The translations under genes and the position numbers were made by a program. Of a DNA stretch of 41,797 nt, positions 1-41,797 are shown piece after piece. Numbering within the stretch: position 1 is the first letter of the stretch; each line of letters starts with the position of its first letter. The notes beneath the pieces were generated by a model. That model searched no databases and had not been told where the DNA came from. It worked only from the letters and a program-made list of their open reading frames with translations. Origin of the DNA: a virus; IMG/VR virus record IMGVR_UViG_3300042922_001458, positions 1 to 41,797 of that record; one strand, 5' to 3'.

Positions 1-1089
1 TTACCGAGTGGGCGCCGCCTTGTCGCCTTTACGGCGCCGGACATACTTCTCGGTGGTCGTGACCGACCCATGGCCAAGCTGCTTTTGCGCCTGCCGGATA
101 TCGCCGGCGGCTTCGGTCTTGTCGGTGCCTGCCTTGGCGCGCAGGTCGCGGAATTGAAATGCAGCCTTGGGCACGCCGGCGGCCTCGCGGGCCTTGTCGA
201 ACCTGTCACGCAGCGCGCCAGCGGTCAGCGGCGAGCCAGACTCGTTGACCACCAAGTAGATGCTCACCACCTTGTTCTCGACGCGGTAGCGGGCCTTTCT
301 CGCCTTGATCCGTTCGATGACCTGCGCGAGCTCGCCCGAGATCTCGATCCGCAGTTTGTGGGCCGTCTTGCCCTGGCGCACATGCAGGAAACCGTCGCGC
401 ATGTCGGTTTCCAGAAACCGTAGCGTATCCGCCGGGCGCTGGCCGGCCAGATAGGCCAGGTCCATAGCATCCCGCAGCGGCTCATCGGCCGCGATGTGCA
501 CCCGCGCGTAAACGTCATCCTCGACATAGGTGTCGCGCCCGCGCTCCTTGTTCTTGCGCACGCCCTGCGCCGGATTCGGGGCATCGGTCAGACCGATCTC
601 CCGTGCATAGTTGAAGATGGCGCTGAACAGGGCGATCTCGCGGTTGGCGCGCACGTGGCCCGCATCGGGCGGCACGGGTCGCCCCTTCTCGCGAAACCAG
701 TCCGCCGACTTCGCCATGCGCCAGCGGATGTAGCGCGTGACGTGGACAGGCTTGATCTGCTCCATGTGCACGGGCGGCTTATCGAAGATCTCGCACAGGA
801 AATCCAGCTCGATTTTGTTGCCGTCCTGGGTTCGGGATGCTTTGGTCGGCACGATGTCGGCAAAGTACCGGTTGGCGGCTTGGCGGAACGTGACATGGCC
901 CGCGGCCCCGACAGTCTGCTGCGTGAGCTGGCCCCAGCGGCGCATGGCTTCAATGAAGTCCGAGCCGAGCGGTTCTTCCTTGCGAGGCTTCCCGCCCAGG
1001 TCGAAGTAGTAGTAGGTCTTGGCGCCGCGGTGGCGCGCCCGCATGCCTGGGGGCAGGCGGTTCCGGGTAGGCTTACGCCCCATGCTCAT
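1..1089 (-). CDS. int: Tyrosine recombinase (phage integrase)
   Basis: Site-specific recombinase expected to integrate and excise the phage genome. It has 362 aa: a basic N-terminal arm-type region, a core-binding SAM-like domain at about residues 65-165, and a catalytic domain from about 185. Visible catalytic candidates are Arg218 (AGQRPADT), Lys241 in the beta hairpin, the box II stretch FRDLR (R314/R317), His340 (LGHGS) and Tyr349 (EKYV). The usual first box II histidine is Arg314 here. The start (ATGAGCATG) overlaps the stop of the upstream DUF4224 gene as ATGA, so the two are translationally coupled. The stop codon is the first triplet of the window, so the attachment site lies outside or across the join. 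Family is certain; target site is unknown. Confidence 0.96.
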   Translation of the reverse strand: MSMGRKPTRNRLPPGMRARHRGAKTYYYFDLGGKPRKEEPLGSDFIEAMRRWGQLTQQTVGAAGHVTFRQAANRYFADIVPTKASRTQDGNKIELDFLCEIFDKPPVHMEQIKPVHVTRYIRWRMAKSADWFREKGRPVPPDAGHVRANREIALFSAIFNYAREIGLTDAPNPAQGVRKNKERGRDTYVEDDVYARVHIAADEPLRDAMDLAYLAGQRPADTLRFLETDMRDGFLHVRQGKTAHKLRIEISGELAQVIERIKARKARYRVENKVVSIYLVVNESGSPLTAGALRDRFDKAREAAGVPKAAFQFRDLRAKAGTDKTEAAGDIRQAQKQLGHGSVTTTEKYVRRRKGDKAAPTR

Positions 1090-1337
1090 GCCCTCCAGGC
1101 GTCAGGCGTCCATTCAGTATTGGCCGGCTCGGTGGCTCGTGCGGGGCGGCGCTCGACCGCGCTGCGCGCGACTATAGCCCGGCCCGCGCGGTTGACGTGC
1201 GCAGGGTAACCATGGGCCAGCAGCCATTCCACTTGCAGGACCGGATAGGGCCTGCCTTTGGTGCCGCGACGGATTCCGGTCATATCAGCCACCTCGGCAG
1301 GCGACAGGAACGTGTCTGGCGGTTGTCGATCGGTCAT
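1086..1337 (-). CDS. DUF4224 protein, probable excisionase-like factor
   Basis: Small protein (83 aa) of the DUF4224 type, normally found directly upstream of phage integrases. The core reads FLSPAEVADMTGIRRGTKG and continues to a short wing-like segment, resembling an excisionase/MerR-type winged helix that would bind DNA near the att site. Two consecutive ATGs occur (1340 and 1337). The Shine-Dalgarno AAGGAG is too close to the first (2 nt) and better placed for the second (5 nt), so 1337 is preferred. It overlaps the stop of the upstream 176-aa gene (TGATG) and the start of int (ATGA). The xis role is inferred from family and position. Confidence 0.85.
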   Translation of the reverse strand: MTDRQPPDTFLSPAEVADMTGIRRGTKGRPYPVLQVEWLLAHGYPAHVNRAGRAIVARSAVERRPARATEPANTEWTPDAWRA

Positions 1338-1867
1338 CATTGCTCCTTTAGTGACGCATCGCCGAGCTCAATGCGCGATATTTGAGGCATGTCCTCAAGC
1401 AGCCTCACTGCATCGGCATAGGCCCGCATGGCGCGCTGCTCGTCGATCTGGTCGGCACCAAGGGTTTCGGCGCACTCGCGGAGCTGGGCGGCAAGGCGCT
1501 CGATCGCTGCCGCAGCTTCCAGCATGATCGGGGATGGAAGACGCATGCCTTCTGGTGCTGGTCCGCTGCAATCTCGCCATCCAAACTCAGGCTCGCCGTT
1601 GATCATCGGACCCATCGCATATTTGCAGCGCAGTCGATGGATCAGGTCATCGGCTACGGGTGCGCGCAGCTTGGACAGCGCCTTGTAGGCCTCATAGATA
1701 AGCAGGGTTGCGGCGTTCTTGCGGCCATTGCAACCGATCCACTGGAACAGGCGGGCGATAACAGCCTCGACGCTGTCGTAGCCATGCTGCTGGATGACTG
1801 CATTGACGTAGACATCGCTCAGCGGATTTTCGCTTGCCGCGGTCGCTACGCTTTTCGGGTCGTTCAT
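1337..1867 (-). CDS. Hypothetical phage protein, 176 aa
   Basis: Not recognised. An acidic, mostly helical soluble protein. The first half holds a compact region around FQWIGCNGRKNAATLLIYEA. The last 60 residues form a long helix rich in Ala, Glu and Arg that could be a coiled coil, a form common in small phage early proteins. It is the gene before the DUF4224 gene and supplies that gene's ribosome-binding site from its own last codons (LKEQ spans AAGGAG), so the two are co-translated. Its own Shine-Dalgarno is weak (AGGT about 9 nt upstream). Read leftward as part of the int-proximal early operon. Confidence 0.75.
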   Translation of the reverse strand: MNDPKSVATAASENPLSDVYVNAVIQQHGYDSVEAVIARLFQWIGCNGRKNAATLLIYEAYKALSKLRAPVADDLIHRLRCKYAMGPMINGEPEFGWRDCSGPAPEGMRLPSPIMLEAAAAIERLAAQLRECAETLGADQIDEQRAMRAYADAVRLLEDMPQISRIELGDASLKEQ

Positions 1868-1934
1868 GTGGGTCTACCTGGGTGTGGTGGAGTACGATCG
1901 CGATGCCCATAAGAGGGGAACGCGGAGGCCGTGT

Positions 1935-2576
1935 ATGGAAGACATCAAATTTGGGAATTGGCGCCTGACAGGCTTTTGGATCGGTGCGACTCTCGCCTCT
2001 TTGATCGCAGGTTTCGTTCTCGGATGGGGCTGGCTGGATCGGCCGGGGGCGCTGGCCTCCGTTAGCGTTCTAAACGTAATCACGGCCCTTGGGACCGTCG
2101 GAGCGACGTTCGCGGCCGTTGGAATTGCTTCTTGGCAATATCGGTTGCAGCAAAAGGAGAAGTACGTCGATGCCGTCCTCGTGCTTGGAGAGGCATATCC
2201 GAGGATGGCTAGATTTCTCGCCGCATTGATCGCGACGGAGCCGTTCTTTGAGGAGCTGAAGTATGTTGATCGGTCGCCCGAAGCTATCCGGCAGGCAGTG
2301 TCGTTGTTGCGCCAGCAGTACGATGCGGCCAATTTTCCAAGCCCACGGCAGCTTATCCCCCTGGGAGGTCGTTTCGGTGCGGATCTAGCGTTGATCGTGT
2401 CCCACCTGCAGTCAGCATTGGAACTCGCAGAATCGGACAACCTTCGGACGCGAGAGGATCGTCTGCACACGGCCGGCTTTATGCGTGGGGCAATAGGTGT
2501 CGCGATGCCCCGCATCCAAGCATTGTCAGAAGCGGGATTTGCACTGCTGAATCAAGGCGCTGAAGTGGGCCGTTAG
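1935..2576 (+). CDS. Two-helix membrane protein, hypothetical
   Basis: The only rightward gene in the left early region, so probably an independently expressed moron. It has 213 aa. The ATG at 1935 follows GGAGG with 6 nt spacing and is preferred over the ATG at 1866. Two hydrophobic segments lie near the N-terminus: about residues 12-30 (FWIGATLASLIAGFVLGWGW) and 43-65 (SVLNVITALGTVGATFAAVG). A basic, helical cytoplasmic domain with no recognisable motif follows. The topology (two TM helices plus cytoplasmic tail) recalls membrane-anchored accessory or exclusion proteins of prophages, but that is only an analogy. It converges with the 164-aa gene ending at 2612. Confidence 0.8.
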   Translation: MEDIKFGNWRLTGFWIGATLASLIAGFVLGWGWLDRPGALASVSVLNVITALGTVGATFAAVGIASWQYRLQQKEKYVDAVLVLGEAYPRMARFLAALIATEPFFEELKYVDRSPEAIRQAVSLLRQQYDAANFPSPRQLIPLGGRFGADLALIVSHLQSALELAESDNLRTREDRLHTAGFMRGAIGVAMPRIQALSEAGFALLNQGAEVGR

Positions 2577-2611
2577 ATCGAAGGATCGACTTTGCTTGGT
2601 GAACTGGGTCG

Positions 2612-3106
2612 TCATTCGTCACTGGTGGATGGCAGTGCGGCATCAACCCTCGCTCGCCGTCGTGCAATGTCCTCCGCCGCCTTTTCAGCCCATTGACTGC
2701 CGTGAAGCAAATAGAACCCGAGCAGGTAATGGATAACCGTGGCCTGTTCGGCTTCCGCTTTCGAGGCAATTTCGACGCCAGACAGGCGAAGCAGCTGAGC
2801 CAGGCGGATGCAGGTGAAGTTCGGACGGCCGAGGATGTCGATGAGGTCGGCATTGAGTTCAGGCAGCACCGGCTCAATGACCTCCGGAGGCGGCGGGCGG
2901 CGGAACAGCGGCACAATGGGCCAGTCCGATTTAGCGCGCAGCGGATAGGCATGTTCGATCACCACACTGAACCGGCCTTCGGTGTCGACGCGCCCAAATT
3001 CGTAGGCGTAAGGCTTGTCCATATCGGGATGACCGCTGGGGGCCGGCTTGGAAGTGTCGGGCGTGCCCAGCGCAGCACCCAAGAGATTGCTGAGGGGGGC
3101 GTTCAT
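2612..3106 (-). CDS. Hypothetical protein downstream of ParB-like gene
   Basis: 164 aa, not recognised. The first 20 residues are polar and low-complexity. The middle contains a beta-rich stretch (YEFGRVDTEGRFSVVIEHAY) and a Pro-rich linker (FRRPPPPEVIEPVLPEL), and the C-terminal half is helical. Its ATG overlaps the ParB-like gene stop as ATGA, so the two proteins are made together and may act together. That is inference from coupling only. Confidence 0.75.
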   Translation of the reverse strand: MNAPLSNLLGAALGTPDTSKPAPSGHPDMDKPYAYEFGRVDTEGRFSVVIEHAYPLRAKSDWPIVPLFRRPPPPEVIEPVLPELNADLIDILGRPNFTCIRLAQLLRLSGVEIASKAEAEQATVIHYLLGFYLLHGSQWAEKAAEDIARRRARVDAALPSTSDE

Positions 3107-4104
3107 GCCGTGGCTTCCTGCTGGTTGAAGTCCATCGGAGCTTGAGTTTCGGGGGCGGCCTGCTGCGCCTCTTTGGCAGCCTTTTCGGCACGCTTGGCGC
3201 GGACAGTTTCGACCGCTCCATGCGCATGGAACAGGTCGAGCAGGGCGGCGGCGGGGATGGTGATGGTTTCGGCGGCAACGCGGCCTTCTTGAATGTCCAA
3301 GAGGGTCGCGCGCTGATTGGCGTCCAGGCCCTGCATGAACGTGTCCACGCCGCTGATGAGCGGTGAAACGACTTTGCGGGGCAGGGCGCGGCCGTGGATG
3401 GTGCTGGACGTTACGCGGGACTTGCCGGAGGCCTTGGCCTTTTCAAACTCGCCTTGTAGGAATGCGCCAGCGCCCTCGCCATGCTTGGCAACGGCCTCGA
3501 TGGCGGTGGACGCCTTCACAGCGCCGGAACGCACCAGAGCATGCACATCGCTGTTGGCGTGGGCCAGCGCGATCATCTTGCCGACCCATTGAGGGGATAC
3601 CTGTTCGAGGCGGCTGATGCGCTCGTTGTCCCACTTGAAGCCGGCCAGCTTGGCGTAGCCGAAGGCGGTTTCCAGGGGGGTCAGGTGCCGGCCCTGGGCG
3701 CTGCTGATGATACGGGCGGTGCGGTCGGCGTCGTTGCCGACGAAGGCCGTGACGTCGATCCAGACGACGCCGTGCTCATCCTGCAGCGGCGCGCCGGCGG
3801 CAATCGCGCGGCCGATCTGCTCGTGGCGGCGGTGGCCGTCGACCAGCCACACGCCACCTTCGGGGCGGGGGCGGACTTCGAGCGGCGGAATCTTGCCGCC
3901 CGCCATGATGTGCTGGAACAGGGCTTCGTCGTCGGCCTCGGCGCGTTCGCGTTCTTCGCCATCCAGCAGATCGAGAGGGGTGCGCAGGTTGAAGCCGGGT
4001 TCGACGTGCAGATCCTCATAGCGGGTCTGCATGGCGTGGGCGCGCTTGATTTCCTTGGAGAGGATCTTTTGCCGGAAGGAAACCGGGGCGGTGGATTCGG
4101 TCAT
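3103..4104 (-). CDS. ParB/Spo0J-family N-terminal domain protein
   Basis: 333 aa. A ParB N-terminal (nucleotide-binding/sulfiredoxin-like) domain spans about residues 30-130, with the signature VDGHRRHEQI at 88-97, the GHRR equivalent of the ParB GERR CTP-binding box. A helix-turn-helix-like region follows at about 140-195 (LTPLETAFGYAKLAGFKW, then VSPQWVGKMIAL). The C-terminus is Ala/Lys/Gln-rich. A GGAG 5 nt before ATG fixes the start. No ParA ATPase is encoded anywhere in the window, so a plasmid-style partition system is not complete. Other roles seen for phage ParB-like proteins include transcriptional regulation and DNase activity. Family is confident; function is open. Confidence 0.88.
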   Translation of the reverse strand: MTESTAPVSFRQKILSKEIKRAHAMQTRYEDLHVEPGFNLRTPLDLLDGEERERAEADDEALFQHIMAGGKIPPLEVRPRPEGGVWLVDGHRRHEQIGRAIAAGAPLQDEHGVVWIDVTAFVGNDADRTARIISSAQGRHLTPLETAFGYAKLAGFKWDNERISRLEQVSPQWVGKMIALAHANSDVHALVRSGAVKASTAIEAVAKHGEGAGAFLQGEFEKAKASGKSRVTSSTIHGRALPRKVVSPLISGVDTFMQGLDANQRATLLDIQEGRVAAETITIPAAALLDLFHAHGAVETVRAKRAEKAAKEAQQAAPETQAPMDFNQQEATA

Positions 4105-4134
4105 CGGAACTCCGATTTGTTCGTGATCGGTCGA

Positions 4135-4407
4135 CTACTTGCGTTCAAGCCGAACGCCGGTAGGGCGCGGGACGGGAACGGCAGGGCACCGACCGCTCCA
4201 AATGTTGCTGATGGTCTGGGGCGAGACGCCGTAGCACTCGCCCAGGTCTTTGGCGGTGAGGCGACCCTTGGCGCCCTTGATGAACGCCAGTTCCTCGGGG
4301 CGCATGGCTTCCTGTTTGGGGTCTGCCCAGCGCAGGCGCCGACGCGGCAACGGGATCGGGGGCGTCCAGCCGGTGCGATCCCTCAGAATGAAGTCGATCC
4401 CGTTCAT
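4135..4407 (-). CDS. Small helix-turn-helix protein
   Basis: 90 aa. The C-terminal half carries a clear HTH: AFIKGAKGRLTAKDLGECYG then VSPQTISNIWSG, a Trp-containing recognition helix of the type used to bind DNA. The ATG at 4407 overlaps the stop of the upstream 77-aa gene (ATGA). No independent Shine-Dalgarno is visible, so translation is probably coupled. A longer in-frame opening to 4689 exists, but its extra N-terminal residues look like out-of-frame sequence and overlap the membrane genes, so the short form is preferred. Possible local regulator of the ParB/int end of the operon. Confidence 0.75.
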   Translation of the reverse strand: MNGIDFILRDRTGWTPPIPLPRRRLRWADPKQEAMRPEELAFIKGAKGRLTAKDLGECYGVSPQTISNIWSGRCPAVPVPRPTGVRLERK

Positions 4408-4637
4408 GCGAAGGCCCGCAGCAGCCAGCCCAGGACCGTAGGGCCGAAGAGGAAGAAAGCGGCCAGCGCCAGGCTGGCGGGCCAGGCCCACAGCGGGATA
4501 TCCGCGTCGTCGTTCCAGTTGCCCTTGCCGGCATGGTCGCGGGGAGCAATCAGGGCGCCAAGCTTCCGGGCGGCCTGTTGGATCGTGATGGGGTGACGGT
4601 GGCGCACCGGGGGCGCGCTTGCGCTGATGGTGTTCAT
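4404..4637 (-). CDS. Small single-pass membrane protein
   Basis: 77 aa. The polar N-terminal half (residues 1-45) has no known motif. The C-terminal hydrophobic helix at about 49-75 (WAWPASLALAAFFLFGPTVL) is a good transmembrane segment, giving a C-terminal-anchor layout. The start overlaps the stop of the 41-aa gene upstream and the stop overlaps the HTH gene downstream (both ATGA), so it sits in a tightly coupled chain. Function unknown. Confidence 0.6.
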   Translation of the reverse strand: MNTISASAPPVRHRHPITIQQAARKLGALIAPRDHAGKGNWNDDADIPLWAWPASLALAAFFLFGPTVLGWLLRAFA

Positions 4638-4759
4638 GTCGGGTTCCAGAGATCTGCCGCGGCGTGGCGGCGGGAGAGGTAGTCGCCAAGGGGTGCCAGC
4701 AACAGCCGTGCGAACGCGAGCAGGCCCAGGCCCCAGGCGAGGGCTTCAGTCAAGGTCAT
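4634..4759 (-). CDS. Very short membrane peptide (41 aa)
   Basis: A short frame beginning MTLTEALAWGLGLLAFARLL and ending DLWNPT. The first 25 residues are a single hydrophobic helix (GLGLLAFARLLLAPLG) followed by a basic patch (SRRH). Its stop overlaps the next gene's start as ATGA, the coupling style used by neighbouring genes, which is the main support. No good Shine-Dalgarno precedes the ATG, so the call is tentative. Together with the 77-aa gene it would form a two-membrane-peptide pair. Confidence 0.45.
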   Translation of the reverse strand: MTLTEALAWGLGLLAFARLLLAPLGDYLSRRHAAADLWNPT

Positions 4760-4792
4760 GGGAATCTGCGCAGAGGTGCGCTGATGGAGGCT

Positions 4793-4819
4793 AGCGGGAG
4801 CCGCTCAGGGACTCCCGCT
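4793..4819. terminator. Hairpin after the HNH gene
   Basis: Perfect 8-bp inverted repeat AGCGGGAG / CTCCCGCT with an 11-nt loop in the gap between the HNH gene stop (4870) and the next leftward gene (4759). No T-tract follows on either strand, so this is at most a weak terminator or an mRNA-stabilising stem. Confidence 0.4.
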
Positions 4820-4869
4820 GCAAAGCGGGGAAGTTGTTTTACATGGCGTCGAAACGGCGCCGAATGGTT

Positions 4870-6336
4870 TTATCCGAAGTGCAACTTTCGATGGCAGTTC
4901 GGACACAGCGCGACGGCATTTTCAACGGTGTCATCGCCGCCGTCTGCTAGTCTGACTTTGTGGTGCACTTCAAGATATGGCTCATTCTTCGCCCGACTGA
5001 TGAAGGGCGCGGGCTCCTTGCATTCTTCGCAATGGCCTTGCGCACGTTCCAGCACCTCCACAATTACGTCAGCGTTGCGTATAAAGGCCGTAGCACGAAC
5101 AACGACACGAGGCGGCTTTTTAGGTGCAGCTTCTAGCCGTGCCAATCTATCAGTGCGGGAGCTTGCGAGGGCTGTTGCCACCCGTCCGTTAAGTTCGTTT
5201 TCCAAGAAGCCTAGCTCCGCCACAACTTCCGTTGGTTGTGAGTCGCAGAGCGCAAGTTCAAACCATCGAGAACCATCGGGTTCAGCGTGGTGGCCTGCAT
5301 AAGCGAAGGTCCCTTGGTAAGTGAAGGGTGTCGAATCCGAGGATCGGACGAACGTCAAGATCGGGATGCTCGGATTTTGGAGAATGGCCGCGTTGGCCTT
5401 GAAGTGTTCGCCAAACTCTTGCTTGCCGTTTCGCGTGATGGCCTTGAAGTAGTACTTCAGACGACGTGAGGGTTCGAGCCATTCGTTAGCATAGGCGCCA
5501 CCACTGAGCGTCGCCTTGATGACCACAAGCGCCGGAGTGCCGGCTGACGGTAGGACGAACATTCCTCCTGCGCGGGTATCGTAGTTCTTCGTGAAAATGA
5601 GGATGTCGTATGGCGAGTACGGCTCACCGATGACGAAGTCGCTGGGGCGAGTGCAATCATTGAGCCAAGGCTGAAAGCGCTCGGCAAATTCGGCCTTGAT
5701 GTCTTCAAACGTCAGGAGCTCGCACGCCTTCATTCCGAGGTAGATGGGATCCTTCTCGTCTTCGCTAAACCGCTGCAAATAGTTGAACAGGTCTCCTACG
5801 CGCTTGAATTTTTGGAGCCATATATCGGAGTGTTTAACCTTATCTTTGAGCTCAGAACCTAGCCTGGTACTGCTTAACGCTGGGCGTTGCACGCGCTCCA
5901 TGATGAACTCGCGTGCAGCCTCGATGCCAGACAGCTCCGTTGGCTCTGACCGAAGAGCGCGTTCGGCCAGAGCAATGGGTTTATGCCGAGCCGTGGCAAT
6001 CAGGTGGGCCAGCTCTGGGGCGATCGTATAGCCCCTAACATTGCGGCCTCCATGCAACGATAAAGACCCTTCCATCGACGGCAATTCGTCATCCGTTCGG
6101 ACGCGAAGCCGATAGCCTTCGATAACCACTCCACGAATCACTTCCTCGATCGTCTTTACAAATAGCGAGCGACGAGCTTCGCCACTCCCCGTGCGAAGGA
6201 CAAAATGACCTTTGCCGGCACCCGTAGTCGCTAAGTAGGGATAGCGTGCGCGTCCAGCGCTATCAATTATGGCGAAGCGTTTGTCCGAATTCACTGAGAA
6301 TCCTAATTGCTCGTGTAACAAGGCTGCCATTTTCAA
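4870..6336 (-). CDS. HNH endonuclease with SRA-like region (type IV restriction-like)
   Basis: 488 aa from a TTG; an ATG two codons on (6330) is an equally good start, and neither has a clear Shine-Dalgarno. The last 55 residues form an HNH/McrA-type nuclease: CEEC, then LEVHHKVRLADGGDDTVENA, then CPNCHRKLH, giving a four-Cys zinc site and the HH..N..H catalytic core. The middle (about 230-370) resembles the SRA-like domain of ScoMcrA-type enzymes (FKANAAILQN, PILTFVRS, FTYQGTFAY), which reads modified bases. The N-terminal 200 residues are not recognised. Likely a modification-dependent DNA endonuclease, i.e. defence or inter-phage competition cargo. Base composition is visibly less G+C-rich than the structural genes, consistent with separate acquisition. 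Confidence 0.85.
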   Translation of the reverse strand: MKMAALLHEQLGFSVNSDKRFAIIDSAGRARYPYLATTGAGKGHFVLRTGSGEARRSLFVKTIEEVIRGVVIEGYRLRVRTDDELPSMEGSLSLHGGRNVRGYTIAPELAHLIATARHKPIALAERALRSEPTELSGIEAAREFIMERVQRPALSSTRLGSELKDKVKHSDIWLQKFKRVGDLFNYLQRFSEDEKDPIYLGMKACELLTFEDIKAEFAERFQPWLNDCTRPSDFVIGEPYSPYDILIFTKNYDTRAGGMFVLPSAGTPALVVIKATLSGGAYANEWLEPSRRLKYYFKAITRNGKQEFGEHFKANAAILQNPSIPILTFVRSSDSTPFTYQGTFAYAGHHAEPDGSRWFELALCDSQPTEVVAELGFLENELNGRVATALASSRTDRLARLEAAPKKPPRVVVRATAFIRNADVIVEVLERAQGHCEECKEPAPFISRAKNEPYLEVHHKVRLADGGDDTVENAVALCPNCHRKLHFG

Positions 6337-6372
6337 CGAATTCAGCGGCCGGGTCGATAGCCTGAGTTACAT

Positions 6373-6447
6373 CTATTTGTTGATGGTGCTGCTGAAATTG
6401 AGAACGTCGATCAGTTCTTCAATGAAGCGGACGAGTGCTTCGAGCAT
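6373..6447 (-). CDS. 24-aa ORF upstream of the HNH gene
   Basis: A short frame (MLEALVRFIEELIDVLNF and six more residues) preceded by GGAG with 7 nt spacing, so ribosome binding is credible. The peptide is an amphipathic helix with alternating acidic and hydrophobic residues. It is in the same frame as the HNH gene, separated from it only by TAG, then ATG-TAA, and about 30 further bases. It could be a leader peptide coupled to HNH translation, an independent small protein, or a remnant of a longer HNH N-terminus cut by nonsense codons. Evidence is limited to RBS and frame. Confidence 0.4.
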   Translation of the reverse strand: MLEALVRFIEELIDVLNFSSTINK

Positions 6448-6818
6448 GGCATTGCTCCGTGGATTGGGTTGGGGTGGTTGATGGTGGCCGGAGCTGATCC
6501 CGGCTTGCGGTTTACTCGGTTGCCGAGGGGCATCGCCCTACACCGGTATATGCACTGGAACGATTTCCGGCCATGTTGAACGTCTGCTGCGCATCAGCAC
6601 TGCACAATTTCCCTCAAGCGACGCGCCCGCAAACCTGGATGGGGGCATGAACCCTTTCCATGACCGGATGGCGCCGTCGGGCGCCTCGCTGGATGGGGCC
6701 TGTCTATCCGGGGGAATCTAGCGCCCGCAACGTAATCCACCGATTGCTGCAATTAGCTATCGGCATTGCCATGCCGTTGCCGCCCGATACTCGTGGACTG
6801 CATTCTCAGGGAGGGAAT
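6448..6818. other. Gene-poor gap between HNH and DUF6602 genes
   Basis: About 370 bp without a convincing gene. It holds small inverted repeats, e.g. CGGCAT-TGCC-ATGCCG at 6761-6776 and GGCGCC-GTCG-GGCGCC near 6670, and the RBS of the 24-aa ORF at its left edge. A rightward frame from 6660 to 6962 has no good RBS, runs antisense into the DUF6602 gene and has no protein-like composition, so it is not called. Possibly an untranslated leader for the HNH gene. Confidence 0.4.
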
Positions 6819-7715
6819 CTACGCATCTGGATGTGTTATCCCACGGAGCATACGCTGGACTTCCGAAGCAGGCTGCGAGGTCTGCTTTTTAAACTCTTTG
6901 TAAAGGCCGTGTTTGAAAGCCATATCTACAATTCGGAAACGCGCTTCTTCTGGAGGGGATAAGTAGCGCGGTAGGACGTCCTCCTGCATTTTTAGACCAG
7001 CGTGAGCCACTCGATGTAGGCGCAACAGAAATCCGACCAAGCTGTCTTCGCCCCATCCCTCGAAGAACCAGCCATGCTGATTCGGGTAGCCTGCAACGTT
7101 CCATGGGTTCAAGGTCTTGTCGATAAAGTTCGAGAAAACGCCAACGTCATGCACGACGATGAAATCGGCTTGATCTAGTGGGTCGACTCCCCGCGATTCG
7201 TAGAACTCCAGAATTTCGAAGCCAGTCTCAATAGGGGCAGCTTTGCACTGCATGGAAAAAACGCCAAATGGCACCCGCTTGGCCCATTCGCCCAATATGC
7301 CGAATTCATGAATCATGGCCGTCGACGCACGTCGCAGCTTCTTTACTGACAAGCCTTGTTCAAGAGCTCGGTGTAGCTCTGCTTTGTCGGCAATATTAGG
7401 CTTTACCTCTACAACCGAATCGACGCCTTCAGCAAGCAGCAAGTTGTACTTGCCGCTCGCACTCACCGTGTAAGGATGGCTAGGTGCACAAATCACGCAA
7501 TCGATCGACGCGGCGATATTTCCTAATGAGTCGCGTACTTTTCCTTTCGCAATCCGATGTGGGAATGGGAAATAACGACCTACGAACGCTTGGACCGCGT
7601 TCTCGCGAAACTCGGCGATCTCTTGGGATGTGCCTCGGCCCTGTATTGACGCCTTTCGGAATTCGCTTGAAAGTTGCAGAGCTTCTTCACGCAGCAAACT
7701 GTATAAGTCATTCAT
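6819..7715 (-). CDS. DUF6602-type protein with PD-(D/E)xK-like core
   Basis: 298 aa from the ATG at 7715; longer frames to 7856 start in leader sequence without an RBS. The N-terminal helical part contains Glu35/Glu38. Then come the strand-like stretches ASIDCVI (Asp72) and VDSVVEVKPN (Glu103, Lys105), i.e. the D...ExK pattern of the restriction-endonuclease fold seen in DUF6602 proteins. The C-terminal half is helical and unrecognised. Nuclease activity is an inference from these residues. It is the first gene after the operator-overlapping leftward promoter, separated from it by a leader of about 340 nt, and the HNH gene follows on the same strand, so the two are probably expressed together when the repressor is removed. 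Confidence 0.75.
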   Translation of the reverse strand: MNDLYSLLREEALQLSSEFRKASIQGRGTSQEIAEFRENAVQAFVGRYFPFPHRIAKGKVRDSLGNIAASIDCVICAPSHPYTVSASGKYNLLLAEGVDSVVEVKPNIADKAELHRALEQGLSVKKLRRASTAMIHEFGILGEWAKRVPFGVFSMQCKAAPIETGFEILEFYESRGVDPLDQADFIVVHDVGVFSNFIDKTLNPWNVAGYPNQHGWFFEGWGEDSLVGFLLRLHRVAHAGLKMQEDVLPRYLSPPEEARFRIVDMAFKHGLYKEFKKQTSQPASEVQRMLRGITHPDA

Positions 7716-7994
7716 GTGTGATCGCCTAAGGTCGAGCCGGTAGCTCGTCTGGGTCATGGTAATCGACGGCGGTTGGCCTAGCGCGTTAGGGGGCATTTGT
7801 CTGCGTCCTGTCACGGCGCAGGCAGATGAAATCTGGGGCAGCGCTCCCCTGGCCACTCCCGCTCATCGCGGCTCCGGGTGGGGCGCTGCCTCTTCAACCA
7901 AGCCGCGTTCTATAGCTCCACTCCCGGAGCCAGGCGCGACCTGGTAGCCGTCGATCTTTGGTCAGGGGTAACGGGTTGAGCCCTGGGCCTAGCC

Positions 7995-8006
7995 GCGCTT
8001 TCGCGC
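7995..8006 (-). promoter_or_regulatory. boxB-like hairpin (GNRA loop)
   Basis: On the leftward RNA the sequence GCGC-GAAA-GCGC forms a perfect 4-bp stem capped by a GAAA tetraloop, 27 nt downstream of the boxA match. Lambda-type boxB elements are small stems with GNRA-like loops bound by N proteins, but no N homologue is recognisable here. Confidence 0.45.
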
Positions 8007-8033
8007 CATCGGCCTGTTCTATCTCTGTGCTGG

Positions 8034-8045
8034 TTGTTAAAGAGC
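8034..8045 (-). promoter_or_regulatory. boxA element in leftward leader
   Basis: Leftward RNA reads GCTCTTTAACAA, identical to the core of the rRNA-operon boxA that binds NusB/S10. It lies about 10-20 nt after the predicted transcription start. Position immediately after an early promoter matches the nut sites of lambdoid phages. Confidence 0.6.
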
Positions 8046-8062
8046 GGTGCTGCGTTAAAAGA

Positions 8063-8091
8063 ATAGTAGCAATCGCTACGCTTTGATGCAA
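8063..8091 (-). promoter_or_regulatory. Putative leftward early promoter (pL-like)
   Basis: On the minus strand, TTGCAT (8091-8086) and TACTAT (8068-8063) are separated by exactly 17 bp. The first operator palindrome (8066-8079) lies in the spacer and -10, and the second (8091-8104) abuts the -35. Expected start near 8056, reading toward the DUF6602, HNH, ParB and int genes. Hexamer matches are 3/6 and 4/6, so the call rests on geometry and the operator overlap. Confidence 0.55.
8066..8079. promoter_or_regulatory. Operator-like palindrome OL1
   Basis: Perfect palindrome GTAGC-AATC-GCTAC inside the leftward promoter. The same half-sites recur at 11052-11065 and 11090-11103 between the repressor and the Cro-like gene, which identifies it as a likely repressor operator. 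Confidence 0.7.
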
Positions 8092-8104
8092 TAGCAAATG
8101 CTAC
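8091..8104. promoter_or_regulatory. Operator-like palindrome OL2
   Basis: ATAGC-AAAT-GCTAC, one mismatch from the perfect operator. Its centre lies 25 bp from that of OL1, and it abuts the -35 of the leftward promoter. Confidence 0.65.
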
Positions 8105-8122
8105 GCTTATTTGTAACGGACG

Positions 8123-8147
8123 AAAAAAAGCCCGCTCGAGGCGGGCT
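8123..8147 (-). terminator. Intrinsic terminator of the repressor operon
   Basis: On the minus strand: 7-bp stem AGCCCGC / GCGGGCT with a CTCGA-type 5-nt loop, followed by seven T residues. It lies just after the 265-aa gene and just before the leftward promoter, so it would end transcripts of the repressor operon and insulate the early operon from them. Confidence 0.9.
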
Positions 8148-8168
8148 GCAACTTTGATGGCGTGCGGG

Positions 8169-8966
8169 TCAGCTGGGCATTCGCACCCCGGCCTCTTTGA
8201 GTCGACGGGCGGCTTCATCCAACTTCCAAGAGAAATCCTTCTGAGCCGTGACCCTGTTCACGGCTTTCATACAAACCGCTCCCGGGGAGGTGCATTCGGC
8301 GGGCTTCAGCGAGGCCGCAATAGCGACTACAACCGACGCCATCTTGGCAGCGGTTTCGTCCGTACCAGCACCAGAAAGGAGAAGGTCGAGGCGACGGACC
8401 AATTTTTTGGACTCTCGTTCTGCCACTGTCTCGGCAGGGAGGCAATCCTTTAGCATGGCCGTGCCCATGATCGACCCATTGCCCAGACATACAAGGCGTA
8501 CAAGTTGCCCCTTCTTTGTGTTCGCCGCGAAATTCAAGGCTTCGTCGGCGATATGCGCCTGGGGCGCGTTGATTCCTGGGCCCATGACAAAGTAGGGCGC
8601 ATCGCCGATACCGGAGCCAATGCGCTCCACCTTTCCTGTCACGAAAAGGGTCTTACGTTTAAAGTCTCTATCACCCGCCACTTCGTTTGCGCGGTAGGCT
8701 TTAGCCAGATCGTTGCTCGAGATCTGTTTGACTCCTAACTCATCGGTGATGAGAGCTCGTGCGCCGCCCGAAAAGCTCTCCACATCATTTGCGATCAGCG
8801 TGGAAAGGAGGTTGTATTCTTGTGCCGAAAGCTGGTACTTGTGCGATTTTCCCGCGGAGAACTCACTAATTTGACGCTCTTGGGCATGGGCCGAAGCCAT
8901 GGCGAATGCCGCACTTGAGATTGCAACGACCATTAGCAGCCTAGAACCTACGAAAGTGAATGACAC
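8169..8966 (-). CDS. Exported OB-fold (tRNA_anti-like) protein
   Basis: 265 aa from a GTG with GGAG 5 nt upstream. The N-terminus is a Sec signal peptide: hydrophobic run RLLMVVAISSAAFAMASAHA with cleavage near AHA-Q. Residues of about 85-170 match the tRNA_anti-like OB-fold found in small exported proteins (LAKAYRANEVAGDRDFKRKT, LFVTGKVERI, LVRLVCLGN). The C-terminal 70 residues are helical with a Cys pair (AECTS, AVCMK). Last gene of the operon that begins with the repressor, so probably expressed in the lysogen and acting in the periplasm. A role in superinfection exclusion or host-surface change is possible but not shown. Confidence 0.8.
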   Translation of the reverse strand: MSFTFVGSRLLMVVAISSAAFAMASAHAQERQISEFSAGKSHKYQLSAQEYNLLSTLIANDVESFSGGARALITDELGVKQISSNDLAKAYRANEVAGDRDFKRKTLFVTGKVERIGSGIGDAPYFVMGPGINAPQAHIADEALNFAANTKKGQLVRLVCLGNGSIMGTAMLKDCLPAETVAERESKKLVRRLDLLLSGAGTDETAAKMASVVVAIAASLKPAECTSPGAVCMKAVNRVTAQKDFSWKLDEAARRLKEAGVRMPS

Positions 8967-9032
8967 AAGTTCTCCAGATCATCTTTAGGGCTTCATCGCA
9001 GCCGCGGAGCTTATGGTGTTCGCCTCTACGGG

Positions 9033-9437
9033 CTATGAGGTCACGGCAGCGTGGTGCTCGGTAACCATTTCAACCAAATGTACGTCGAGCGAGCTGAGGC
9101 GTAAGTTGTTGAATTCACGCTGCATCGCTATCTCTTTTAGGACTTCACCTAAGCAGACCATCATTGCGAGTTCTGTGCTTCGGCTTTGTATCTGGGCCAT
9201 CGCGTTGGCCCCTGATGAAAATGCGCAACCCGCGAGCACGAATTTGTTGGGCAACGTTCTATTCGGTCCAAACCATTGAGGATTGCGGTCCCAAGTGATG
9301 CCCACAAGTTTGTTGGCGAGTTCGGCGGGGCTGGCGCCAAGATCCGAATGCCGTGCGCATTCCTCAAGTAAATTTTGCACGAGCACCGCAGCCTGGGCCT
9401 TTCTGGCCGTCGCGCGTATTCCAAAAAAAAGCGTCAT
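9033..9437 (-). CDS. Hypothetical lysogenic-operon protein, 134 aa
   Basis: Not recognised. The ATG at 9437 has a consensus GGAGGT 6 nt upstream and is chosen over a GTG at 9491 without an RBS. The protein is helical, with segments such as ARKAQAAVLVQNLLEECARH and MAQIQSRSTELAMMVCLGEV. No signal peptide is evident, so it is probably cytoplasmic. It sits between two exported-protein genes downstream of the repressor. Confidence 0.75.
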   Translation of the reverse strand: MTLFFGIRATARKAQAAVLVQNLLEECARHSDLGASPAELANKLVGITWDRNPQWFGPNRTLPNKFVLAGCAFSSGANAMAQIQSRSTELAMMVCLGEVLKEIAMQREFNNLRLSSLDVHLVEMVTEHHAAVTS

Positions 9438-9500
9438 CGACGCACCTCCGCCTTTAGTGAAGCCGATCTGAGAGATGAGCACTTCCGCCACGGCTGATCG

Positions 9501-9980
9501 TTAATTAACCGATATTTTGCACCGGCTGTGGAATGTTCCTCCGACCGCGGCTTCACCCGGAAATCCTCTGCCATGTCGAGAGGCCATCAGCACGCCGGAT
9601 GCAGGATAAATCGAATAAATCCAAAACGAGCCGTCCAATGGTGTGACGAAGGTCAGAAAGCTAGGAAGGTTATTGACGACAACTGCCTTGTACCTTTCTA
9701 ACGCGCCACCAGCGGACTTCGAACTCTGCGTAGTAACGTCTCCGACCGCTGGGATCGACTCATTCCAGTAGAACGTCCATGTTGCGTTCTTAAACCCGTC
9801 TTTTTGTTCAACGGGCGTATCTTGGGATTCAGGGTAACGAAACTGCATCCCATAGGGCTCGGCGCATTGGGCTATCAATTCAGAAGCGTTTGCGTCCGAT
9901 CCGAGTGCACACGCCATGAGAAGGGCCCGGGCGAATAGCTTCGCCCTATTGCAAGACGCGGACCTTAGGAGCGAATCCAC
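9501..9980 (-). CDS. Exported hypothetical protein directly after the repressor
   Basis: 159 aa from a GTG with GAGG 7 nt upstream; the gene overlaps the repressor 3' end by 16 nt, so it is co-translated with it. The N-terminus is basic, then hydrophobic (KLFARALLMACALGSDANAS), a signal peptide with probable cleavage after ANA. The mature part is beta-rich and aromatic (ATWTFYWNES, GSFWIYSIYP) with a few Cys, consistent with a periplasmic fold. No family recognised. The operon position suggests expression in lysogens. Confidence 0.78.
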   Translation of the reverse strand: MDSLLRSASCNRAKLFARALLMACALGSDANASELIAQCAEPYGMQFRYPESQDTPVEQKDGFKNATWTFYWNESIPAVGDVTTQSSKSAGGALERYKAVVVNNLPSFLTFVTPLDGSFWIYSIYPASGVLMASRHGRGFPGEAAVGGTFHSRCKISVN

Positions 9981-11041
9981 TGCCCAGCCTCATCATCACG
10001 CAGTTTGGCGCCAGCCCATACAACCTGACCCAGTACGCGCACCGGCGTGCCGTTTTCGAGGGGTATGTCGTAGTAGGCCGGGTTAAAGGAACGCGCGACC
10101 CAGCGCCCCGTCAGCTTGTCTCGTGTCACGGTCTTGACCAGCATTTTGCCGTCATAGTTGATGGCATACACTCCGCCGGCGGCTACGTCCTGCAGCGTGA
10201 GATTCTCGTTGGGGACGACGAGTAGGGCGGCGCCGTCACGAATGACCGGTTCCATGCTGTCGCCCTTGGCATACACCACGCGTGCCTTCCCATTGTCCGC
10301 GCCTACTGCCTTCAGGAACGATCGACGGAACTGGATCATGCCCGTCTGGTCTTCGCTATGGTTCTCAATGCCGTCGCCGGCGGCCAGGCGCACCTCGGCC
10401 AGCTCTGGCACTTTCTCGAACCTGTCATTGGCGGCGTGCGGCTCGCCCGGCCCGGCGTTCGCCGTGACACCGGTCTGAGTGCTGATCCTGATCTTCGGAT
10501 TACGCTCGGCTTCGAATGTCGTGGTGCCACCTTCCCAAGGCGCTGGCGGCAGGCCCGCTATGCGCATCGGGAATGGATCGTCGGCATGGTCCATATCCAC
10601 CAGCCCGCCGGGCTTATGGGCGCGTAGCGGGATGACCACCCCGGCCGGCGGCGAGGGGGGAGGTGAGACGTTCAAGCCGATCTTCAGCTGTGCGATGGCA
10701 AGCGCAAGTGCACCCTCGAGTGCGGTGAGCTGACCAGCGGGCAGGGCGCGCACGTCGGCGGCCGCAATGGTCTTAAAAGGCCAGTCGCTATCGTCAGGTA
10801 CAGGCGCGGCTGGCGCCTCGACGCCCTCCACATCGAACCAGCCTTTCATGCCGGGCATGGCCTCGATGGCCCAGATGGTCTTTTCCGTAACGGGTCGAAT
10901 ACCCGAAAGCATCTGACGAACGAATGCCCCGTCCTTGTAGCCGAGTCGGCGTCCAAAGTCGGTCTTGTTCCCTTTCGATACGTGGTCCACGGCGGCCGAC
11001 AAACGGCCCATCCTGAACTCGTTTAGCTCAACCTCATTCAT
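9965..11041 (-). CDS. cI: CI-like phage repressor, S24 peptidase family
   Basis: 358 aa from the ATG at 11041; the longer frame from 11131 would run through the operators. The N-terminal HTH lies at about residues 20-60 (GNKTDFGRRLGYKDGAFVRQ). A long Pro-rich linker follows, then a LexA/S24 domain with nucleophile Ser262 (KGDSMEPVI) and Lys303 (MLVKTV). A plausible self-cleavage Ala-Gly pair is A221-G222 (LAAGDG), about 40 residues before the serine. It should repress early transcription and be inactivated by RecA-stimulated autocleavage. Operators lie directly upstream. No Shine-Dalgarno precedes the start, and a weak -10 (TACTGT) lies 7 nt upstream, so the mRNA may be leaderless as for lambda cI from pRM. 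Confidence 0.93.
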   Translation of the reverse strand: MNEVELNEFRMGRLSAAVDHVSKGNKTDFGRRLGYKDGAFVRQMLSGIRPVTEKTIWAIEAMPGMKGWFDVEGVEAPAAPVPDDSDWPFKTIAAADVRALPAGQLTALEGALALAIAQLKIGLNVSPPPSPPAGVVIPLRAHKPGGLVDMDHADDPFPMRIAGLPPAPWEGGTTTFEAERNPKIRISTQTGVTANAGPGEPHAANDRFEKVPELAEVRLAAGDGIENHSEDQTGMIQFRRSFLKAVGADNGKARVVYAKGDSMEPVIRDGAALLVVPNENLTLQDVAAGGVYAINYDGKMLVKTVTRDKLTGRWVARSFNPAYYDIPLENGTPVRVLGQVVWAGAKLRDDEAGQWIRS

Positions 11042-11051
11042 GCGCGGGACA

Positions 11052-11065
11052 GTAGCATGCGCTAC
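11052..11065. promoter_or_regulatory. Operator-like palindrome OR3 (repressor-proximal)
   Basis: Perfect palindrome GTAGC-ATGC-GCTAC, 10 bp upstream of the repressor start and overlapping its putative -10. Occupation here would block repressor transcription. Confidence 0.7.
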
Positions 11066-11066
11066 G

Positions 11067-11080
11067 GGTGCATTTGCTAC
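11067..11080. promoter_or_regulatory. Operator-like half-palindrome OR2
   Basis: GGTGC-ATTT-GCTAC: one perfect half-site and one degenerate half-site. Its centre lies 15 bp from that of OR3. Likely a weaker site in the three-operator immunity region. Confidence 0.5.
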
Positions 11081-11109
11081 TTGCGAAACGTAGCAAACGC
11101 TACTAGTAT
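11081..11109 (+). promoter_or_regulatory. Putative rightward early promoter (pR)
   Basis: TTGCGA (11081-11086) and TAGTAT (11104-11109) with a 17-bp spacer that contains the perfect operator at 11090-11103. The layout mirrors the leftward promoter. A start 7 nt after the -10 would be the A of the Cro-like ATG at 11116. Confidence 0.65.
11090..11103. promoter_or_regulatory. Operator-like palindrome OR1
   Basis: Perfect palindrome GTAGC-AAAC-GCTAC filling the spacer of the rightward promoter, as the first leftward operator does at the leftward promoter. Confidence 0.72.
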
Positions 11110-11115
11110 TCGCGT

Positions 11116-11379
11116 ATGGACCTGAACTCATACCTGTCTTCCCCTGGCGCTCTCAGCGTGGCGCAGTTGCGCGCCCGCATGGTCGAGCTCGGATACGACG
11201 TCAAGAACGACGCGCAGATACGACAGTGGCGCACTCGCTACAAGGGTCGGCTGCCTTCGCCGGAAAACTGCATGGGTCTCGAATTGGCTTCTGGCGGACT
11301 CATGCGGCGCCAGGATCTTCGTCCCGAAGACTTCTGGCGTACCTGGCCGGAGTTGGCCGAAGAGGCGAGGGCGGCATGA
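11116..11379 (+). CDS. cro: Cro-like (YdaS-type) HTH regulator
   Basis: 87 aa, divergent from the repressor and first gene after the rightward promoter. Residues of about 10-65 form a Cro/YdaS-type HTH: GALSVAQLRARMVELGYD, AQIRQWRTRY, then GRLPSPENCMGLELASGG, and a conserved RPEDFWRTWPEL tail. It should bind the same operators and favour lytic growth. No Shine-Dalgarno is present, and the promoter places the start at or next to the ATG, so translation may be leaderless. Its stop overlaps the start of a 21-aa frame (ATGA). Confidence 0.85.
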   Translation: MDLNSYLSSPGALSVAQLRARMVELGYDVKNDAQIRQWRTRYKGRLPSPENCMGLELASGGLMRRQDLRPEDFWRTWPELAEEARAA

Positions 11380-11441
11380 CATCAATGCACCGCCTCGGTT
11401 TGCGTTCGGCTGTCGCTCGACAGGAGCCCCCCAATGCATAG
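11376..11441 (+). CDS. 21-aa ORF coupling cro to the next gene
   Basis: Begins MTSMHRLGLR and ends PPNA. It overlaps the Cro-like stop (ATGA) and ends 8 nt inside the next gene's start, so ribosomes could pass through it to the 78-aa gene. It may be a coupling or leader peptide rather than a functional protein. Confidence 0.3.
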   Translation: MTSMHRLGLRSAVARQEPPNA

Positions 11442-11670
11442 CCTCTACATCCGATTCGTGCTGTGGCTGATTCGTGCCGCTGCTGAGCGCATTGCCGACG
11501 AGCGTATCGCGGCGGCAATGCTTCCGGGAGGCGCGGTGTGGCGTACGAATGTTTCGCGACACGAAGGTCTCGCCGCTTCCCAAAGAAAGTTCTTCGAGAG
11601 GGCTATAGGCCAGCAAGGCTGTGCAGCCTGGAAGACAAGTTCTCCGAATGATCGTCGAAGGCGGAAATGA
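11434..11670 (+). CDS. Hypothetical small protein, 78 aa
   Basis: The ATG follows AGGAG at 7 nt spacing, a good RBS. The N-terminus is an amphipathic or membrane-associated helix (LYIRFVLWLIRAAAERIADE), and the C-terminus is basic (DRRRRK). The last 68 nt overlap the 3' end of the leftward 86-aa gene in a convergent arrangement. No family recognised. Confidence 0.55.
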   Translation: MHSLYIRFVLWLIRAAAERIADERIAAAMLPGGAVWRTNVSRHEGLAASQRKFFERAIGQQGCAAWKTSSPNDRRRRK

Positions 11671-11863
11671 CGTACTCGCCCGACGTTGCACTGTTGAGCA
11701 GGAACACGCGCGCAGCTTCCGTCGACTGGGCGTGCGCTTGGGCCAAGGCGCGCAATTGATCCATTGGGATGGTTTGGAACATGGCGTCTAGCAGGGCATG
11801 CATGGCGAAAAGTTCGCCTTTCAGTCGGCAGATGTTCTCGGTGACCTGCTGCAAATTTTCCAT
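11603..11863 (-). CDS. Hypothetical helical protein opposing the early transcript
   Basis: 86 aa from the ATG at 11863, with AGGAGG 9 nt upstream; a longer frame to 11929 lacks an RBS. It is all-helical (MENLQQVTENICRLKGELFA, then MDQLRALAQAHAQSTEAARV). It is transcribed leftward, against the rightward early operon, and ends inside the 78-aa gene. It could be a lysogeny-expressed gene or a source of antisense RNA to the early transcript. Function unknown. Confidence 0.7.
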   Translation of the reverse strand: MENLQQVTENICRLKGELFAMHALLDAMFQTIPMDQLRALAQAHAQSTEAARVFLLNSATSGEYVISAFDDHSENLSSRLHSLAGL

Positions 11864-11949
11864 GGTCAGGCCCCTCCTGTTCGGGGCGAGTGTCGTGTGT
11901 GAGAGCAAACATTCTAAGGGGCTGACCACCCAACTTCAGGAGAGAGCGC

Positions 11950-12045
11950 ATGGATAGCGCGACGACGTCGGCCCAGCCGGCACCGCAGCCGGTGGTACCG
12001 GCCAAGCAAAGCGACAAGGTCCAGATTGGGCCGCTGGACGTTTGA
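11950..12045 (+). CDS. Pro/Ala-rich 31-aa peptide
   Basis: The ATG at 11950 follows AGGAG at 7 nt. The peptide begins MDSATTSAQPAPQPVVPAK and is disordered in composition. Support is the RBS and a position in the rightward early operon between the 78-aa and CII-like genes. Confidence 0.4.
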   Translation: MDSATTSAQPAPQPVVPAKQSDKVQIGPLDV

Positions 12046-12129
12046 AGTTTGTTGTTCATGTCGCACATCGTAGGGTGGGGGGCTTTACCCCGAAACCCTG
12101 ATCGCACCTGGATTTCAAGGTAAGACCTG

Positions 12130-12657
12130 ATGACCCATCGCTACACCCAGATTGACCCGCATGACGCCCTGTACATCAGCGTGCAGAAGACGCCCGGGGG
12201 CGTCGAGGAACTGGCCGCATTCATGACGAACCGTCGCGGCGTCTCGATGCACGCGGAGACGCTGCGCCAGAAGCTACGTAAGGTGAAGGGCCAATCCATG
12301 TCCCTGGACCTGTTCGAACTCGCCACCGAGTGGATGCTCGAGAAGCAGGGCGGGGCGGACTACGCGCGGGATTGGCTGCTGGCCCTGGCGCTGCGTCACG
12401 GCGTGGCGGCCAACATCCTTCCGCCGGCGCCGCATCACGCGAATGAGGTTGACGCCGCCCGCCAGAAAGTCATGGAAATGTCGCACCTCAACGGCGAGTT
12501 GTCGGCCGTGGCGATCGAGGCATTGGCCGATGGCGCCATTTGTGCGGCTGACGCGTCGGCCATCGTGACCGAATGCCGCAAGATCGTGGAAAAGGCTCAA
12601 CGCTTGATGCGCAACGTCCAGCGGGCAGCAGGCGACAAGGCGAGGGCGGGATGCTGA
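12130..12657 (+). CDS. Phage regulatory protein, CII family (CP76-type)
   Basis: 175 aa. The first 60 residues match the Phage_CP76/CII-family N-terminus: PHDALYISVQKTPGGVEELA, then HAETLRQKLRKVKGQ, a DNA-binding HTH. The middle is a conserved helical region (LFELATEWMLEKQGG) and the C-terminus a long helix. In related phages this protein acts as an early transcription regulator influencing lysogeny or replication genes. Second regulator of the rightward operon; its last codons overlap the next start. Confidence 0.85.
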   Translation: MTHRYTQIDPHDALYISVQKTPGGVEELAAFMTNRRGVSMHAETLRQKLRKVKGQSMSLDLFELATEWMLEKQGGADYARDWLLALALRHGVAANILPPAPHHANEVDAARQKVMEMSHLNGELSAVAIEALADGAICAADASAIVTECRKIVEKAQRLMRNVQRAAGDKARAGC

Positions 12658-12956
12658 CGCGAGGAGATTCGGGGCGCCCGGTGCGTGTTCTAAGCACGCC
12701 TGCGGCTGGAAAGGGGGCGGCGCTGTCGCGCGCAGCTGCAATGATGTGCAACGGCGCGAAGTTCCAGCGGTGGGTTGTCTCCCGCGTTGGCGCCGCCCCC
12801 GAGGGCGTGAGCGCAAGCCAGCACGCCGCGCAATTTGTTCGGGACGCGTGCGGGATCACAAGCCGCGCGCAGCTGGACCACAACGCCCAGGCAGCGGCCA
12901 TGTTCCACGAGGCGGTGCGCAAGCCCTTCGTGAAGTGGAGCGGCATCTATGGCTGA
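12651..12956 (+). CDS. Hypothetical protein, 101 aa
   Basis: Not recognised. The ATG at 12651 overlaps the CII-like stop (ATGCTGA) and lies after a GAGGGCGGG stretch. The longer frame from 12573 lies inside the CII-like gene and is ignored. Helical segments (SQHAAQFVRDACGITSRAQL, then HNAQAAAMFHEAVRKPF) suggest a small helical bundle. Overlaps the next gene by 8 nt. Confidence 0.7.
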   Translation: MLTRGDSGRPVRVLSTPAAGKGAALSRAAAMMCNGAKFQRWVVSRVGAAPEGVSASQHAAQFVRDACGITSRAQLDHNAQAAAMFHEAVRKPFVKWSGIYG

Positions 12957-13254
12957 CTGTCTGCACATGTTCCGGGGCTACCAGGTGCCGCCTAAGACGG
13001 TGGAGCAGGTCCGCCAGGCCATCATTGACACGCGGGGCCGTGTGGACGTGGCTGCGCTGCGAGCCATCGTGCAGCCTGCCATGAAGGCCGTCGAACCTTG
13101 GTCCAGCACGTCCCGGGAAGTCGCTGCGGCATGCGCCGTCGATTCGTTCGTTTTCGACGCGGCGCGGGCGGGTCTGGTCAAACGTCATGTGAACGCGTGG
13201 AGATTCCCGGCCTGGTATCGGGTCAAGCAGCAGGCGGGGGCGGCATGTCGCTGA
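12949..13254 (+). CDS. Hypothetical protein, 101 aa
   Basis: Not recognised. The basic C-terminal half (AGLVKRHVNAWRFPAWYRVK) and the pattern TSREVAAACAVDSFVFDAAR, which looks like a helix-turn-helix, suggest nucleic-acid binding; this is weak. Overlaps the preceding gene by 8 nt and the DUF1364 gene by 10 nt. Confidence 0.7.
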   Translation: MADCLHMFRGYQVPPKTVEQVRQAIIDTRGRVDVAALRAIVQPAMKAVEPWSSTSREVAAACAVDSFVFDAARAGLVKRHVNAWRFPAWYRVKQQAGAACR

Positions 13255-13727
13255 CCCGAAAGACGCCCCTGAAGCAGAGGACGCCGCTGACGCGTGGCGC
13301 GCCCATGCGCCAGCGTACCGCCCTGAAACCGGGCGGCACGCGCATGCCCACCCGCCGCACCAAGCCGCGCGCCACCAAGACCATGTATCGCAACCGCGCC
13401 TTGTTGGACCTTGCCCGGGGCATGCCCTGCAAGATCCGCGTCCCTGGCGTGTGCTGTAGCGATCCGCGGACGGTGGTCGCGTGCCACTCCAATCAATCTC
13501 GCCACGGTAAGGCCGGCTGGCTCAAGGCACATGACTGGGCCGCCGCGTGGGGCTGCGTGGCATGCCATGCCTATATCGACCAGAACACCACGGGCGCGAC
13601 TTACGAGCAGAAGGTCGCGCTGTGGGAGGCTGGATTTCAAGAAACCCGCTTGTCGCTGATCGTCCTGGGCCTTTGGCCGCTGGAAGCGGAGATCGGGTAC
13701 CAAAGTTTGTATGGAGGTGCGCAATGA
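13245..13727 (+). CDS. DUF1364 (HNH-like) nuclease-domain protein
   Basis: 160 aa from the ATG at 13245. The N-terminal 45 residues are strongly basic (LKQRTPLTRGAPMRQRTALK). The DUF1364 domain follows: LLDLARGMPCKIRVPGVCC, RTVVACHSNQS, then WGCVACHAYIDQ. Paired Cys and His residues form the metal-binding core expected of this HNH-like family, which is common in early regions of lambdoid phages. Probable role in recombination or replication-linked DNA processing. Stop and next start overlap as ATGA. Confidence 0.82.
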   Translation: MSLTRKTPLKQRTPLTRGAPMRQRTALKPGGTRMPTRRTKPRATKTMYRNRALLDLARGMPCKIRVPGVCCSDPRTVVACHSNQSRHGKAGWLKAHDWAAAWGCVACHAYIDQNTTGATYEQKVALWEAGFQETRLSLIVLGLWPLEAEIGYQSLYGGAQ

Positions 13728-14596
13728 GCGCAAAGATGACGGGCATGGTCTTCGACCGATACCCGGCAGGGGGCAATGAGTTCGCCCTTGCTCTGGCACT
13801 CGCGGACCACGCACACGACGATGGGACGCACATTTTTCCGTATGTCGAGACGCTGGCCAAGAAGGCACGCCAGTCCGTGCGTTCGGTGCAGAACCACCTT
13901 GCCAGCATGAAGGAAGCTGGCTGGCTGATCACGGTCAACGCCGGCAACGGGGGGCGCAGCCGTGCCACCGAGTACCGCATTTCGCCTGCTTGGATAAAGG
14001 GTGCAGATTTTGCATCCCTTAAATCCGACACCGAGCCGCAAGAAAAGGGCGCAAATTCTGCACCCAAAAAGAACGGCGCAAATCCTGCACCCTTTGAAGG
14101 CGATGGAAAGGGTGCAGATTGCGACGCAAAGGGTGCAACTGGCGACGTAAAGGGTGCAAGCGGAGACGCGAAAGGGTGCAACAGGCTGCACCCGCATATA
14201 ACCGTCAAGAACCAAAAGAAGAACCATCAAGAACCGTCACCCGCGCGCAAGCGCTCGTCGGGGTTCGATCCGATGCGCGTGGAGTTGCCTGTCTGGTTGG
14301 ATGCGGAACTGTGGGCGCGCTGGGTGCGCCACCGTGTGCAGATTCGCAAACCGCTGACCGAAGAGGCCGCTCGGCAACAGGTCAAGGACCTGGCGACATT
14401 CCGCCAGCAGGGCCACAAGCCGGAGGCAGTCATCGAACACGCCATCGGCAAGAGCTGGCAAGGCCTGTTCGCTCCCAGCGGCACCGCATCCAGCGGCGCA
14501 CCGCGCCCCGGCAAGTTCAACCCGACCGACTACGTGAACCGCAATCGCACCCATGGAGGCCCCGACTATGACGACGGTCGCACAATCGACGAATGA
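13724..14596 (+). CDS. Replication initiator (O-like, winged HTH) carrying iterons
   Basis: 290 aa. The N-terminal winged HTH at about residues 10-85 (GGNEFALALALADHAHDDGT, SVRSVQNHLASMKEAGW, SRATEYRIS) is typical of phage replication initiators in the lambda O position. Residues of about 90-160 are a low-complexity run of KGA(D/N/T/S) units encoded by repeated AAAGGGTGCA iterons. The C-terminal 120 residues (FDPMRVELPVWLDAELWARW, ARQQVKDLATFRQQGHKPEA) should contact the P-like partner. Initiator and origin inside one gene copies the lambda O arrangement. Start couples by ATGA to the DUF1364 gene. Confidence 0.85.
   Translation: MSAKMTGMVFDRYPAGGNEFALALALADHAHDDGTHIFPYVETLAKKARQSVRSVQNHLASMKEAGWLITVNAGNGGRSRATEYRISPAWIKGADFASLKSDTEPQEKGANSAPKKNGANPAPFEGDGKGADCDAKGATGDVKGASGDAKGCNRLHPHITVKNQKKNHQEPSPARKRSSGFDPMRVELPVWLDAELWARWVRHRVQIRKPLTEEAARQQVKDLATFRQQGHKPEAVIEHAIGKSWQGLFAPSGTASSGAPRPGKFNPTDYVNRNRTHGGPDYDDGRTIDE
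13996..14193. repeat. Iteron array, candidate replication origin
   Basis: At least ten copies of GGGTGCA in both orientations. The exact 10-mer AAAGGGTGCA occurs at 13996, 14107, 14128, 14149 and 14171 (spacings 21, 21 and 22 bp in the last four). Variants are AAAGGGCGCA at 14044 and GAACGGCGCA at 14071. Inverted copies lie at 14011 (TGCATCCCTT), 14059, 14086 and 14187. Placement inside the initiator gene matches lambda-type origins. Confidence 0.75.
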
Positions 14597-15326
14597 GCGC
14601 TGCGGCTGGTCCGTGCCGCTGGCGAAGCTGGAAGGCATTTCCCTCATCGACCACCTGTGGAATCGCCTCTCTGGCACGTACGGGGGGCGCTGGCTGAAGG
14701 ACTTCCCGGACATGCTGAGCATCGAGAACTGGAAGACGGCATGGGCCGAGGCGCTGGACGATGATCGCGTGACGCCGCAGGAAGTGGCCGAAGGGCTGCG
14801 CACCTGCCGCCGCATGTTCCCCGACTGGCCGCCCGCGGTGGGCGAGTTCATCCGGGCATGCCGCCCGGGTCTGATTCCTGAGAACGCCTTTCACGACGCC
14901 GTTGCTGGGATGACCGCGCGCCGTCGTGGCGAAATGGGGCAGTGGACTCATCCGGCGGTGTACTGGGCTGCTGTCCGCGTAGGATCGCATGACCTTCTGA
15001 ATTGCGGCTACTCGGTCATGCAGTCCCGCTGGGAGCGGGCGCTTTCGGAGGAACTGAGCCGCAGCGAATGGGCTGCGATCCCCGCGCCGTCCGTTGCGCT
15101 GCCTGCTCCGGGCGCTACGCAGACCACGCCCGAAGAAGCGGCGAAGGCACTGAAGGCGATGGGGGCGGGCGCGATCCTGAACGATTCTGGCCGCGATCCG
15201 CGACGCTGGGCAAAACGCATCCTGGCCGAAGCACAGCGGAAGGGCGGCCGCGTGCCATCCCTGGCGGTGCTTGGCATGGCCCAGGCGGCTGTGGGTGCGC
15301 CGATGGACGCCGGGGACGCGGCATGA
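14568..15326 (+). CDS. Replication protein P-like (helicase loader)
   Basis: 252 aa. The ATG at 14568 has GGAGG 8 nt upstream and is preferred to 14553. The region of about residues 25-100 matches phage P-type replication proteins: LIDHLWNRLSGTYGGRWLKD, ENWKTAWAEALDD, QEVAEGLRTCRRMFPDWPPA, GEFIRACRP. Expected to recruit the host DnaB helicase to the initiator-origin complex. Directly follows the initiator gene with overlap, as O and P do in lambda. C-terminal half is variable. Confidence 0.8.
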   Translation: MTTVAQSTNERCGWSVPLAKLEGISLIDHLWNRLSGTYGGRWLKDFPDMLSIENWKTAWAEALDDDRVTPQEVAEGLRTCRRMFPDWPPAVGEFIRACRPGLIPENAFHDAVAGMTARRRGEMGQWTHPAVYWAAVRVGSHDLLNCGYSVMQSRWERALSEELSRSEWAAIPAPSVALPAPGATQTTPEEAAKALKAMGAGAILNDSGRDPRRWAKRILAEAQRKGGRVPSLAVLGMAQAAVGAPMDAGDAA

Positions 15327-15745
15327 GTGCGATGCAACGGAACAAGGGCGCGGCCTTTGAACGCAAGGTGGCGATCCTGCTGACGGAGGCGACCGGCACG
15401 ACCTGGCGCCGTCGCGTGCGCAACCAGGCCGGCGACAGCGACGTGGTGGCCGATGAGCCTGCCTTCGCCCGTATCAGCGTCGAATGCAAGCACGCAAACG
15501 TGCTTTGCCTCCCCGCCTGGTGGCGTCAGGCCATGGAGCAGGCGGGGGAGGCGGGCGTGCCGGTGCTGATCTACAGGCAGACGGGGGCGCGCGGCGAGGC
15601 CGTGATGGTAGACGCGCATGACGTGAACCCCAAGATTTTTCCCGTTCGGGGACGGCACACCGTCACCCTGGGATGGGAAGCAGCTATGCAATGGATGCGG
15701 GAAATGCTGCCCGCGAAAGTGACTTATTCCCCGGGAATTATCTGA
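15323..15745 (+). CDS. PD-(D/E)xK nuclease-like protein
   Basis: 140 aa from the ATG at 15323, overlapping the P-like stop (ATGA). NKGAAFERKVAILL is a typical N-terminal helix with the conserved Glu. VRNQAGDSDVVA supplies the Asp and ISVECKHAN gives the ExK, followed by LPAWWRQAMEQAG. This is the pattern of small phage restriction-fold or Holliday-junction-resolvase-like nucleases. It may process recombination or replication intermediates; substrate unknown. Confidence 0.78.
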   Translation: MSAMQRNKGAAFERKVAILLTEATGTTWRRRVRNQAGDSDVVADEPAFARISVECKHANVLCLPAWWRQAMEQAGEAGVPVLIYRQTGARGEAVMVDAHDVNPKIFPVRGRHTVTLGWEAAMQWMREMLPAKVTYSPGII

Positions 15746-16392
15746 TGACTACCTTGACACTCTCTCGCATGCCTTCCACGCCTATCGTTGAAGAGCACTC
15801 GGGCCGGCTGTTCAAAACTGCGCATGCCGCGCTGACCTTCGCCTACAACCATACGGATCAGGTGTACGACAAACCCATGATGGCCCGTATGGCCGAGGCC
15901 GATAGCGGTGCCTCTGGTAAGGGGCTAGGCGGCACCGACGGCGCGGGGCAGGCGGCATACATCTTCGGTGCGCTGGAAAAGCTGCCCCGCCTCTACCGTG
16001 CAATTCTCGTTGCGCGCTTCGCGCCCCGGTCGGATCGCTGCAAGTGCTGCCAGGGCACAGTAGACCGTCATGATTGGCTCGCAGCGGTGCGTGAGATCTC
16101 CGACGCGGCGGCGTGCGATGCGTTGTCAGCGCACCCTACGCCTCGCGTCCTTCGGGACGCTATCGTGGCGCGCTACTTCGGCAAGGACGTAAAGCTGTCC
16201 GCGGCGGCGGAACGCGCGAACGTCAGCGCGGCGACGGCTACCAATCACAACGGCAAGATCAAGCTGTGGCTCTATGGCACGCGGACAACGAAGCAGAAGG
16301 GGGGCGAGCGGGGCGCGGGTCAGAAGGGCGTCGAAGCGTTGGCGATGGAGTACGCAGCCGACCTGCTGTCTGCAAAGGGGCTGTGCGACTGA
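15745..16392 (+). CDS. Probable late-gene regulator in the Q position
   Basis: 215 aa from the ATG at 15745, overlapping the previous stop (TGATG). The middle has a Cys/His cluster (DRCKCCQGTVDRHDWLAAV) and the C-terminal half an HTH-like segment (KLSAAAERANVSAATATNHN) followed by a basic region. No confident family match can be made by eye. The assignment to a Q-type antiterminator rests on position: last gene of the rightward early operon, immediately upstream of a promoter-terminator pair. An alternative is a sigma-like or ordinary DNA-binding activator of late genes. Confidence 0.6.
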   Translation: MTTLTLSRMPSTPIVEEHSGRLFKTAHAALTFAYNHTDQVYDKPMMARMAEADSGASGKGLGGTDGAGQAAYIFGALEKLPRLYRAILVARFAPRSDRCKCCQGTVDRHDWLAAVREISDAAACDALSAHPTPRVLRDAIVARYFGKDVKLSAAAERANVSAATATNHNGKIKLWLYGTRTTKQKGGERGAGQKGVEALAMEYAADLLSAKGLCD

Positions 16393-16397
16393 ACTTC

Positions 16398-16426
16398 TTG
16401 CAGGGTTAAATTTTCTCTGCTAAAGT
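16398..16426 (+). promoter_or_regulatory. Putative late promoter (pR'-like)
   Basis: TTGCAG (16398-16403) and TAAAGT (16421-16426) with a 17-bp spacer, immediately after the Q-position gene and about 35 bp before an intrinsic terminator. Hexamers are imperfect (3/6 and 4/6). Confidence 0.45.
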
Positions 16427-16464
16427 TCTCCCCGTTTAGTCACTTTGAATAAGTGCGTACGCTG

Positions 16465-16501
16465 AAACCCGCCACGCGAAAGCCGGCGGGTTTTGCTTCT
16501 T
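16465..16501 (+). terminator. Intrinsic terminator after the late promoter (tR'-like)
   Basis: 9-bp stem AAACCCGCC / GGCGGGTTT with an 11-nt loop, followed by TTGCTTCTTTT. It would end a transcript of roughly 60 nt from the promoter at 16398. It also lies at the 3' end of the leftward 76-aa gene and may stop that transcript. Confidence 0.85.
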
Positions 16502-16732
16502 TTATGCCCGCCTTCGCTTCTGCGCGGCATCAGCCAACACCAGCAGAGTCTTTAGTCGGGAGTGCGTTGCACAATCCAACCGAGCCCCAGGCCCTTCGGC
16601 CGACGTAAGGAAAATAAGCTCAGCAGATTCGCTGTGATCGAGACCGACAATCGTCTCGCGACCATAGGCGTCAATCGTGAGCAGATCGTGAATTACAAAG
16701 AACTCGCGATAGTTGTCCGGAATTTCGAGCAC
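16502..16732 (-). CDS. Hypothetical accessory protein, 76 aa
   Basis: Not recognised. GTG start with GGAGG 9 nt upstream. The sequence is mixed alpha/beta with acidic N-terminal half (MLEIPDNYREFFVIHDLLTI) and basic end (AAQKRRRA). Last gene of the leftward accessory island; its stop touches the T-rich end of the late terminator. Confidence 0.6.
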   Translation of the reverse strand: MLEIPDNYREFFVIHDLLTIDAYGRETIVGLDHSESAELIFLTSAEGPGARLDCATHSRLKTLLVLADAAQKRRRA

Positions 16733-16917
16733 GATGACCTGCCTCCAACTCGGTTTAAAGCCGCATGGGGATCGCTGACACGCGTGAGGTCAGTTGCCCT
16801 CGCATTTATTTCCGTGCCTGATCTGAGGGCGATTAAGCCCCGCAGGCCCGGATTCTGCTTTGTCCCTACTGCAAGATTCGAGCGAGGAGGCCGCGCGCCG
16901 TCCTGGGCGGAGGCATC

Positions 16918-17151
16918 CTAGCGGGCGGAACTGATCGAGGTCACGTCGAAGGAATCGATAAGCTGCTCGTCTAGTATCGAGGCTTGGCCTTGATCCAAAA
17001 TGAAAATGGTCACGTTCGGTCTTTCGTCCGGTGGCAAATCGGCCAACGGCAAGTGTTCGACGCGCATCACTACAGCACCCGATGCGCCGACAAGTTTGCC
17101 CACATGAGTACGAACTACGCGGCAGATTTTGCCCTGTGACGGTTCCTTCAT
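16918..17151 (-). CDS. Hypothetical accessory protein, 77 aa
   Basis: Not recognised. The ATG has AAGGAG 7 nt upstream, a near-ideal RBS. Beta-rich pattern (GKICRVVRTHVGKLVGASGA, RPNVTIFILDQGQ), possibly a small barrel. A 185-bp gap without a gene separates it from the 76-aa gene on its left. Confidence 0.65.
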   Translation of the reverse strand: MKEPSQGKICRVVRTHVGKLVGASGAVVMRVEHLPLADLPPDERPNVTIFILDQGQASILDEQLIDSFDVTSISSAR

Positions 17152-17323
17152 GACCTTGCTCCTTGGTTTCGCCTCCTTCGCGCGGGCGACGACACAGGTT
17201 GGGCAAGTAGTGTGCCTGCCAGACGCGGTAGTTCACCCTACGCATCTTTTTCTGGCGACATAGTCATGGGTCACAGGGGGGCTACCGGCTCCCGAGCTTA
17301 AGCCGTGCTCAATTCCAGGTGCT

Positions 17324-17569
17324 TCAGTTCAATGGTGTCAGGTCCGGCAAACGGCATTCGATCGCGAGAACTACAGCCCCGTCCGGCAATCGGTAGCTAT
17401 TATCTCCAAGCCACGTGACGGGCTGACCGTCGCGCAAGCAGTAGTAGTAATTCGCCCAAGCTCCGTCGTGGTTGGGCGCTGCCCTGTAGCGGCGCTGGAT
17501 GATATACGTAATCCCGTTAGCGTCTACCGCCACTAGTTCAGTGGCGCTTTTGGTGTGGTCAAGTGGCAT
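17324..17569 (-). CDS. Hypothetical accessory protein, 81 aa
   Basis: Not recognised. The ATG at 17569 has GGAGG 7 nt upstream and is chosen over a longer frame to 17680. Aromatic, beta-rich core (GITYIIQRRYRAAP, GAWANYYYCLRDGQPVTWLG). Probably a small soluble protein. Leftward, in the accessory island. Confidence 0.65.
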   Translation of the reverse strand: MPLDHTKSATELVAVDANGITYIIQRRYRAAPNHDGAWANYYYCLRDGQPVTWLGDNSYRLPDGAVVLAIECRLPDLTPLN

Positions 17570-17646
17570 GACGCGGCCTCCATCCGAACGGTATTGTTCA
17601 TCTCGTGCGCTTACGGACCCACCATCCGTGGTGCCGAGCTGCGCAC

Positions 17647-17838
17647 TTAACCCGCATAGTGATAGTTGTCTGGGGTCCAAGGATCTTCAATCACAACGGT
17701 TGCTTTCTGGGACGATACGAAGGCTTGAGCGGTGAGGACTGGCTTCTGCGCCGGTAGTCCAGTGCGGTTCCGCGAAAAATGTTCCTCGGCAATCTGGTGC
17801 AGACTTGTGACGAGCTGATTGATAAAGGGGAAGGGCAT
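17647..17838 (-). CDS. Hypothetical accessory protein, 63 aa
   Basis: Not recognised. Begins MPFPFINQLVTSLHQIAEEH. No strong Shine-Dalgarno precedes the ATG, so confidence is moderate. Same strand and size class as its neighbours. Confidence 0.45.
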   Translation of the reverse strand: MPFPFINQLVTSLHQIAEEHFSRNRTGLPAQKPVLTAQAFVSSQKATVVIEDPWTPDNYHYAG

Positions 17839-17997
17839 TTAGGTTCCACGGTGTCTGCAGCGGACGAAGTCCGGCAGTGTTTACAGCAATCCAACCGTGG
17901 GCATCTGCCTCGAGTTGTTGTGACCAACGCCACCCCCTCACAGTACGCTCAGCACCGCTGATAACCTAAGCCTCAATTGAAACAGACTAACCCACCG

Positions 17998-18381
17998 TCA
18001 ATCGCGGGCTTCACCCTTGTTCGACCGCGCGCTTGCAAAAATGCATTCGAATAGAGTGCTCAGGTGAGCGGGTTTCGCAAGCCAAGCATCCACGCCTTCT
18101 GGTAGCAAGCCGGGCTCGCCGTCCGGGACGCTTCCGCTAAAGATGATTATGCGGGCGGGTATTTCAGGGCAGGCCGCCTTCAACTGCATGGCCAAGTCAA
18201 GTCCAGAGACGCCTGATAGTTTGACATCCAAGAGAATTGCGTTGGGGGCGAATTCGCGCGCGATGCGTAGAGCGCCCGCGCCATCGCAGGCAATCTGGAC
18301 TGTAACTTCCGAGTCCATCTTCAAACACTCAGCTGTCAACTGGGCAGAAGCTCTGTCGTCGTCAACGATAAGGATGCGCAT
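17998..18381 (-). CDS. Stand-alone response-regulator receiver (CheY-like)
   Basis: 127 aa; the ATG follows AAGGAG at 8 nt. A complete receiver domain: acidic pocket VDDD (residues 7-9), phosphoacceptor Asp52 (ILLDVKLSG), Ser82 (IIFSGS, the Thr/Ser switch position) and Lys103 (LAKPA). All residues needed for phosphorylation are present. There is no output domain and no histidine kinase in the window, so it would have to receive phosphate from host kinases or act as a binding partner, for example in motility or virulence signalling. Unusual cargo for a lambdoid phage. Confidence 0.9.
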   Translation of the reverse strand: MRILIVDDDRASAQLTAECLKMDSEVTVQIACDGAGALRIAREFAPNAILLDVKLSGVSGLDLAMQLKAACPEIPARIIIFSGSVPDGEPGLLPEGVDAWLAKPAHLSTLFECIFASARSNKGEARD

Positions 18382-18593
18382 TGCCTAGTCTCCTTGCCCG
18401 CGCGCCGCGATCAAAAGGCTGACAGCCCCGAACGCCGAGCTGCTCCGGGGGGCTCCTTATCGTACTACTCCACCTTCTCGCTATCGAGGGCCGCACGCTG
18501 GGCATGGCGTGCGGGTGGTTGAGCATCGCCGCCAGGCGGTGTGCAGTAGATAGCACCCGGCAAGATCAGCAAGAGGGCGGGTACAGACCAGAC
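18382..18593. other. Gap upstream of the receiver gene
   Basis: About 210 bp with no credible gene. A leftward frame here has no RBS. It contains the G-rich segment CTCCGGGGGGCTCC near 18440 and could hold the receiver gene's promoter, but no good hexamer pair was seen. Confidence 0.3.
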
Positions 18594-18815
18594 TCAGTTC
18601 CGCCACGTCTGCCGGAACTCCTGGTCAAACCACATTTCGGCAAGGTCGACCGCCGGCATAACGGAGCGGAATTGCAATAGCTCGGGGTGGTGCAGTTCCA
18701 GCCAGGAACGAAAGTCAGAAAACCTCACGTCCTGGGCACTGACGTTGGCATGGTGGGCGTGTCTCCACTGGTGGCACAACTGTCTGATGGCGCGTTCGCA
18801 TTCTGTCTTTGTCAT
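18594..18815 (-). CDS. Hypothetical accessory protein, 73 aa
   Basis: Not recognised. GAGG 5 nt before ATG. Helical, with His/Trp-rich stretches (AIRQLCHQWRHAHHANVSAQ, FRSWLELHHPELLQF). Divergent from the rightward 91-aa gene at 18854, marking the right edge of the leftward island. Confidence 0.65.
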   Translation of the reverse strand: MTKTECERAIRQLCHQWRHAHHANVSAQDVRFSDFRSWLELHHPELLQFRSVMPAVDLAEMWFDQEFRQTWRN

Positions 18816-18853
18816 TTCCGCCTCGATGCAAGTGGTTTTCCGGAGGGATGGAC

Positions 18854-19129
18854 ATGTTACGAGAAACAGCCGCAGCCGCGCGGCAAGACATTACGCGTGC
18901 GAAGTACGCAGGAGTTGACCCGGCATTCTGTCTGGCGGCGCGACAGGCTCTAGATGACTGCATGCGAATGTATCGGCACAAGCTGAAGGGCCTATCGGTG
19001 TTTGAGGTTGGCGTGCGGCGGGAGCGTCGTGCGTACTACATGGCTCAGTTCGTCTCCCGTGTGGATGCAATCTCGGCTGTGGCGCGTGCCTATGCGGCGC
19101 AGGTTCGGCAGGGGAGAGCGCGGGTATGA
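18854..19129 (+). CDS. Hypothetical protein upstream of HNH gene
   Basis: 91 aa from the ATG at 18854; GGAGG sits 7 nt upstream, which rules out the ATG at 18848. All-helical and basic (LRETAAAARQDITRAKYAGV, DCMRMYRHKLKGLSVFEVGV, YYMAQFVSRVDAISAVARAY). The stop overlaps the HNH start (ATGA), so it is the first gene of the packaging block. No family recognised. Confidence 0.65.
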   Translation: MLRETAAAARQDITRAKYAGVDPAFCLAARQALDDCMRMYRHKLKGLSVFEVGVRRERRAYYMAQFVSRVDAISAVARAYAAQVRQGRARV

Positions 19130-19458
19130 AGCTCACGACACTCAAGCCGCGCCTTGCAATGGCCGGTTCCAGGTTGGCCGCTGCGCCAACGCCGAGCACC
19201 AAGCGCATGACGGGCCGCAAGCTGCAAGACCGTCGCTTGCGCGTCTGGGCCGCTGGCCCGCATTGCGCGCACTGCGGCGCGCTGACCACTTACCCCTACG
19301 GCTTCGAGCTGGATCACAAGGTCAGCCTGAATGATGGTGGCGCAGACGTGGACGAGAACACGCAGGTGCTGTGCGTCTCGCGCGATGCGCACGGGCGCAA
19401 GGTCGGATGCCATGACGCAAAGACGCGGCAGGACATGGGGTACAGGAACAGGCCGTAG
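19126..19458 (+). CDS. HNH endonuclease next to terminase
   Basis: 110 aa. Basic N-terminus, then CAHCG, the beta-beta-alpha core FELDHKVSLNDGGADVDENT, and a second Cys/His cluster (KVGCHDAKT). This is the HK97 gp74-type HNH protein usually encoded beside cos and the terminase genes, known in that group to support cleavage by the terminase at cos. Location just before the terminase small subunit agrees. Confidence 0.88.
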   Translation: MKLTTLKPRLAMAGSRLAAAPTPSTKRMTGRKLQDRRLRVWAAGPHCAHCGALTTYPYGFELDHKVSLNDGGADVDENTQVLCVSRDAHGRKVGCHDAKTRQDMGYRNRP

Positions 19459-19688
19459 GGAGCCGCAGTGACGGGGCAGTGTCCGAAGCGCATCCGCCCA
19501 GGCGGCGCGTCCTGTGGGGCCCGTGCGCGTGTCTGCGGGGCATCGCCATAGGGCAGGGCGGACGGCAGTCAGGGGGGGGCGGGGCGAAAGTCTGGCGGAT
19601 TCGCCTCCCGGAAACCACCTGTTCCCTCACGCACAGAAAATTTCCCTGTTTCGGAAAATTGTTAACCCAATCTTGTTAACCAAAACCT
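19459..19688. other. Candidate cos/packaging region
   Basis: A 230-bp non-coding gap between the HNH and terminase small-subunit genes, the usual cos position in HK97-like genomes. It is very G-rich around 19570-19590 (a run of eight G then CGGGGCG), then turns A/T-rich and ends with two GTTAAC motifs (19661, 19675). The cut site cannot be read from sequence alone. Confidence 0.5.
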
Positions 19689-19889
19689 ATGGCATTAACC
19701 GACAAAAAGCGCCGATTCGTCGATGCGCTGCTGTCGGGTCTAACCGGTTCGAAAGCCGCCATCCATGCGGGTTACAGCGAAAACGGGGCGGCCCAAGCAG
19801 CCGCCCGACTGATGCGTGACAAGCATGTTCTGGCCGCCGTAGGGCGCATTGCCGAGGTTAACAAATCAGTTAACAAAAATCGGGTTAAC
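19661..19889. repeat. GTTAAC motif cluster around terminase start
   Basis: Five exact GTTAAC palindromes at 19661, 19675, 19857, 19869 and 19884, with a related ATTAACC at 19694. Three lie in the coding sequence as Val-Asn codons (VNKSVNKNRVNKK). In this G+C-rich genome so AT-rich a hexamer should be rare, so the cluster may be a binding array for terminase or a host factor. Confidence 0.6.
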
Positions 19890-20228
19890 AAAAAGGCCGA
19901 ATCACCGAACCCCAAGGAGTCGGATTCTCCGGCAAGTGGACCGCAAGACACAGCCGCCGACACTGATCTCATGGACGGAATCGGCCTGAAAGCTCTCGGG
20001 CTTACCTCAGATCCGCGGGCTGTTCTCGTGGCGATCATGAACGACGCGGGGGAAGAGCCGAAACTTCGGCTGGAGGCTGCCAAAGCGCTCATGCCGTTCA
20101 CGCACGGGAAGATTGCGGAACAGGGCAAGAAGGGCGCGAAGCAGGAGGCGGCAAACAAGGCTGCTACCGGTGGGCGATTCGCGCCGCCACCGCCTCCCAC
20201 GCATCTACGCGTCGTAGGGAAGGGGTAA
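19689..20228 (+). CDS. terS: Terminase small subunit
   Basis: 179 aa. The N-terminal HTH/terminase_2-type domain (LTDKKRRFVDALLSGLTGSK, AAIHAGYSENGAAQAAARLM) recognises the packaging site. A Lys/Asn-rich linker encodes the GTTAAC repeats, and a second helical region follows (DPRAVLVAIMNDAGEEPKLR, EAAKALMPFTHGKIAEQG). The tail is Pro-rich. No Shine-Dalgarno is visible upstream of ATG. Forms the DNA-recognition ring for the large subunit. Confidence 0.9.
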   Translation: MALTDKKRRFVDALLSGLTGSKAAIHAGYSENGAAQAAARLMRDKHVLAAVGRIAEVNKSVNKNRVNKKAESPNPKESDSPASGPQDTAADTDLMDGIGLKALGLTSDPRAVLVAIMNDAGEEPKLRLEAAKALMPFTHGKIAEQGKKGAKQEAANKAATGGRFAPPPPPTHLRVVGKG

Positions 20229-20231
20229 ACC

Positions 20232-21938
20232 ATGGCCTGGACAACCGCGTGCCCTGATTGGGCGGAACGCCTGCGCACGCGACAGTCGATCATTCCGCCG
20301 CCGATCTACCCCGACCAGGCCGAATATGCGCTGGGCATCTTCAAGCAGCTCAAGGTCGTAGATCTGGCGCAGGTCTACGACGAGGCCATCGGGACGTACC
20401 GACACCAGACCTTCGGGGAGTGCTCCGAAGAATGGGTATTCGATTTTGTGCGGGCGATCTTCGGCGGATATGACGCCGCCACCGGCAAGCAACGGATCCG
20501 GGAATATGGCCTGTTGATCAGCAAGAAGAACACGAAATCGACTATTGCTGCCGGCATCATGCTGACGGCGATAATCATCTGCTGGCGCCAGGAAGAGGAA
20601 CACTTGATCCTGGCCCCGACCAAGGAAGTCGCAGACAACAGCTTCAAGCCAGCAGCCGCGATGATTCGGGCGGACGAGGAACTGTCCGACATGTTCCACG
20701 TTCAGGACCACATCCGCACCATCACTCACCGGACGACGCGCAATAGCCTCAAGGTGGTGGCCGCCGACACCGATTCGGTATCGGGCAAGAAGTCCGGCCG
20801 CATCTTGGTCGATGAATTGTGGCTATTCGGCAAGCGCGCTAACGCGGTGGCGATGTTCCTGGAGGCGCTCGGCGGCCAAATATCGCGTGATGAAGGCTGG
20901 GTAATCTACCTGACCACACAGAGTGACGATCCGCCGGCGGGTGTCTTCAAAGAAAAGCTCGCCTACTGGCGCGACGTGCGAGACGGGCGGGTGGTCGATC
21001 CGAAGACGCTGGGCATCCTGTACGAGTTTCCGGAAGAAATGGTCGAGGCAAAAGCCTATCTCGACCCGGCGAACTTCTACATCACCAATCCGAACCTCGG
21101 CCGCTCGGTCAGCGCCGAATGGTTGGGGGACCAGCTCAAGCTATTGCAGGCCAGAACGGACGGAGCATTCCAACAATTCCTTGCCAAGCATCTGAATGTC
21201 GAGATTGGGCTGAACCTGCGTTCTGACCGTTGGGCGGGTGCTGATCACTGGCTAAAGCAGGGGAAGCGCGTACTGACGCTTCGCGCGCTGATGGATCGTT
21301 CCGAAGTTGTCACGGCCGGTATCGACGGCGGCGGCCTGGATGACCTGCTGGGCCTGGCGTTTCTAGGGCGCGAGCGTGGGTCGGGAAACTGGCTGCATTG
21401 GGCGCGAGCCTGGGCACACCCGTCTGTTCTGGAGCGCCGCAAAGAGATTGAGCCCAGGTTGCGCGATTTCGAACGGGCTGGCGAGTTGGTCATAGTCAAG
21501 CAGATCGGCGATGACACGGCAGAACTGGCGGCCCTCATCCGCCAGGTGTATGACGCGGGGTTGTTCCCCGAGAAATGTGGCATCGGTGCCGACCAAAACG
21601 GCGTGACCTTCAATGACGCGCTGGTAGAGGCTGAAATCCCCGAGGAATTGATCGTCGGTGTGTCGCAGGGCTGGAAGCTGGGCGGCATCATCAAGACGGT
21701 GGAGCGCAAGCTTGCCGAAGGCACCTTCGTACATGGCGATCAGGCTCTGATGGCTTGGGCCGTTGGCAATGCTCGTATCGAACTGCGCGCCAACGGCATC
21801 TTGATTACCAAGCAGGCCAGCGGCACCGCGAAGATTGATCCCTTGATGGCGACATTCGATGCAGCGCAATTGATGGTCCTTAATCCCGAGGCCTCCGGCC
21901 GGTCGGTATACGAGTCCCGCGGGATTCGATTTATCTGA
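20232..21938 (+). CDS. terL: Terminase large subunit
   Basis: 568 aa, HK97/terminase_1 type packaging motor. ATPase domain: atypical Walker A LLISKKNTKSTIAAG (about residue 93), Walker B with catalytic acid GRILVDELW (about 190), coupling motif YLTTQS (about 227). Nuclease domain: Asp in TAGIDGGGLDDLLG (about 362) and IDPLMATFDAAQ near the end, the RNase H-like acidic set. AAGGGG 6 nt before ATG. Cuts concatemers at cos and pumps DNA into the prohead through the portal. Confidence 0.95.
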   Translation: MAWTTACPDWAERLRTRQSIIPPPIYPDQAEYALGIFKQLKVVDLAQVYDEAIGTYRHQTFGECSEEWVFDFVRAIFGGYDAATGKQRIREYGLLISKKNTKSTIAAGIMLTAIIICWRQEEEHLILAPTKEVADNSFKPAAAMIRADEELSDMFHVQDHIRTITHRTTRNSLKVVAADTDSVSGKKSGRILVDELWLFGKRANAVAMFLEALGGQISRDEGWVIYLTTQSDDPPAGVFKEKLAYWRDVRDGRVVDPKTLGILYEFPEEMVEAKAYLDPANFYITNPNLGRSVSAEWLGDQLKLLQARTDGAFQQFLAKHLNVEIGLNLRSDRWAGADHWLKQGKRVLTLRALMDRSEVVTAGIDGGGLDDLLGLAFLGRERGSGNWLHWARAWAHPSVLERRKEIEPRLRDFERAGELVIVKQIGDDTAELAALIRQVYDAGLFPEKCGIGADQNGVTFNDALVEAEIPEELIVGVSQGWKLGGIIKTVERKLAEGTFVHGDQALMAWAVGNARIELRANGILITKQASGTAKIDPLMATFDAAQLMVLNPEASGRSVYESRGIRFI

Positions 21939-21946
21939 GAGAACTC

Positions 21947-23233
21947 ATGAAATTACTGGACCGCTTTCTGGGCGGCTCGGCGGACGAGTCGGCGCCTGAA
22001 GCCGGCCCGCGGCTTGAGCCCACCATTGCGCTAGAAAGCGCGCAGGCGTCGGCGCAGCCCAGGGGGCAGGCATTCCGAGGCTTGGATGATCCAGCGCTGC
22101 TGGAATACATCCGCAGCGGCGACTACAACAGCCGGGTCGAGTCGCTACGGAACATGGCCGCGCTGCGGTGCGTGTCGCTGATTGCCACTTCGCTTGGCAT
22201 GCTGCCGCTCAACCTGATTCGAAATGACGCGTCCAAGGCACCAGCGAAAGACCACCCGGGCTATCGGCTGATGAAGCTGAAGCCGAATGGGTGGCAAACG
22301 CCCTTCGAATTCAAAAGCATGATGCAGCTGCATGTCCTGCAGCAAGGCAATGCCTACGCCAGGGTAATCTGGTCCGCTGGCAGGCCGATCGCCCTAGTGC
22401 CAATGGCGCTCGGGTCCGTCAAGGCCGAGCTTGTGGGCTGGGAGATGCGTTACACGTACACCCGGCCGGATGGACATCAGTTAAAGCTATCGCAGAAGGA
22501 GGTGTTCCACCTGCGGGACATCACCATAGATGGGGTGGAAGGGCTGGGCCGTATGAAGCTCGCGCGCGATGCCATCTCACTGGCGCGAGACGCCGAGCGC
22601 GCCGCTGGGCGCGTATTTCGGACGGGCAACCTGGCGGGCGGCGCCGTGGAGGTGCCGAAGGCGCTATCGGACACGGCCTACGGGCGGATGCGCAATTCCC
22701 TGGACACCGATTTTGCGGGCGCGGAGAACGCAGAGCGCTGGATGTTGTTGGAAGAGGGCGCCAAGGCAAACAAGTTCAAGGTGACCGCAGCCGAAGCGCA
22801 GCACATCGAGAACCGCAACGCCCAGATTGAAGAGGTAGCGCGCGCCTTCGGCGTGCCGCGGCCCCTCTTGATGATGGACGACACCAGTTGGGGGTCGGGC
22901 ATCGAGCAGTTGGGAATCTTCTTCGTGCAGTACGGGCTGCAGTTCTGGTTCACGGCGTGGGAACAGGCGGCGATGCGCACCTTTCTGACTGACGAGGAAC
23001 TGGACGAGCTGGCCTACAAGTTCAACGAGCGGGCTCTTATGCGCGGCACGTTGAAGGACCAGGCGGACTACTTCGCCAAAGCGTCCGGCGCGGGTGGTCA
23101 TGCCCCGTGGATGTGGCAGAACGAGATCCGCGACCTGTCAGACCTACCGGCGAGCGATGACCCGCAGGCAAACAAGCTACGCGATCCCATTACCCAAAAA
23201 GGAAAATCCAATGAGCCTGCTGCAACTGCCTGA
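21947..23233 (+). CDS. Portal protein, HK97 family
   Basis: 428 aa. Typical portal core: VESLRNMAALRCVSLIATSL, GYRLMKLKPNGWQTPFEFK, QGNAYARVIW, EVFHLRDITIDG, IEEVARAFGVPRPLLMMDD. Forms the dodecameric ring at the packaging vertex. Short acidic tail (SDDPQANKL). The last 23 nt overlap the protease gene start. Confidence 0.95.
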   Translation: MKLLDRFLGGSADESAPEAGPRLEPTIALESAQASAQPRGQAFRGLDDPALLEYIRSGDYNSRVESLRNMAALRCVSLIATSLGMLPLNLIRNDASKAPAKDHPGYRLMKLKPNGWQTPFEFKSMMQLHVLQQGNAYARVIWSAGRPIALVPMALGSVKAELVGWEMRYTYTRPDGHQLKLSQKEVFHLRDITIDGVEGLGRMKLARDAISLARDAERAAGRVFRTGNLAGGAVEVPKALSDTAYGRMRNSLDTDFAGAENAERWMLLEEGAKANKFKVTAAEAQHIENRNAQIEEVARAFGVPRPLLMMDDTSWGSGIEQLGIFFVQYGLQFWFTAWEQAAMRTFLTDEELDELAYKFNERALMRGTLKDQADYFAKASGAGGHAPWMWQNEIRDLSDLPASDDPQANKLRDPITQKGKSNEPAATA

Positions 23234-24050
23234 GATCAAGGCGGACGCCCGTCTGGGTGCCGCCGACTTCGATCTGCGCCCGGACGCGCTGGAGCGGTGG
23301 GCTCCCCACGTGCGCGCCGCCGGCACGGATGAAGGCGCCACCATTTCCATCTACGACGCCATCGGGGAAACCTGGGATGGCAGCGGCGTAACGGTCAAGC
23401 GTATTCAGGCCGCGCTGCGTTCTGTCGGGACCCGTGACGTGACTGTGAACGTGAATTCACCCGGCGGCAATTTCTTCGAAGGGGTCGCGATCTACAACGC
23501 GCTGCGCGAGCACAAGGCCAAGGTCACCGTCAAGGTGTTGGGCTTGGCTGCGTCAGCGGCGTCGGTAATTGCGATGGCGGGCGACGAAGTCCTGATGGGT
23601 CAGGGATCGTTCCTGATGATCCATAACGCCTGGGCAGTAGCTATCGGGAACCGCCACGACCTGATCGACGCAGCCGCGAAGTTGGAGCCGTTTGACGAGG
23701 CGATGGCACAGGTTTATGCGGCTCGAACGGGCATGACGCCGAAACAGGCCGCAGCCCTCATGGACAAAGAAACGTGGATCGGCGCGGATCAGGCAGTCGA
23801 GGATGGCTTCGCCACCGGGCTTCTGGATGGCACCGCAGTCACCGAGCAGCCGCAATCGAGCGGCGAACGGCGGGCCCTGGCCCAGGTGGAGGCGGCCATG
23901 GCTCGCGCCGGATATAGCCGCTCGTCTCGCCGCGACACCTTCAAAGCACTTTTCTCCGGCAAGCCGAGCGCTGCCACAACCACCACGCCGTGCGCTGGTG
24001 ACGACGTAGCAGCCCTGCTGCAAACCACACTTACAACCCTGCGAGGTTAA
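23211..24050 (+). CDS. Head maturation protease, ClpP-type
   Basis: 279 aa from the ATG at 23211 (AAAGGA upstream); the longer frame from 23094 lies within the portal gene. ClpP/S49-like protease: VNVNSPGGNFFEG (oxyanion loop), nucleophile Ser in LGLAASAASVIAMAGD, His in FLMIHNAWAVA, and an acid in the following helices. C-terminal 80 residues are Ala/Ser-rich and may be cleaved or act as scaffold. Processes the capsid delta domain during head maturation. Confidence 0.93.
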   Translation: MSLLQLPEIKADARLGAADFDLRPDALERWAPHVRAAGTDEGATISIYDAIGETWDGSGVTVKRIQAALRSVGTRDVTVNVNSPGGNFFEGVAIYNALREHKAKVTVKVLGLAASAASVIAMAGDEVLMGQGSFLMIHNAWAVAIGNRHDLIDAAAKLEPFDEAMAQVYAARTGMTPKQAAALMDKETWIGADQAVEDGFATGLLDGTAVTEQPQSSGERRALAQVEAAMARAGYSRSSRRDTFKALFSGKPSAATTTTPCAGDDVAALLQTTLTTLRG

Positions 24051-24052
24051 AC

Positions 24053-25297
24053 ATGAAGCAACAATCGAATGCCCGCGTCCCCCGCGGGCTGGTTTCCGTA
24101 CGCGCCGACGCCGGCAGCCCGGGCGAGGTGAAGGCCCTCATCGAACAGCTGAACCAAGCGTTCGCCACGTTCAAGGACGAACACTCCAAACAGCTGGATG
24201 AGGTCAAGAAGGGTACGCATGACGCACTCCAGGCCCTCAAGGTCGAAAAGATCAACGCGGACATCTCCCGGCTTCAATCGGCCATCGACGACGCCAACAT
24301 GAAGATTGCGTCGGCGCAGATGGGCGATGGCACCGGCCAGCGCCTGAAGGACTCCGAGTACAGCGACGCCTTCAACGCGCACTTCAAAAAGGGCGACGTG
24401 CAGGCGGCGCTGAACAAGGGGGCCGCAGAAGAAGGCGGCTATCTCGCTCCGGTGGAGTGGGATCGCACCATTACCGACAAGCTGGTGCTGGTTTCGCCCA
24501 TGCGGCAACTGGCGACCGTACAACCGGTATCCGGTGCCGGCCTGACCAAGCTCTACAACATGGGCGGTACGGCATCTGGCTGGGTGGGCGAGACTGCGGC
24601 GCGTCCGCAGACCAACACGGCCGGTTTCGCTTCACTCGGCTTCGGTTGGGGCGAAATCTACGCCAACCCAGCCGCGACGCAGCAACTGCTCGACGATTCG
24701 GCGATCAATCTGGAAAGCTGGCTCGCAGGTGAAGTGGAAACCGAGTTTTCCAAGCAGGAGGGCCTGGCTTACGTGTCGGGCAACGGCACCAACAAGCCCT
24801 TCGGGATCCTGACCTATGTTGAAGGCGGCGCCAACGCGGCCAAGCATCCGTTCGGCGCGATCAAGGTGGTGAACAGCGGCGCGGCGGCAGCCATCACGTC
24901 GGACGGCGTCATTGATCTCATCTACGACCTGCCCTCGGCATTCACGGGGAACGCGCGCTTCGCCATGAACCGCAAAACCCAGGGCCAGGTCCGCAAGCTG
25001 AAGGATGGTCAAGGCAACTACCTGTGGCAACCGTCCTTCGTCGCTGGTCAGCCGGCCACCGTGGGCGGTTTCCCGCTGACCGAAGTGCCGGACATGCCGG
25101 ACGCGGTGGCGGGCGCCACGCCGGTGCTGTTCGGCGACTTCAAGCGCACCTACACCATCTTCGACCGTGTGGGCGTGCGAGTGCTGCGCGATCCTTACAC
25201 GAACAAGCCCTTCGTGCTGTTCTATACGACCAAGCGCGTCGGGGGCGGAGTGCATAACCCCGAGCCGATGCGTGCCATGACGGTCGCTGCGGACTAA
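24053..25297 (+). CDS. Major capsid protein, HK97 fold
   Basis: 414 aa; GAGG 6 nt before ATG. Residues of about 20-90 are a heptad-rich delta/scaffold domain (EVKALIEQLNQAFATFKDEH, LQALKVEKINADISRLQSAI), expected to be removed by the ClpP-type protease. The HK97 fold follows: EEGGYLAPVEWDRTITDKL, ASGWVGETAARPQT, FSKQEGLAYVSGNGTNKPFG, ARFAMNRKTQGQVRKLKDGQ, DFKRTYTIFDRVGVRVLRDP. Forms the icosahedral shell. Confidence 0.96.
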   Translation: MKQQSNARVPRGLVSVRADAGSPGEVKALIEQLNQAFATFKDEHSKQLDEVKKGTHDALQALKVEKINADISRLQSAIDDANMKIASAQMGDGTGQRLKDSEYSDAFNAHFKKGDVQAALNKGAAEEGGYLAPVEWDRTITDKLVLVSPMRQLATVQPVSGAGLTKLYNMGGTASGWVGETAARPQTNTAGFASLGFGWGEIYANPAATQQLLDDSAINLESWLAGEVETEFSKQEGLAYVSGNGTNKPFGILTYVEGGANAAKHPFGAIKVVNSGAAAAITSDGVIDLIYDLPSAFTGNARFAMNRKTQGQVRKLKDGQGNYLWQPSFVAGQPATVGGFPLTEVPDMPDAVAGATPVLFGDFKRTYTIFDRVGVRVLRDPYTNKPFVLFYTTKRVGGGVHNPEPMRAMTVAAD

Positions 25298-25304
25298 ACA
25301 CCGC

Positions 25305-25331
25305 GGGAAGGCGCCGGCCGGCGTCCTTCCC
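25305..25331 (+). terminator. Strong hairpin after the capsid gene
   Basis: GGGAAGGCGCCGG pairs with CCGGCGTCCTTCCC with a single bulge, 8 nt after the capsid stop. No T-tract follows, so it may protect the 3' end of capsid mRNA or attenuate distal genes rather than fully terminate. Confidence 0.5.
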
Positions 25332-25348
25332 GATCTTAGGAGAGTTAT

Positions 25349-25603
25349 ATGGCGAAGCTGATCAAGGCGTTCCGGGGTGTGCCGAAGGGCGCTATCTATC
25401 CAGTTGAATTTGCGGCCGGTGAGGAATGCCCTCCCGAACTTGAAGCCGGCGCGCGGGATTTGGGCGCGCTGGAAGCGAGTGCGGACGATTCAGACGAGAA
25501 GAAAGATCTGATGGCGCAGCTGGACGCGGCGCAGATCAAGTATGACAAACGCTGGGGCCTCGACAAGCTCCGTGCAGCGCTGGCCGAAGGCCAGAAGGAC
25601 TGA
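25349..25603 (+). CDS. Small protein with HeH/LEM-like C-terminus
   Basis: 84 aa; AGGAG upstream. The N-terminal half is a short beta region (KLIKAFRGVPKGAIYPVEFA). The C-terminal 30 residues (LMAQLDAAQIKYDKRWGLDK) match the helix-extension-helix pattern found in small proteins between capsid and connector genes of many siphophages. Possible head decoration or completion factor; unproven. Confidence 0.75.
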   Translation: MAKLIKAFRGVPKGAIYPVEFAAGEECPPELEAGARDLGALEASADDSDEKKDLMAQLDAAQIKYDKRWGLDKLRAALAEGQKD

Positions 25604-25605
25604 TC

Positions 25606-26082
25606 ATGCCGCTGCTGACGCCTGAAGAGTGCATTGCTCATTGCAACGCCGATCCGGCGGACGCGTCATTGCTGACCGACTTGCTCGCCGCTGCCGAAAG
25701 CGCAGTGGCAGGCCATCTCAATCGCGCATTCTTTTCGGCGCAAGCCGACCTCATCGCCGCGCAGGACGCGCTGCCGCAGGCTGCCGGCGACGCTCAGGAC
25801 GCATATGAGGCTGCCATGGCCGCCGCGGCGGAGCTTGTCAACCCGGCTGCGCGCCAAATGGCAACCGCACTTGCAACGGAGCGGTTGAAGGAAGCGAAGA
25901 TCGGCTTTCAGCGCGTGCTGTTCGGCATGGTGGCGACACCTCGAGTCAGGGCCGCGGTGCGGCTGACGCTCGGCAATCTGTATGCCAACCGCGAAGAGGT
26001 GGTCGTCGGTGCAAGTGCGGCTCGGCTTCCCCAAGGGGTGCCGGAACTTCTGCGCGCTGACAGGCGGGAGATGATGCCATGA
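25606..26082 (+). CDS. Head-tail connector protein, gp6-like
   Basis: 158 aa. All-helical layout of HK97 gp6-type adaptors: LTPEECIAHCNADPADASLL, LTDLLAAAESAVAGHLNRAF, with a helical insertion (AQDALPQAAGDAQDAYEAAM) and VRAAVRLTLGNLYANREEV near the end, where VRLTLGNLYANRE is diagnostic of the family. Binds the portal ring. Confidence 0.9.
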   Translation: MPLLTPEECIAHCNADPADASLLTDLLAAAESAVAGHLNRAFFSAQADLIAAQDALPQAAGDAQDAYEAAMAAAAELVNPAARQMATALATERLKEAKIGFQRVLFGMVATPRVRAAVRLTLGNLYANREEVVVGASAARLPQGVPELLRADRREMMP

Positions 26083-26432
26083 GGGCCGGGACGCTGCGCA
26101 CCAGAATTCGGATCGAACGGCGGGAAGACGGGCAAGACGACGCGGGGCAGCCGAATGGACCCTGGGTGGAAGTTGCAACAGTACCGGCAGATCCTCGCGG
26201 TCAGACCGGTATGGGTGCCATTACCCGCAATCAGGAAAACATAGGCGCGTCCATCAACGCGTACAGTTTCCGCATCCGGTTCCGCCGCGGTATCGACCAG
26301 GGGATGCGCGTACTGGAGCTGTACGACGGGCAACCGGTGGGCGATCCCTTCGACATCAAAAATGTGCGGATGGACCTTGCGCGACGGCAGTGGACGGACC
26401 TGATCTGCGAGCAGGGGGGCGGCGATGGCTAA
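26079..26432 (+). CDS. Head closure protein (stopper), SPP1 gp16-like
   Basis: 117 aa. Family features: MRAGTLRTRIRIERREDGQD at the N-terminus, WVEVATVPADPRGQTGMG, and the beta-barrel core FRIRFRRGIDQGMRVLEL. Overlaps the preceding gene by ATGA and the gp10-like gene by 8 nt. Closes the head and provides the tail docking surface. Confidence 0.9.
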   Translation: MRAGTLRTRIRIERREDGQDDAGQPNGPWVEVATVPADPRGQTGMGAITRNQENIGASINAYSFRIRFRRGIDQGMRVLELYDGQPVGDPFDIKNVRMDLARRQWTDLICEQGGGDG

Positions 26433-26922
26433 GGGGCTGCAGGCGACGTTTGACACCTCCGGCTGGTCTGCGGGCCTTGATCGTTTGCTGGGAGCCGCAC
26501 GGGTCAGCCTGGCGCGCTCAATGGCCGTTGCTGGCGGCGAGGTGCTGCGAGATGAGGCCAAGGCGCGGGTGAACACGCACAACGGCGTTTTGGGCGCCGC
26601 CATCTACCTTGCCTTCCGGGAGCGGTACTCGACAGATCAAGAAGTCCAGTACGCCGTCACCTGGAACAAGCGTAAGGCGCCTCACGGCCACCTGGTGGAG
26701 TTCGGACACTGGCAGATCTATCCGGTGATCAAGAAGGCCGACGGAACCTATGTGACCGACAAGCGCCGCAAGCTTGCGTCACCGAAATGGGTGCCCGCCT
26801 ATCCGTTCTTGCGGCCGGCGTATGAGGCAGCCGCGGCCCGCGCCCAGACTGCAATGATTCAGCGGGGCCGACAACGGTTGCCTGAGCTTTTGGCGGGGCA
26901 GGAGGTGCGCGATGTCACTTGA
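26425..26922 (+). CDS. HK97 gp10-like tail-terminator/neck protein
   Basis: 165 aa. MAKGLQATFDTSGWSAGLDR then GGEVLRDEAKARVNTHNGVL, the conserved helical start of HK97-gp10 family proteins, and APHGHLVEFGHWQI, the typical glycine/histidine turn. C-terminal PFLRPAYEAAAARAQTAM. Head-tail joining role known for the family. Confidence 0.88.
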   Translation: MAKGLQATFDTSGWSAGLDRLLGAARVSLARSMAVAGGEVLRDEAKARVNTHNGVLGAAIYLAFRERYSTDQEVQYAVTWNKRKAPHGHLVEFGHWQIYPVIKKADGTYVTDKRRKLASPKWVPAYPFLRPAYEAAAARAQTAMIQRGRQRLPELLAGQEVRDVT

Positions 26923-27271
26923 AGCGCAACTGCTCGCAGTGCTGGGGCCGTTGGTCGGCGGGCGTGCCTATCCAGATGTCACCCCGGACAAGCCTGTGTT
27001 TCCGTTGATCGTTTACCAAGGCGCGGGCGGGCAAGAACAGTGGTATGTGGAGCGCAAACGACGCGAGAAGCAGCATCAGCGCGTGCAGGTGTTCGTATGG
27101 GCCGCCACGCGCGCGCAGGCAAGCGGAATCGCGTACCAGATCGGCACCGCTTTGTGTGAAAGCGACTTTCCTGCGGTTGAGCCGTATGGCTCGCCCACCA
27201 GCCTCTACGAAGAGGCAATCAAGAAGTACGGCACCCGCCAGGACTTCGGTATCTGGTTCCTTCCAACCTGA
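26912..27271 (+). CDS. Tail completion protein, DUF3168
   Basis: 119 aa. DUF3168 features: FPLIVYQGAGGQEQWYVERK, HQRVQVFVWAATRAQASGIA and LYEEAIKKYGTRQDFGIWF. Caps the tail tube at the head-proximal end (lambda gpU-like role). Overlaps the preceding gene by 11 nt. Confidence 0.88.
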   Translation: MSLEAQLLAVLGPLVGGRAYPDVTPDKPVFPLIVYQGAGGQEQWYVERKRREKQHQRVQVFVWAATRAQASGIAYQIGTALCESDFPAVEPYGSPTSLYEEAIKKYGTRQDFGIWFLPT

Positions 27272-27292
27272 CTTTTCCCCGCTTTCACATTG

Positions 27293-27313
27293 AGCCCGGC
27301 CATGCGCCGGGCT
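27293..27313 (+). terminator. Hairpin before the tail tube gene
   Basis: 8-bp perfect stem AGCCCGGC / GCCGGGCT with loop CATGC in the 62-bp gap between the DUF3168 and tail tube genes. Only a short T stretch follows. Probably a weak terminator or mRNA boundary. Confidence 0.5.
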
Positions 27314-27333
27314 TGTCCATTTGAGGAAAAACT

Positions 27334-27987
27334 ATGTCTTCCATTTTTATCAACGGTTCGCAATTCCGGGTATCGAAGTCGGTTGCGCAGGCTGTGGCCA
27401 TCACTTCGATTGCAAACGGCGTGGACCCGGTGGCGTCCACGACGACGCCGCCCGAGGACGGCGACATCCTGGTCATTGACTCCGGCTGGTCGGCCTTGAC
27501 GGAATCTGTCTTTCGCGCCCTGGACGCAACTGCCGACGGCTTCAAGTTGGAGGGGGCTGACACCACGGACCTGCGTTTGCACCCCGCTGGCGGCGGGGGG
27601 GGCGGCTATCGGGCGGTAGCCGACTGGTTCAGCCTGGACCAGATCACGGACGTGCAAATCACCGGAGGCGAACAGCAATACCACCAGTTTCAGTACGTTG
27701 AGGATCCCAGCGCCAAGCAACGGCAGAAGCCGACCGTCAAAAGCCCCACTGTTCTCACTTACACGCTCGACTACGACCTGAACAAGGCGTGGTACGCGGC
27801 CCTCATCAAGCTGGACCGCTTGCGCACTCCGGTGGTGTTGGAGACGAAGTATCCGGATGGCGCCATCACCTATTACTACGGCTATCCGTCCTTCAATAAG
27901 AACCCGACCGGCGGCCAGAACGTGAATTTGCAGAACACGTTCACGCTGTCGCTCATCGCGGATCCGGTCACCTACGAGGGCGCGTAA
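27334..27987 (+). CDS. Major tail tube protein (lambda gpV-like)
   Basis: 217 aa; GAGGAAAAACT before ATG. Begins MSSIFINGSQFRVSKSVAQA. The core TPPEDGDILVIDSGWSALTE, a Gly-rich loop (PAGGGGGGYRAV) and LTYTLDYDLNKAWYAALIKL match the lambda V/phage_tail_3 group. TLIADPVTYEG-like ends are typical. Polymerises into the tail tube. Overlaps the chaperone gene by one base (TAATG). Confidence 0.85.
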   Translation: MSSIFINGSQFRVSKSVAQAVAITSIANGVDPVASTTTPPEDGDILVIDSGWSALTESVFRALDATADGFKLEGADTTDLRLHPAGGGGGGYRAVADWFSLDQITDVQITGGEQQYHQFQYVEDPSAKQRQKPTVKSPTVLTYTLDYDLNKAWYAALIKLDRLRTPVVLETKYPDGAITYYYGYPSFNKNPTGGQNVNLQNTFTLSLIADPVTYEGA

Positions 27988-28298
27988 TGACGTTCCAGAT
28001 CAAAGCCAACCCAACTATCGACGCGAAGGTGACGATTGTGGGCCAGGGGCGCCAGCAAGAACTGAACGTGACCTTTCGCCATAAGACGGGCAAAGAGTAT
28101 GACGCGTTGATGAAGAAGCTGGCGGCCGACAAGATTTCGACCGCCGACCTGCTGCTCGTGCTGATCGAGAAATGGGATGCGGACATGCCCGTTAGCAAGG
28201 AGGCATTCGACTTGCTTTGCGAGCATCAGCCCGGTGCCGATCTCGCCATCGCGAGCGCCTTCAACGATGCGATTCGGGTCGAGCGCAAAAAAAACTGA
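27987..28298 (+). CDS. Tail assembly chaperone G
   Basis: 103 aa. DUF/tail-chaperone features: VTIVGQGRQQELNVTFRHKT, LAADKISTADLLLVLIEKWD, ending RVERKKN. The frame ends just after eight A residues (28287-28294), where a -1 shift would continue into the next frame. Binds the tape measure during tail assembly. Confidence 0.85.
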   Translation: MTFQIKANPTIDAKVTIVGQGRQQELNVTFRHKTGKEYDALMKKLAADKISTADLLLVLIEKWDADMPVSKEAFDLLCEHQPGADLAIASAFNDAIRVERKKN

Positions 28299-28606
28299 CT
28301 GAGGCTGTGGCGGCGTTCCTGTGGGAGCCGCCATCAGCCGCGACCTTAGCAAAAGCCGGTTTGAAGCCCCGCTACTTCCAAAGGCCCGCGGTCGAGCTTT
28401 GGCAAGAGCACGTGCCTGCATTCAACCTGTTCACCCGGAACTACACGCAGTGGCGCGTAGGGGCGGGAGGGCCGATAGGGCTGGATTACGGGGTCCTGTA
28501 TCACGACCTGGACCGTCAGGAGCTTTCCAGGGCCGAACAGCAGGAAATCATGGACGACGTTCGGATCATCGAGCGGGCGGCCCTGGAAATTTTCCATAAG
28601 AGTTGA
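28289..28606 (+). CDS. Tail chaperone T part (DUF1799), expressed by -1 frameshift
   Basis: Continuation in the -1 frame from the slippery run: KKLTEAVAAFLWEPPSAATL, then LKPRYFQRPAVELWQEHVPA and YGVLYHDLDRQELSRAEQQE, a DUF1799 domain as in lambda gpT equivalents. It has no RBS or convincing start of its own. A AAA AAC at 28289-28295 is a canonical X XXY YYZ slip site, so the product is a G-T fusion made as a minor form. Confidence 0.85.
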   Translation, partial: KKLTEAVAAFLWEPPSAATLAKAGLKPRYFQRPAVELWQEHVPAFNLFTRNYTQWRVGAGGPIGLDYGVLYHDLDRQELSRAEQQEIMDDVRIIERAALEIFHKS

Positions 28607-28608
28607 AC

Positions 28609-31392
28609 ATGGCACAGGAAAGCATTGGCACCGCGCGCCTAGACATCGTCGTCGATACCTCGCAGTTTGACACTGCGGTTGCTTCGGCCAAGCGTAGTAC
28701 CTCCGACATGGCGCAGTCGGCTCAAGCTGACTATGCCAAGTTGACGGCTGCGGAGCGACGGCGCGTTGATTCGCTGATCCATCAGGCCAACACCATTGGC
28801 ATGACCCGCAAGGAGCAGATCCTTTATAACGCGGCGCTGCGGGGCGTTCCGACCTCGATCCTGGATGAGATCAAGACCAAGCTTGCCGCGACCGGCACCG
28901 CTGCGGTTGGTGCGACCAAGCAGATTAACCAGTACGGGATTAGCGCTGCGCAACAGGCTGCCGCGCTGAGGGGGGTGCCTGCCCAGATCACTGACATCGT
29001 TGTTTCGCTGCAAGGCGGGCAGCAGCCGCTGACCGTTCTGCTTCAGCAGGGCGGCCAGCTGAAAGACATGTTTGGCGGCATCGTGCCGGCGGCGCGGGCG
29101 TTGGGCGGCGCTCTATTGAGCCTCATCAATCCGTACACCTTGGCGGCAGCGGCGGCGGCAGCGGTGGCAGTGGCTTGGGTAAAAGGATCTTCCGAAGCGG
29201 AGAACTTCCGCGATTCCTTAATCCTGACCGGCAATGCCGCGGGTGTAACGGCGGGCAATCTCGTCGCGATGGCGCGTGGCCTGGGCGAGATTACCGGAAG
29301 CCATTCGCGAGCAGTTCAAGCCCTGAACGCCGTGGCGGCCTCCGGGAAGCTTTCCGGTACCGCACTGTCGGACGTGGCACTTATCGCTGCTGAAATGCAG
29401 CGCGCGGTTGGCACGGGGATTGAGAGCACAGTCGAGATTTTCGCGAAGATCGGCAAGGACCCCGTGGCGGCGGTTGTTGACCTCAACGAGCGCTATGGGA
29501 TCTTGACCGGTTCGATCTATGCGCAGGTTCAGGCGCTGATGGAGCAGGGGCGGGCGCAAGAGGCTGTTGAGCTGGTCGCGCGGCAAGCGGCGGCGGAGCT
29601 TACGGGGCGGACCGCAGAGCAAAAGCAAAACCTGGGATCGCTTGAGTCGGCTTGGAACAAGCTAGGCGCAGCTGCGTCATGGGCTTGGGACAAGATGCTG
29701 GACATCGGCCGGGAGAGCACGGTTGATGAGACGCTTCGCGAGTTGGAACGAGAGGTGCGTCAGCGTGCGGAGAATATCCGCATTGCGGCCGAAGCTGGTG
29801 CCACGATAAGCGAGAAGGAAAGGCAAGGCCTCAAGAATGCCGAAGCGCGTCGTGATGCTGTAATCGCGCAGAAGAAGGAGGCGGAAGACGCCGCCAAAGC
29901 GGAGGCTGAGCTCGTCCGGGTCAATCGCGAGGCGATTCAATCACGGAAAGAGATATCCAAGCTTATTGACGAGGGCGCGTCAAAAGCGGAAAAGCGGCGC
30001 AAGGACTTACAGGATTTAGACGACCGGATTGCGAAGGCGCAGAAAGATGGCACAACGCTTGACGCGTCGGTCATCAAGGCCGCCCGTGCCGCCATTGAGC
30101 GCCGGTACGAGGACAAGAGTCCCCAAAAGGCGTACTCGGACCCGGCGGCAACCAAGCTTCTGCAGCAATATCGCGAGGCGGAGGCATCTCTTCAGGCTCA
30201 GATCACCAGCGAGGACAAGCTTGCCACCTGGGGTCAGAAGCGCGCCGAGTTCGAGCAGCAGATCGCAGACCTGAAGGACAAGAAGGTCCTGACGGCGGAT
30301 CAAAAAAGCCTGCTCGCCCAGCAAGACCTGCTGCGCCGCCAGCTTGATCTGAATGTGGCCGCAGAGAAAGAGCTACGCACCAAGCAGGAGACTGCCAAGG
30401 TCGAAGCCCTGCGCGCCAGCCTCGCCGCCACCCGAGACCTGGAGCAGCAGCAGTATGCGGACCAGGTCGCAGGGGTGGGACTGGGCGACCGCGCGCAGGA
30501 GGAGCTTCGCGCACGTCAGGCGATATTGCGGGACTACCAGCGCCAGCAGGCGCAGTTCGACCGCTCGATGGCTTCGGGGCAGATCACTCAAGAGACCTAC
30601 CAGAGCCAGACAGCGCTCCTGCAGGAACACCTGGATTTGCGTCTGTCGATGCAGCAGCAGTATTTCGATCAGGTGCGCGAAGCTCAGGGCAATTGGAAGA
30701 ACGGCGCCACTTCGGCGCTTGACAACTATCTGGACTCCGCCGCGAACGTGGCCGGCCAAACGAAGACCTTGTTCTCCAACGCCTTCCAGGGGATGGAAGA
30801 CGCGATCGTGAGGTTTGCGTCTACCGGCAAGCTGTCGTTCAAAGACTTTGCCACCTCCGTGCTCGCGGATATGGCCAGAATCGCGGCGCGTCAGGCGATT
30901 GTGGGCATGGTGGGCAGCATTGCCGGCGCCGTCGGCGGCGCGGCAGCCAGTGGCATTTCGGCTGGTGCCAGCTATCAGGGGGCGGGAATGGCCGCCGTCG
31001 GCAATACGGACGGTATGACGGGTTGGAACCTGTCAGGTGGTCGAGCTTCTGGCGGTCCAACGGCAGCAAATTCGCTCTACCGCGTCAGGGAGTTAGGTCC
31101 CGAGTTGTACACCGAAGGCGGCCAAACCTATCTGATGAGCGGTGAGAACGGCGGCTACGTCACGCCTCTGAAGAACAGCGCGACGGGCGGAGCTGTGGGG
31201 AGTGGGGCCAGTTACCAGATCACCAACCAGGTGATTTTCAACGACTCGGGCCGCGAAACCCGACAGACGGGCCAAGACGACGAAATGGGGCGGGAGATGC
31301 TGAGGCAGATGGAGGCGGTGGCGCAACGCGTTGTCGACCGTTCCTATCGCCAGGGCGGAACCGCCTGGAATGCGCGAAATGGGAGGGCCTGA
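28609..31392 (+). CDS. Tape measure protein (lambda gpH-like)
   Basis: 927 aa from the ATG at 28609; a TTG at 28603 overlaps the T stop. Long coiled-coil-rich protein with a hydrophobic stretch at about 165-190 (ALGGALLSLINPYTLAAAAA). Prophage tail-length tape-measure domain is followed by extended Glu/Arg/Lys helices (about 370-740). The C-terminal lambda tail_tape_C domain (NAFQGMEDAIVRFASTGKLS, FKDFATSVLADMARIAARQA) ends the core. Sets tail length and passes into the host membrane during injection. Confidence 0.93.
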   Translation: MAQESIGTARLDIVVDTSQFDTAVASAKRSTSDMAQSAQADYAKLTAAERRRVDSLIHQANTIGMTRKEQILYNAALRGVPTSILDEIKTKLAATGTAAVGATKQINQYGISAAQQAAALRGVPAQITDIVVSLQGGQQPLTVLLQQGGQLKDMFGGIVPAARALGGALLSLINPYTLAAAAAAAVAVAWVKGSSEAENFRDSLILTGNAAGVTAGNLVAMARGLGEITGSHSRAVQALNAVAASGKLSGTALSDVALIAAEMQRAVGTGIESTVEIFAKIGKDPVAAVVDLNERYGILTGSIYAQVQALMEQGRAQEAVELVARQAAAELTGRTAEQKQNLGSLESAWNKLGAAASWAWDKMLDIGRESTVDETLRELEREVRQRAENIRIAAEAGATISEKERQGLKNAEARRDAVIAQKKEAEDAAKAEAELVRVNREAIQSRKEISKLIDEGASKAEKRRKDLQDLDDRIAKAQKDGTTLDASVIKAARAAIERRYEDKSPQKAYSDPAATKLLQQYREAEASLQAQITSEDKLATWGQKRAEFEQQIADLKDKKVLTADQKSLLAQQDLLRRQLDLNVAAEKELRTKQETAKVEALRASLAATRDLEQQQYADQVAGVGLGDRAQEELRARQAILRDYQRQQAQFDRSMASGQITQETYQSQTALLQEHLDLRLSMQQQYFDQVREAQGNWKNGATSALDNYLDSAANVAGQTKTLFSNAFQGMEDAIVRFASTGKLSFKDFATSVLADMARIAARQAIVGMVGSIAGAVGGAAASGISAGASYQGAGMAAVGNTDGMTGWNLSGGRASGGPTAANSLYRVRELGPELYTEGGQTYLMSGENGGYVTPLKNSATGGAVGSGASYQITNQVIFNDSGRETRQTGQDDEMGREMLRQMEAVAQRVVDRSYRQGGTAWNARNGRA

Positions 31393-31727
31393 TGGCTGAA
31401 CGATTTTTGTGGAAGGCCTCTGGCCAGCCTACGGGCACCGTCACATTTCGGCGCCTTACAGCGCAGTTCGGAGACGGGTATCGCCAGGTGGCCGGGGACG
31501 GCATCAACAACAAAGTGCAGTCCTGGCCGCTCACTTTCTCGGGCAGCAAGCAGGAAATGCAGGCGGTCATGTCTTTCTTGGACAGACACGCAGGCATTGC
31601 GTCATTCCTCTGGACGCCTCCAATGGGGGTGGAGGGCTACTACGAGGCGCCGGCGTACAGCCTCAACCCTGTGGGAGGGGACGTTTACACGGTTTCTGCC
31701 ACCTTCAATCAAATTTTCAAATCATAG
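31392..31727 (+). CDS. Minor tail protein M
   Basis: 111 aa. LTAQFGDGYRQVAGDGINNK, SWPLTFSGSKQEMQAVMSFL and the terminal VSATFNQIFKS are characteristic of the lambda gpM/phage_min_tail family (distal tail). Start overlaps the tape-measure stop (TGATG). Confidence 0.92.
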   Translation: MAERFLWKASGQPTGTVTFRRLTAQFGDGYRQVAGDGINNKVQSWPLTFSGSKQEMQAVMSFLDRHAGIASFLWTPPMGVEGYYEAPAYSLNPVGGDVYTVSATFNQIFKS

Positions 31728-31734
31728 GGGAGCC

Positions 31735-33183
31735 ATGGACCCACTTGTGAAGGTAAACGTGGGCGCAAGCCCTAACGATGGGACCGGCGATGCTTTGCGA
31801 AACGCATTCATCAAGCTGAACCAGAACGTTGATTCCATCGCTAACGCCCTGGGCGTGGCTTTTGGGATCGCCACCCTGGGGGCAGACGGACGCCTCCTCC
31901 TGGGTCAGCTGCCTGTGCCGCTTGTGCTGCCCACAACGCTCCACGATCTGGACAATTACGTGTCGCCAGGTGTCTACCGGCAGACCACGACCGCAGGAGC
32001 GCAGGCTGGCGCGCATTACCCGATAGTCCTACCGGGGATTCTTGAGGTGATCGGCAGTGCAAATGGCGTGGTTGCTGTGCAGCGTTACACCGTCACCTCC
32101 CCGGGGACCGACAACAACCGCCGTTTTTTCCGTGCCATGACCAGCGGAACCTGGTCCGGCTGGGGCGAATCGGTTTCTACCGCGCTTATCGGCGTGGCCA
32201 GTGGCATCCCGCAGCTGGATGCGAATGCGCGCCTGCCGTTCGGCCAGCTTCCTGCGGTGACTCAGGCCCTATGGAATGGCACAACGCTCAACTTGAGCGG
32301 AACAGGCGCGGGCGCGGTAATCACCGGGGAATTTCCTGGCATGCACAGCGCCACTGGCGTGAGGTTCAAGGCCAGCACAGCAGGCGGAGCAACCTCCACT
32401 TACGTCCAGGCGGTCCCCGCCGCAGCAGGCGGAACCTCGGGATTTCTTGCGCGTGAAAACGAGACGACAAATGCTAGTTTTGTCACGCTGGCGAACGACA
32501 CAACCAACAACGTTGCGCGTATCTTGTTCAGCCGTCACGGCACCGGGTCGCTACTTTCGCGGCTGGTTTTCCAGAGCGCGGATCAAGAATGCGGCAGCGT
32601 CTCCCGTTTGGGCGAGTGGCAGCTGGGCGCGCCGCCTGCTGTGCGCGCCGCTAATACCGCCATCACCTGCACATACGCCGGAGGGACCACGCTGTGGGGC
32701 ATCCTGATGGCTCCAAAAACTCTGAACGATGGCGCGGCCATCGCGTTTCAGAACGTGGCCGGCGGCCTGGTCGGATCCATCACCACGTCAGCCACGGGAA
32801 CCTCCTACAACATTTCCTCAGATTACCGTCTTAAGCATCTGAAAGGGGATTCCGACAAGGAGGCAGGGTGGGGTCGCATCATGGCCGTGAGAGTCCGCGA
32901 TTTCACATGGAAAGCCAACGATCAGGAGGATATCGGCGTTCTTGCCCACGAGCTTGCCGAGACCCACCCGCGCGCTGTGAACGGCGAGAAAGACGCGGTT
33001 ATGGAAATGGAGGGATTCGAGGGCATGATCCTGCCGCAGAGCGTGGATTTCTCCAAGCTGGTCCCGGACCTGATCCTGACGGCCCAGCGGCAGCAGCAAA
33101 TCATTGACCAGATGCGCGTGGAGCTTGACGAGCTGAAATCCTCCGGCCTGGCCTCTGCGCCTGCCCAGGATCCGGCCAACTAG
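31735..33183 (+). CDS. Tail fibre-like protein with S74 intramolecular chaperone
   Basis: 482 aa from the ATG at 31735, GGGGAG upstream; the longer frame from 31597 is inside gene M. N-terminus VNVGASPNDGTGDALRNAFI is a virion-attachment module shared by many phage fibres. The centre has a knob/fibre section (YVSPGVYRQTTTAGAQAG, RFFRAMTSGTWSGWGES). The C-terminal 120 residues are a peptidase S74 domain: ISSDYRLKHLKG with the self-cleavage serine and RLK, then RVRDFTWKANDQEDIGVLAH. S74 domains trimerise the fibre and cut themselves off. Placement between M and L is unusual. Confidence 0.85.
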   Translation: MDPLVKVNVGASPNDGTGDALRNAFIKLNQNVDSIANALGVAFGIATLGADGRLLLGQLPVPLVLPTTLHDLDNYVSPGVYRQTTTAGAQAGAHYPIVLPGILEVIGSANGVVAVQRYTVTSPGTDNNRRFFRAMTSGTWSGWGESVSTALIGVASGIPQLDANARLPFGQLPAVTQALWNGTTLNLSGTGAGAVITGEFPGMHSATGVRFKASTAGGATSTYVQAVPAAAGGTSGFLARENETTNASFVTLANDTTNNVARILFSRHGTGSLLSRLVFQSADQECGSVSRLGEWQLGAPPAVRAANTAITCTYAGGTTLWGILMAPKTLNDGAAIAFQNVAGGLVGSITTSATGTSYNISSDYRLKHLKGDSDKEAGWGRIMAVRVRDFTWKANDQEDIGVLAHELAETHPRAVNGEKDAVMEMEGFEGMILPQSVDFSKLVPDLILTAQRQQQIIDQMRVELDELKSSGLASAPAQDPAN

Positions 33184-33195
33184 AGACAACCCATC

Positions 33196-33942
33196 ATGAG
33201 CATAACTACCGACATCCAGAAACTGGAGCCGGGGGATGCGGTGCGCCTGTTTGAGCTGGACACCAGCAACCAGGGCGGGCCCACCCTCCGCTTTCACAAT
33301 TACAACCAAAGTGGCCCGATCTTCTGGAAGGGCCAGGAGTACACGCCCTGGGCGTTGGAAGCCCGCGATTTCCAACGCACGGGCGAAGCGTCCCAACCGT
33401 CACCGACCCTTGCGGTTGGCAACATCGGCGAAGACAAGAACGGCGATCCCGTTGCCGGCGTGATCTCCTCGCTGTGCATCGCCATGGATGATCTGGTGGG
33501 CTGTGTGTTGACCGTCCGCGAAACGCTGGCCAAGTATCTCGACCCAGTGAACTTCCCTGACGGCAACTCCAACTATGACCCCAACCAGGAATTGCCGCTT
33601 GAGGTGTGGCTGGTCGAACAGAAGCTGAACGAAACACCGGAGGTGGTTGAGTTCGAGCTTGCGACGGGACTTGCGTTCGATGGGCGCCAACTACCGGGGC
33701 GCCAGATCGTGGCGACCATCTGCCCGTGGAAATGGATAGGTGGTTATCGCGGGCCTTACTGCCAGTACACGGGGTCCGCGTATTTCGACGGTCAGGACCG
33801 GCCCGTGTCCAGTCCGGACCAGGACAACTGCGCCGGCCTGGTGCGCTCCTGCCAGCTCCGGTTCGGCGCAGAGCAGGGCGTGGAGCCGGTGGCGGCTGTC
33901 ATCAACTTTGGTGGGTTCCCTGCCGCTGATCGGGTTCGATAG
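33196..33942 (+). CDS. Minor tail protein L (Fe-S)
   Basis: 248 aa. Lambda gpL family: LEPGDAVRLFELD, WKGQEYTPWALEARDFQRTG, PLEVWLVEQKLNETPEVVEF. Four C-terminal Cys (TICPWKW, GPYCQYTG, DNCAGLVRSCQLRFG) match the cluster-binding cysteines known from lambda gpL. Baseplate hub-like role at the tail tip. Confidence 0.92.
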   Translation: MSITTDIQKLEPGDAVRLFELDTSNQGGPTLRFHNYNQSGPIFWKGQEYTPWALEARDFQRTGEASQPSPTLAVGNIGEDKNGDPVAGVISSLCIAMDDLVGCVLTVRETLAKYLDPVNFPDGNSNYDPNQELPLEVWLVEQKLNETPEVVEFELATGLAFDGRQLPGRQIVATICPWKWIGGYRGPYCQYTGSAYFDGQDRPVSSPDQDNCAGLVRSCQLRFGAEQGVEPVAAVINFGGFPAADRVR

Positions 33943-33943
33943 C

Positions 33944-34747
33944 ATGAAGAAAGCAACACTTGCAGCCATGCGCCGGCACGCCGAGGAGGCGTATCCCACC
34001 GAATGCGTGGGTTTCGTGGTGTCTGATTCCGAGGGGCGTGAAATCTATGTGTGCGGCCAGAATGTGGCCGATGCGCCGGAGGCCGGCTTCGTAACGCGCC
34101 CCGATGATTGGGCGGCAGCCGAGGATATGGGGGCGGTGGTCGCATTCGTCCATTCGCACCCGGATAGTCCGGCCTCGCCATCGGAGGCGGATCTGGTGGC
34201 CTGCGAGGCCATGGCCGAGAGGGTAGGGGCGCTGCCTTGGTACATCGTGGAGGTGCGCAAGGACATTGGTCAGGAGGCGCCTCAAGCTCTCGCCATCGAG
34301 GCGTTTTCCCCCACGGGGTATCAAGCGCCGCTGCTGGGGCGAACGTTCCATCACGGCGTACTCGACTGCTACAGCGTGATCCGCGATTTTCACGCGAGGG
34401 AGATGGGGATTCACCTACCTGACTTTGCCCGCGCGGACGGTTGGTGGGAAGGCGAGCAAGAGGTCTACCTGGACAACTTCGCCGCTGCTGGCTTCCGGTC
34501 GCTGGCCCCTGGCGAGACTCTCCAGCGCGGGGATGTGATCCTCATGAACCACCTGGCGAAGCGCACCAACCATGGTGCCGTCTACCTGGGCGATGGCACG
34601 CTGTCCGAGCGACCGGACCTCTTCCCCATGCAAGGCACCATGCTCCATCACCTGTACGGCCGGCTGTCTACTCGTGAGGTGTATGGCGGGTACTGGCAAG
34701 AGATCACGCGCGTCGTGCTGCGACATAAGGAAGTGGCCAATGGATAA
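33944..34747 (+). CDS. Tail assembly protein K (JAMM + NlpC/P60)
   Basis: 267 aa from the ATG at 33944; the frame upstream overlaps L. N-terminal JAB/MPN domain with Glu in YPTECVGFVV and metal motif HSHPDSPASPSEAD. C-terminal NlpC/P60 peptidase with Cys in VLDCYSVIRDFHAREMG and His in NHGAVYLGDG. Both catalytic sets are intact, so it can probably cleave peptidoglycan peptides. Lambda gpK role in tail-tip assembly or cell-wall passage. Confidence 0.93.
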   Translation: MKKATLAAMRRHAEEAYPTECVGFVVSDSEGREIYVCGQNVADAPEAGFVTRPDDWAAAEDMGAVVAFVHSHPDSPASPSEADLVACEAMAERVGALPWYIVEVRKDIGQEAPQALAIEAFSPTGYQAPLLGRTFHHGVLDCYSVIRDFHAREMGIHLPDFARADGWWEGEQEVYLDNFAAAGFRSLAPGETLQRGDVILMNHLAKRTNHGAVYLGDGTLSERPDLFPMQGTMLHHLYGRLSTREVYGGYWQEITRVVLRHKEVANG

Positions 34748-35342
34748 CCAGTTACGCACCATCCGGCTGTATGGGCTGCTGGGAACGCGGTTTGGTCGCG
34801 TCCACCGGCTAGCCGTGCGAAGTGCCGCAGAGGCCATTCAAGCGCTATGCGCCATCCTGCCCGGATTCGAAAGAGAAATGATCACCTCTGGGGATCGAGG
34901 CGTGCGCTACGCGGTTTTCTTGGGCCGCAGCAACATCGGAGAAGACAGGCTTGAGCGTGCCGCTTCGGACGAGGAAGAGATCCGGTTTGCGCCGGTCATC
35001 CAGGGGGCCAAGAGGGGGGGCGTATTTCAAACGATCCTCGGCGCGGCCATGGTGGCTGTCGGCGCGGCGATTAACTACTTCAGCGCCGGCTCTATGGCGG
35101 CGTTCGGAACTTCGCTTATGAAAATGGGCGCCGTCGTGGCGCTGGGCGGCGTCATTCAGTTGGCGAGCCCGACGCAAACTGGGCTCTCGACGAAGGACAG
35201 CCCGGACAACGGTGCGTCTTACAACTTCAACGGGGCCGTGAACACGACCGCGCAGGGCAATTGCGTTCCGGTTCATTACGGTGAGGGCTGGGCCGGGAGC
35301 GCCGTGGTGTCGGCCGGCATTTATGCCGAAGATCAAGCATAG
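34740..35342 (+). CDS. Tail assembly protein I
   Basis: 200 aa from the ATG at 34740, overlapping K by 8 nt. Lambda gpI family: ubiquitin-like N-terminus (LRTIRLYGLLGTRFGRVHRL, AEAIQALCAILPGFEREM), hydrophobic middle (TILGAAMVAVGAAINYFSAG), and C-terminal SYNFNGAVNTTAQGNCVPVH, the conserved segment. Tail-tip assembly; not known in virions of lambda. Confidence 0.92.
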   Translation: MDNQLRTIRLYGLLGTRFGRVHRLAVRSAAEAIQALCAILPGFEREMITSGDRGVRYAVFLGRSNIGEDRLERAASDEEEIRFAPVIQGAKRGGVFQTILGAAMVAVGAAINYFSAGSMAAFGTSLMKMGAVVALGGVIQLASPTQTGLSTKDSPDNGASYNFNGAVNTTAQGNCVPVHYGEGWAGSAVVSAGIYAEDQA

Positions 35343-35350
35343 AGGTAACG

Positions 35351-38300
35351 ATGCAACGTCTACTTTCACCCGCCGAAGCCGGCGGGTTTTCTTTTGATGG
35401 GCCCATGCGAAACATCGCGCGTCAAGGCGGTATCACGATTGTGGGTCGCAAGGGTGGCAAGGACGGAGGCGGTGCTCGTTCGCCCGTGGAGGCTCCTGAT
35501 AGCCTGCACAGCATTTCGTATGCCAAGGTGCTTGACCTGATCAGTGAGGGGCCTATCGTTGGCCCTGTGGCCGGGCTGAATTCCATCTTGCGCAGCATCT
35601 ACCTGGACGGAACGCCCATCGAGAACGATGACGGGTCGCTCAACTTTCAGGGCGTCCGAGTGGATTTCCGCAACGGCACGCAGTCACAAGACTATATCCA
35701 GGGGTTCCCGGCGACAGAAAGCACCACTGGCCTGGGCGTCGAGCTGAAATACGGCGTTCCTTGGGTCCAGACGATCACTGATCGCACGTTGTCGGCGGTT
35801 CGCATAACGCTAGAGGTTCGGGGGCTCATCCAGGTCGACACCGGCAATGGAGACCGCGACGGCACTCGCGTGGATTACGCCATTGATCTGCAGACCGACG
35901 GCGGCGCGTTCCAGGAGGTTCTGGTATCAGCGTTCGACGGGAAGACCACGCAGACTTACGCACGAACCCACCGCATCGACCTCCCGCAAGGCGCGCAGAC
36001 GGGGTGGGTTGTTCGTGTGCGCCGTTTGTCCATAAATTCCGCCACCGACACCCTGACCAACGCCACTTGGATCCAGTCCATCACCAACGTGCTGGATGCC
36101 AAGCTTCGCATGCCGATGTCCGCCGTGGTGGGAATCCAGGTAGACGCCAGCCAGTTTTCTGCCATCCCGACTCGCGCGTACCGTTTCCGTGGCCGCATTA
36201 TCGCAGTGCCTAGCAACTACGATCCCGAGTCGCGGACCTATACCGGCGTGTGGGATGGGACGTTTAAGCAGGCGTGGACCAATAATCCCGCTTGGATCTG
36301 GTACGACATGGTGACGAGTCAGCGGTATGGCGCCGGCGCGTTCTTGGAACCGGCGCGGCTGGCAATGGCAAAGTGGCACCTTTATCCCATCGCGCAGTAC
36401 TGCGACGAAATGATCCCAGACGGGTTTGGGGGCATGGAGCCGCGTTTCACCTGCAACGTCTACATTCAGCAGGCAGCGGACGCATATCGCGTCATGTCCG
36501 ATCTTGCCAGCGTCTTTCGTGGCATCGTCTACGAGATGAATGGGGCCGTTGCGGCGTCGGCCGATATGCCGAGCGAGCCGGTTTACAACTTCACCAATGC
36601 GAACGTGTTGGATGGAAAGTTCGGCTACACCGGCAGTCCGCGGCGCACTCGTTATACCGTGGTTCAGGTTTCGTGGAACGACAACACGAACCAGGGCATC
36701 GCGAAGATGGAGGCGGTCGAGGATCGGGAAGCGATCGCCCGCTACGGCGTGCGGATGCACCAGCTGGCGGCCTTCGGCTGCACGTCGCGCGGGCAGGCGG
36801 TGCGCGTAGCAAAATGGGCGCTGCTCACCTCTCAGCGGGAGACACAAGGGGTCACCTTCGGCGTGGGCCTTGAACAGGCGGTGGTGAAACCGGGTTCTGT
36901 GATCCGGATTGCCGACAAGAACCGCACCGGCCGCCGTATTGGCGGCCGAATTCGTTCAGCCACTGCCACAACCGTCACGGTGGACCTGGCTATCGGGGTG
37001 CGAGCTGGCGACCGCTTGATCCTGAACATGCCTAACGGCCTGACGCAAACGCGCATTGTGCAGGGTGCGGTGGGAACCATGATCACGGCCGATCAGACGA
37101 TCTGGACGGCTGACAGCACCGAGATGACGGCGGACATGATTGGGATCCAGGGGGGGACCCTGGAGATTACTGTCACCCAGCCATTCACTGACCTTCCAGA
37201 GCCGGAAGCCGTCTGGACGCTGGAATCTGAGGAGTTGTCGACGCAGCTATTCCGCGTAATCAGCGTGGTGCGCGAGGACGTGATGACCGCCATCATCAGC
37301 GCCGTGCAGCACGTCCCTGGCAAGTTCAACGCCGTGGACTACGGCACGCGCCTGGAAAACCCTCCGATTACGGTTATCCCGCCCATGGTGATGTCCGCGC
37401 CTGAGAACGTGGCATTGTCGTCGTATTCGACACTGGACCAGACGATAGCCACCCACAACGCGCTCATTACGTGGGACAAAGTGCAGGACGCTGTGGAGTA
37501 TCAAGTCCAGTGGCGACGCAACAACTCGGACTGGATTGAGGCGGGCCGGACGGGCTCGGCGTCCGTCGAAATTCGGGGCATTAGCACCGGCCGCTACCTT
37601 GCGAGGGTGCGCGCCATTAACGCCGCGAACATCCCTTCGGCGTGGGGCCTGTCCGCGTCCACAGAGTTGCAAGGTAGTGTCATGCCGCCGCCGCAAGTCA
37701 CGCACTTGACCGCGCAGGGTGTGGTGTTTGGGATCCGACTGAATTGGGGTTTCCCTGCCGGCAACTACATCATCGAGCGGACGGAACTCTGGTATTCGGA
37801 ATCGCAGTCGCGGGAGAGTGCCATCAAACTTGGGGAGTTCGCGTTCCCGCAAAACACCCACGACATGATGGGGTTGTCCGCCGGCAAGCGCCTGTATTTT
37901 TGGGCCAGGCTAGTGGATCGCACGGGCATCCCAGGGGACTTTTTCCCGATTGGGAATCCTGGCGTTATCGGCACGTCCAGCAATAGCGCCGACGAGATCC
38001 TGGCGTATCTCACCAACCAGATCACTGAAACGCAGCTTGCGAAGGCGCTGCTGGACAAGATCAACGACGGCGGAGATGCCCAGGTGCAGATTGACGCTAT
38101 CGTAAATGCCCTGGCGGCCATGTACACGATCAAAACCCAGCTCACAGTGGGCGGCGTTCCGTACATGGCCGGGATCGGCGTGGGGGTCGAGAACAATCAA
38201 GGCGTCATTACGTCGCAGATCTTGCTGGCCGCCGGGCGCGTGGCCATCCTGGACGAGTCCACCGGATCCGTGAAAGCGCCGTTTGTAGTGCAGGGTGGGC

Positions 38301-38539
38301 AGGTTTTCATGAACGAGGCCATCATCGGCCGCGCCACCATTGGCTCCGCCAACCTCAAGGACAACCTCACTTCCGATGCGCTCAATCCCAACGGTGTGCC
38401 CGTCTTCAACCTGAATGTGCGTTCCGGGCTCATGTCGTTCAACGGCGCCGAGTCGGACGGTTCGAGAACGGAGATCACCAACCGGGGAATGCGCTACTAC
38501 TATCCAAACGGCGTACTCGGCGCACGATTCGGGGGCTGA
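35351..38539 (+). CDS. Tail tip/host specificity protein J
   Basis: 1062 aa. The ATG at 35351 has GAGG 5 nt upstream, but a terminator hairpin occupies codons 6-15; the ATG at 35405 is the alternative start, giving 1044 aa. J-type features: KVLDLISEGPIVGPVAGLNS, LGVELKYGVPWVQ, NPAWIWYDMVTSQRYGAG, AASADMPSEPVYNFTNANV. Fibronectin-III-like modules lie at about 680-860 (ALITWDKVQDAVEYQVQWRR), and the C-terminal part of about 200 residues contains a helical region and a beta tip. Determines receptor binding and forms the central tail tip. Confidence 0.95.
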   Translation: MQRLLSPAEAGGFSFDGPMRNIARQGGITIVGRKGGKDGGGARSPVEAPDSLHSISYAKVLDLISEGPIVGPVAGLNSILRSIYLDGTPIENDDGSLNFQGVRVDFRNGTQSQDYIQGFPATESTTGLGVELKYGVPWVQTITDRTLSAVRITLEVRGLIQVDTGNGDRDGTRVDYAIDLQTDGGAFQEVLVSAFDGKTTQTYARTHRIDLPQGAQTGWVVRVRRLSINSATDTLTNATWIQSITNVLDAKLRMPMSAVVGIQVDASQFSAIPTRAYRFRGRIIAVPSNYDPESRTYTGVWDGTFKQAWTNNPAWIWYDMVTSQRYGAGAFLEPARLAMAKWHLYPIAQYCDEMIPDGFGGMEPRFTCNVYIQQAADAYRVMSDLASVFRGIVYEMNGAVAASADMPSEPVYNFTNANVLDGKFGYTGSPRRTRYTVVQVSWNDNTNQGIAKMEAVEDREAIARYGVRMHQLAAFGCTSRGQAVRVAKWALLTSQRETQGVTFGVGLEQAVVKPGSVIRIADKNRTGRRIGGRIRSATATTVTVDLAIGVRAGDRLILNMPNGLTQTRIVQGAVGTMITADQTIWTADSTEMTADMIGIQGGTLEITVTQPFTDLPEPEAVWTLESEELSTQLFRVISVVREDVMTAIISAVQHVPGKFNAVDYGTRLENPPITVIPPMVMSAPENVALSSYSTLDQTIATHNALITWDKVQDAVEYQVQWRRNNSDWIEAGRTGSASVEIRGISTGRYLARVRAINAANIPSAWGLSASTELQGSVMPPPQVTHLTAQGVVFGIRLNWGFPAGNYIIERTELWYSESQSRESAIKLGEFAFPQNTHDMMGLSAGKRLYFWARLVDRTGIPGDFFPIGNPGVIGTSSNSADEILAYLTNQITETQLAKALLDKINDGGDAQVQIDAIVNALAAMYTIKTQLTVGGVPYMAGIGVGVENNQGVITSQILLAAGRVAILDESTGSVKAPFVVQGGQVFMNEAIIGRATIGSANLKDNLTSDALNPNGVPVFNLNVRSGLMSFNGAESDGSRTEITNRGMRYYYPNGVLGARFGG
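35368..35395 (+). terminator. Terminator-like hairpin inside the J 5' end
   Basis: 7-bp stem ACCCGCC / GGCGGGT with loop GAAGCC, followed by TTTTCTTTT. It lies 26 nt after the tail I stop and within the first codons of the long form of J. It resembles the late terminator at 16465 in stem sequence. Confidence 0.7.
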
Positions 38540-38540
38540 T

Positions 38541-38828
38541 ATGGCGGTGATGCCTCTTGAATTGTGGTCGCCCCTGGGCGTCCTGCTATTCAGCCCAGGG
38601 ATGCGGATAGCGCGCCAGCTGGGCGAGTTCTACACCAACTCGGCCAATGGCACCGTTGTGATCCCGCAGCTCGCTGACACCGCAAACTCCTGGTTTTTGG
38701 CTACCGTCGCCGGCGGCGGAGCCAACGCTCCGACCATTCGCCGCAATGGTTCTACGCTCTCCTGGTCGTACACCGATGTGCCGAATCAGGTTCGGGCAAA
38801 CATGCTTGTTTTATGGGGGGTCAAGTAA
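38541..38828 (+). CDS. Small tail-tip-associated protein, 95 aa
   Basis: Begins MAVMPLELWSPLGVLLFSPG, followed by QLGEFYTNSANGTVVIPQL and a beta-rich stretch to SYTDVPNQVRANMLVLWGV. The ELW-P-G-LL opening repeats at the start of the next gene. Directly after J, where small receptor-binding accessory proteins are encoded in lambdoid phages. Function inferred from position only. Confidence 0.7.
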   Translation: MAVMPLELWSPLGVLLFSPGMRIARQLGEFYTNSANGTVVIPQLADTANSWFLATVAGGGANAPTIRRNGSTLSWSYTDVPNQVRANMLVLWGVK

Positions 38829-39496
38829 TGGCAGATGCAGCGTTTGAGCTGTGGGATCCTGCCGGAAACCTGCTTTGCGATAGTCGCAACGTCAATATGT
38901 TCCTACGGTACATGGGCACGGCCAGCGGAGTATCTACGTTCAATGCTGTCCGCCCCGTGGTTTTCTTCGTACCGACCGGCGGCGGCTTTGCCGCCATGCG
39001 CAGCCTGGTTAACAACGGGAACGGGACATATACCGTCACTTTCACCGGCGTGGCCGTCGAATACTACATTTTTGATTGGCCATGGGTGACGGGCGGCCCG
39101 ATGGATATATGGGCGCAGGACGGTCGGCACATCTTCATGAGTACGGCCAGGCCGATGAACGTCTACGGAAATCTGCGTATCCCACGGTACTGGAATTCAG
39201 ATGGAACCGGCAGCGGCTACATAGACGGGATGGAGGTGGGCGGACTTCCAGCGCGCAAATGGGCCTACTGTCCTTCGTTCCAGCGGTGTGGCTTCCAATG
39301 CTACCCCGTCGCAGGAGGTGGCTGGAGTTCTATCTGGTGGGGAGAGAACTACGCCGCGCGCAGCACCGGCGTCTATTCAAAAATCCAGGATCAGGTGGCC
39401 TCGCTTTTTGGCTGGGCCCCACTTCGCAACACCCGCTTCGTAAGCGATGCGGAAGAGAACGATATTGCCGTGATCGATGTGACGGGCTGGCAGTAG
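38828..39496 (+). CDS. Tail-tip-associated protein, 222 aa
   Basis: Starts at the TAATG overlap. FELWDPAGNLLCDSRNVNMF parallels the preceding protein. The rest is aromatic and beta-rich (VEYYIFDWPWVTGGPMDIWA, GGGWSSIWWGENYAARSTGV), typical of an exposed virion protein. Last structural gene; a strong terminator follows. No known family recognised. Confidence 0.7.
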   Translation: MADAAFELWDPAGNLLCDSRNVNMFLRYMGTASGVSTFNAVRPVVFFVPTGGGFAAMRSLVNNGNGTYTVTFTGVAVEYYIFDWPWVTGGPMDIWAQDGRHIFMSTARPMNVYGNLRIPRYWNSDGTGSGYIDGMEVGGLPARKWAYCPSFQRCGFQCYPVAGGGWSSIWWGENYAARSTGVYSKIQDQVASLFGWAPLRNTRFVSDAEENDIAVIDVTGWQ

Positions 39497-39520
39497 TTCG
39501 TCCCGTCATCTCCATAAGTC

Positions 39521-39544
39521 GCCCGCAACCAGCGGGCTTTTTTT
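39521..39544 (+). terminator. Strong intrinsic terminator before lysis genes
   Basis: 6-bp stem GCCCGC / GCGGGC with loop AACCA followed by seven T. Separates virion genes from the lysis cassette, so lysis genes need antiterminated readthrough or their own promoter. Confidence 0.88.
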
Positions 39545-39565
39545 CGTCTCAAGGAGACGCGATTG
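39545..39565 (+). promoter_or_regulatory. Hairpin holding the RBS of the TTG-start holin-like gene
   Basis: CGTCTC-AAG-GAGACG forms a 6-bp stem whose loop and 3' arm contain the Shine-Dalgarno AAGGAG (39551-39556). A TTG start follows 6 nt later. The stem could partly mask the RBS. Confidence 0.5.
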
Positions 39566-39871
39566 AACATCCAAGACTTCGACGCCTTCGCGGCAAAGTT
39601 CGCCGGCGTCCTGGGCGCAGCTGTGTCCATGCGCTACCTACAGGGCAGTTGGCCAGCGCGCATCAGCATGGCTGTCAGCGGCTCGCTGGTGGCCTATTAC
39701 GCTGCGCCGTACTTGTCCCTCGCGTTGGGGATTCCCGAAGGTCTGGCGGGCTTCCTGATGGGCATGTTCGGCATGGCCATCGTCTCGCGCGCTTGGGAAG
39801 CGGTGCAGGCCGCGCCTATCGCCGCACTTTGGCAGGCAGTCATCGACCGCGTGCGCGGCAAGGGGGCATGA
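39563..39871 (+). CDS. Holin-like membrane protein
   Basis: 102 aa from a TTG, supported by AAGGAG 6 nt upstream. Hydrophobic segments: about 14-27 (GVLGAAVSMRYL), 33-55 (ARISMAVSGSLVAYYAAPYL) and 56-76 (GIPEGLAGFLMGMFGMAIVS), ending in a basic tail (RVRGKG). Two or three TM helices, size and location fit a holin or antiholin. First gene of the lysis cassette. Confidence 0.75.
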   Translation: MNIQDFDAFAAKFAGVLGAAVSMRYLQGSWPARISMAVSGSLVAYYAAPYLSLALGIPEGLAGFLMGMFGMAIVSRAWEAVQAAPIAALWQAVIDRVRGKGA

Positions 39872-39872
39872 C

Positions 39873-40151
39873 ATGGACGGCACCATCTATCTGACGCTGT
39901 GGGCCGTTCTCGCGTTCGTCTGCTGGCTGGTGGTTGCCGGTGGCGCCGGCCTGGCCGTGTTTGCCCGAGCCATCAAGGACACCACGCTGGAACGGATCGG
40001 CCTGTCGGCCATCTGCTTGACGGCGACGGGCGCGGCCTGCCGCATCTTCGTGGCCGGGTGGGCCAGCGCTGGAGACGCGGCGCTCGCGGCTTCCGCTGCC
40101 TTCTACGTGGCCGCGGTGACGGCCAAGCACATACGGAGCCACAAGCCATGA
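39873..40151 (+). CDS. Second holin-like membrane protein
   Basis: 92 aa. Three hydrophobic segments: IYLTLWAVLAFVCWLVVAGG, ERIGLSAICLTATGAACRIF and DAALAASAAFYVAAVTAKHI. Short charged loops between them. Adjacent to the first holin-like gene; the pair may be holin and antiholin. Overlaps the endolysin-like gene by ATGA. Confidence 0.75.
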   Translation: MDGTIYLTLWAVLAFVCWLVVAGGAGLAVFARAIKDTTLERIGLSAICLTATGAACRIFVAGWASAGDAALAASAAFYVAAVTAKHIRSHKP

Positions 40152-40690
40152 GCCTTTCAGACATCATCAGGACAGCTATTGAGCCCGCGCTGGCGCTGCT
40201 CCCTCGCAAGATGGACACGCCGGCCGCGCGCATCGAGCTGCTCGGCATCGGCCTGCAGGAAAGCCGGTTCATCCACCGCAGGCAGTTGGTCGGCAATCCG
40301 CCGCGGCCGACGGGTCCGGCGAAGAGTTTCTGGCAAGCGGAGCAGGGGGGCGGCATGGTCCGCGGAGTGCGCCTTCATGCTGCGACGCGTGCCGCCGCCG
40401 CTGAGCTGTATCGCGCCCGTGGCGTTGCGGCCAACGACGTGGCGATCTGGAATGCAATCGAGTTCGACGACGTGTTGGCCGCCGGCCTCGCCCGATTGCT
40501 GCTCTGGTCTGATCCGGGGCCTTTGCCCACCTTGGGAGACGAGGAGGGTGCGTGGGCGCTTTACCTACGCAGTTGGCGGCCTGGGGCGTACTCCCGCGGG
40601 ACGGCCGACGAGCGCGCAGCGCTGCGCTCAAAATGGACAGGGAACTACGCCGCCGTAATGAGGGAGGTCGGCCATGCTGCAACTGGTTGA
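40148..40690 (+). CDS. Endolysin-like (lysozyme/transglycosylase-like) protein
   Basis: 180 aa from the ATG at 40148. ARIELLGIGLQESRFIHRRQ carries a likely catalytic Glu in the lysozyme-like context LQESRF. PAKSFWQAEQGGGMVRGVRL and FDDVLAAGLARLLLWSDPGP follow. This family of phage proteins sits between holin and spanin genes and is taken to be the muralytic enzyme. No signal peptide, so it would need the holin. Exact bond specificity unclear. Confidence 0.75.
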   Translation: MSLSDIIRTAIEPALALLPRKMDTPAARIELLGIGLQESRFIHRRQLVGNPPRPTGPAKSFWQAEQGGGMVRGVRLHAATRAAAAELYRARGVAANDVAIWNAIEFDDVLAAGLARLLLWSDPGPLPTLGDEEGAWALYLRSWRPGAYSRGTADERAALRSKWTGNYAAVMREVGHAATG

Positions 40691-40940
40691 GCGATTCAAG
40701 GGATTTTTGGTGGCGCTCGGTGCCGCTTTAGCGCTCGCCCTCGGGGCATATCTACGGGGGCGCAGCACTGGCAAGGGGGCCGAACGTGAGCGACGGGCTG
40801 CGGAACTTAAGGAACAGGCCGCGCAGGCCCACAAGGAGGCGCGTGATGTGCAATTGGAAACGGCCCGTATGGGCGATGACGCTATTGCTGCTGAGCTTGA
40901 GCGGGACTGGGTGCGCGACCCCGGAGCGGGTCGGCGTTGA
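40674..40940 (+). CDS. Inner-membrane spanin (Rz-like)
   Basis: 88 aa. N-terminal TM helix (FKGFLVALGAALALALGAYL) then a charged coiled-coil periplasmic region (ERERRAAELKEQAAQAHKEA). Overlaps the endolysin-like gene by 17 nt and contains the o-spanin gene in another frame, as in lambda Rz/Rz1. Confidence 0.85.
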   Translation: MLQLVERFKGFLVALGAALALALGAYLRGRSTGKGAERERRAAELKEQAAQAHKEARDVQLETARMGDDAIAAELERDWVRDPGAGRR

Positions 40941-41064
40941 TTATTGCGAACATGCGCGGCCGATTTACTTCGACTCGAAGGCCCAAATCGGAGCGACGCC
41001 GGCATCTGTTCGGCGCCAAGTGCTAGAAGGGAATAAGGTCTGGCGACGTCTCTGCGATGCTTAG
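40846..41064 (+). CDS. Outer-membrane spanin (Rz1-like lipoprotein)
   Basis: 72 aa from the ATG at 40846; AAGGAGG 6 nt upstream lies inside the Rz-like gene. The signal VWAMTLLLLSLSGTGC ends in a lipobox-like Cys (residue of about 22), with G at -3 where L is usual. Acylation would anchor it in the outer membrane, where it pairs with the inner spanin. Starts in the +1 frame within Rz and runs past its end. Confidence 0.83.
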   Translation: MCNWKRPVWAMTLLLLSLSGTGCATPERVGVDYCEHARPIYFDSKAQIGATPASVRRQVLEGNKVWRRLCDA

Positions 41065-41211
41065 GGCAGAAAGGAGGAAGCGCCATGCCCTAGTAAAAAT
41101 GGCATTCGCCAGCTCTCGCGTCCATGCGATGAGCCAGCGCTTATAAACTTGCTGTGGATGCCTAGCTACAGGTGCCGCGTCTAATTACATAAATGCGGCG
41201 GCTGCCCAAGG

Positions 41212-41373
41212 TTACTGGGGCGTGCGCTGCTTGGTCGGATCGCCCTGAGCCTGTTTGCGCGCGGCTTCTTCTTTTTGCTCCTGGGTTTGCTGTTCTTGCT
41301 GCTTGTTCGGTTGGTTGTCCTGACCGGGTTGCGAAGGAGGACCGGCGGCGCTGAAACGAGTAGGGAAAGTCAT
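41212..41373 (-). CDS. Gln/Lys-rich 53-aa protein
   Basis: The ATG at 41373 has AGAGGT 7 nt upstream and is preferred to the longer frame. Begins MTFPTRFSAAGPPSQPGQ. The remainder is low-complexity Gln, Glu and Lys (NKQQEQQTQEQKEEAARKQA), predicted to be disordered. Leftward, divergent from the 91-aa gene. Function unknown. Confidence 0.6.
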   Translation of the reverse strand: MTFPTRFSAAGPPSQPGQDNQPNKQQEQQTQEQKEEAARKQAQGDPTKQRTPQ

Positions 41374-41521
41374 GATGTGTACCTCTTGAGTTGTCGTGAC
41401 GTATGCCACCTATTCACGGTACGCCCAATAGCATGTGCGTCCTAAGACTGATTTGAAACAAGCGTAAGGCTCTGACCGTCCCTGGCCTACACTAGGTTCA
41501 AGCAACCGGCGGGAGGGGGCC

Positions 41522-41797
41522 ATGACACAGTCAACGGGTGTAATCGCACAGGATCGTTGGGACAATGAAGGGGGCTCGCAGCTAGCTTCGCTGGCCAAAT
41601 CATTCGCTATGGAGGAGTACGAGGAGTCTGAACGTCGAATTCTCGCCTTCCTTGGCGCGTCCATTTTGAGCCTTTGGGATGAGCTTCCGCTTGACGCGCG
41701 CCAACAGGTGCTAAATCGTCAAAGTGCTCAAGCAGCGTTTACTAAGTCTGCACTTAAGGCGAAGATTGCGCGCCTCGCCAGGGGTGATCATTTTTAG
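41522..41797 (+). CDS. Hypothetical protein at the right end
   Basis: 91 aa; GGGAGG upstream of ATG. Acidic N-terminal half (SLAKSFAMEEYEESERRILA), a hydrophobic segment (FLGASILSLWDEL) and a basic C-terminus (KSALKAKIARLARGD). It is the last gene and its stop ends the window. Beyond the lysis cassette, so likely a moron. Not recognised. Confidence 0.65.
   Translation: MTQSTGVIAQDRWDNEGGSQLASLAKSFAMEEYEESERRILAFLGASILSLWDELPLDARQQVLNRQSAQAAFTKSALKAKIARLARGDHF

Follow-up and report, generated by a model that had tools for sequence, protein, structure and literature searches.

A predicted lambda-type immunity switch with matched, type-specific operators at two distant early promoters in a phage family of Achromobacter and Bordetella

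The phage DNA described here (an IMG/VR virus record of 41,797 nucleotides, referred to below as the window) very probably contains a lambda-type switch with two operator clusters, in which a self-cleavable CI repressor would bind the palindrome GTAGC-N4-GCTAC through its N-terminal domain (NTD). Copies of this word occupy defined positions in two early promoters, the promoter geometry and the sites are conserved in relatives, and in homologous loci the NTD and both operator clusters differ in a matched fashion.

The perfect palindrome occurs three times in the 41,797 bases, at 8066, 11052 and 11090, always at one of the two early promoters; the initial annotation had reported the same three positions, and the window holds no others. 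One hundred dinucleotide shuffles yielded a mean of 0.01 perfect matches, so that the word is not equally common elsewhere, and pattern search of three whole host genomes returned one or two perfect sites each outside the prophage. The two imperfect copies reported earlier were found as well, with one mismatch at 8091 and two at 11067. Over the whole window, matches with up to two mismatches amount to 23 against 14.5 expected, which is a mild enrichment only; therefore, these two weak sites rest on position and conservation and not on the count. Sites of their quality, taken alone, are expected by chance somewhere in the window, and this is the point in favour of regarding the motif as chance palindromes of the A+T-richer intergenic region, although both sites are kept in position in relatives. 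Such a chance origin, to which we assign a practically negligible probability, was rejected, as none of the 100 shuffles reached three perfect sites and 21 relatives that share the NTD have the sites where the window has them.

The right-hand cluster, OR, is placed over the divergent promoters PR and PRM and consists of three operators (plus strand) between cI and cro: OR3 (11052-11065), which is perfect and overlaps the predicted PRM -10; OR2 (11067-11080), which has one consensus half-site, kept in nearly all group A loci; and OR1 (11090-11103), which is perfect and fills the PR spacer. PR itself (11081-11109, plus strand), identified by sequence and conservation, has the hexamers TTGCGA (11081-11086) and TAGTAT (11104-11109) separated by 17 bp, and two operators abut these hexamers. 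The predicted PRM -10 (TACTGT, 11049-11054, minus strand) is extended by TGC and lies 7 nt before the cI ATG. Neighbouring operators are spaced by 23 bp at OR, 15 bp between OR2 and OR3, and 25 bp at OL. The distance from the PRM -10 to the cI ATG is 6-7 nt in all 22 loci of the window's type, and that from the PR -10 to the cro ATG is 6 nt in the window and about 6 nt in nearly all of the 22. As both -10 boxes are so near the start codons, the cI and cro transcripts are predicted to be leaderless and should start at, or within 1-2 bases of, the start codon. A strict consensus promoter scan reported no promoter here, the -35 boxes being weak; hence, the promoters are argued from geometry and conservation. 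PR is followed by a Cro-like gene (11116-11379, plus strand; phrog_35, with a weak YdaS match) and, downstream of cro, by a gene for a CII-like activator (12130-12657, plus strand; phrog_101 and Phage_CP76, PF06892).

The left-hand cluster, OL, has two operators on the minus strand, against three at OR (with OR2 half-consensus), and no third OL site was seen. OL1 (8066-8079) is perfect, fills the spacer of the promoter PL and supplies the first three bases of its -10, while OL2 (8091-8104) has one mismatch, its odd last base being the first T of the PL -35. PL (8063-8091, minus strand) is composed of TTGCAT (8091-8086), a 17-bp spacer and TACTAT (8068-8063) with an extended -10 (TGC), and it is conserved in relatives. 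The imperfection of the 8091 site is explained by the mismatched base, which is the T that the PL -35 needs, and the same compromise was found in loci of other types, whose operator words are unrelated and whose OL2 extends into a TTGAC -35. The initial annotation had assigned the sites exactly to the spacer and -35 zones of the promoters. The hexamers are as it gave them; however, the 8066-8079 site extends into the -10 by 3 bp, and the 8091-8104 site shares the first T of the -35 but overlaps this box no further.

The predicted PL transcript contains, some 10 nt from its start, a boxA-like element, CGCTCTTTAACAA (8034-8046, minus strand). It is a near-perfect boxA of the rrn type, present in a single copy in the window and found after PL in more than 40 relatives of many immunity types. 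The boxA is followed by a hairpin with compensatory changes, and the whole structured leader RNA (7823-8053, minus strand; about 230 nt) is shared across phages, 20 of its 47 predicted pairs showing compensatory change; loci of other immunity types have it in common from 8053 on. A search of Rfam with the leader gave a chance snoRNA match only, no boxA was found on PR, and no N gene was identified. Downstream of PL the leader takes several unrelated forms (judged by eye), each associated with several NTD types; the presence of unrelated leaders after the same boxA suggests several antitermination or regulatory RNAs.

The cI gene (9965-11041, minus strand) encodes a protein of 358 aa with an NTD (about 10784-11041), a conserved WPF hinge and an S24 C-terminal domain (CTD). 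The CTD contains an AG cleavage site, Ser262 and Lys303, and has PF00717 and PHROG repressor matches. The AG site and the catalytic Ser/Lys are kept in most NTD types, which makes RecA-dependent induction likely. The AlphaFold model of CI is of low overall confidence (pLDDT 60.7, pTM 0.34), with a helical NTD at pLDDT 72-80; an N-terminal HTH is suggested by this helical model together with weak matches. A Foldseek search with the model matched the CTD to the C-terminal domains of LexA and lambda CI, while a sequence search of PDB with CI returned nothing. Full-length CI was not found in cultured phages, the best matches being Bordetella avium phages IFTN1-8, which have only the hinge and CTD in common with it.

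As had been proposed, the cI operon lies between the two clusters: it runs leftward from cI and ends at an intrinsic terminator (8129-8147, minus strand) just before OL. Between cI and OL it contains three accessory genes or ORFs, all on the minus strand: one adjoining cI (9501-9980) and one at 9033-9491, both with no family match, and a gene (8169-8966) that weakly matches a Sie-like superinfection-exclusion family. The first gene of the PL operon (6819-7715, minus strand) encodes a DUF6602 protein of the PD-(D/E)xK/NucC-like nuclease kind, and another of the first genes of this operon (4870-6336, minus strand) appears to encode an HNH enzyme resembling type IV restriction enzymes; both look like defence-type nucleases. 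The integrase gene is located at the left end of the window.

In the switch reconstructed from these features, the NTD of CI would bind the palindrome GTAGC-N4-GCTAC. CI at OR (11052, 11067 and 11090) would cover PR, turning off cro, cII and the replication genes, and would also regulate its own promoter PRM, from which the cI operon with its accessory genes would be transcribed leftward to the terminator before OL. CI at OL (8066 and 8091) would cover PL, the putative driver of the leftward operon down to int, and cleavage of CI after DNA damage would lead to induction. Binding, repression, autoregulation and cleavage-dependent induction are predictions. Looping between OL and OR through the CTD of CI is plausible, given a CTD of the lambda/LexA type and at least two operators per cluster.

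Searches with CI yielded 80 viral and 30 genome loci, with relatives in Achromobacter and Bordetella genomes. The NTD of the window's CI is shared by 21 loci. OR1 and OR3 are perfect in all 21 and flank the OR2 half-site at a distance of 38 bp from each other (39 bp in one locus), and the OL pair is present in 17 of the 18 loci with enough flanking sequence, always with a spacing of 25 bp and at 1.6 to 4.7 kb from OR3. The word is kept at OL across a range of 52-97% CI identity. The locus L085 of Bordetella pseudohinzii has an intact OR, with neither OL nor a boxA within 7 kb; it is possibly a decayed prophage or has a rearranged PL. A related word, TAGC-N4-GCTA, was observed at both OR and OL of a distant prophage in another bacterial class (Marichromatium gracile, L110; positions 5552, 5603, 7540 and 7565), where the OL pair is also 25 bp apart and OL2 is fused to a TTGACT -35.

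Besides the window's NTD, 14 further NTD types were found on homologues with the common hinge and CTD, the C-terminal regions being up to 91% identical. For example, the NTD of the L013 protein is 22% identical to that of the window's CI and the remainder 91%; the reverse is seen in L101 and L102 (NTD 78% and 67%, respectively; rest 46-47%). The GTAGC site is absent from OR in the loci of all 14 other types. Instead, these loci have palindromes of their own at similar OR positions, and OL has a matching palindrome in all of these types but one (13 of 14); among the words are TTAGGC-N3-GCCTAA, AATCGC-N4-GCGATT, TTTAGT-N4-ACTAAA, TTGAATC-N2-GATTCAA, TAGCAA-N4-TTGCTA and ATAACC-N2-GGTTAT. When nine palindromes were tabulated against the 15 NTD types, the table was cleanly diagonal at OR, where no palindrome matched upstream of the cI of another type, and nearly diagonal downstream of cI. 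The OL match is strong in nine or ten types (A-G, J, K, M) and weak in the rest. Type I mostly has a single OL site, type K has OL in only some loci, the OL evidence is weaker for types N, O and Lx, and type H yielded no OL partner. When words of the OR1 region were compared, independently of any motif, with own and foreign downstream DNA, the outcome agreed overall but was weak for types A and G; the p-value of this comparison treats related loci as independent, and the palindrome-by-NTD table is the better test. In three of the other types (C, I and Lx), the start codon of cI lies inside the operator closest to that gene (site from about -7 to +8; e.g., 5781-5795 in L014), and autoregulation in these types would accordingly be built differently.

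The earlier suggestion that one CI controls both early operons is strongly supported by this comparison, namely by the fixed OR positions and the 25-bp OL pair (17/18) in same-NTD loci, and by the replacement of the GTAGC sites by other matching palindromes in loci with other NTDs. An alternative is that OL serves Cro or another regulator as operator and that CI acts at OR only. Cro differs between types along with the CI NTD, so a match to the NTD type is equally a match to the Cro type, and as the two proteins are swapped together, CI sites and Cro sites are inseparable by sequence; in lambda, CI and Cro share all operator sites. Still, the words at OL and OR are identical within a type and the pair spacing is fixed, as in lambda, while OL1 lies in the -10 and spacer of an early promoter that a lysogen must keep off. 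We consider a role of OL for such a regulator alone very unlikely, and retain CI as the probable ligand of both clusters.

Alignments with loci of other types delimit the DNA that differs. Similarity is lost from about 11356, in the 3' part of cro, to about 10784, at the WPF hinge; it returns over the CTD and disappears again across OL and the accessory genes; several loci regain it at 8053, some 10 bp beyond the PL -10. In the CTD tree (a quick tree with many weak forks), closely related CTDs are combined with as many as eight NTD types, and the tree requires 40 or more changes of type. As judged from these alignments, NTD-OR-Cro and OL-PL are two separate blocks that differ together, and the DNA between them is shared or shuffled. 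These observations bear on the possibility that OL and OR match by descent, the whole immunity region being inherited as one block, and not for reasons of function. Lambdoid immunity regions are generally exchanged as units, which counts for such descent, but here the DNA between the clusters is not co-inherited with them, as the mixture of NTD types within CTD clades indicates; moreover, the cI-OL slot is hypervariable, the leader is common across types from 8053 on, and the OL word is retained over the full span of CI divergence given above. Descent as a single block is accordingly regarded as unlikely. OL tracks the NTD though its flanks come from different sources, and we read this as selection for one repressor at both ends, a reading that does not tell CI from the co-exchanged Cro.

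Our somewhat favoured reading is that new immunity specificities spread by paired replacement of the segment from the 5' part of cro through OR to the CI NTD (about 10784-11356) and of OL-PL (about 8054-8125), in which case selection would have kept or restored the OL match, beyond mere inheritance. In the same reading, and with a similarly slight preference, the CTD, the accessory genes and the PL leader would be shuffled independently, resulting in about 14 non-matching repressor/operator sets on one body. The OL-OR distance is free to vary; thus, looping, if any, would not require a fixed phase. From the cI stop to OL, the distance ranges from 46 to 3607 bp in 71 loci, and this slot contains 69 clusters of ORFs, a part of these ORFs probably not representing genes. 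Inspection by eye suggested OLD-like ATPase, Fic-like and kinase-like ORFs in the slot (e.g., in L010, L034 and L101). The hypervariable slot may be a hotspot of defence or exclusion genes that lysogens express.

To gain a new immunity specificity, a phage has to alter its repressor and all of its operators at the same time, and how this is achieved has long been asked. The present family is a natural library for this question, with one conserved oligomerisation and cleavage domain, about 15 unrelated DNA-binding domains and readable operator words. It permits direct tests of immunity groups, of OL essentiality and, with OL and OR naturally some 1.1 to 4.7 kb apart, of looping; it may serve as a source of orthogonal repressor/operator pairs and predicts which Achromobacter and Bordetella prophages exclude one another. 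Searches of the open-access literature found no account of such a switch for phages of Bordetella or Achromobacter. Within that literature, the many interchangeable specificities with a matching distant OL, the predicted leaderless cI and cro, and the leader with an rrn-type boxA are new.

The architecture itself is that of lambda (NC_001416) and is already known. The two phages have in common the order PL-OL-(exclusion genes)-cI-OR-cro, a LexA-type CI and a boxA after PL, and even the register is the same: the lambda operators OL2 and OR2 have the TTG of the -35 as their last bases, and for OL1 and OR1 these are the GATA of the -10, the pair spacing being 24 bp, compared to 23 bp (OR) and 25 bp (OL) in the window's phage. 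On the other hand, the operator word of 14 bp is unrelated to the 17-bp word of lambda, the operators number 3+2 and not 3+3, and OR2 and OR3 are spaced by 15 and not 23 bp. Three operators per cluster are a trait of lambda itself and not of all lambdoid switches. The cI transcript of lambda is leaderless, whereas lambda cro has a Shine-Dalgarno leader, unlike the predicted leaderless cro of the window's phage. The latter also differs in its rrn-like boxA with a long structured leader, in having no identified N gene, and in a YdaS-like Cro.

Other lambdoid repressors, such as those of HK022 and phiKO2, act at OL and OR over other distances, about 700 bp in HK022, and an engineered hybrid repressor with the lambda NTD and the 186 CTD still works at OL and OR (PMC8053113). 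In comparison to this hybrid, the window's family consists of natural NTD/CTD recombinants of many types, with matched OL cassettes. Many CI types were also described in related Stx prophages, with specificities suggested to be adapted to distinct targets; in the parts of that study available to us, unlike in the window's family, no operators were identified and no matched change of OL and OR was presented (PMC8951638). In Cluster A mycobacteriophages, the repressor and scattered stoperators vary together and set immunity groups (PMC6550527); there, each genome has 20-30 asymmetric stoperators and the change is gradual, whereas the specificities of the window's family differ by domain replacement.
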